A stretch of DNA of 34,770 nucleotides, taken from Bdellovibrionales bacterium (lineage in GTDB: Bacteria; Bdellovibrionota; Bdellovibrionia; Bdellovibrionales; UBA1609). Location: the NCBI GenBank assembly GCA_020435005.1, contig JAGRAE010000012.1, positions 1-34,770 of the forward strand, given 5' to 3'. Below, one piece after another: positions 1-34,770 of this stretch. The translations under genes and the position numbers were made by a program. Every line of letters begins with the position of its first letter. The stretch's first letter is position 1. Under the pieces are notes generated by a model. It was not told the origin of the DNA. It did not search any database and saw only the letters and a list, made by a program, of their open reading frames with translations.

Positions 1-1546
1 TTAAACCATGGATATAAATTTTACGGAAAGGAACATCTTTTTGAAATTCCAAACCCATCATCATCATTCTGGCGACCCAAAAGAATATAATATCGTGACC
101 TGTTACAAGTACATCAGTCGGGTAAAATGTTTTTAAAGCTTCTGTCTCTTCGGGCCATCCCAATGTACTAAAGGGCCACAGGGCTGAACTAAACCATGTA
201 TCTAAAACATCTTCCTCTTGAGTGAGTTTTTTGCTCTTACACTTCTTGCATTCTGAGGGATCATTTTCACTAACTATGACTTCCCCACAGTCTTCGCATG
301 TCCATGCTGGAATCCGATGTCCCCACCACAACTGTCTTGAAATACACCAATCTTGAATAATACTTAACCAGTGTAAGTAAGTTTTTGTCCATGACTCAGG
401 TATGAACTGTGTTGTTCCATTTTCAACCACATGTCGTGCTGGAGTTGCCAAGGCATCCATTTTTACAAACCATTGATCAGATAAATAGGGCTCGACAACA
501 CAATGTGAGCGAGAACAATGTCCCACAGAATGTTTATGTGGTTCAATTTTTACAAGGAAACCCTGAGCTTCTAAATCTTCGACAATTTTTTTGCGAGCTT
601 CCTGCACCTTTAGGCTTTGATAATTGCCAGCATTTTCATTGAGCGTTCCATCTTTGTTTAAAATATTTATAAGTTCAAGATTATGGCGCTGACCCATTTC
701 GTAGTCATTAAAATCATGAGCGGGAGTTATCTTGACGGCTCCTGAACCAAATTCTTTATCTACATACTCATCAGCTATCAATGTGATTTCACGTCCAGTT
801 AAAGGTAATTTTATCTTACTACCAACAAGTGACTTATACCGCTCATCATCTGGATGAACAGCCACCGCTGTATCACCTAGCATAGTTTCTGGGCGAGTAG
901 TTGCTACAACAACTTCACCTTTTCCATCAGCAAATGGATAACGAATGTGCCACAAATGGCCGTTAACCTCTTGATGTTCAACTTCCAAATCAGAAAGAGC
1001 TGACTCTAATTTTGGACTCCAATTAATTAATCGAGTCCCTTTGTAAATGGCTCCTTTTTTATAAAGAGTAACAAAAACTTTGCGTACAGCTTTCGACACA
1101 CCACCATCTAAAGTAAATGTATGTCGATCCCAATCACATGATCCACCCATGCGTTTCATTTGTTCAACTATGCGATCGCCATATTGCTCTTTCCAATCCC
1201 AAACTCTTTTGACAAAAGCTTCACGCCCCATCTCTTTGCGATCGAGGCCTTCTTTTGCCAATTGTTTTTCTACGACACTTTGGGTGGCAATTCCCGCATG
1301 ATCGGTTCCTGGTAACCAAAGCGCATTAAAGCCAGACATACGCTTCCAGCGAGTTAAGCAATCTTGAAGAGCTTGATCAAGGGCATGTCCTAAATGTAGA
1401 GAGCCTGTCACATTGGGTGGAGGTAAGATTATACAAAATGGTGGTTTTGTTGATACATCATCAGCTTTAAAGTATCCGCGCTCCTGCCACCATTGATAAT
1501 TTTTTTGTTCCACTTCTTGAGGGTTATAACGATCAGATAGACTCAC
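1..1546 (-). CDS. valS: Valine-tRNA ligase, 5' part only (truncated by window edge)
   Basis: Charges tRNA-Val with valine in the cytoplasm. The reverse-strand frame stays open from a GTG at 1546-1544 to the window edge, about 515 codons. The N-terminus contains [15 protein letters not shown], the class I HIGH signature in its ValS form. Near 230-310 there is a CxxC...CxxC pair (CEDC and CKKC), typical of the zinc-like insert in bacterial ValS, followed by [13 protein letters not shown], a strong ValS motif. The frame runs off the edge at IHGL, just before where KMSKS should come, so the catalytic loop and anticodon-binding domain lie outside. The GTG start is chosen because GAAGGAG (plus 1554-1560) sits 7-8 bases upstream and no in-frame ATG fits. 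Identification is firm. Confidence 0.96.
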
Positions 1547-1580
1547 AATATTGCTCCTTCAAAAGTATGAAACTACCCTA

Positions 1581-1609
1581 TTTATAGCCTATTGAGACTG
1601 AATTGTGCA
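1581..1609 (-). promoter_or_regulatory. Possible sigma70-type promoter of valS
   Basis: On the reverse strand a TATAAA (plus 1581-1586) is preceded, after a 17-base spacer, by TGCACA (plus 1604-1609), a 4/6 match to the -35 consensus. It lies about 35 bases upstream of the valS GTG. Assigned by eye only. Confidence 0.35.
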
Positions 1610-1977
1610 TTGCGCTGAGAGTGGTTTTTAATAGAAACATACAAATAAGCGGTAAATAAACACAACTATTTCCAGCACAAAGGCAAGATTTTGTAATCTA
1701 ATATTAGAATTATTATTTGAGTTTTTTTATTATTTAATTTTTCAATGATTTTTTATTTTGTGCTGTCAAGTTTGTGCTTGACTAAGTTTTTAAAAATCAA
1801 ATTTAACACTTTAATTCCCTAATCTAAATCTCAATTTCTAGAAAATAAACCAAGTTTTCGGAATTCTTAGCCTCTTTGAATGCCAAAATATAATTTATGC
1901 TTATTTGAGCATGGAATAAAATTTGCTCATACACACTTCGACAAAATTTGAACGCGTATGCTATTGCCGGAATTAAA
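1610..1977. other. Gene-free AT-rich intergenic stretch
   Basis: The region between valS and the first small ORF is very AT-rich with long T and A runs. I see no convincing gene in it. It holds a perfect 6-base inverted repeat with a 6-base loop (GTCAAG/CTTGAC, 1765-1782), without a T-run behind it. An ATGCT/AGCAT inverted repeat also lies near 1898-1913. A promoter for the small ORFs at 1978 and 2130 should lie here, but I cannot pick one box with confidence. Confidence 0.4.
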
Positions 1978-2133
1978 ATGTATGTAAATGGTTTAGACTG
2001 TGTTGATTATAATGAAAGGCATATTCAGAAGCAGCAAATTCGACAGGTTATGTGCGAAATGATAGAAGAACAAGGGCATATATGTAAGCCCGAGAAAATT
2101 AAATTAAAATATAAGGATGAGTTTTACTTATGA
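1978..2133 (+). CDS. Small hypothetical protein (51 aa), first of an overlapping pair
   Basis: Not recognised. The ATG at 1978 has GGA five to six bases upstream. A TTG at 1948 would add ten residues but has no visible ribosome binding site. The product is hydrophilic and charged, with three cysteines and a Lys-rich end, and has no signal peptide or membrane segment. Its stop overlaps the start of the next ORF as ATGA (2130-2133), the arrangement expected for translational coupling, and a strong terminator follows the pair. That context is the main reason to accept such a short ORF. Confidence 0.4.
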   Translation: MYVNGLDCVDYNERHIQKQQIRQVMCEMIEEQGHICKPEKIKLKYKDEFYL

Positions 2134-2342
2134 AAAAAATAAAAAAAGAAATTCGAATAGACAGCATTGGCTTATTAGCGGCGGGTGTTTTTTTAGGTCA
2201 AGCAGGTTCGACAGTTATTTCTTATTTTGCAAAACCTTCTGTTATCAATATAGAAATGATTCTTGATATAATTTTACCTTTGAGTGTCTCCATAGTTTTA
2301 AGCATTAGGCACTACAAATCCTTAATTCAAAACGTACATTAA
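2130..2342 (+). CDS. Small two-span membrane protein (70 aa)
   Basis: Not recognised. A basic start (MKKIKKEIRID) is followed by two hydrophobic segments, about residues 12-34 and 41-60, with a short loop between and a basic tail, as in a small inner-membrane hairpin protein. The start overlaps the previous stop by ATGA, with AAGGATGAG a short distance upstream as a plausible ribosome binding site. A clear terminator begins 37 bases after the stop. Coupled small ORFs of this kind may be accessory membrane proteins or a toxin-like pair, but nothing in the sequence decides this. Confidence 0.5.
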   Translation: MKKIKKEIRIDSIGLLAAGVFLGQAGSTVISYFAKPSVINIEMILDIILPLSVSIVLSIRHYKSLIQNVH

Positions 2343-2378
2343 GCGCAATCAGAAAATATAAATAATTTAAAATATCTA

Positions 2379-2410
2379 AAGGGCTACTCAAAACTGAGTA
2401 GCCCTTTTTC
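2379..2410 (+). terminator. Rho-independent terminator after the small-ORF pair
   Basis: A perfect 12-bp stem (AAGGGCTACTCA / TGAGTAGCCCTT, arms 2379-2390 and 2395-2406) has a 4-base AAAC loop and runs into a T-rich tail (CTTTTTCTT). This is one of the strongest hairpins in the window. Confidence 0.9.
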
Positions 2411-2552
2411 TTATTTTGCGGTCCGAAGTCCGAGATTATTCGGTTAAAATAACTCTCAAATGAAAAATATAAACCATACAGCAGTTTAATAATTGGCAAG
2501 TCCCTTGCTAATAAAGCTTCTTGTAATTTTAAACCTATTCCTTGGAGGACAA

Positions 2553-2633
2553 ATGTTCAATGTCTTAAACTTTAAAAAAACTTTGGGAATCGCTACCCTA
2601 ATTTTGGCTGATAATAACCCTTTTGGTTTATAA
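2553..2633 (+). CDS. Very short ORF (26 aa) with strong ribosome binding site
   Basis: The ATG at 2553 lies a few bases after TTGGAGG (2542-2548), as good a ribosome binding site as any in the window. The product begins MFNVLNFKKTLGIATLILA, a short basic then hydrophobic stretch like the start of a signal peptide, then DNNPFGL and TAA. It ends 24 bases before the ATG of the lipoprotein gene. It could be a leader peptide, a small membrane peptide, or the remnant of an exported protein cut by an early stop. Function unknown. Confidence 0.35.
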   Translation: MFNVLNFKKTLGIATLILADNNPFGL

Positions 2634-2657
2634 TTTGCCAAATTTTTGGAGTGTGAT

Positions 2658-3587
2658 ATGAAAACATTATTACTATTAATGACTGTTATATTTTCTCTGC
2701 TGAATATAGGCTGTGAAAGTTCAGGCGATGACTCAGGCCCCTCAACCCCTAATAACAATCCAAATACAAAAAACTTGTTAGAGGTATTGAACAACAAACC
2801 ATTTCAAACTAACTGTATTAAAACTAAGAGTAACTCTTATGGTCTTTTAGAGCTACGAAAGAGCAACCAAAATACTATTTTATTAAATGTAAAACTATTT
2901 GATGATGAATTATGTACAGAGAATAATAAGTTAATTAATCAATACACTCTAAAGAGCTCAAATGAAAATTACAAACTAAGTGAGGATAGAAGAGAAAATT
3001 TAGGTTCACTTACTGTGCAAAGTGTTTCTAGTGAAAGTATGAAAATTTCTTTAAAAAGCACAGAAATTTCCGCGCTAATCGATATTCAAAGTTCACAAAC
3101 ATTAACAGCCTACAATTATTTAAGTTCAGCAGCACTTATTACAGCAGGTTCAAAGCTGAAATTGGAAGCTGACAGTTTTTACAAAACTTTTACAAGTTCA
3201 TATGATTGCAGCACAGCATCTGATGAAGATATCAATGTGGTGAAGCTTTCCTATACTTTTGATAGCAGCCAACATAGCTATTACAAAGAGTTGTATATAA
3301 GTTTAAACTCCTCAACTGGTCAGCTAAATTTTTACGCTAAAACTTATGAAGGGCAAGCGGCAATACCCCATATGTTAAGTAATCAGGTTAGTGATAACAC
3401 TTATGTTTGGGATATTTTAAAGACACAAAAGTTAATTAAAATGGATGAATACGGCTATCGCAAATTAAAGGCGACAATCAATCTAGATCCAAAAAATGCC
3501 TACATTGATATACCTCAAGATGCTATTTTTGAGCAGCCAGCAAACTTAGAAGTGACTAAAATTGATAAAAAGAAACTTTGTAATTAA
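2658..3587 (+). CDS. Hypothetical lipoprotein (309 aa)
   Basis: Not recognised. The ATG at 2658 is chosen over a TTG at 2646 because TTGGAG (2646-2651) is then a well-placed ribosome binding site and a lipoprotein signal starts at the Met: MKTLLLLMTVIFSLLNIGC. The lipobox (LNIGC) has an unusual Asn at -3. After the cysteine comes a Ser/Gly/Asp/Pro/Asn-rich linker, as often seen behind a lipid anchor, then about 270 residues with four or more cysteines and many Ser/Thr/Asn but no motif I know. Probably membrane-anchored and exposed in the periplasm or on the surface. Confidence 0.8.
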   Translation: MKTLLLLMTVIFSLLNIGCESSGDDSGPSTPNNNPNTKNLLEVLNNKPFQTNCIKTKSNSYGLLELRKSNQNTILLNVKLFDDELCTENNKLINQYTLKSSNENYKLSEDRRENLGSLTVQSVSSESMKISLKSTEISALIDIQSSQTLTAYNYLSSAALITAGSKLKLEADSFYKTFTSSYDCSTASDEDINVVKLSYTFDSSQHSYYKELYISLNSSTGQLNFYAKTYEGQAAIPHMLSNQVSDNTYVWDILKTQKLIKMDEYGYRKLKATINLDPKNAYIDIPQDAIFEQPANLEVTKIDKKKLCN

Positions 3588-3613
3588 GAAGTAGAGTTTT
3601 AGACAAAATGGGT

Positions 3614-3645
3614 TGTACTATGAATCGACAGTACATTCATTTTTT
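3614..3645 (+). terminator. Possible weak terminator after the lipoprotein gene
   Basis: A 6-bp inverted repeat (TGTACT 3614-3619, AGTACA 3630-3635) with a 10-base loop is followed shortly by six Ts (3640-3645). The stem is short, so this is tentative. Confidence 0.3.
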
Positions 3646-3658
3646 ACCAATGATTCGC

Positions 3659-3856
3659 CTATTGATTTATATACAAATGATACTGAAAAGGAGGGGCTTG
3701 ATTAATTTCTTGCACTTCTAAAAGGGATTGCAACTCATCCATGAGATTCCCTTGTGTCATTTTCGTTTCCGTAGAAACCAATGAATACCCTATTTTCATA
3801 GCCGCTAGAAAAGATAAAATAACTATAAATTTCCAGTTCACACCCATATCAATCAT
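3659..3856 (-). CDS. Possible small anchored protein (65 aa)
   Basis: Not recognised. The N-terminal hydrophobic segment (about residues 8-27) would anchor it, leaving a short acidic and Gln-rich external tail. It lies 90 bases downstream of the MFS gene on the same strand and could be co-transcribed. No good ribosome binding site precedes either ATG, and the ORF fills an otherwise empty gap, so it may be spurious. Confidence 0.3.
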   Translation of the reverse strand: MIDMGVNWKFIVILSFLAAMKIGYSLVSTETKMTQGNLMDELQSLLEVQEINQAPPFQYHLYINQ

Positions 3857-3946
3857 CTAATAAAGCAAAATGACAGCCAACTCATCTGAAATTATTTATC
3901 ACTACACAATTATTTGAATGTTAAATAAATGACGTACCTGTACTAA

Positions 3947-5161
3947 TTACACTTTATGAGTATCGGGCATTCTAGCCTTGTTTAACCAAATAAGTACAAA
4001 ACCAAGGAATATCATTACACTCGCTGTATAAAAAGGAGCACTCCAACTTAAATCTCTATAAAACCACCCACCCAAAGCAGGTCCTAAAACCCTACCCAAA
4101 GCAGATAAACTTTGCCCCGTACCCATTACCGCACCTTGCTCGGAACTATCACTTAGTAAACTCATAGCCCCAGTAGATGTTGGATTTATCAGACTTGAAC
4201 CTATCGCCATTAAAGTCACTGAGCCCGCCAAAAAGGGTATACTTTCACTTAACCCTACTCCTAACATTCCCAAAGGAGCTAAAATTAAACCAACTAACAA
4301 CACTTTAACCTCACCATATTTGGGAACAAATCGGCGTATAAAAAGCCCTTGAACAATCACCATGATCACGCCAACATAGGCAAAGCCCCAACTGGCATCC
4401 ACCATGGACCATGAGAACTTATCTTTAACAAACAAAAATAGAGAGGCTTCCATGTTAGCCATACCCAAAGTATTTAAAAAATAAGTAATCAGTACCGCAT
4501 TTAAAACGGGTCTTTTATAGTATTCAATAATCATTTTTATACGTGATGGACGTTTTTTAGCTTTTCCTCTTAATTCTTGTGGCAAAGATTCTTTTAGACG
4601 AAAAAAAGCCATCACAAAATTTATGAAGCAAATTAATGAGGCTATCAGAGCGGGAAAACTTTCGCCAAAAGGAGGGAGCAATCCTATTTTTAACCCCCAA
4701 CTCCCCGCTATACCACCAATCACTGGACCTAAAATAAAACCTAAACCAAAAGCCACTCCTATCAAAGCCATGCCTTTTGAACGATCTTTAGACTCTGTTA
4801 CATCAGCTATATAGGCCATAGCTGTTGATATATTTCCGCCAAAAAAACCAGCTAGACCACGAGCAATAAAAAGCATGGTTAGGCTACTACCAAAAGCAAA
4901 TAATAAATGTGCCACCGCGGCTCCTAGCAAACTCAATAAAATAATTGGACGCCGACCCATCTTATCGCTCAATTGCCCCCAAAAAGGCGCAAAAGCAAAT
5001 TGAAATAGAGAATAAATTGTCATCAATAGACCGACTTGCAATGCATCCGCACCAAAATTTTTGGCCAAATAAGGGCTTAGTGGAATAACAATTCCAAATC
5101 CAACAAGATCGACAAAGACCGTAATAAAAATAACAAGAAGTGCTGACTTATTTTTTTTCAT
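3947..5161 (-). CDS. Major facilitator exporter, TetA-like (DHA1 type)
   Basis: Inner-membrane proton-coupled efflux transporter of 404 residues, the normal length for twelve membrane segments. Family marks are the N-terminal DLVGFGIVIPLSPYLA (the TetA-type D-x-x-GFG-x-x-x-P signature), motif A in loop 2-3 (GQLSDKMGRRP), and the motif C-like GFILGPVIGG in segment 5. The central loop after segment 6 is basic (KAKKRPSRIK), as expected on the cytoplasmic side. The family includes tetracycline and multidrug exporters, but sequence alone does not tell the substrate. The start codon lies only 16 bases from that of the divergent barrel gene, and no clear ribosome binding site precedes it. Confidence 0.9.
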   Translation of the reverse strand: MKKNKSALLVIFITVFVDLVGFGIVIPLSPYLAKNFGADALQVGLLMTIYSLFQFAFAPFWGQLSDKMGRRPIILLSLLGAAVAHLLFAFGSSLTMLFIARGLAGFFGGNISTAMAYIADVTESKDRSKGMALIGVAFGLGFILGPVIGGIAGSWGLKIGLLPPFGESFPALIASLICFINFVMAFFRLKESLPQELRGKAKKRPSRIKMIIEYYKRPVLNAVLITYFLNTLGMANMEASLFLFVKDKFSWSMVDASWGFAYVGVIMVIVQGLFIRRFVPKYGEVKVLLVGLILAPLGMLGVGLSESIPFLAGSVTLMAIGSSLINPTSTGAMSLLSDSSEQGAVMGTGQSLSALGRVLGPALGGWFYRDLSWSAPFYTASVMIFLGFVLIWLNKARMPDTHKV

Positions 5162-5177
5162 AAATTATTATGATTTT

Positions 5178-6233
5178 ATGAATATCATAAAAATTTGCAT
5201 TACCCTATGTATTTCTATTAATGTTGCAACAGCTCTGGCTACTCCTCCAACGTTATCACAAAAATATTTAAACCTAAAATCAAATTTCTCTTATTTAAAT
5301 ACTACGGCAAATTTTGATCCACAAGGGGGGGAAATTGTTGATCTTAGTAAAAACGGTTATTATAGAAATTATCTTCTCAATTTTTCTGCTTTTTATACCT
5401 TTCAAAGTGATGCTGCAATTGATTTAGGTTTTTCTTTTACTAGTGCTGAAAGTTTTGACGGCACTGACGAACGAACAAATACAGAGTTTACAGATGTTCA
5501 AGGCAAAATTCTCTATCAATTATTCGACAAATCTTTTGAAATAATAACAGAAGCGGCGATAAATATCCCCTTCAACAGATTTGATGCCAACACAGATGAT
5601 GTTTTAACCGGTGAAGGTACGATGTCAGTTTCAGGAGGTCTGTGGCTGGTTAAAGACTTTGGCAGTTTTTATATCTATTTATCAGGATTCTATTTATACC
5701 GTGATGAAGGAAGATCTCATTTATTACCTTGGTCATTAGGTACAGAATTTGATTTTAATGGATTTTATGTTGGGGCTGAGGGCTATGGATTTGAAAGCGT
5801 TACAGATGATGAAGAGACTTCAACTCCCACCAATAAGACTACTATTACAAATAGAGTTAATGCTGGAAGTTTAACATACTATGCCGTCAACCCACAGGAA
5901 ATTGCCGCCAAGGTTTGGTTTGGTATTGATTTTTCTAAATATTTTCGTACTAACCTTGTTTATTCACAAGGCCTCAATGGTACAAATTATGGTCTCAATC
6001 AAATAATTGCTGTGTCATTAGAATACAAATTAGATATGTCAATAAATGAGCCTAAACAACGCTCTTACTATGAAAGAAAAAAACGAAGACAACTTAAAAG
6101 CTTTGAAGTAGATGATGAAAGTTACGACGAAGATTTGTTTGACACCAATAAACAAATGCAACGGCGAAAACAAAAAAAGAAAGATGAAAAACTCTTAAAT
6201 GAAACTGAAAAAAGCCTAGAAAGTGAATTATAA
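5178..6233 (+). CDS. Probable outer-membrane beta-barrel protein (351 aa)
   Basis: A typical signal peptide (residues 1 to about 21, ending ALA before TPPT) is followed by about 280 residues of alternating polar and aromatic/hydrophobic strands with many Tyr, Phe, Gly and Asn, as in an outer-membrane barrel. The barrel appears to close near residues 275-285 (IIAVSLEYKLDM). About 65 very charged, Lys/Glu/Asp-rich residues follow, which cannot be membrane strands and would form a soluble tail. I do not recognise the family. The start is immediately divergent from the exporter, which hints at joint regulation. No ribosome binding site is visible. The tail lies beyond the last strand, unlike most barrels. 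Confidence 0.65.
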   Translation: MNIIKICITLCISINVATALATPPTLSQKYLNLKSNFSYLNTTANFDPQGGEIVDLSKNGYYRNYLLNFSAFYTFQSDAAIDLGFSFTSAESFDGTDERTNTEFTDVQGKILYQLFDKSFEIITEAAINIPFNRFDANTDDVLTGEGTMSVSGGLWLVKDFGSFYIYLSGFYLYRDEGRSHLLPWSLGTEFDFNGFYVGAEGYGFESVTDDEETSTPTNKTTITNRVNAGSLTYYAVNPQEIAAKVWFGIDFSKYFRTNLVYSQGLNGTNYGLNQIIAVSLEYKLDMSINEPKQRSYYERKKRRQLKSFEVDDESYDEDLFDTNKQMQRRKQKKKDEKLLNETEKSLESEL

Positions 6234-6270
6234 GAAACAGTAATTACAAAAAAGAAAAAAGCTTCTTAGT

Positions 6271-6825
6271 TTAGAATTCTTTTTGAAAAGCTTTTTCTAT
6301 ATTTCTTGCAATAGCTGCCTGTTCAGTATCTTCTGTAAAACTCATTTCACGTGCTTGAAAATCAGGTGGGTTTGGCATGACCTTTTGCCCCTGTTCAATC
6401 ATAGCCAAATGAGACTGAACAACTGCACGAATATTATTTTCAAATTGCATACGAACCTTTTTAAGCTCAGAAATTTCAGAAAATATTTTTTGTAGGGATT
6501 CACGAGAATCTCTGACTATCATTTCAGCCTTTTGTTTAGCATCATTGATAATTAAACGAGCTTCTCTTTCTGCATCGGCTTGTAACTTATCACTCATTCG
6601 AGTGGCCGTAGTAATAGTATTTTTTAAAAGCTCATCTCTTTCTTTGTATTCAAGGATCGCCATTTCCTTTTCACGCAAAGATTCTCTCATTTCATTTCTT
6701 TCTCTAATTAGATCTTCCATTTCGTCAGCAATGCTGCGTAAAAAATCCATTACCTCATCAGGATCAAAACCCATCATTTTTCTTGTAAATGTCTTATGGG
6801 CAATATCAATGGGCGCAATTTTCAT
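6271..6825 (-). CDS. divIVA: DivIVA-domain coiled-coil protein
   Basis: Cell-pole or septum scaffold of the DivIVA family, 184 residues. The N-terminus MKIAPIDIAHKTF...MMGFDPDEVMDFL matches the DivIVA membrane-targeting and dimer region. It is followed by a long charged coiled coil (about residues 30-145) rich in Glu, Arg and Lys, including a segment like that in Gram-positive members (AEREARLIINDAKQKAE). The start at 6825 is chosen because AGGTGGAGG lies directly upstream. A GTG at 6837 inside that site would add four residues. It is last in the maf-yggS-proC series, after a 104-base gap. In Gram-negatives DivIVA is uncommon but is known from Bdellovibrio, which supports the proposed lineage. 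Confidence 0.88.
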   Translation of the reverse strand: MKIAPIDIAHKTFTRKMMGFDPDEVMDFLRSIADEMEDLIRERNEMRESLREKEMAILEYKERDELLKNTITTATRMSDKLQADAEREARLIINDAKQKAEMIVRDSRESLQKIFSEISELKKVRMQFENNIRAVVQSHLAMIEQGQKVMPNPPDFQAREMSFTEDTEQAAIARNIEKAFQKEF

Positions 6826-6929
6826 TTTTTCCTCCACCTTCTGAGATAATACTAATATAGGTTAAGACGACTTTAGCGACTTAGCAAGGTTAAATCCAAT
6901 GTACAAAACACACTTATCTGGGCCTAGGT

Positions 6930-7766
6930 CTAGTCTGAAAGCTTTGCTAATTCTCTATCCCTAAGCACCGCTTTTTCAAAACTATATCGAATAGCTCTTT
7001 CTACTTCAAGTTCACGCATAGACTCCAAACCTGCCGCTGTTACACCCTTCTTAGATGTAACTTTATTTTGCAACTCTTCAATTGATTTTGCTTGGTCAAT
7101 ATTCGCCAATAAAGAAGCCCCTAAAAAGGTCTGAACTGTTAAATTTCTGGCTTGCTCTGGAGTAAAATCATGTTCTTCTAACCATTCTTGCCAATACTGC
7201 ATGAGCTCAAAAACAAAGCCAACACCACTAGATGTTGCCACCATCAAAGCTTCAAACATTTCACCTTCTGTTACTTTTTCAACAACACCAGATGCAGAAA
7301 ACAAATCTTCAATAACTGCAGATGTAGCTTCGCTTTCATTTAACAAACAATAGCCCACAACTCCTGTTTTTATAGAAACTGGAGTATTTGGCATCACTCG
7401 AACCCAGTTTTTAACTTGGGGAGCTAGCTTTTTTAATTTCTGTAATGGGATGCCCGCAGCTAAACTTATTACAATATTTTCTTCACCAAAACTGCTTGAG
7501 ATCGGCTCCACAGCGTTGTATATATCTTGGGGTTTCACTGCAATAACAATTATGTCACTCTTCTCAATTAGCTCTTCATTGCTATTAACAGCTTGAACGT
7601 CCAATTCTTTTGAAACCTTAATTAGTTTTTTTTCAGATCGATTTGATAAATATACATTTTCATGTGGAATGATCTTGGCTTGCAATAAGGAACTTATTAT
7701 GGACTGAGACATGTTCCCAGCACCGATAAAACCTACTTTTAAATGAGATAACAATGGATTGGTCAT
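6930..7766 (-). CDS. proC: Pyrroline-5-carboxylate reductase
   Basis: Last step of proline synthesis: NAD(P)H-dependent reduction of pyrroline-5-carboxylate in the cytoplasm. At 278 residues it has the family's usual length. The N-terminal Rossmann motif is VGFIGAGNMSQSII, with VIAVKPQD and the VRVMPNTP stretch following as in ProC. The C-terminal dimer and substrate region contains VTSKKGVTAAGLESM, the P5CR signature with Lys-Lys where Pro-Gly is usual. The start overlaps the yggS stop by one base (TAATG), indicating translational coupling. Confidence 0.95.
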   Translation of the reverse strand: MTNPLLSHLKVGFIGAGNMSQSIISSLLQAKIIPHENVYLSNRSEKKLIKVSKELDVQAVNSNEELIEKSDIIVIAVKPQDIYNAVEPISSSFGEENIVISLAAGIPLQKLKKLAPQVKNWVRVMPNTPVSIKTGVVGYCLLNESEATSAVIEDLFSASGVVEKVTEGEMFEALMVATSSGVGFVFELMQYWQEWLEEHDFTPEQARNLTVQTFLGASLLANIDQAKSIEELQNKVTSKKGVTAAGLESMRELEVERAIRYSFEKAVLRDRELAKLSD

Positions 7767-8464
7767 TATGACTCCCGTGGTCCGACAAGAACTTCACCTA
7801 AACGGATCATTGTAGATCCCTCAAGGATAGCTAAATTATAGTCCTGACTTGTGCCCATGGAAAGTTCATTCATAGGATGCTCCCTTGTGTCGACCAGCTT
7901 TTTTTGCTTTTCAAGCAATTCACGCATTTTTGCAAAGTATTTTCTGGAAACTTGTTCAGATTCAAATAAAGGGGGCATGGTCATTAACCCCCAAATACTA
8001 AAACCTTTTAGTTCAATAGCTTTAAGCATAAAATCACTCAGCTCATCCGGCATCACACCCGATTTTGTTTGTTCCTCAGCGATATTAACTTGAATCAAAA
8101 TGGGTTGAGGCGCTCCAGAATTTCTTTTTTCTATTTCTTTTAAAACACTCAAATGGTCGACAGCATGCCACAGGTAAAATTTTCCTAGCATATTTTTTAC
8201 TTTTTTAGATTGTACCGCACCAATAAAATGCCAACGAATTGCAGAGTTTTTAATGAGATTTTGCTTTTCCAAAGCTTCTTGCAAGTAGTTTTCTCCGATG
8301 TCAAACAATTCGTTATCTATACATTCTTTAATGCGATCAATATTTTGCTTCTTGGTAACAGCAATGATTTTCAAAGAATCAGAGGGGCAATTTTTCATGT
8401 GTAAACAGCTATCAATTTTTGTTTTAATTTGATTTAGATTTTCTTTTATCAATTTTCCATCCAT
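7766..8464 (-). CDS. yggS: PLP homeostasis protein, YggS/PROSC family
   Basis: Pyridoxal-phosphate-binding protein of the YggS/YBL036C family, thought to control cellular PLP and amino-acid balance, not to catalyse a reaction. It is an alanine racemase-like TIM barrel, 232 residues from the chosen start against 234 in E. coli. Lys in IIAVTKKQ is the PLP anchor region. GENYLQEALEK, WHFIGAVQSKK and the C-terminal LSMGTSQDYNLAILEGSTM/IRLGEVLVG are the family hallmarks. The ATG at 8464 (MDGKLI) overlaps the end of maf by 41 bases. An upstream start at 8506 would add 14 unlikely residues. It is usually found next to proC, as here. Confidence 0.94.
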   Translation of the reverse strand: MDGKLIKENLNQIKTKIDSCLHMKNCPSDSLKIIAVTKKQNIDRIKECIDNELFDIGENYLQEALEKQNLIKNSAIRWHFIGAVQSKKVKNMLGKFYLWHAVDHLSVLKEIEKRNSGAPQPILIQVNIAEEQTKSGVMPDELSDFMLKAIELKGFSIWGLMTMPPLFESEQVSRKYFAKMRELLEKQKKLVDTREHPMNELSMGTSQDYNLAILEGSTMIRLGEVLVGPRES

Positions 8465-9035
8465 TTTCAGCCACAATTTTTTCAAATAAATACATTGGAA
8501 GACCAACTACATTTTCATAATCGCCCTGTCTTTCCTCAACAAATTGAGAGGCAAGACCTTGGATACCATAAGCTCCTGCTTTGTCCATTGGCTCTCCTGA
8601 ATTAATATAATTATTTATTTCTTTTCCAGTTAAATTTTTAAACTTAATGTAAGTTGTGGCTAAATCACAAACACATTTACAACTGTAAAGATCATAAACA
8701 CAAAGTCCGGTTTTTACGCTGTGCGTTTTTCCAGACAATAAGGATAAAAATTGAAAAGCTTCATTCTTATCCTTTGGTTTTCCTAGTACTTGGTCCTTAA
8801 ATACCACTACTGTATCTGCACTAAGCAATAAAATCTTTTGTGATTTTAAGCGCTTATGTTTCTCAATATAAGCTTCTGCCTTTTGTCTAGCCACACTCAT
8901 TATGGCTTTATCTAAATTTAGGTTTTTATCAATAATTTCCGATACTTTAACTGAATCCGTGCGAAATTTGTAATCAGTTTTTGCAAGGATATGACTACGA
9001 CGAGGTGATTGGGAAACTAAAACTAATTCATACAT
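8424..9035 (-). CDS. maf: Maf family nucleotide pyrophosphatase
   Basis: Hydrolyses non-canonical or modified nucleoside triphosphates to monophosphates. The family is also linked to septum control. At 203 residues it is normal length. The N-terminal SQSPRR motif, LLSADTVVVF (catalytic Asp region), LGKPKDKNEAFQFL, LSGKTHSV and DKAGAYGIQG are all in order and intact. It is the first gene of the minus-strand maf-yggS-proC-divIVA series. Only 29 bases separate its start from that of tadC on the other strand, and a perfect 18-base palindrome overlaps its start codon. Confidence 0.94.
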   Translation of the reverse strand: MYELVLVSQSPRRSHILAKTDYKFRTDSVKVSEIIDKNLNLDKAIMSVARQKAEAYIEKHKRLKSQKILLLSADTVVVFKDQVLGKPKDKNEAFQFLSLLSGKTHSVKTGLCVYDLYSCKCVCDLATTYIKFKNLTGKEINNYINSGEPMDKAGAYGIQGLASQFVEERQGDYENVVGLPMYLFEKIVAENGWKIDKRKSKSN

Positions 9036-9051
9036 GTTTTATTTAAAACAT
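9034..9051. promoter_or_regulatory. Palindrome between divergent maf and tadC
   Basis: ATGTTTTA (9034-9041) and TAAAACAT (9044-9051) form a perfect inverted repeat around TT. It covers the maf start codon and most of the 29-base intergenic gap. Its symmetry suits a dimeric regulator able to affect both directions, but AT-rich palindromes also arise by chance. Confidence 0.35.
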
Positions 9052-9064
9052 AGAAAGAGGGTAA

Positions 9065-9970
9065 ATGTTAAGTTTTGACTTCCTAGGTTTAATATTATCT
9101 TTAGCATTCACAGCATTTAGTGTGTATCTGTTTGTTAGTACACTTTTTAAAAATAATGCTGATGCAGATGCTTTAGCTTGGGCTTCTGGTGATGAACCAC
9201 AAAAGTCAAAGTCGGGGTTTATTAATTTCTCACGACCTCTCGTGCACAACTTTACCTTACAGCACGCTTTTCGAGTTAAAGCTCCTCAATATAGAAGAAA
9301 TGTTGAAAAGAAAATTTTAACAGCAGGCCTTTCTAGAGAACTAAATGTTGACGAGTTTATCGGCTTGCAAATTTTATGGGGCATCATGTTTCCCGCCATG
9401 CTTACTATTTTGAACTTTGCTCTACAATTAGGTTACCCTTATTTAATGTTTCCAGCTTTTACTGTTTTTGGTGCAGTTTTTCCCCATATTCACTGTCAAG
9501 CTGCAAAAAATAAACGTTACATCTCAGTTGTAAAAGATCTCCCCTTCTTTATTGACTTAATGGCTCTGTCAACAGAAGCGGGACTTGATTTCGTAAATGC
9601 CATTCAAAGAATAGTAGATAAAGCTAAAGATAGCGTATTAGCCGATGAGTTAAATATAGTCTTAAAAGATATAAAACTTGGTAGCGCTCGCGGTGATGCT
9701 TTAAAAAAACTTTCAGAAAGATTAGACATACCAGAAATAACTAGTTTTTGTTCCGTCGTAATAGATGCCGACTACACGGGTGCGAGTATTGCACAAGTAC
9801 TAAAAGATCAATCTGTACAGATGCGAATGGAAAGGTTTGTTCGAGCAGAAAAAGCCGGTGCAAAAGCATCTCAATTAATCTTAATTCCTATGATGATATT
9901 TATTTTACCAGCAGTGTTTTTAGTAGTTTTTGCCCCAATCATTTTACAGTTCTTTTATGGGGGTCAGTGA
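9065..9970 (+). CDS. tadC: TadC-like inner-membrane platform protein (type II secretion F family)
   Basis: Inner-membrane platform protein of Tad/Flp pilus or type II-like secretion machines, 301 residues, normal for TadC. N-terminal membrane segment about residues 3-24, two more in the middle (about 96-140), then the T2SSF cytoplasmic domain: FFIDLMALSTEAGLDFVNAI, LKDIKLGSARGDALKKLSER and the conserved DQSVQMRMERFVRAEKAGAKA before the last hydrophobic segments. GAGGG precedes the ATG. It heads a six-gene overlapping operon, and its TGA overlaps the next ATG (TGATG). No tadB, ATPase or pilin gene is next to it in the window, unlike usual tad loci. Confidence 0.88.
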   Translation: MLSFDFLGLILSLAFTAFSVYLFVSTLFKNNADADALAWASGDEPQKSKSGFINFSRPLVHNFTLQHAFRVKAPQYRRNVEKKILTAGLSRELNVDEFIGLQILWGIMFPAMLTILNFALQLGYPYLMFPAFTVFGAVFPHIHCQAAKNKRYISVVKDLPFFIDLMALSTEAGLDFVNAIQRIVDKAKDSVLADELNIVLKDIKLGSARGDALKKLSERLDIPEITSFCSVVIDADYTGASIAQVLKDQSVQMRMERFVRAEKAGAKASQLILIPMMIFILPAVFLVVFAPIILQFFYGGQ

Positions 9971-10326
9971 TGAGTACTCTTAAACTTTACCTTCAAGAAA
10001 AGAATATATTGATTGCTAACAAGGTAACAATTGCAGATAATTTTATTAATCGTGCTCTCGGACTAATGGGTAAAAAGTCAATGGACCCAAGTTCAGCTTT
10101 GTGGATTAAAAGCTGCTCCCATATTCATACATTTTTTATGAATTTTGCAATTGATCTAATTTTTGTCGATAAAAATTTAGTTGTAAAAAAAGTTTGTTTA
10201 AATGCACAACCCTGGAAACATTTTTTTACCGGCTCCTGGCGTGCAGATTCTGTTTTTGAATTACCCGAGGGATCAATTATCGCGGCGAATATAAAAGAAG
10301 GAGATCAGCTCTATGTGGGTGCTTAG
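9970..10326 (+). CDS. DUF192 family protein
   Basis: Small protein (118 aa) of the DUF192 family (PF02643), of unknown biochemical role. Typical features are the N-terminal LANKVTIAD-like strand, RALGLMGKKSM (usual R-x-x-GLM block), and SHIHTFFMNFAIDLIFVDKNLVV, matching the family's His/Phe-Met-x-x-x-IDL-x-F-x-D core. Unlike many members it lacks an obvious signal peptide. The start is set by the TGATG overlap with tadC. A longer frame upstream is a shadow of tadC. It overlaps the next gene by 14 bases. DUF192 genes often sit beside tad genes, in line with this position. Confidence 0.88.
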   Translation: MSTLKLYLQEKNILIANKVTIADNFINRALGLMGKKSMDPSSALWIKSCSHIHTFFMNFAIDLIFVDKNLVVKKVCLNAQPWKHFFTGSWRADSVFELPEGSIIAANIKEGDQLYVGA

Positions 10327-11965
10327 GTTTTTAAATGGACCTTTAGCTGGTCAAATGATCAATCTAAAAAAGGGACAGAATTTAATTGGTCGAAATCAAA
10401 ATTGTGCAATTCCAATTGCTCATCCTGGTATATCAAAGCAACACTGTATAATTGTTATTAACGAAAATCAAATCAGTGTAAATGATTTAAACTCTAGTAA
10501 TGGTACATTTGTAAACGGTTTGAAAATTAAAAATTATAATTTAAAAGCCAATGATAAAATCAGTATGTATGATATTATGGCAGAAGTTATAAATGTGTCT
10601 GATGTTAATAAAGGCTTTGGCCAAGCATTAAATCCCAATCAATACTTTGGCAATGCAGCTGTTAATCATCATCCAGCAACACATCATGCCCAACCACAAG
10701 TAGATATAAATTTTCATCCACAAAACAGCCCAGAAATGAATATGTCTGCAGAGTCTCAAAAGCAAAGCGTTCAAATACCAAAAGGTTTGGAAGGCTTTGT
10801 ACGTTTAGCTCAAAACTACATTGAAGATGTAGTTCTCCCTGGAGTTTATAAACTAGCAGAGTGGACGGAGTTTAAATGGGTTCTTTTAATATTTATGGGT
10901 GCATTTATAGTTTTCGTTACTAGCTTATCGGCCATACCATTAATGAGAATTTTAAAAGCTAGTATCGAAAAGGAAAGTCAAAGAAGAGCTCTAACTATTG
11001 CTAGAACACTTGCCAAAGTCAACCAGGTGCCCTTAATGGAAGGGCAAGAGGCTAGTGTTTCTGTTGAGTTAGCAGACAGAGAACCTGGTGTGTCAAGTTC
11101 ATATATATTCTCAAATGTAGATAATATTATTATTGCTCCTGCAAGATTAAGTGGAAAATACCCCAATGAAAAATTTGTACATACAGCAAAAAAAGAAGGC
11201 CGTGAAGTTGTAGGGCAAATAGATAGTAGCACTATTGGTGCCATAGTGCCTATAGAATTTTATAACCCACAAACCGGCGGACAATCCATAGTTGCCTACT
11301 CAGTAGTTATATACGATATGGGAACCTTAGCCGTTGACGATGGCAGAACTTTAAGTCTATTTATTCAAACATTTTTTATAGCTTTAGTTGTTGGCACATT
11401 ACTATTTTTCTTTTTGTATAAGTTAATTGAATACCCGATTGCTAACATTAATAAACAGCTCGATAAGGCATTAAGAGAAGGTCAACTTCATATTGAACTT
11501 AATTATCAATTTCCAGTTATCCAAGATCTTATCTCTAACATAAGAAGCGTGCTCACTCGAATTGATGGTGCTAGCGATGGTAATTCACAGTCCGAGCAAG
11601 CATTTGAACAAGATCGTAGCCAGGAAATGGCCAGCCTTGTTCAACTCATTGGCTTCCCCGCCATGGCTGTACAGGCTTTGGATAATACAGTAGCTGCAAT
11701 AAATTCCAACTTTGAAGAAAAAACAGGAATGTCTTCCAGTGAAATTCTTTATGGCAATGTTTCCAGTATTACTGATCAATCTTTAAAACTAAGTTTAGAA
11801 GATCTCATAGCAAGAATAAATGAAAACTCTGATCAAATGATTACAAATGAACTTGAGTTTGGCGGTATTAAACATGAAATTGTAGCCCAAGCTGTGCATG
11901 GCAATAACAAAGTCTCATATATTCTTTTTGTAATTCTTCCTTTAGGAGAGGAGGATGCAAGTTGA
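10313..11965 (+). CDS. FHA-domain membrane receptor with periplasmic sensor and PAS-like domain (550 aa)
   Basis: Domain order: FHA domain, residues about 1-95, with the pThr-binding residues intact (Arg27 in GRN, Ser41-x-x-His44, Asn63-Gly64); an Asn/His/Gln-rich linker to about 155; membrane segment 188-211; periplasmic sensor region 212-345; membrane segment 347-370; a HAMP-like juxtamembrane helix (YPIANINKQLDKALREGQ); and a PAS-like domain about 435-545. This is the build of a transmembrane receptor, but it has no kinase, cyclase, phosphatase or methyl-accepting output. Output may instead be by binding of phosphoproteins through FHA. The ATG at 10313 has GAAGGAG upstream and overlaps the DUF192 gene by 14 bases. 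Confidence 0.85.
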   Translation: MWVLRFLNGPLAGQMINLKKGQNLIGRNQNCAIPIAHPGISKQHCIIVINENQISVNDLNSSNGTFVNGLKIKNYNLKANDKISMYDIMAEVINVSDVNKGFGQALNPNQYFGNAAVNHHPATHHAQPQVDINFHPQNSPEMNMSAESQKQSVQIPKGLEGFVRLAQNYIEDVVLPGVYKLAEWTEFKWVLLIFMGAFIVFVTSLSAIPLMRILKASIEKESQRRALTIARTLAKVNQVPLMEGQEASVSVELADREPGVSSSYIFSNVDNIIIAPARLSGKYPNEKFVHTAKKEGREVVGQIDSSTIGAIVPIEFYNPQTGGQSIVAYSVVIYDMGTLAVDDGRTLSLFIQTFFIALVVGTLLFFFLYKLIEYPIANINKQLDKALREGQLHIELNYQFPVIQDLISNIRSVLTRIDGASDGNSQSEQAFEQDRSQEMASLVQLIGFPAMAVQALDNTVAAINSNFEEKTGMSSSEILYGNVSSITDQSLKLSLEDLIARINENSDQMITNELEFGGIKHEIVAQAVHGNNKVSYILFVILPLGEEDAS

Positions 11966-12951
11966 GTAATTTAGCTCTTAAAAATCAAGTTGAATACACT
12001 CTTACTGTTACATCAGGACCTGATAAAGGGGAAACCTTTAAGATAATGTCTTCAACTATTAAAATTGGTAGAGCTTCAACCAACGATATTGTTTTGGCCA
12101 AAGATGTTAAATGTAGTCGTAATCATGCAGAAATTATAATCTCTCACTCCGGTATTATAATTAAATCACTAAATAGTAAAAATTTAGTTGAGGTCGATGG
12201 CAAACCAGGAGAAGCCCTTTTATTAAATCACAATGCAAAAATACGTCTAGGCTCAACAAAACTATTATTTCAAATTTCCATGCTGATTAAAGATGAAGAA
12301 ACCCGAGCTTTGAGTGCAACAATGAATGAAGCCTTTGATCCACAAGAAAAAGGATTAGGTTTTTCACGTCCACAGCAAATTCACAAAGGCAATAAACTTC
12401 CTCTCCCTCAAGGCAAAACCAACAACTTCAGAATGATATTAATAGGAATAGGTATTATTTTAATTATGTTTGCCTTAACAAATGAAGAAGTAGGTTTTAA
12501 CAAAGATGCCGGCATTCGTACAGATGAAGAAATCGAAAAGGAAATAGACACCATCAATAAAATCAGAGAGGCTGAAAGAAAATTAAGGGAAAAAAAAGGA
12601 TTGCAATCACCTAACTTTAAAGAAGCACAGACTCATTATATTAGAGGTTTTAGATACTATAAAAAAGGTAAATATGAAAGATTTCTTTATTCTTTTCAAG
12701 CTTGTACATCAATTTTTCCCGAACATGAACTGTGCAAGACATACAAAAAATTAGCTGAAAAAAAATACTATGAGTTAATACAGTTTCAAATGATACGTGG
12801 AAAAAAGTTACTTGAAAAAGGACAATACTCTGCATGCATTTCTGTTTTTAAAAATGTCACATATATGGTTAAAGATAAATCAAATAAAGTTTTTCAAGAG
12901 GCTGAAGCTAATCTCAGTCTTTGCAAATCAAGAATGGAAGGAAGGTTCTAG
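11962..12951 (+). CDS. FHA-TM-TPR protein (329 aa)
   Basis: N-terminal FHA domain (about residues 10-108) with Arg37 (GRA) and Ser52-x-x-His55 present but the usual Asn-Gly replaced by an altered stretch ending VDG, so phosphothreonine binding may be weakened. One membrane segment lies at about 156-173. The C-terminus (about 215-329) holds TPR-like helical repeats, seen as THYIRGFRYYKKGKYERFLYSF and later KKLLEKGQYSACISVF-type helices. Topology puts FHA in the cytoplasm and the TPRs in the periplasm, or the reverse. The start is TTG at 11962, overlapping the previous stop by four bases (TTGA), with GGAGAGGAGG upstream. It is one of three consecutive FHA genes. Confidence 0.83.
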   Translation: MSNLALKNQVEYTLTVTSGPDKGETFKIMSSTIKIGRASTNDIVLAKDVKCSRNHAEIIISHSGIIIKSLNSKNLVEVDGKPGEALLLNHNAKIRLGSTKLLFQISMLIKDEETRALSATMNEAFDPQEKGLGFSRPQQIHKGNKLPLPQGKTNNFRMILIGIGIILIMFALTNEEVGFNKDAGIRTDEEIEKEIDTINKIREAERKLREKKGLQSPNFKEAQTHYIRGFRYYKKGKYERFLYSFQACTSIFPEHELCKTYKKLAEKKYYELIQFQMIRGKKLLEKGQYSACISVFKNVTYMVKDKSNKVFQEAEANLSLCKSRMEGRF

Positions 12952-14960
12952 TGTATAAACTTAGTGTCTTCCACAATGGAAAACTTATTAAAGAGCTCTC
13001 TTTGACACCAGGAGAAGAGTACATCATCGGTCGTGATGCCACTGCCGATATTCAATTAGGTGTTTCAAAGGGAATTTCCAGACAGCATTTAAAAATATCT
13101 TTCAATGAACCTGCTTGGTATTTAGAAGTTCTTTCTCAATATGGAAACTTACACTATGATGGCGAAGAAGTTGATGAGTTGTTTCTAGATGAAAACACAC
13201 AGTTCAATCTACCTCCATATGATTTTCATTTTTCAATTGAAAAAGTTAAAGTAAAAGAGTCCAGAAAATCAGAAAATGTACCTCCCCCACCTCCTCAAGA
13301 GGAGATTCATAATGAATTGAATTTACCAGCAACAAGTGAACCAGATTTGTCTCTAGAAAACAAAAAGACAAACTTGGTTCCACATAATAACAACTATAAA
13401 AATCCACACGAATTAGCTTTAGAAAGTTTTTCTGATGAAGATACTTCTCCTGGTTCTGCCTCTAACCTTGTTGGAATTATCAAATGGCATGATCTCAATG
13501 GTAAAAAGAAAGGATACAAATTTAGTAACAGTTGTGTTGTAGGGCGCGGTGAAAATTGTGATGTTACCATAAAACACAATAAAATGAGTCGAAAGCATTT
13601 TGAAATAAATAAGGAAAATAATAAGTTTTACGTTCTTGATTTAGGTAGTGCGAACGGTACAAAAGTTAACAATAAACCCGTTAGTACTCACCAACCATTA
13701 CAAGTCGAGAGTGGAGATGAAATTTCAATATCCAATTTAAAGTTTAACTTTGAAATAAAGGATGAGCAATTTGCCAACAAATTAAGTAATGTACCAATGG
13801 TACAGAACCACGGCCCTGACAGGTTACCTATGCCGCCTCAAATAGCTGGAGCTAGAGTCGTACGAGTTAGTAAAAATCAACACCGACAAGTTATTAGCGA
13901 TCCTGGACGAAAAAATAAATTGGTCAGACTTGCTATTATGTTATTGGTACCTGTACTTCTTATTGGTCTACTTTTAGAACCTGAAAAGGAACAAAATGAA
14001 AAGGGAAAAACTGATCTCGCCTCAGTTGTAACCTTTGACAAATTGACACCCGAAGAAAAACAAATAGTAATAGACTCTTTTCGGCTTGGTAAAAGTCACT
14101 TTAATCAAAAGAAATATGCTAACTGTATAAAAGAATTTGAAAAGATTCACAATATTATACCCTTCTATGAAAATTCAAAAGAGCTTATAGGTTTATGTGA
14201 ACAAGCACTTGCTTTAGAAAGAGAAGTTTTGGTTGAAGAGGAGAAAGAACGAAAACAGCGAGAACTTGAACAAAGGATCGCTGTCATTGTAGAAGATTGT
14301 CGTGCAAAAATGAACCAATTTAGAACCGCAGATGAGGCTAATTCTTGTATCGCCGAGGCAATGACTATGTTTCCTGACCACCCTGCCATACTCGATTTTC
14401 AGAACACAATTGCGATGAGGGAACAATCAGAAAGAGACCAAGCTGCGGCAAAAGCCCGACGACAAAAACTTATCCAACAAGGTGAAAATGCTTACAATGC
14501 AGCAAATAGTGAATTTAAAAAACAAAGTTTTCGTAAAGCTATTGACCTGTTCAATAAGTATTTAGCTGGGAATTTCCCAGATACCAAAGGCCATAAAGAA
14601 ATTGCTGAAAGAGATTTAGCTTCTGCAAAGACTCAACTAACAAAAAAGGTTGATGAGCTGTTTGGTGAATGCAAAAAAAATTACAATGACAGAAAATTTA
14701 AAGAGGCCATATTTGCTTGTGACAAAGCCACCAGTGAAGATCCAAAAAATGATGAAGTTCTTTCTTTTAGAAAATCTATTTTATCAGAATTAAGAAAAGA
14801 AATGAAATTAATGTATCAGGATGCCATTTTAGAAGAAAACTTAGGCAATGTAGATGCCGCCAAAGAAAAATGGAAGAAAATTATGGAACTAGATATTCCA
14901 TCTGACGAATACTATAAAAAATCAGAAAGCAAACTCAAAAAATACGGTATTGGAATATAA
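12951..14960 (+). CDS. Double-FHA TM protein with long TPR-like tail (669 aa)
   Basis: The largest FHA protein of the cluster. FHA-1 (about residues 1-98) keeps Arg28 and Ser43-x-x-His46 but has a degenerate Asn-Gly region (YGNLHYDG). FHA-2 (about 173-272) is complete, with Arg199, Ser213-x-x-His216 and Asn235-Gly236. A Pro-rich linker (PPPPP near 111-115) lies between them. One membrane segment is at 324-342. The rest (about 370-660) is TPR-like and coiled, with repeated units resembling LGKSHFNQKKYANCIKEFEK and FGECKKNYNDRKFKEAIFACD. The start is GTG at 12951, overlapping the previous TAG by one base, with AAGGAAGG upstream. A TTG 30 bases earlier is less likely. It looks like a paralogue of the preceding FHA-TM-TPR gene with an extra FHA. 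Confidence 0.85.
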   Translation: MYKLSVFHNGKLIKELSLTPGEEYIIGRDATADIQLGVSKGISRQHLKISFNEPAWYLEVLSQYGNLHYDGEEVDELFLDENTQFNLPPYDFHFSIEKVKVKESRKSENVPPPPPQEEIHNELNLPATSEPDLSLENKKTNLVPHNNNYKNPHELALESFSDEDTSPGSASNLVGIIKWHDLNGKKKGYKFSNSCVVGRGENCDVTIKHNKMSRKHFEINKENNKFYVLDLGSANGTKVNNKPVSTHQPLQVESGDEISISNLKFNFEIKDEQFANKLSNVPMVQNHGPDRLPMPPQIAGARVVRVSKNQHRQVISDPGRKNKLVRLAIMLLVPVLLIGLLLEPEKEQNEKGKTDLASVVTFDKLTPEEKQIVIDSFRLGKSHFNQKKYANCIKEFEKIHNIIPFYENSKELIGLCEQALALEREVLVEEEKERKQRELEQRIAVIVEDCRAKMNQFRTADEANSCIAEAMTMFPDHPAILDFQNTIAMREQSERDQAAAKARRQKLIQQGENAYNAANSEFKKQSFRKAIDLFNKYLAGNFPDTKGHKEIAERDLASAKTQLTKKVDELFGECKKNYNDRKFKEAIFACDKATSEDPKNDEVLSFRKSILSELRKEMKLMYQDAILEENLGNVDAAKEKWKKIMELDIPSDEYYKKSESKLKKYGIGI

Positions 14961-14961
14961 A

Positions 14962-15645
14962 ATGAAATCATTCGTTTTTAGAAATTATAGTAGTCAATTT
15001 TATAAACCACAACCTGTTATTAATGATGACTTAGAACGAACTTTACTAACAATTGCTACACCTTGGGGCTCTAAATCTGGCGCAAACAAATCTACGGAGA
15101 TAATACATAATTTCTATTTATCAGCAAGAGGCGACCAAGAAGCCACCTCACCATTTGAACGGATGAGACATTTATCTCAAGAAGCCAATGATCTAAGAAT
15201 TGCCGTCTTATTTGCAAACGAGAAAATTTATAATGAAGATAACAATGATGAATATGTTACTGGCTGTGAACTTGTTAGTATGGTCCAAGTAGGGAATGAA
15301 GTACACTTTATACAAGTTGGTCAACCCGCGATTTATTTAATTAGAAATGGCATTAGCCTATTGCCAATGGCTTGTCATTTAGATATGTCGATGAATTCAT
15401 CTACTGAAAAGAATCTAATTTCTCCTATGCCATCAAAATTAATTGGATTGGAAAAAACTATTGATTTCTCTGTCCACACCTTCGTTCCTCAAGTGAGAGA
15501 TAAAATTATTTTTTTGAGTAGAACTTTTGCACCCTCTAAAATTTTTAATATGGACTTCAGTTCAGTCAATTTGGATTCATTAACAATAGAAATAAGTAGG
15601 GAGAATCCTAACAACCCATTTTGGATAGGGTTACTGGAGTTTTAA
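14962..15645 (+). CDS. PP2C-like protein, probably a pseudophosphatase (227 aa)
   Basis: The pattern resembles a reduced PP2C (PPM) phosphatase: a strand and helix like those after the usual DGMGG motif (here PWGSKSGANKSTE, residues 34-46), AVLFANEKIY where PP2C has a helix with AN-x-x-I, then GCELVSMVQVGNEVHFIQVG aligned with the GTTLV...HVGDS region. The first Asp-Gly metal ligand is replaced by Pro-Trp and the VGD Asp by Gln121, so metal-dependent catalysis is unlikely. The start is ATG one base after the previous stop. A TTG at 14950 would add four residues. Its 3' end overlaps the convergent sulfatase-like gene by 15 bases. The fold call is by eye and needs a profile search, but the link with FHA genes makes it attractive. 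Confidence 0.6.
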   Translation: MKSFVFRNYSSQFYKPQPVINDDLERTLLTIATPWGSKSGANKSTEIIHNFYLSARGDQEATSPFERMRHLSQEANDLRIAVLFANEKIYNEDNNDEYVTGCELVSMVQVGNEVHFIQVGQPAIYLIRNGISLLPMACHLDMSMNSSTEKNLISPMPSKLIGLEKTIDFSVHTFVPQVRDKIIFLSRTFAPSKIFNMDFSSVNLDSLTIEISRENPNNPFWIGLLEF

Positions 15646-17430
15646 TAGTCGTTTTTTAATTCTCTCGTTTAGTTTTTTATTTTTAGTTAAATTCAGATAT
15701 ACTTCAGTAATACCAGGGCCATAATCTTGTTCTATTTCTACATCCCAAATTAAACCATTTTTTAGGTTTTCTATTTTTAATTTCTTTTCTAATTTAAAAT
15801 TGTAGTAATTTCTAATAAAGGCATCAAATAATCGATCCCGTTTTTTGCCTTTTCCCTGCATTTTCCAACGCATTAAAGAGTTAAAGAGCTTATCGTTACA
15901 CTCTTTAAGTTTACTTATATCATTTATTGTTTTTGTGAAAAACTGAAAGCAACCACGAGGAGGTATATTTATAGGTTGTCCTAATTTTCTTTTAGCTAAG
16001 TATAGCCAATATTTATTTTTTGCCTTTTTTGCAATATTCATTAAATTTTTCCATAAATTATTATTTAGAGCTAATTCAGCTTTCCAGCCATAAAGTTCCT
16101 TGTCTGTTCTATTTTTCCAAAGTGCTACATTTATTTCTTTAATCAATGTGTTTACATTTTTGTTTTTAATGCTCCAAATTTCTTTGGCTATTTTAATTTT
16201 TTCTACAAAATGTTTATTTATACCCTCCCATTGATTTAAACCATTACTTTTCATATAACTATGTATCGGTGAAAAGATAGTTGTCCACAATTTATCTTTA
16301 TGGGAAATTGGTGAAATCTCATTGCGATCAATTAGAGTATTATACAACTTGATTTGCTTATCATAAACCATTGAATAGTGACCACTTCTTACTGAAAAAC
16401 GGCTACCTCCCAGTTCTCTCCATTGTGGATATGCCGTTTCAATAAGTATATAGCGATTACTATCCCATGCCACATCAGGTTTATCGAGTATAGGTGCTAA
16501 AGATGTCACTTCTAGTTCGCGTCCTTCAGGAGAATCTGGTATGTATCCAAAAAGTTCGTACAAGGTAGCTCCTATATCCACTAAACTAACATTTTTATCA
16601 ATTTTCCAATGTATGCCTTTGTCACGTAGTTTTTGTGCAGGCTTTATAAATAAAGGTGTTTGAACTATTTCTGAATATAAGTTTACCATGGAAGGCTCTT
16701 CAGGACGGCTCTGCTCAGAGTAGCTATTCAACCCAAACAGAAACACATGCGAATTGTGCCATAGTTTTTTTTGTTTAAGCTTATTAATTAATTCATTGAG
16801 TGATTCATCTAGCTCTAAAAGTTGTCCTTTATATCCCCTGGCTCGTTGTTGCCCAACATTATTGACAGTTGGGACATCAATGAACTGAAGGTCTGGAATA
16901 TAAATTACTGAAAAGTGAGGGTGATCACCAACATCATTATTTAACCATTTAAAAAATTTTGAAAAACTCTTGCTGGCAGGAGTATAATGACTTTCTAGAG
17001 TTAAGTTTATGTGATCATCAAATTTTTCAAAGCCTTGTCCAAAGCCAGATTTACTAAATATCGGTGGTCCTCCTGAAAAAAAAGCTGTTCTATAACCTTT
17101 GTCTAAAGCCACTTCAGCAACCGTCTCGAATTTTTTGGATAAATACTGATTTCCATTGTGCCAAACTCCATGTTCTATTGGAAAAAGTGCTGTTAACACT
17201 GAAGCCAAAGCGGCTTGGCTCATAGTTGATGGCGTAAAATTATGAGTAAATCGAATGGCCTCATCACAGAAAATTTGAAAGCCTTGATTGAGCTCCTGTC
17301 CTTGCTCACAATTGACCTGGCGAAAATTTAGAGATTCAATTGCAATTACAATTACAGAAGGCCTCTTGTCCACATTCCATTGACAAGCAGAAAGAAAAAA
17401 CAAACTCAATAACGCTAACCAGCAACTCAT
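15631..17430 (-). CDS. Sulfatase-fold lipoprotein, likely without catalytic activity (599 aa)
   Basis: Lipoprotein signal MSCWLALLSLFFLSAC with a standard lipobox (LSAC, Cys16). Residues about 24-330 follow the alkaline phosphatase/sulfatase fold: SVIVIAIESLNF at the first strand, a STMSQAALASVLTALFPIEHGVWHNG block that lines up with the nucleophile region and its GLYP-x-x-HGV ending, YRTAFFSGGP and GFGQGFEKFDD, then HVFLFGLNSYSE where active enzymes have SDHGE. The nucleophile Ser/Cys appears replaced by Ala and the metal-binding Asp-His by Leu-Asn, so it is probably a pseudoenzyme. The C-terminal 260 residues are Lys-rich and helical, with no known family. The 3' end overlaps the PP2C-like gene by 15 bases. 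Confidence 0.7.
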   Translation of the reverse strand: MSCWLALLSLFFLSACQWNVDKRPSVIVIAIESLNFRQVNCEQGQELNQGFQIFCDEAIRFTHNFTPSTMSQAALASVLTALFPIEHGVWHNGNQYLSKKFETVAEVALDKGYRTAFFSGGPPIFSKSGFGQGFEKFDDHINLTLESHYTPASKSFSKFFKWLNNDVGDHPHFSVIYIPDLQFIDVPTVNNVGQQRARGYKGQLLELDESLNELINKLKQKKLWHNSHVFLFGLNSYSEQSRPEEPSMVNLYSEIVQTPLFIKPAQKLRDKGIHWKIDKNVSLVDIGATLYELFGYIPDSPEGRELEVTSLAPILDKPDVAWDSNRYILIETAYPQWRELGGSRFSVRSGHYSMVYDKQIKLYNTLIDRNEISPISHKDKLWTTIFSPIHSYMKSNGLNQWEGINKHFVEKIKIAKEIWSIKNKNVNTLIKEINVALWKNRTDKELYGWKAELALNNNLWKNLMNIAKKAKNKYWLYLAKRKLGQPINIPPRGCFQFFTKTINDISKLKECNDKLFNSLMRWKMQGKGKKRDRLFDAFIRNYYNFKLEKKLKIENLKNGLIWDVEIEQDYGPGITEVYLNLTKNKKLNERIKKRLLKLQ

Positions 17431-17482
17431 GTCACTTATTATATCCCTAGCTTAGAACTATGGCCAAGGTAAATATATTCCA

Positions 17483-17512
17483 TTGATTCGACCTTTATCT
17501 TTAAGGCATAAT
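17483..17512 (+). promoter_or_regulatory. Likely sigma70-type promoter of exbB-exbD
   Basis: TTGATT (17483-17488), an 18-base spacer, and CATAAT (17507-17512) lie about 30 bases before the ATG. AGAGG follows as ribosome binding site near 17529-17533. Confidence 0.5.
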
Positions 17513-17542
17513 GATAATGAATTAAACAAGAGGAATTTCACA

Positions 17543-18172
17543 ATGTTTACAGAACAGTTTTACAGCATTGCCCATGCCGGTCATGAGGTCACTCTATGGT
17601 TATTGGTTATTCTTAGCATTTTTAGTGTGGCTTTTATTTTTGAAAGATTTTTTACACTTAGAAAAGTACGCGCTAACAGCCTCAAGGCGACTCAAAGAAT
17701 TTCAGAAGCATTACAAAGCAACAATCTCAGTGAAATTGAGGATCTCTCACGTGACAGAGAAACTTTTGAAGGCCGTGCCCTATCCTATGGTTTAAGACAT
17801 GCAAAAGATAATGGCGCTGATGGTTTAGAAGAAATTTTTAATTCTTATGCCCTCATTGAAAAACCAAATTTTGAAAAATACTTAAACTTTTTAGCAACGG
17901 TCGGTTCAAATGCTCCGTTTATCGGTTTATTAGGAACTGTGTTTGGAATTATGGATGCTTTTCGCGAACTAGCTACGAGCCAAGGTGATGCTTCAGCTGT
18001 GATGTTGGGAATTTCTAAAGCCCTTGTGGCTACTGGTATTGGTTTGTTAGTGGCTATCCCAGCGGTAATTGCCTTTAATTATTTTCAACGCCAAGTAAAA
18101 ACAATTATGCAAAGCCTAGAAAGTGTTAAAGATATATGTTTAGCTCTTGCAAAATCTAAGAAGGTGAATTGA
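17543..18172 (+). CDS. exbB: ExbB/TolQ-family proton channel subunit
   Basis: Inner-membrane channel subunit of the MotA/TolQ/ExbB family, 209 residues. Three membrane segments, about 16-34, 116-137 and 155-178, have the family signature VGSNAPFIGLLGTVFGIMDAF at the second and an ALVATGIGLLVAIPAV third segment. With ExbD it converts proton-motive force into work on a periplasmic partner. The ATG at 17543 has AGAGG at a suitable distance and excludes 20 unlike residues upstream. The stop overlaps the exbD start by one base (TGATG). No TonB or TolA gene is nearby, so the partner and whether this is the Ton, Tol or another system remain open. Confidence 0.93.
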   Translation: MFTEQFYSIAHAGHEVTLWLLVILSIFSVAFIFERFFTLRKVRANSLKATQRISEALQSNNLSEIEDLSRDRETFEGRALSYGLRHAKDNGADGLEEIFNSYALIEKPNFEKYLNFLATVGSNAPFIGLLGTVFGIMDAFRELATSQGDASAVMLGISKALVATGIGLLVAIPAVIAFNYFQRQVKTIMQSLESVKDICLALAKSKKVN

Positions 18173-18579
18173 TGGCTGCAAAAATTAGTGGTGATGACGA
18201 TGCTCCCATAGCAGAAATTAATATTGTCCCTTTTGTGGATATTATTTTGGTGGTGCTAATTATTTTTATGGTGACTACTCCCTTTATTGTTAAACCCAGT
18301 ATAAATATTAATTTACCAAAGGCTGCGAGTGGATCGGATACGGCCCCCTCTCAATTAAATATTGCTATCGGTGCCAACGGAGAAACACTCCTCAATGGCA
18401 AACCCACTAATGACGAAGCCCTATCGGCATTTGCAAAAACCAGTCTTGCTGAAAATCCTCAAGTTCAAGCTATCATTTCGGCTGACAAAGATGTGGCTCA
18501 CGGGCGAGTTATTTCTATAATTGATATAGTGAAGTCTGCAGGCATCAGTAAGTTTGCAATTTCTATTGATAAGAAGTAA
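18172..18579 (+). CDS. exbD: ExbD/TolR-family transport protein
   Basis: Partner of ExbB, 135 residues: a short cytoplasmic start, one membrane helix with the essential Asp in VPFVDIILVVLIIFMVTTPF, and a periplasmic domain ending SAGISKFAISIDKK, like the C-terminal motif of ExbD/TolR. ATG at 18172 overlaps the ExbB stop. AAGAAGGTG lies upstream. The pair forms a compact two-gene unit behind its own promoter. The 138 bases after it hold no clear terminator. Confidence 0.93.
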   Translation: MAAKISGDDDAPIAEINIVPFVDIILVVLIIFMVTTPFIVKPSININLPKAASGSDTAPSQLNIAIGANGETLLNGKPTNDEALSAFAKTSLAENPQVQAIISADKDVAHGRVISIIDIVKSAGISKFAISIDKK

Positions 18580-18717
18580 TACCAATTTCAGAAATGAATC
18601 GTCCGCGGCGCAAGTTTGAAGCTGCATTGTAATACCGCAAAAGCGCAGCAACAATGGCCGATCTTTTGGTAGAAAAAATAGGATACAAAAGAACTGCTTT
18701 TGCTAAAATTATATACT
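18580..18717. other. Gap between convergent exbD and lipB
   Basis: 138 bases with some GC-rich patches (CCGCGGCGCAAG near 18603) and competing inverted repeats (GCTGC/GCAGC; CATTGT/ACAATG), but no clear stem followed by a T-run and no ORF. Transcription end here is not visible. Confidence 0.3.
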
Positions 18718-19371
18718 TTAATTCTGGTGCGCTAATATCCGAAGAACGGACTCTTGAATCTTCTCTTTAAAAACTTCGACCACTTTATTTCTATCTATTT
18801 TTTGTTGGATCAACTCTTCTACAGAAGTCATAACTTCTGGGTTAAAGCCACAGGGGTTTATTCCCTTAAAAGCTTGGTCGTCTTGGTAAAGATTTAAAGC
18901 CAACCCGTGATAGGTCACCCACTTTTTTACAGCAATACCAATAGAAGCAATTTTTTGGTCTTTTACCCAAACACCCGTAGGTATGAGTTTAGTATTACTA
19001 TTCTGATCTGGAAAAACTTCTCGACTCAGTTGAGCTGGTACACCTAATTTTCTAAGAACATTAATTGTTATCTGCTCTAAGTTAAATAAAAATTTAAGTA
19101 CATCTTTATTTTCAAGCTTTACAATGGGATAAACTATTAATTGGTTAGGACCATGGTAAGTTGCTTTTCCTCCGCGCGATGAAGTAAACACATCCCCTTG
19201 CCAACCTTGCAGGTCTTCCTTAGTGGAGCCTCGGCCCAAGGTTACCAAGGGAGGATGAGAACAAAAAACCCAAGTATCGCTTGTGGTGTTATCAACTCGT
19301 TGTTGAACTAGTGCTAATTGTTTTTCTGTAGCTTCATCATAGGGAATCTCTCCCCAATCTTGAAACATCAT
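18718..19371 (-). CDS. lipB: Octanoyltransferase
   Basis: Transfers octanoyl from acyl-carrier protein to lipoyl domains, the first step of endogenous lipoate synthesis. At 217 residues it is of usual length. It shows RGGKATYHGPNQLIVYP, IPTGVWVKDQKIASIGIAV with the catalytic Lys, and FKGINPCGF with the catalytic Cys. Its start overlaps the lpd stop by four bases (ATGA). It is last in the lipA-E2-lpd-lipB series. Confidence 0.95.
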   Translation of the reverse strand: MMFQDWGEIPYDEATEKQLALVQQRVDNTTSDTWVFCSHPPLVTLGRGSTKEDLQGWQGDVFTSSRGGKATYHGPNQLIVYPIVKLENKDVLKFLFNLEQITINVLRKLGVPAQLSREVFPDQNSNTKLIPTGVWVKDQKIASIGIAVKKWVTYHGLALNLYQDDQAFKGINPCGFNPEVMTSVEELIQQKIDRNKVVEVFKEKIQESVLRILAHQN

Positions 19372-20816
19372 TGTCTAGCACTCACTCCTTTGGTTCCACC
19401 AATTGGCTTTTGAATAATATGAATTGCATGGCCTAATGCTGCTTCCGCGGCTTCCATCATAGTTTCACCTAGTGTTGGGTGAGGATGTATACTTAAAGCT
19501 AAATCTTCTAAAGTAGCACCCATTTCAATGGCTAATACCGCTTCACTAATTAAGTTACTTGCTTCAGGGCCAACAATATGAACTCCAAGTACAATATTTG
19601 TTTTTGCATCAGCTATTATTTTTACAAAGCCTTCAGTTTCCATCATTGAAACAGCCCGGCCATTAGCTGCAAATGGAAACTTTCCTACTTTCAAATCACT
19701 ATGACCATTGGCTTTACATTCTTCTTCGCTCCAACCAGCGGAAGCAATTTCTGGATCTGTAAAAACCACAGCAGGAACAGTCTTCGCATCAAAAACACGG
19801 TTTTGCCCAGCTAAAACTTCTGCCGCAATTACACCTTCGTGGCTAGCTTTGTGAGCTAACATAGGTTGGCCGACTATATCTCCAATAGCAAAAATATTAG
19901 GAATATTTGTACGCATTTGTGCATTCACAGTCAGAAATCCTTTTTCATCAACTTTTAAACCAATGCCCTTCAAGTTACATTGATCCGTGTTGGGTTTGCG
20001 TCCGACTGTTAATAAAATTTTATTAGCACTTAACTTTTGATCTTTACCATTCACTTCTACTGTAACTTCGTATTCAGACCCTGTTTTTTTATAAGATTTT
20101 GCTTTTGCACTTAATAAAACTTCAACCCCAGACTTCTTTAACTTTCTTGCAACTACTTGGGTACATTCTTTATCAGAAATAGAAGCTAATAAAGAAGGAC
20201 CTGCCTCGACTACAGTGACTTGCGACCCCAATTTTTGTAGATAACTACCAATTTCTAAACCTATGTAGCCACCACCAATAACTACTGTTTTTTGTGGTAC
20301 CTCTTCTAAATCTAAAGCACCTGTAGAAGATAAAACATTTTCTTCATCAACAGCAAAGCCTGGAATTTCAATAGGTCTAGAACCTGTAGCTACAATAAAA
20401 TTCTTAGAATTTAATACTTGTTTGCCATTTTTAGCCGATATTTCTATTTGTGTATTGGATTTGAATTGTGCTTCGCCCATCAATATGTCGATTTTGTTTC
20501 CCTTTAATAATTGAGAAACACCGCCAGACATTTTATCACAAACAGATTGTTTCCAGTCTTTCAGTTTAGACATGTTGACTTTAATATCACCAGATATTTC
20601 GAACCCCATATTTTTTGCATCAAACTGAGCACGGTGCAAAAAATGAGCGGCTGTAATCATAGCTTTTGAAGGAATACAACCCACATTTAAACAAACTCCA
20701 CCCAAAAACTCTCTCTCAATAATAGCTGTTTTTAGTCCCAGTTGCGCGCATCTAATTGCTGCCACATAACCACCAGGTCCCGCTCCCACAACACATACAT
20801 CATAATTTTGACTCAT
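19368..20816 (-). CDS. lpdA: Dihydrolipoyl dehydrogenase (E3)
   Basis: Flavoprotein E3 of 2-oxoacid dehydrogenase complexes, which re-oxidises dihydrolipoamide with NAD. 482 residues. The FAD-binding GAGPGGY is at residues 11-17, with the redox disulfide Cys42/Cys47 in GGVCLNVGCIPSK. A second dinucleotide motif VVIGGGYIGLEIG, then IFAIGDIVGQPMLAHKASHEG, and the active-site His in HPHPTLGE near the C-terminus are all present. AAGGAG lies nine bases before the ATG. The gap to the E2 stop is 13 bases. Confidence 0.96.
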   Translation of the reverse strand: MSQNYDVCVVGAGPGGYVAAIRCAQLGLKTAIIEREFLGGVCLNVGCIPSKAMITAAHFLHRAQFDAKNMGFEISGDIKVNMSKLKDWKQSVCDKMSGGVSQLLKGNKIDILMGEAQFKSNTQIEISAKNGKQVLNSKNFIVATGSRPIEIPGFAVDEENVLSSTGALDLEEVPQKTVVIGGGYIGLEIGSYLQKLGSQVTVVEAGPSLLASISDKECTQVVARKLKKSGVEVLLSAKAKSYKKTGSEYEVTVEVNGKDQKLSANKILLTVGRKPNTDQCNLKGIGLKVDEKGFLTVNAQMRTNIPNIFAIGDIVGQPMLAHKASHEGVIAAEVLAGQNRVFDAKTVPAVVFTDPEIASAGWSEEECKANGHSDLKVGKFPFAANGRAVSMMETEGFVKIIADAKTNIVLGVHIVGPEASNLISEAVLAIEMGATLEDLALSIHPHPTLGETMMEAAEAALGHAIHIIQKPIGGTKGVSARQ

Positions 20817-20829
20817 AATTCTGCGCTCC

Positions 20830-22128
20830 TTACATCATATTCAACATTAAATGAGAGGGGTTTTCAATTTTTTGGAAAAAGGCTCTTAAGAAATTCGCTG
20901 CTACTGCACCATCAATTAAACGATGATCACATGTTACGGTATAATTTTGCATTTTTGCCGCTCTAAATTTTCCATCTTTTAAAACCGGCTTATCCATAAT
21001 TTTGTAAACACCTAAAATTCCTACCTCTGGATGATTTATAATTGGTGTGGCATAAGTTCCACCAACACTTCCAATATTTGTTATGGTAAATGTTGCACCT
21101 TTCATTTCTTCAAGTGATAATTTTCCGTTGCGAGCTTTGTCCGCAAGCTCTTGTATTTCTTTACTCAATTCCAAAATTGTTTTTTGGTCAGCATTTTTAA
21201 CGTTAGGTACTAACAATCCTTGTGGAGTATCTGCTGCAAAGCCAATATTAAAATATTTTTTATAAACAATTTCGCCTTTGTCATCGTCAATACTAGCATT
21301 AAACATTGGAAATTCACGAAGCGTCGCAATCAAAGCTTTCATTATAAAAGGTAAAAAAGTGACCTTTACTCCATAGGCTTCACCCACCTGTTTGGCTTGA
21401 GCGCGCATTTTTACTAGCTCTGTAATATTGGCTTCATCCATTAAAGTAAAATGGGGGACAATATGTTTGGTTATCTGCATTTGTTCGGCAATTTTTCTTC
21501 TGATACCTCTCAATGCAACTCTTTCCTCTAACTGTGGTGAGTGCGAAGTAAAAGCCGGCTTTGGTATTTCCATTTTGGGAGCAGATGAGCTCGGTAATGA
21601 ATAAGAAGTGGTTGCACCATTTTTAGCTTGTAAAACATCTTCACGAGTTACACGCCCAGCATTACCTGTGCCGTTTATGATATTAATATCTAGACCTAAC
21701 TCTCGAGCCAATCTTCGTGTTGCCGGCGTTGCTAACACACGAGACTCTGCAACAGGTGGATGCACTTCCATTCCGCCAACATTTATTGCTGGCGCAGGAG
21801 CTGGTGTTGGTATCTGTGTAGAAACAGAAGTTGAAGTGGATGACTGTATACTTTCTTTAGCAACGGGTGATTTAGTCGCTCCTGTACCTGTACCCGCATC
21901 CAACAACAGCATCGTTGTTTCTATGGGAATAATATCGCCCTCATTAGCTTTTAATTCTTTAACGGTCCCAGCATATGGGGAAGGAACTTCCACAGTCGCT
22001 TTATCGGTCATAACCTCTGCAATTGGTTGATCTTCTTCAATGGTATCTCCCACTTGGACTAACCACTTTACAAGTTCACCCTCTGTTACGCCTTCTCCGA
22101 TGTCTGGTAATTTTACTTCAGTGGACAT
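20830..22128 (-). CDS. Dihydrolipoamide acyltransferase (E2) of a 2-oxoacid dehydrogenase complex
   Basis: E2 core enzyme, 432 residues. A single lipoyl domain (residues 1 to about 78) has the lipoylated Lys43 in MTDKATVEVPS. It is followed by a Pro/Ala/Ser/Thr-rich linker, a peripheral-subunit-binding domain (about 130-170, containing ATPATRRLARELG), another linker, and the catalytic domain from about 205. HRLIDGAVAANFL near the C-terminus carries the catalytic His and Asp. The TDKATVEV lipoyl site and TPATRRLARE are commonest in branched-chain and Gram-positive-like pyruvate E2s, so the client could be pyruvate or branched-chain oxoacids. No E1 gene is in the window. Its ATG follows the lipA TAA directly, with AAGGGGA upstream. 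Confidence 0.93.
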   Translation of the reverse strand: MSTEVKLPDIGEGVTEGELVKWLVQVGDTIEEDQPIAEVMTDKATVEVPSPYAGTVKELKANEGDIIPIETTMLLLDAGTGTGATKSPVAKESIQSSTSTSVSTQIPTPAPAPAINVGGMEVHPPVAESRVLATPATRRLARELGLDINIINGTGNAGRVTREDVLQAKNGATTSYSLPSSSAPKMEIPKPAFTSHSPQLEERVALRGIRRKIAEQMQITKHIVPHFTLMDEANITELVKMRAQAKQVGEAYGVKVTFLPFIMKALIATLREFPMFNASIDDDKGEIVYKKYFNIGFAADTPQGLLVPNVKNADQKTILELSKEIQELADKARNGKLSLEEMKGATFTITNIGSVGGTYATPIINHPEVGILGVYKIMDKPVLKDGKFRAAKMQNYTVTCDHRLIDGAVAANFLRAFFQKIENPSHLMLNMM

Positions 22129-23130
22129 TTATATTTCCCCTTGTTGGTTATGTTCTTTAGTTTCTTTAGAAATCTTCTCTTTATAAATAGAATCCAAAAT
22201 TTGTCGACTAGACAATTTATTTTGTTCCTGTTTTCTTTTTTGTTCAATTATTCCCTTCATAAAAAATTCTCCTGCACGGTAAGAGCTTCTTACTAGAGGA
22301 CCACTGGCTACATAGAGAAAACCCATGTTTTCTGCAGTTTTTTGCCAGAACATAAATTCTTCTGGTGTATAAAACTTTTCTACTTTTAATTTGTGACGGG
22401 CTGGCTGTAAATACTGACCAAAAGTAACAACGTCACAACCCACTGCCCTTAGATCTTCCAAACATTCTTTAAGCTCATCAGCTTCTTCACCAAGACCTAA
22501 CATTATGGATGTTTTTGTGTAGCGCTCTGGATTTAATTCTTTAGCTAACTTTAAAACATCCAAAGATTGTTGGTAGTTAGCCCTAGGATCTCTAACTTGT
22601 TTTTGCAAACGTTTTACGGTTTCAACATTATGTGCAAAAACATCCGGACCAGAGCTTACAACTTGGGCAATTAAATCCTTATCTCCACTAAAATCAGGGG
22701 TTAGCACTTCTACGATTAACTGTGGTCTTTGTGATTTTATAGTGGCCACAGTTCGAGCAAAATGGCTAGCGCCTTGATCGGCTAAATCATCACGATCCAC
22801 ACTGGTTAAAACAACGTACTCCAGATCCATCTTTGCAATTGAATATCCCACTTTTTCTGGCTCATCATTATCTATAGCTCCTTTGGGATTTCCAGTTTTG
22901 ACTGAACAAAAACGACACCCACGTGTACAGACTTCACCCATAAGCATAAAGGTTGCTGTACCTCCACCCCAGCATTCTGCTATGTTGGGACAACGAGCTT
23001 CTTGGCAAACAGTCGCTAAGTTCAGTTTTTTTAACATGTCTTTAATTTCAAGATAGTTTTCACCTGATGGGGCTTTAACTTTAATCCATTTGGGTTTTGG
23101 CTGTTTTGGTTTTGCATTCGCTGTGGCCAA
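22129..23130 (-). CDS. lipA: Lipoyl synthase
   Basis: Radical SAM enzyme inserting two sulfurs into octanoyl-lipoyl domains, 333 residues. Auxiliary cluster cysteines are 42, 47 and 53 (CQEARCPNIAEC). SAM cluster cysteines are 68, 72 and 75 (CTRGCRFC). The C-terminal RSSYRAGE Ser-containing motif is present. The start is a TTG at 23130, with AAAGGAG about eight bases upstream and no alternative ATG. It is first in the operon, immediately followed by the E2 gene without a gap, so synthesis of the cofactor and of its carrier protein are probably coordinated. Confidence 0.96.
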   Translation of the reverse strand: MATANAKPKQPKPKWIKVKAPSGENYLEIKDMLKKLNLATVCQEARCPNIAECWGGGTATFMLMGEVCTRGCRFCSVKTGNPKGAIDNDEPEKVGYSIAKMDLEYVVLTSVDRDDLADQGASHFARTVATIKSQRPQLIVEVLTPDFSGDKDLIAQVVSSGPDVFAHNVETVKRLQKQVRDPRANYQQSLDVLKLAKELNPERYTKTSIMLGLGEEADELKECLEDLRAVGCDVVTFGQYLQPARHKLKVEKFYTPEEFMFWQKTAENMGFLYVASGPLVRSSYRAGEFFMKGIIEQKRKQEQNKLSSRQILDSIYKEKISKETKEHNQQGEI

Positions 23131-23257
23131 ATGAGGACTCCTTTTTTTATTATCTATATTAATGATATGCTTAGCATATTTCAGCTCATAAAAGGTACCT
23201 GCTACTTTCTTCTGGAAGCGGGGCGTAAATTTAATTTCTAAATAACTTATGAAGTGT
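23131..23257. other. Upstream region of the lipA operon
   Basis: Gene-free stretch up to repeat copy 1. Besides the palindrome at 23165-23179 and a possible -10 for lipA, I see nothing else that reads as a gene or RNA. Confidence 0.4.
23165..23179. promoter_or_regulatory. Small palindrome upstream of lipA
   Basis: ATATGC, TTA, GCATAT: a perfect 6-base inverted repeat around three bases, 35-49 bases before the lipA start, where a promoter and operator for the lipoate operon would be expected. A GATAAT on the reverse strand nearer the gene could be the -10. Tentative. Confidence 0.3.
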
Positions 23258-23440
23258 ACCCATTAATTGCGGATGTATCTTGCTGTTACGCTCCCTAAAT
23301 GCTTTTTTTACTCTATAATTTGATGTTTCAAGCGTTACTTCTCAAAACAATGTTTTGAGAAGTCCACAACGAACACAAAATCTACTTCATATGACGGGTT
23401 TTAATGAGGCGTGAGAATTTCAAATCCGCCATTAACGGGG
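23258..23440 (+). repeat. Intergenic MITE-like repeat, copy 1 (183 bp)
   Basis: Bounded by terminal inverted repeats: left arm 23258-23274 (ACCCATTAATTGCGGAT) and right arm 23424-23440 (reads CCCCGTTAATGGCGGAT on the other strand), 14 of 17 identical. The left 24 bases (23259-23282) match copy 2 at 20 of 24 positions, and 23361-23443 matches copy 2 at about 65 of 83 columns, in the opposite orientation. Between these, about 75-80 bases (near 23283-23360) are absent from copy 2 and contain a 27-base palindrome. No coding potential. It starts 37 bases beyond the stop of the thioredoxin gene. Confidence 0.75.
23337..23363. repeat. 27-base palindrome inside repeat copy 1
   Basis: A 13-base arm (ACTTCTCAAAACA, 23337-23349), one central A, and its exact reverse complement (23351-23363). 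There is no T-run on either side, so it is not a normal terminator. The right arm is shared in part with copy 2 of the repeat; the left arm lies in the segment unique to copy 1. Confidence 0.8.
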
Positions 23441-23477
23441 ACATTTTTTATATATTAAATATTGGCATAAACAGGCA

Positions 23478-24119
23478 CTAGCTAAGAGAATCTGTTACTT
23501 TTAGAATTTTCTTCAAGATGTTACTTAACTTTCTTAGATTTAAGCTTTTGTCTTTAACGTTTCCCTCAATTAAAATTGCAGGGTTAAACTTATATCGCGA
23601 GGTAAATTCTTCTTCAACTTCTTTGGGTTTTAATGGAATTAGAAAGTCTTGATTTGTAGTTGGCTTTATAAGCACCGCACTGGGAGTGCTGTCGACGACA
23701 AAGTATTCATCAAACTCGATTATTTTCTGTTCGATGAGGTTTGCAAATTTAAGTTCACCTTTATGAAAACCAGAAGCGTTAACATTTAAAATAAGTAATT
23801 TATCAGAAAATGTTTCTTTAAATGATTGATCATTTTCCAGTGCCATATCTAATTTTTTACAGTAAGGACACTTCACATGGCCAAACAGAACCATTAAAAT
23901 TTTATTTTTGGCCCGCGCCTCTTCAATAGCCATGATAAACATTTCTAAATTTTTTTCTGAACTACATTTTGAAAAACGAAGCCCTCCGTTGGCTTCACAA
24001 TCTTTAACCTTTCCATTGTTAAAATATAAACCATCAATCTCGGCTTTGACTGTATTTGACAACAGCAGAACCAAAAAACATAAACTAAATAATCTTTTTA
24101 AGTTTCTAAACATATACAT
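23478..24119 (-). CDS. Exported thioredoxin-fold protein with CPYC
   Basis: Periplasmic thioredoxin-like protein, 213 residues from the ATG at 24119 (a second ATG two codons on and a TTG at 24134 are possible). The signal peptide ends near VKA before EIDG. The fold is seen in KNKILMVLFGHVKCPYCKKLD with redox Cys84/Cys87 and in the cis-Pro region VDSTPSAVLIKP. An extra Cys pair (41 and 51) precedes the domain. It is closest in pattern to SoxW/thioredoxin-7 type proteins and the DsbD C-terminal domain. No partner gene is adjacent. The gene is bracketed by two inverted copies of an intergenic repeat. Confidence 0.82.
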   Translation of the reverse strand: MYMFRNLKRLFSLCFLVLLLSNTVKAEIDGLYFNNGKVKDCEANGGLRFSKCSSEKNLEMFIMAIEEARAKNKILMVLFGHVKCPYCKKLDMALENDQSFKETFSDKLLILNVNASGFHKGELKFANLIEQKIIEFDEYFVVDSTPSAVLIKPTTNQDFLIPLKPKEVEEEFTSRYKFNPAILIEGNVKDKSLNLRKLSNILKKILKVTDSLS

Positions 24120-24439
24120 TTTCGATCTCGTCAAAAGTAAAATTCTATTTAAGCCTTAATTCAACAAGTGTGCTAATTTATGAAAGATCAGTAAATTGAC
24201 AAATTTGTAAGCAATTTTAGTTAAAGTGCAATTCGATATGTAAAGATTAAGTTAGAGATGTAACCATAAAATAGTACGTAGAAAAAGTTTATGATTTTTT
24301 GTAGATATCATGAACAGAAGGTATTTGTTGTTTTTTGTCTAAATTTTTATCAAGTTAACTTTTTACGTTGTTTCACTAATCACCAAAGTATTCTACTTTT
24401 TGCGAGCAATTAAAATGTGCTCATTTGATTATGAGCTGC
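24120..24439. other. AT-rich gene-free stretch upstream of the thioredoxin gene
   Basis: No convincing ORF or RNA gene. It contains AT-rich sequence that should carry the promoter of the thioredoxin gene. A GCTCAT/ATGAGC inverted repeat (near 24419-24436) lies just outside repeat copy 2. Confidence 0.4.
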
Positions 24440-24546
24440 TCCCGTTAATGTGGATTAGGTATTCTCACGACTCGTTAAAATCCGTCATATTAAATAGCTT
24501 TCGCGCTCGTTGAGGAGTACTCAAAATATACCCGCAATTAACGGGA
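24440..24546 (-). repeat. Intergenic MITE-like repeat, copy 2 (107 bp)
   Basis: Reverse-oriented, shorter copy of the element at 23258-23440. The plus-strand left end (TCCCGTTAATGTGGAT, 24440-24455) and right end (24529-24546, reading TCCCGTTAATTGCGGGTA on the minus strand) are inverted repeats of one another. It starts 26 bases beyond the stop of the GLUG-repeat gene. Differences from copy 1 are mostly transitions plus the missing 75-80-base centre. Confidence 0.75.
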
Positions 24547-24572
24547 ACAATTTAAATTCTTTAAGATTCACT

Positions 24573-27500
24573 TCAATAGGGATACTCAGGCTGTATAGGA
24601 ATTGGAAAACCACCATTTTCATTATTCGTATCCAAACGCCAAACATCAGTAAAGTCCCAACTCTCGTCAATGTAAATTTGGCCAGTTGCACTTGTCATAT
24701 TGGCCGTCGTCTCGGCAAATACTTCTGGGTCATCCACGTTCGTTGAACTCCGACCATAATCGTTGAGTCCACCAGCAATTGTTGTGTTCCAATATAAGCC
24801 CTCTATTATTCCTGCCAAATAATTACCCGCAACTCCACCAACATAGACATTTCCTGAAGCTGTACCAGGAGTTAAAACACCCGAGTAGTAATTGTGTTTT
24901 ACTTTATAAATAATACTTGACCAGGAAATGACACCAAACAGACCACCTATGTGTTGATCTCCCGTAACACCCGTTTTACCCGTGACATTCCCTCTAGAAA
25001 AAAGACCTTCAACATCTCCAATATCACTAGATAACGGATTTAAATAACCGACAACTCCACCAATATTATTACTCCCAGTCACATTGCCTAAAGCATAGGA
25101 CTCTTGAATAGGGCCAGAACTTTGTCCGGAAACTCCACCGACATGATTTATTCCACTAACATTACCCGTAGCAAAAGAACTTTTAATTTTTGCGTGCCAT
25201 TCTGCATATCCGACGAGACCACCAACCAAATTACCTGTGCCGGTGACATTTCCCGTGGCGTAACTATTATATGCTCGACCACTACCTGAATATAAAGTCC
25301 CAACTAAACCACCCACTTCATGGCGACCATTTACCGTACCCGAGGCATGCGATTTAAAAACCAAATCATCAGCATAACCGACTAAGCCACCAACATAATC
25401 CCGTCCACTGACATTGCCTGCAGCGCTACAGTTTCTGCATTCTAATCCATGCAGGAAACTATCTGCACCATATAGACCACCCACCCTATCATTGCCATTC
25501 ACTGTGGCTGAAGAGGATGAATTTTCTAAAGAACCTGATGCAAATCCAAAGGCTCCTCCTATATAATTTTGCCCAGTGACCGTACCCGATGAACTAACAT
25601 CTGTTGTATTGCTAATTAGACTTGCATAGCCACTGACTAAACCTACATAGTCTCTGCCGCTTACATTTCCTGAAACTTGTATATTGCTTAAAGTTGTCGT
25701 TAAATTTGAACCTAATGCACCTACATAATCTCGTCCAGTTATATCGACATTACTAAGTGTTAAATTTTTGATTATCGAAGGAGATTTTGTAGCTTTAAAT
25801 AAACCCAAGTTATCAGTACCTACTTGGTTAATATTCATATCTGATAAGGTTTTATTATTTCCATCAAATACACCGATGAAAGGAAAATCACTTTCACCTA
25901 TTTGTAGAATAACACCTGAAACACTAAAGTCTTGAGAAACTTTAAAGAATTTATCCATCAACCGAGGGTTGTAACCAATTTGGTTGAGTTCTGATAAGTT
26001 TGAGATTAAAAAAGGATTACTTTCACTACCATCACCACCTGAAAAAATTGGCACTTCATTAGGTGAAGGGTTAACAAAATACAACTCAGGATATTGGACT
26101 CCCATTTTCCAAATATCATTAGGACCGTCACTGCCATTTAAAAAGTCCCAACCAAAATAAGAGTTATAAGTTGTAATTGTATTCATTTGTGCAGTTGTTT
26201 TGCCATAGGTATTATTACAACCCGAACCTGCGCCGGCACCACACATGTTAGCCACCGTTCCCACTTGTGAGTCATAGAAACAATTTGTAATCGCTGTACC
26301 TTCATGTTGGCCAATTAAACCACCTTTAGTACCTGGGCTTGAAATAATACCGGAGGCATAATCGTTTTTCAATGTACCTGCGGTGACCAAGCCAATTAAA
26401 CCACCGGCAAAACTTGTTGTGGCGGTCACGTTTCCATTTGCGTAAATATAGTTTACAATTCCATTTTTTAAATGACCAATAAGCCCGCCAACATAATTAG
26501 CTCCCTGGACATTGCCTTGAGCAAAAGACCGCTCAATAGGACCTTCAAACTCTCCTGCAAACCCACCTACATAGTTATTTCCAGTTACATTGCCAAAAGC
26601 TTGAGTTTCACTGACTATAACAACCGATGTATTGCCTAGAGATTTACCAAAAACGCCACCCGTATAATCATTTCCTGAAACAGTATTTGAAACTAAAACC
26701 TTATTAAGAATCCTTGTATTTTGGGTTTCGCCAGCAAGTCCTCCCACAAAGTCATGGCCAATCACCGTCCCATTTGTGTAGATCTCTCTTAAAGAAACCC
26801 CACAACCTGTTCCTTTTAAAAAACCTGCACTTCCACCGACCCAATCATTGCCTGTTACATTTACATTAGATTCCAATCTCACAGTTACAGACTTATTATT
26901 ATTACAGGTACCTATATAATATCCTGCTAATCCACCAACATAGTTCCCTGTAGAATTTATAGCTCCTGTAATTTGTAAATCTTCACTATAGCCTGAATAG
27001 TAGCCAAATGCTCCACCAACATATGAACCACCTGCATTAATTGTTATACTATCTATGTTTATATTAATTAAATCTGTTTCTGTAGCCTTTCCTGCAACAG
27101 CACCGACATAATTACTGGTGCCAGTAGAGAAGTTAAAATCCTTTAAAGTTAAATCGTTTATTTTTGAACTAACATCTAATTCTGAAAACAAACCTAAATA
27201 GTCATTACCAGCAGAAGATAAATTCAAATTTGAAATAGTTTTACCATTTCCAAGTAAGTTGATTTTTAACTTTTGTGCAGTTGGGCCAACTAAAGTGTAA
27301 CTGTTAAAATCGTAACTGATTAAATCTAAATTTTTATTTAATTTTAAGTACAATAAATTAGTGTAATCTTGAGATGATAATGCTAAAAACTGTTCAGCTG
27401 TGCAAATTGTGAAGGCATTATTTTCTGAACTTCCATCCACCTCTCCACTGTTGGCAAAAGGTGTATTTGTTAGTTTACTACCACTACAGTACCCAACATA

Positions 27501-27842
27501 AATAAAAACTGTACCTTCTTTAAGGCTGCCATCCTTTGCTGTTACTGTGTATTTAAAGCTATCATCACCTTCAAATCCAGAATTGGGAGTATATTTGACA
27601 AGACTTCCACCTATAACTTGTACAGTACCATTAGTTGCTGAATTAACATGCTTTAAGCTACGTATACCTTGGTCATTTGTTAAAATATCTATTTCAATTG
27701 GTTGATCTATATCAATTGAAATATAGTCAGGACTTGTAACAGCATTGGGGAAATTGCCTTCTACGTTTTGATTCACTCGGCAAGCACTTGTAAATGTTAA
27801 AGATATGAAAATTAATAAATATTTTTTATACTTACGTACCAT
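24573..27842 (-). CDS. Large GLUG-repeat lipoprotein with N-terminal Ig-like domain (1089 aa)
   Basis: Surface or periplasmic lipoprotein. Signal MVRKYKKYLLIFISLTFTSAC, lipobox TSAC. Residues about 38-116 form a cadherin/Big-type Ig-like domain (PIEIDILTNDQG, YTPNSGFEGDDSFKYTV). The rest is two modules, about 118-600 and 612-1089. Each opens with a GS-x-x-NAF/NPF-type start, contains about eleven or twelve GLUG units (YVGGLVGY and variants, about 23 in all), and closes with a Y/W-rich end including TTAQM or TTANM and WDF. GLUG repeats build beta-solenoids in adhesins and IgA-protease-like proteins. No protease or autotransporter barrel is present. Adhesion or prey/host contact is an inference. 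GAGGG precedes the ATG. Confidence 0.88.
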   Translation of the reverse strand: MVRKYKKYLLIFISLTFTSACRVNQNVEGNFPNAVTSPDYISIDIDQPIEIDILTNDQGIRSLKHVNSATNGTVQVIGGSLVKYTPNSGFEGDDSFKYTVTAKDGSLKEGTVFIYVGYCSGSKLTNTPFANSGEVDGSSENNAFTICTAEQFLALSSQDYTNLLYLKLNKNLDLISYDFNSYTLVGPTAQKLKINLLGNGKTISNLNLSSAGNDYLGLFSELDVSSKINDLTLKDFNFSTGTSNYVGAVAGKATETDLININIDSITINAGGSYVGGAFGYYSGYSEDLQITGAINSTGNYVGGLAGYYIGTCNNNKSVTVRLESNVNVTGNDWVGGSAGFLKGTGCGVSLREIYTNGTVIGHDFVGGLAGETQNTRILNKVLVSNTVSGNDYTGGVFGKSLGNTSVVIVSETQAFGNVTGNNYVGGFAGEFEGPIERSFAQGNVQGANYVGGLIGHLKNGIVNYIYANGNVTATTSFAGGLIGLVTAGTLKNDYASGIISSPGTKGGLIGQHEGTAITNCFYDSQVGTVANMCGAGAGSGCNNTYGKTTAQMNTITTYNSYFGWDFLNGSDGPNDIWKMGVQYPELYFVNPSPNEVPIFSGGDGSESNPFLISNLSELNQIGYNPRLMDKFFKVSQDFSVSGVILQIGESDFPFIGVFDGNNKTLSDMNINQVGTDNLGLFKATKSPSIIKNLTLSNVDITGRDYVGALGSNLTTTLSNIQVSGNVSGRDYVGLVSGYASLISNTTDVSSSGTVTGQNYIGGAFGFASGSLENSSSSATVNGNDRVGGLYGADSFLHGLECRNCSAAGNVSGRDYVGGLVGYADDLVFKSHASGTVNGRHEVGGLVGTLYSGSGRAYNSYATGNVTGTGNLVGGLVGYAEWHAKIKSSFATGNVSGINHVGGVSGQSSGPIQESYALGNVTGSNNIGGVVGYLNPLSSDIGDVEGLFSRGNVTGKTGVTGDQHIGGLFGVISWSSIIYKVKHNYYSGVLTPGTASGNVYVGGVAGNYLAGIIEGLYWNTTIAGGLNDYGRSSTNVDDPEVFAETTANMTSATGQIYIDESWDFTDVWRLDTNNENGGFPIPIQPEYPY

Positions 27843-27857
27843 TACACCCTCAATAAA

Positions 27858-27866
27858 AGTATAGCA
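27858..27866 (-). promoter_or_regulatory. Possible extended -10 promoter of the GLUG gene
   Basis: On the reverse strand TGCTATACT (plus 27858-27866) is an extended -10 element, 16 bases before the ATG. No good -35 is seen. The leader would be very short. Confidence 0.35.
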
Positions 27867-28012
27867 TGAGACTTAAATATTATCTTTCACAAAGTTAAAA
27901 CATCTTATTCTGAGATTAGTTCTTCTAGCAAAATTGTTTTATTTTGAAACATCCTAGCCAACTAAAAAAAGTTATATTATGCTCTGGGCGAACTTAAAGA
28001 GGAGTACATAGT

Positions 28013-28762
28013 TTGCTAATACCTCAACCCATTGAAGAAGGTCTTTTCTTAAAACGTTACAAACGTTTCTTTGCCGATATTAATTTTAACTCAAAACCAG
28101 TAATTGCCCATGTTCCCAATACTGGCAGTTTAAAAACCTGTTTAAACGAAAATGCACTTTGTCGTTTCTCTGTAAATAATGATCCCAGCCGAAAACTCAA
28201 ATATACACTACAAAGTATTAAAACACCCAGTTCTTGGGTTGGGGTCAATACAGCTTTAGCTAATAGCCTGGTGTGGGAAGCTTGGGAGAAACAAAAAATT
28301 CCTCATTGGCAGAAGTACAAGTTTGGTAAAAAAGAAGTCAAAGTTTCAGAACATACAAGATTTGACATGACGTTTTGGCAAAAGGATTTAGGTATTAATC
28401 CCAAGAAAAAAATTGAACCTATTATGTATAAAAACGATTCCTTTCATTTTGTCGAAGTCAAAAATGTAACAATGGCTATTGATGGAGTGGCTTATTTCCC
28501 TGATGCTGTAACCACTCGCGGACAAAAACACTTGATAGAGCTAATGAAATGGGTCGATTCTGGCCACACCTCTGAAATTGTATTTGTCATTCAACGTACA
28601 GACTGTGATCAATTTTCACCCGCCAAAGAAATTGACCCTGAATATGCTAGACTTCTTACAGAGGCTAAAAATAAAGGGGTTATAATTTCGGCCTATGCCT
28701 GCAAAATATCAAAAACGATCATAGAATTAGCACCATCAAAAAAAATAAAAATCGTATTGTAA
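28013..28762 (+). CDS. sfsA: SfsA family protein
   Basis: Member of the sugar fermentation stimulation protein A family, 249 residues, usual length. It has an N-terminal OB-like part and a nuclease-like C-terminal fold. Its true role is uncertain; the E. coli protein was linked to maltose genes and DNA binding. Family marks: IAHVPNTGSLKTCL, WVGVNTALANSLV, HTRFDMTFW, FVEVKNVTMAIDGVAYFPDAVTTRGQKHL and FVIQRTDCDQFSPA with DPEYARLL. The start is TTG at 28013, with AGAGGAG upstream and TATATTAT (27973-27980) as a -10-like box. It is followed by a strong bidirectional terminator. Confidence 0.94.
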   Translation: MLIPQPIEEGLFLKRYKRFFADINFNSKPVIAHVPNTGSLKTCLNENALCRFSVNNDPSRKLKYTLQSIKTPSSWVGVNTALANSLVWEAWEKQKIPHWQKYKFGKKEVKVSEHTRFDMTFWQKDLGINPKKKIEPIMYKNDSFHFVEVKNVTMAIDGVAYFPDAVTTRGQKHLIELMKWVDSGHTSEIVFVIQRTDCDQFSPAKEIDPEYARLLTEAKNKGVIISAYACKISKTIIELAPSKKIKIVL

Positions 28763-28802
28763 TTTGTTTGCAAAAATATATGTGTAAATTTACAAGTCTC
28801 TG

Positions 28803-28850
28803 TTTAATAAAAAAAGCGCAAGCTTTTTGACTTGCGCCTTTTTTATTAAA
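28803..28850. terminator. Bidirectional terminator between sfsA and the DsbA-like gene
   Basis: Arms 28803-28822 and 28831-28850 pair over 20 positions with one mismatch. The core is GCGCAAG/CTTGCGC with an 8-base loop, and A and T runs on opposite sides give a U-tract in either direction. It suits the two convergent genes that flank it. Confidence 0.92.
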
Positions 28851-28871
28851 TCAATTGATGAAAGTAAAACC

Positions 28872-29660
28872 TTAGTTTTGTGTACTCTCTTCCAAGTGGC
28901 GATCAATCACTTTCTTAAATTCATCAAATGGATAAGCACCCTTTAAGGATACTCCATTAATTAAAAATCCAGGTGTTCCACTAAAATCAAATTTCTTTGC
29001 TTCAGCCATATCTGCAGCGATACGCTCCTTAACAATACTGGACTCCATATCTTTTTTAACTTTGCTCAAATTAGCGCCAATCTTTTTAACGACTGAATCT
29101 AAATACTTTTCTTTGCCAGATTTTAATTCAGATTGATTTTCAAAAACTATATCATGAAACTTTTCTGCTTTGTCATGACTCTGTAAAGCTACTGCCTCGT
29201 AATATTGAGCTGCAGGTTCTGCCATGGGGTGAAAATCAAGTGGTAAGTGCTTATAAATTACTCTAACTTTGTCACCATACTCTTCGCGTACTTTCTTTAC
29301 AGTGTCATATCCTCTGGAGCAGTAAGGACATTCAAAATCAGAGTACTCAACGATTGTAATCGGAGCTGATTTTTTACCAAAAATTGGTCTTTTCTCATCG
29401 ATGGTTGGTTTTTTAGGATTTTTAAATTCTTCTTCAATTTTAGCTTGCTCATCCATTTCGCGTTGCTTGGCAGCTTCCACTTGAGCATTTTTAGCTGCTT
29501 TATTGACTGTATCGATAAAGGCTTTTGGATTCTTTTCAATCGCATTGAATACGATCTCTGGATTCTCCTCAATTAATTTAGTCAAACTTTCTTTGGACGG
29601 AGTACAACCAAACAAAGCTATCACTGAAACTGCCGTTAGTATTGTTATTAGTGAATTCAA
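28872..29660 (-). CDS. DsbA-like thioredoxin-fold lipoprotein (262 aa)
   Basis: Lipid-anchored thiol-disulfide oxidoreductase facing the periplasm. Lipobox LFGC (Cys19), a charged helical spacer (ENPEIVFNAIEKNP and a Lys/Glu-rich stretch to about 92), then a DsbA-type domain: ITIVEYSDFECPYC with redox Cys111/Cys114, YKHLPLDFHPMAEPAA and the cis-Pro loop GTPGFLINGVSLKGAYP. This matches the Com1/BdbD-like group of DsbA proteins. The start is TTG at 29660, with AAAGGAG seven bases upstream. No DsbB or VKOR gene is adjacent. Confidence 0.92.
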   Translation of the reverse strand: MNSLITILTAVSVIALFGCTPSKESLTKLIEENPEIVFNAIEKNPKAFIDTVNKAAKNAQVEAAKQREMDEQAKIEEEFKNPKKPTIDEKRPIFGKKSAPITIVEYSDFECPYCSRGYDTVKKVREEYGDKVRVIYKHLPLDFHPMAEPAAQYYEAVALQSHDKAEKFHDIVFENQSELKSGKEKYLDSVVKKIGANLSKVKKDMESSIVKERIAADMAEAKKFDFSGTPGFLINGVSLKGAYPFDEFKKVIDRHLEESTQN

Positions 29661-29830
29661 GATGAGCTCCTTTGTATTTTATTGATATCAATATCGGTTT
29701 ATATATTTTTATACTTGATTAAATAGGGAATCAACGAACAAGAACTCGACTCATGTTGCAGCGCGTACTATTGCGTTTTAAAATCTATTAACAATACCCC
29801 GTCTTTAAAAATATCCATATAATTTTAACT

Positions 29831-30526
29831 ATGAAAATTATCCTGCTTACACTGTGTTTTCTCGTCAGCCCAATTTTTCAATCAGAAGCTAAGCTTTATA
29901 AGTACAATGAATTAGAAATAAAAAGTTATGATGAGCTCAGTCAACTGGTTAAAGATCTCATTCAAAAGGCTGAGCTAGTAGATGTAAAAAACCAAAAAGA
30001 GGCTGAAGCAATTGATGAGATGGCGAACTATGACACAACTGAGTCAATTGATTATTTGAAGGAAGCGTTAAGACTTATTTTTTCTCGCCCCAATAAAGAT
30101 AATATGGTTGAAAAATTAATTCCTGAAGTGAGATCTGAGCTGATTTCATATAGTGCTTACTATGACTCTATATACGATCTCGTCGTTGAAGCCGTCGCGG
30201 GTCTGAATCAAAAAATTCCAGTTGTGTATAAATCTACATATATTTTTGTTTTAGAGAATGTAATGAGTGAGTTTCGCCCTCAATTGAAAACAAGTGATGA
30301 GGTTAAAAAAATCTTTTTCTATATTCGAGACTCTGGAGCCAGTGTGCCGGAAGATGTAAGGCTCGACCGAAAGTTAAGAAGCATGTTTAAAAGTCAAGAT
30401 CCTTCAGACACGGCAAAAGCAATTATAGATAAAGAACTTCCAAAAACAGAACGTAAAGAGAAAAAAGGCTTTTGGGAGAGATTATTTGGCAATAGTCGGC
30501 TTATATTCAACTACCAAATTATTTAA
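29831..30526 (+). CDS. Hypothetical exported helical protein (231 aa)
   Basis: Not recognised. A signal peptide (MKIILLTLCFLVSPIFQSEA) is followed by a mostly helical, charged protein with no cysteine in the mature part, and a Lys/Arg/Glu-rich region near residues 185-222 (KTERKEKKGFWERLF). It is probably periplasmic. The final 45 bases overlap the convergent gene at 30482-30985, so the last 15 residues are shared coding sequence. Confidence 0.72.
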   Translation: MKIILLTLCFLVSPIFQSEAKLYKYNELEIKSYDELSQLVKDLIQKAELVDVKNQKEAEAIDEMANYDTTESIDYLKEALRLIFSRPNKDNMVEKLIPEVRSELISYSAYYDSIYDLVVEAVAGLNQKIPVVYKSTYIFVLENVMSEFRPQLKTSDEVKKIFFYIRDSGASVPEDVRLDRKLRSMFKSQDPSDTAKAIIDKELPKTERKEKKGFWERLFGNSRLIFNYQII

Positions 30527-30985
30527 AACACTCTCTCCTTGAGTCGTTGTTAATTGGATAATTAATTGATTATTTCCTGGGGCTAAACTTAAATAATCTG
30601 TCATAAAATGATTATTTTTTAGATGAAACACCGAGGCTTTTGAGCCGTTGGTACGATTTAATATTTCAACTTTATCAAGCTCTTGGTCGACGCATAGCTT
30701 TGCTTTAATCTGCAGCATTTTCGCCTGACTATTAAAAGTATGGGACTCTTTATGATTTAAACACTTCAGGTCCAGAGAAAACATACTTTTATCTATAGAT
30801 TTATTTTTATCATTATCGCCTTTTTCAGTTATATAGGACGCTGGTCCCCTCACAGATGAGTTTACATTGGTAGAGTTAGTTAATTCATCTGGGGGATTAA
30901 ATACACTTACATAGGCAATACTCCCTAATACCAGGGTTATTGTACCTGTTAAAAATAACATAGCCCTTTCAACTTTTGTAAACAT
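30482..30985 (-). CDS. Hypothetical single-span anchored protein (167 aa)
   Basis: Not recognised. One N-terminal membrane segment (about residues 8-28) is followed by a low-complexity Asn/Ser/Asp linker and a C-terminal beta-rich domain (about 72-165) with a likely Cys pair and alternating hydrophobic strands, perhaps Ig-like. It would sit in the inner membrane with the domain in the periplasm. The 3' end overlaps the convergent exported protein by 45 bases. Its start is 79 bases downstream of the stop of the next gene on this strand, so co-transcription is possible. Confidence 0.7.
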   Translation of the reverse strand: MFTKVERAMLFLTGTITLVLGSIAYVSVFNPPDELTNSTNVNSSVRGPASYITEKGDNDKNKSIDKSMFSLDLKCLNHKESHTFNSQAKMLQIKAKLCVDQELDKVEILNRTNGSKASVFHLKNNHFMTDYLSLAPGNNQLIIQLTTTQGESVLNNLVVEYKPTIAK

Positions 30986-31063
30986 AATAGCTTTATCGGA
31001 TAATTTATAAGGAAGTATTAAAAAGAATAAATACTGTCTAATAATGAGATTCGTTATCTAAGA

Positions 31064-31927
31064 TTAATTTGACCAAGTTAAGCCTATAAGAATTTTTTTC
31101 TCACCTTCGATTTCTGGCTCATTATCGCTTGTAAATTTTAATGTGTTATCTATACTTCCGCCACTTTTAACATCGGCTATCCCCGTTATAGTCGCCACTA
31201 AATTATTCCCTAAATACCGACTGCCTATAAGAGAAACATCGCCGTCATTTATGGTATAGTCTGTAGACACTGTTGTGATTGGATTTAAATTATATGCAAA
31301 ATATAAACGTGTTTCATTAATCTCTGCCGGGCCCACTTTATCAGGATTCATTTCAAGTGTGATGCGACTTTGTACATCGTAAGGATTATCTATTTTTAAA
31401 TTTAAATAGTTTCCACTATACGAATAACGCATATGAACTTTATAGCCCTTTTTAACTTCTAAATCGACTTTGCTTATTTTTTCTTTTAATTCATAAATCG
31501 GACGAACTGAAGGATTGGACTTAAAATACTCATCTACGTGGTGTTCTGTAAGTCTTTTTACTATATAATTGCCAAAGGCTTGTCGTTTTTCTTGATCCTC
31601 TTCGGGAGTGACCCATACACCTGGTTGATATTCCTGTTCAGCATACTGATTAGGAGCCGCAAAATTTCTCTGTATATCTGAGTAGCCAAAAGATTGCTCG
31701 TAGCGTTCCTTGAACTCTTTTGTTAAGCGCGGAACAAATATTATTTTTTTCAAAGAAACTTGATCGCTCTTGGGTCTTGTCACCAATGGAATTTCATAAA
31801 CAAGAGTGTGCCTTTCTTTAACAATATCATAAGTATACCCATCCTTTGAACCATAAGTTAAAGGTATAGAAAAGGCCCTTGGAGATATAATTCCCATTAG
31901 AAGGAATAAGTATATAAAATTCCTCAT
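31064..31927 (-). CDS. Hypothetical exported protein (287 aa)
   Basis: Not recognised. A signal peptide (to about residue 20, AFS/IPL) is followed by a mature protein with an N-terminal beta-rich and charged half, containing VTPEEDQEKRQAFG, and a C-terminal half of regular beta-strands (residues about 165-287) ending ILIGLTWSN with an aromatic near the C-terminus. This could be a small barrel or a periplasmic beta-sandwich, and the sequence does not settle it. A 14-base palindrome (ACAAAC/GTTTGT, 31955-31968) lies 28 bases before the ATG. Confidence 0.68.
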   Translation of the reverse strand: MRNFIYLFLLMGIISPRAFSIPLTYGSKDGYTYDIVKERHTLVYEIPLVTRPKSDQVSLKKIIFVPRLTKEFKERYEQSFGYSDIQRNFAAPNQYAEQEYQPGVWVTPEEDQEKRQAFGNYIVKRLTEHHVDEYFKSNPSVRPIYELKEKISKVDLEVKKGYKVHMRYSYSGNYLNLKIDNPYDVQSRITLEMNPDKVGPAEINETRLYFAYNLNPITTVSTDYTINDGDVSLIGSRYLGNNLVATITGIADVKSGGSIDNTLKFTSDNEPEIEGEKKILIGLTWSN

Positions 31928-32140
31928 GTTTTTTTATAAAGCAAAGAAGGGGCCACAAACCCGTTTGTAAGCTACTAAAAATACAGGCTTTTTTTATTTA
32001 ATTAGCTCGCCCTTAGTAAAGCTGTTAGTCTTGTGCAAAGCCTCGCTGCACCTAAGAATTTCTTTTGTATTTCTAAGGGGTTAGAATGATAGCCAGGATA
32101 CATTGAAGGGACGTAAATTGTCGTATATGTTGTGATCTCA
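31928..32140. other. Intergenic region between divergent genes
   Basis: Separates the exported protein at 31927 (minus) from the lipid kinase-like gene (plus), so it should hold promoters in both directions. Visible structure is limited to the ACAAAC/GTTTGT palindrome at 31955-31968 and an imperfect repeat around CTAAG near 32053-32080. No RNA gene recognised. Confidence 0.4.
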
Positions 32141-32794
32141 ATGAAAACGGTAACTATGAATAGTCAGTTTACAATGAAAAAAAAATCAGACCTCCACCTT
32201 TTAAGAAAAATCTGGCATTTTTTGGGTGTAGTAGTAATTGCCATACTTTATCAAATAGTTCCTCATTCTACGGCAATACAGTTAATGGCTCTGGCGGCAG
32301 CTTTGTTTACAACTCTCGATTTATTGAGAAAACAATTACCTTCATTAAATAATATTCTCATTAATGTTTTCGCTCCTATTATGAGAGAGTCAGAAAAAAA
32401 TAAAATAGCTGGCACCACTTATTTACTCAACGGTGTTTTACTCATTATGCTGTTTTTTCCAAAGCCAATTGTCATATTATGTTTATTGCTTCTGGGAACT
32501 GCTGATCCCATCGCTAGCTTTGTTGGTCTAAAATATGGTAAAGATAAAATATTAGGCAATAAAACTCTTCAAGGTAGTCTGGCTGCTTTTGCCATTTCCA
32601 CAATTGTTGCAGCAGTATTTTTCTTTACAACAAACACCATGACTGAACGCTTAATGATTGTAAGTTTATTATCAGGTCTAGTTGGAACCTTTTCAGAATT
32701 AATTCCAGTTGCTAAAATAGATGATAATTTTACTTTCCCACTATTATGTGCTTGTGGTTTGTGGGGGATTTATTATTTATTTGGAGGCTTCTAG
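32141..32794 (+). CDS. CTP-dependent lipid kinase-like membrane protein (DGK1/SEC59/dolichol kinase family)
   Basis: Multi-span membrane protein, 217 residues from the ATG at 32141. In-frame starts at 32132 (GTG), 32156 and 32174 are equally possible because no clear ribosome binding site is seen. The family core is GTADPIASFVGLKYGKDKI followed by LGNKTLQGSLAAF, the CTP-binding/active-site pattern of the DGK1, dolichol kinase and phytol kinase family. Six or seven hydrophobic segments surround it. It would phosphorylate a lipid alcohol such as diacylglycerol or a polyprenol with CTP. The stop overlaps the pssA start by one base. Confidence 0.78.
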   Translation: MKTVTMNSQFTMKKKSDLHLLRKIWHFLGVVVIAILYQIVPHSTAIQLMALAAALFTTLDLLRKQLPSLNNILINVFAPIMRESEKNKIAGTTYLLNGVLLIMLFFPKPIVILCLLLLGTADPIASFVGLKYGKDKILGNKTLQGSLAAFAISTIVAAVFFFTTNTMTERLMIVSLLSGLVGTFSELIPVAKIDDNFTFPLLCACGLWGIYYLFGGF

Positions 32795-33687
32795 TGCTCT
32801 CATCATCTAACGAGAAAGAAAAACCGAATATGGCTAAAAGAAAAAAAGCTCTAAATTCATTGAGCAACAGAACAAGAAGACTTAGGGAAAGACTGAATGT
32901 TAATATTTATGTACTGCCGAATCTATTAACCACAGCCAATATGTTTTGTGGTTTTTTCGCCATTATATATGCGATAAAAGGGCAATATTTAGTTGCTTCA
33001 TACGCCATAGTTGCCGCCGCTGTTTTTGATTTATTAGATGGAAGAGTCGCTCGCATGACAAACGCCACTTCACAGTTTGGTGCGGAATATGATTCTCTCA
33101 GTGATATTGTCAGCTTTGGTATGGCTCCAGGAATTTTACTTTTTTTATGGTCTTTACAGCCTTTTGGCCGCTTAGGATGGTTGGCTGCATTTTTTTACTT
33201 AGCCTGTGGCGGACTTCGTCTGGCCCGTTTTAATGTGCAAAAAAAGGTTATAAGTGTAGCCTATTTTCAAGGTTTGCCCATACCCATGGCGGCCGGTATT
33301 GTGGCAAGTTCTGTATTAGCCTTTGATGACTTAGGATTGAACCCACAAAAAAGCTGGGGGCTACTAGCTATGACTTTTTTGTTGGGCTTTACAATGGTTA
33401 GTAATTTTAATTACCGTTCCTTCAAAGATATTGATCTTAAAGAACGCCTTCCATTTACTTACTTAGTTCTTGGTGTGTTTTTGTTTGCAATTGTCGCCCT
33501 TCACCCGGAAGTCATGTTGTTTGTTCTCTTCCTAACTTATGCCGTCTTAGGTGCTGTTTTTGGAGTTTTAAAAATTGGAAAACACGGCCGTAAAGCACTC
33601 ACTTCTGGTCCCCACCATGATTCAGAACTTGAAGAAGATATTGAGTTTATCGATCCTGATTGGGACGACGAAACACCAACTCACTAG
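32794..33687 (+). CDS. pssA: CDP-alcohol phosphatidyltransferase, probable phosphatidylserine synthase
   Basis: Membrane enzyme of phospholipid synthesis, 297 residues. A very basic N-terminus (KRKKALNSLSNRTRRLRERL) precedes VLPNLLTTANMFCGFFAI, the usual start of PssA. The catalytic DGRVARMTNATSQFGAEYDSLSD follows the family motif D-G-x-x-A-R-x8-G-x3-D-x3-D. Further spans include LACGGLRLARFNV, then GLPIPMAAG, both PssA-like. The C-terminus is acidic (ELEEDIEFIDPDWDDE). The start is GTG at 32794, with GGAGG six bases upstream, overlapping the kinase-like stop by one base. The GTG gives a better ribosome binding site than an earlier TTG. PssA makes phosphatidylserine from CDP-diacylglycerol, the precursor of phosphatidylethanolamine. 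Confidence 0.92.
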   Translation: MLSSSNEKEKPNMAKRKKALNSLSNRTRRLRERLNVNIYVLPNLLTTANMFCGFFAIIYAIKGQYLVASYAIVAAAVFDLLDGRVARMTNATSQFGAEYDSLSDIVSFGMAPGILLFLWSLQPFGRLGWLAAFFYLACGGLRLARFNVQKKVISVAYFQGLPIPMAAGIVASSVLAFDDLGLNPQKSWGLLAMTFLLGFTMVSNFNYRSFKDIDLKERLPFTYLVLGVFLFAIVALHPEVMLFVLFLTYAVLGAVFGVLKIGKHGRKALTSGPHHDSELEEDIEFIDPDWDDETPTH

Positions 33688-33786
33688 TTAATACTTTTAA
33701 AAGTAACTCCTTCTTTGCTCTATTCAAAAATTGTGTTAGAAGCTGGATATAGCCAGAACCATTTGAGTGTATAAAAGGAAAAAATT

Positions 33787-34770
33787 ATGGGTTTAAATGT
33801 CGGTGTAGTTGGCGCAACAGGCGTCGTTGGTGAAGCATTTTTAAAGTTAATGCAGGAAAGAAACTTTCCTGTTAATGATTTGAGACTCTTTGCTAGCGAT
33901 AAAAGCCAAGGTCTTCCCATTAATTATGCCAATAAAACTTTTCGCTGTGAAATTTTAAAACCAGATTGTTTTAAGGGCTTAGATCTCGTCTTTTTTTCTT
34001 CAGGAGATGATATTAGCAAAAAATGGGCCCCTCATGCTGTTGAATGTGGAGCCTTTGCGATAGACAATTCCGCTGCATTTCGCATGAGCCCTGAATATAA
34101 ATTAATTGTCCCTGAAATTAATGGTAACCAATTGCCCAAGCCAAAGGACTCGAAAGAAATTATTGCCAATCCAAATTGTTCAACCATTCAACTTGTTATC
34201 GCTCTAGCCCCTTTAGCTATAGAGTTTGGAATTTCAAAAGTGAATGTAGCCACCTATCAGTCCGTCAGTGGTGCTGGAAAAGAAGGAAAAGAGGAACTCC
34301 TACACAATACAAAAATTGCCATGGAAGATACTCATTCTCCCGTCCATACACAGGTTTTTCCACACAATATAGCATTTAATTCCATTCCTCATATCGGCTC
34401 ATTTAATGAGTTTGGCTTTTGTTCTGAAGAAATGAAAATAATGAATGAAACGCGTAAAATTTTAAATATGCCAAAACTCCCCGTCTCCGCTTTTACGGTT
34501 AGAGTTCCCACCTTAAATGGACACGGTGAAGCCGTATGGGTAACACTCGATGAAAATGTAAGCTTGGATAAAATTAATTCAACTCTGAATAAATATGAGG
34601 GATTAAAATGGGTAGAACAAAGTTCACCTGAAAAATATCCTACGGTTCAAGACGCCGATGGAAAGTATCCAGTTTTCGTAGGGCGCGTACACAAAGATTT
34701 AAATGATCCCCATACAATTCTCATGTGGATCGTCGCTGACAATTTATACAAGGGAGCCGCTTTAAACGGC
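33787..34770 (+). CDS. asd: Aspartate-semialdehyde dehydrogenase, 3' end cut by window edge
   Basis: Reduces aspartyl phosphate to aspartate semialdehyde, the branch point to lysine, diaminopimelate, threonine and methionine. 328 codons are present and the frame is still open at the edge. The NADP motif VGVVGATGVVGEAF is at the N-terminus, DNSAAFRM and VPEINGNQL follow, the catalytic Cys131 lies in ANPNCSTIQLV, and YQSVSGAGKEG and RVPTLNGHGEAVWV (active-site His) are intact. The last residues (NLYKGAALNG) are near the normal C-terminus, so probably only 10-20 residues are missing. AAAAGGA precedes the ATG. It follows pssA by 99 bases. Confidence 0.96.
   Translation, partial: MGLNVGVVGATGVVGEAFLKLMQERNFPVNDLRLFASDKSQGLPINYANKTFRCEILKPDCFKGLDLVFFSSGDDISKKWAPHAVECGAFAIDNSAAFRMSPEYKLIVPEINGNQLPKPKDSKEIIANPNCSTIQLVIALAPLAIEFGISKVNVATYQSVSGAGKEGKEELLHNTKIAMEDTHSPVHTQVFPHNIAFNSIPHIGSFNEFGFCSEEMKIMNETRKILNMPKLPVSAFTVRVPTLNGHGEAVWVTLDENVSLDKINSTLNKYEGLKWVEQSSPEKYPTVQDADGKYPVFVGRVHKDLNDPHTILMWIVADNLYKGAALNG

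Follow-up and report, generated by a model that had tools for sequence, protein, structure and literature searches.

A conserved TadC-headed operon of FHA proteins and a predicted PP2C-fold pseudophosphatase as one half of the Tad pilus machine of Bdellovibrio-type predators

The six rightward genes at positions 9065-15645 of the window (the whole stretch of 34,770 nucleotides analysed here, contig C33 of a 3.39 Mb draft Bdellovibrionales genome) constitute one half of the pilus machine needed by Bdellovibrio-type predators to attack prey: tadC, a DUF192 gene, three FHA-protein genes and a PP2C-like gene form a real, strongly conserved, Tad-linked FHA module that, judged by its gene content and order, is the orthologue of the published predation operon Bd0470-Bd0475 of Bdellovibrio bacteriovorus HD100. 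We favour, with some reserve, the reading that the operon combines the TadC platform with its own phosphothreonine-reading control module, split from the Tad locus on contig C77 of the same genome and with a proposed gating by contact. The literature already describes the orthologous operon and its phenotypes in predation; added here are the pseudophosphatase assignment and the evidence for the module as part of one ancestral Tad array.

Gene content and the published counterpart

The first gene (tadC, 9065..9970; 301 aa; Pfam T2SSF, E=1.5e-17) codes for the inner-membrane platform protein and the second (9970..10326; 118 aa; PF02643, E=2e-18) for the DUF192 protein, which takes the second place in the block throughout the phylum and in which no membrane segment was found by hydropathy. 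The first FHA protein (10313..11965; 550 aa; PF00498, E=1e-18) consists of an N-terminal FHA domain (domain 1, 10382..10567), a periplasmic sensor domain enclosed by two transmembrane segments, and a PAS domain; the second (11962..12951; 329 aa; Pfam) possesses FHA domain 2 (12058..12252), one transmembrane segment according to hydropathy, and a periplasmic helical/TPR-like part with a trace match to TPR only (0.02); the third (12951..14960; 669 aa; Pfam), orthologue of Bd0474, carries FHA domains 3a (13020..13190) and 3b (13536..13730), a transmembrane segment and TPR repeats (TPR_2, E=2e-7). The last gene (14962..15645; 227 aa), orthologue of Bd0475, codes for the putative PP2C-fold pseudophosphatase, assigned from an AF2 model, Foldseek and the absence of the metal ligands (see below). 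All six genes lie on the plus strand. Their junctions, read directly from the sequence, agree with the order and overlaps given in the preceding sequence-only reading: TGATG at 9968-9972 joins tadC and the DUF192 gene (start at 9970), 14 bases (10313-10326) are shared by the DUF192 and first FHA genes, four (TTGA, 11962-11965) by the first and second FHA genes, and one (12951) by the second and third FHA genes, the latter starting with GTG; a 1-base gap at 14961 precedes the ATG of the PP2C-like gene at 14962. Its count of four FHA domains in three membrane proteins was likewise recovered (1, 1 and 2 Pfam copies; 2, 1 and 1 transmembrane segments by hydropathy).

The B. bacteriovorus genes, described as one operon (PMC6561027, PMC12034629), correspond in content and order (TadC; FHA protein Bd0473; FHA-FHA-TPR protein Bd0474, 674 aa; Bd0475, 228 aa). 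Among the loci compared, L064 and L154 (the latter from B. bacteriovorus strain kdesi) match Bd0470-Bd0475; the proteins of L064 differ from those of the window, to which they are 25-62% identical. A mutant of Bd0470 (TadC) has lost attachment, killing and rounding of prey, and a Bd0474 mutant attaches to prey and neither kills nor rounds it (PMC6561027). Binding of Bd0474 to Bd0075 was found by two-hybrid, and a Bd0473-Bd0475 pair was predicted by AlphaFold-Multimer with an ipTM of 0.604 (PMC12034629).

Conservation of gene order and the remaining Tad genes

The phylum Bdellovibrionota was sampled with 290 genomes, of which 288 had a tadC match (cut-off E<=0.001), a few of these being weak TadB cross-matches only. 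In two relatives, G038 and G013, no tadC match was obtained; both contain a tadB-tadZA cluster (loci L234 and L236), and since both are draft genomes the missing tadC may be an assembly gap. Among the non-redundant loci with enough sequence, the order tadC-DUF192-FHA1-FHA2-FHA3 is kept in 65 of 66 from Bdellovibrionia and in 49 of 50 from other classes, with the PP2C-like gene also in place in 63 and 42 of them, respectively. Conservation of order across the phylum is thus far more than expected by chance, and the arrangement pointed out from the window extends beyond close relatives. In the 20 relatives inspected first, which represent ten families of the order, the six genes had the same succession, except that in one no PP2C-like gene was identified; in most of them, maf, yggS, proC and divIVA lie upstream of the block, and the sulfatase gene, tolQ and tolR lie downstream. 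Overall, tolQ comes after the block in 56/66 Bdellovibrionia loci. Such flanks, conserved within the order, are what would be expected if the FHA block controlled its envelope neighbours (sulfatase/YejM-like protein, TolQ/TolR) or cell division (DivIVA) and its link to TadC were incidental; outside the class, however, the flanks vanish, whereas tadC and the FHA genes stay together and are linked to the tad genes, so that this most improbable reading is already largely refuted by the neighbourhood comparison. The sulfatase-superfamily protein itself (15631-17430, minus strand, convergent with the PP2C-like gene) has weak similarity to YejM/PbgA, and its gene is kept between the PP2C-like gene and tolQ-tolR within the order.

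The other half of the machine was located on contig C77, which carries flp, cpaA (prepilin peptidase), two TadE-like genes, cpaB, cpaC (secretin), a fused tadZA and tadB; tadA, as part of the fusion, and tadB, whose positions the sequence-only reading had left to be established, both lie there. The tadC gene is missing from this cluster and sits in the window; the two contigs together encode all Tad core parts (TadB, TadC, TadA ATPase, secretin, RcpC/CpaB, prepilin peptidase, Flp pilin), and the window operon belongs to a Tad system. The 756-aa fusion (L024:3609-5879) joins a MinD-like TadZ to TadA: The N-terminus is a CbiA/ParA-like domain, and a search of the own-genome protein for an N-terminal FHA domain of the KilF type gave no FHA match. 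The fusion was seen in most genomes tested across the phylum, and TadZA or its ATPase part in 34/34.

In 14 of the 50 other-class loci the FHA block continues into flp, cpaA, tadE, cpaB, cpaC and tadZA (and tadB where the locus is long enough); the Tad genes, split in Bdellovibrionia, are contiguous there, and the proposed tie of the FHA proteins to a Tad machine is thereby corroborated. Because the order is kept phylum-wide and the block runs into the tad genes in these 14 loci, the window operon would be the half, with TadC and the FHA proteins, that became separated from a once undivided Tad locus; a single ancestral array, split in Bdellovibrionia, is the simplest reading of the gene orders. 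The array is likewise split in family f18: The idea, based on a single TadC-search match, that these genomes are devoid of the rest of Tad was ruled out, as TadZA is encoded elsewhere in each f18 genome tested. A response-regulator-like gene follows the PP2C-like gene in two f18 loci (L228:6533-7855 and L231:10959-12125), in place of tad genes.

Directly after tadB, contig C77 encodes an RHS/DUF6531 secreted-type protein (L024:1003-2712, minus strand); such a gene also directly follows tadB in the other loci checked that reach past tadB, the gaps being 3 to 166 bases. The hit-locus protein Bd0109 belongs to the RHS family (PMC3818213), and the C77 protein looks like its counterpart; a 102-aa ORF (L024:679-987) stands at the place expected for Bd0108. 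The long-studied hit locus (Bd0108/Bd0109) would accordingly form the distal end of the Tad gene array.

Phosphothreonine-site residues and the PP2C-fold protein

In the phosphothreonine site of FHA domains, Arg and Ser contact the phosphate and the Asn of the NGT motif contacts the peptide; a His is conserved as well. All four residues are invariant in domain 1 (81/81 sequences of the order and 24/24 from outside, i.e. 105/105); the site residues of domain 2 are mostly kept, Arg, Ser and Asn of domain 3b are kept and nearly invariant, and domain 3a has retained Arg, Ser and His, whereas most of the phylum has Gly in place of its NGT Asn. On these residues, domain 1 would fully qualify as a phosphothreonine reader, domains 2 and 3b largely, and domain 3a with the exception of Asn. 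Foldseek comparison of the AF2 model of the first FHA protein (pLDDT 80.7) yielded a WalK sensor model as top match, followed by FHA domains; as modelled, the protein resembles a WalK-type sensor devoid of the kinase domain.

FHA-fold domains also occur in the T3SS proteins SctD/YscD, where they have a structural role at the inner membrane, and the three FHA proteins might similarly form a ring or scaffold of the Tad base that binds no phosphopeptide. Indeed, Pfam Yop-YscD_cpl matches all three of them, and both the absence of an adjacent kinase and a dead PP2C, its metal site lost, would fit a scaffold. In contrast, a purely structural protein would not be expected to keep the phosphate contacts Arg and Ser and the peptide contact Asn invariant in domain 1 and nearly so in 3b, and for the first and third proteins the plain FHA model scores above the YscD model; we regard the structural role as less likely and retain phosphothreonine reading as the preferred function.

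Profile searches recovered the T2SSF, DUF192, FHA and TPR families named in the sequence-only reading, but PP2C was not callable from single-sequence profiles: The last protein had no Pfam match and reached NCBIfam Stp1 with E=0.0085, and a profile of 19 family members retrieved only PP2C phosphatases from the PDB, at a weak E of about 0.6. Its AF2 model (pLDDT 90.5), however, was matched by Foldseek first to PppA (6jkv; E=1.6e-12, probability 1.00), the T6SS phosphatase of Pseudomonas, and next to many PP2Cs; the protein is thus predicted to have the PP2C fold. When the metal-site motifs (NED, DGxGG, SDG, DN) were examined for Asp, all four metal-binding Asp were absent in 65/65 sequences of Bdellovibrionales and in 3/3 sister sequences from other Bdellovibrionia, and the replaced positions show no consistent acidic substitute. 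Other classes keep the full set of four in 28 of 43 homologues encoded at the same place; even these 28, however, lack Asp at the fifth position, which is GD in active PP2Cs such as tPphA, so that their full activity is not certain. In a TadC plus FHA1 tree, the complete loss of ligands maps to the branch leading to Bdellovibrionia (support 1.0), besides several scattered partial losses elsewhere. With all metal ligands gone, a working phosphatase is unlikely in Bdellovibrionia: Of the designation "PP2C-like", the fold stands and the enzyme does not, and the protein is best described as a predicted pseudophosphatase, conserved next to the FHA domains.

The recognition of Bd0475, published as "hypothetical", as a putative PP2C-fold pseudophosphatase is the new part: This last "hypothetical" protein now has a predicted fold, its active site is seen to be degenerate, and a likely ancestral state can be named for it. 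No description of Bd0475 as PP2C-like was found in the literature searched, which left out most subscription journals, and PMC12034629 mentions neither phosphatase nor PP2C. A recognisable PP2C gene was not found in 8 of the 50 other-class loci; the FHA block persists without one in L209, L211, L227, L252, L268, L274 and L280. Since the gene is absent or unrecognisable in several lineages, the module does not depend on it in all of them. The own genome contains one ordinary PP2C gene at another place. A role of the FHA and PP2C-like proteins in anti-phage defence was dismissed, PADLOC giving no match.

The blocks examined contained no identifiable Ser/Thr kinase gene, in line with the lack of an adjacent kinase noted from the window; Hanks-type kinases are encoded in 59/59 relatives searched, and the own genome has three above the family cut-off, none of them within the operon. 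The unassigned neighbours in related loci, scanned as candidates for an adjacent kinase, were RHS/DUF6531, response regulator, glycosyl hydrolase family 3 and peptidase genes; one short gene had no match. As the FHA residues are kept and all searched relatives possess kinases, a phosphothreonine reader is present and a writer available, and we infer their connection. A complete T6SS-like threonine-phosphorylation switch of kinase, FHA reader and PP2C eraser, the latter active via altered metal ligands, would be in agreement with PppA as the top Foldseek match and with the ligands kept in 28/43 other-class homologues; it is highly unlikely, considering that all four Asp are replaced in Bdellovibrionia in the manner described and that the operon is devoid of a kinase.

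Proposed control of the machine and comparison with known systems

Most likely, we infer, phosphothreonine reading serves as a gate or scaffold of the Tad machine, with the kinase encoded elsewhere. This Ser/Thr kinase would phosphorylate a partner, the trigger being the detection of prey contact or machine assembly by the periplasmic sensor or TPR domains; once phosphorylated, this partner would be held at the TadC platform by the three FHA proteins. The pseudophosphatase would not act as eraser; it would be a subunit with a binding or regulatory function, the second FHA protein being its probable site. In this way, the pilus would be assembled or fired under the control of contact when prey is attached to and invaded; as the phylum includes lineages with unproved predation, the machine may serve general adhesion rather than prey contact. 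The blocks without a kinase, the absence of PP2C in some lineages and domain 3a without Asn count against the mechanism. More tentatively, it is conceivable that the Tad pilus has an integral phosphothreonine-reading module across the phylum, to which well-known predators belong, and that the phosphatase became, in the class of Bdellovibrio, a dead subunit that reads or shields phosphothreonine, no longer erasing it, and controls a contact-triggered machine. The proposal bears on how Bdellovibrio senses prey and triggers its pilus; owing to the fold assignment and the contiguity of the FHA block with Tad, phospho-control is directly testable with point mutants.

The threonine phosphorylation pathway of the T6SS (PpkA, Fha1, PppA) likewise ties an FHA reader and a PP2C-fold protein to a contact machine; it differs from the window operon, which has no kinase and a PP2C without metal ligands and serves a different machine. 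The Tad-like Kil system of Myxococcus xanthus (PMC8460266, PMC12075869) shares the distribution of the core over two clusters, several FHA proteins and a probable role in predation; neither paper mentions PP2C or phosphatase. The Kil ATPase, KilF, carries a fused FHA domain, whereas TadA is fused here to a MinD/TadZ-like domain and the FHA domains of the Bdellovibrionales system reside in separate membrane proteins. Assembly of the Kil machine takes place at prey contact, and a signalling cascade has been proposed for the FHA proteins of this system; Bdellovibrionales are listed among the Tad-like predators and reported in the same clade as Kil by core-gene phylogeny (PMC8460266). By its Tad core, its four FHA domains and its lineage, the window machine would belong with the Kil-like Tad systems.
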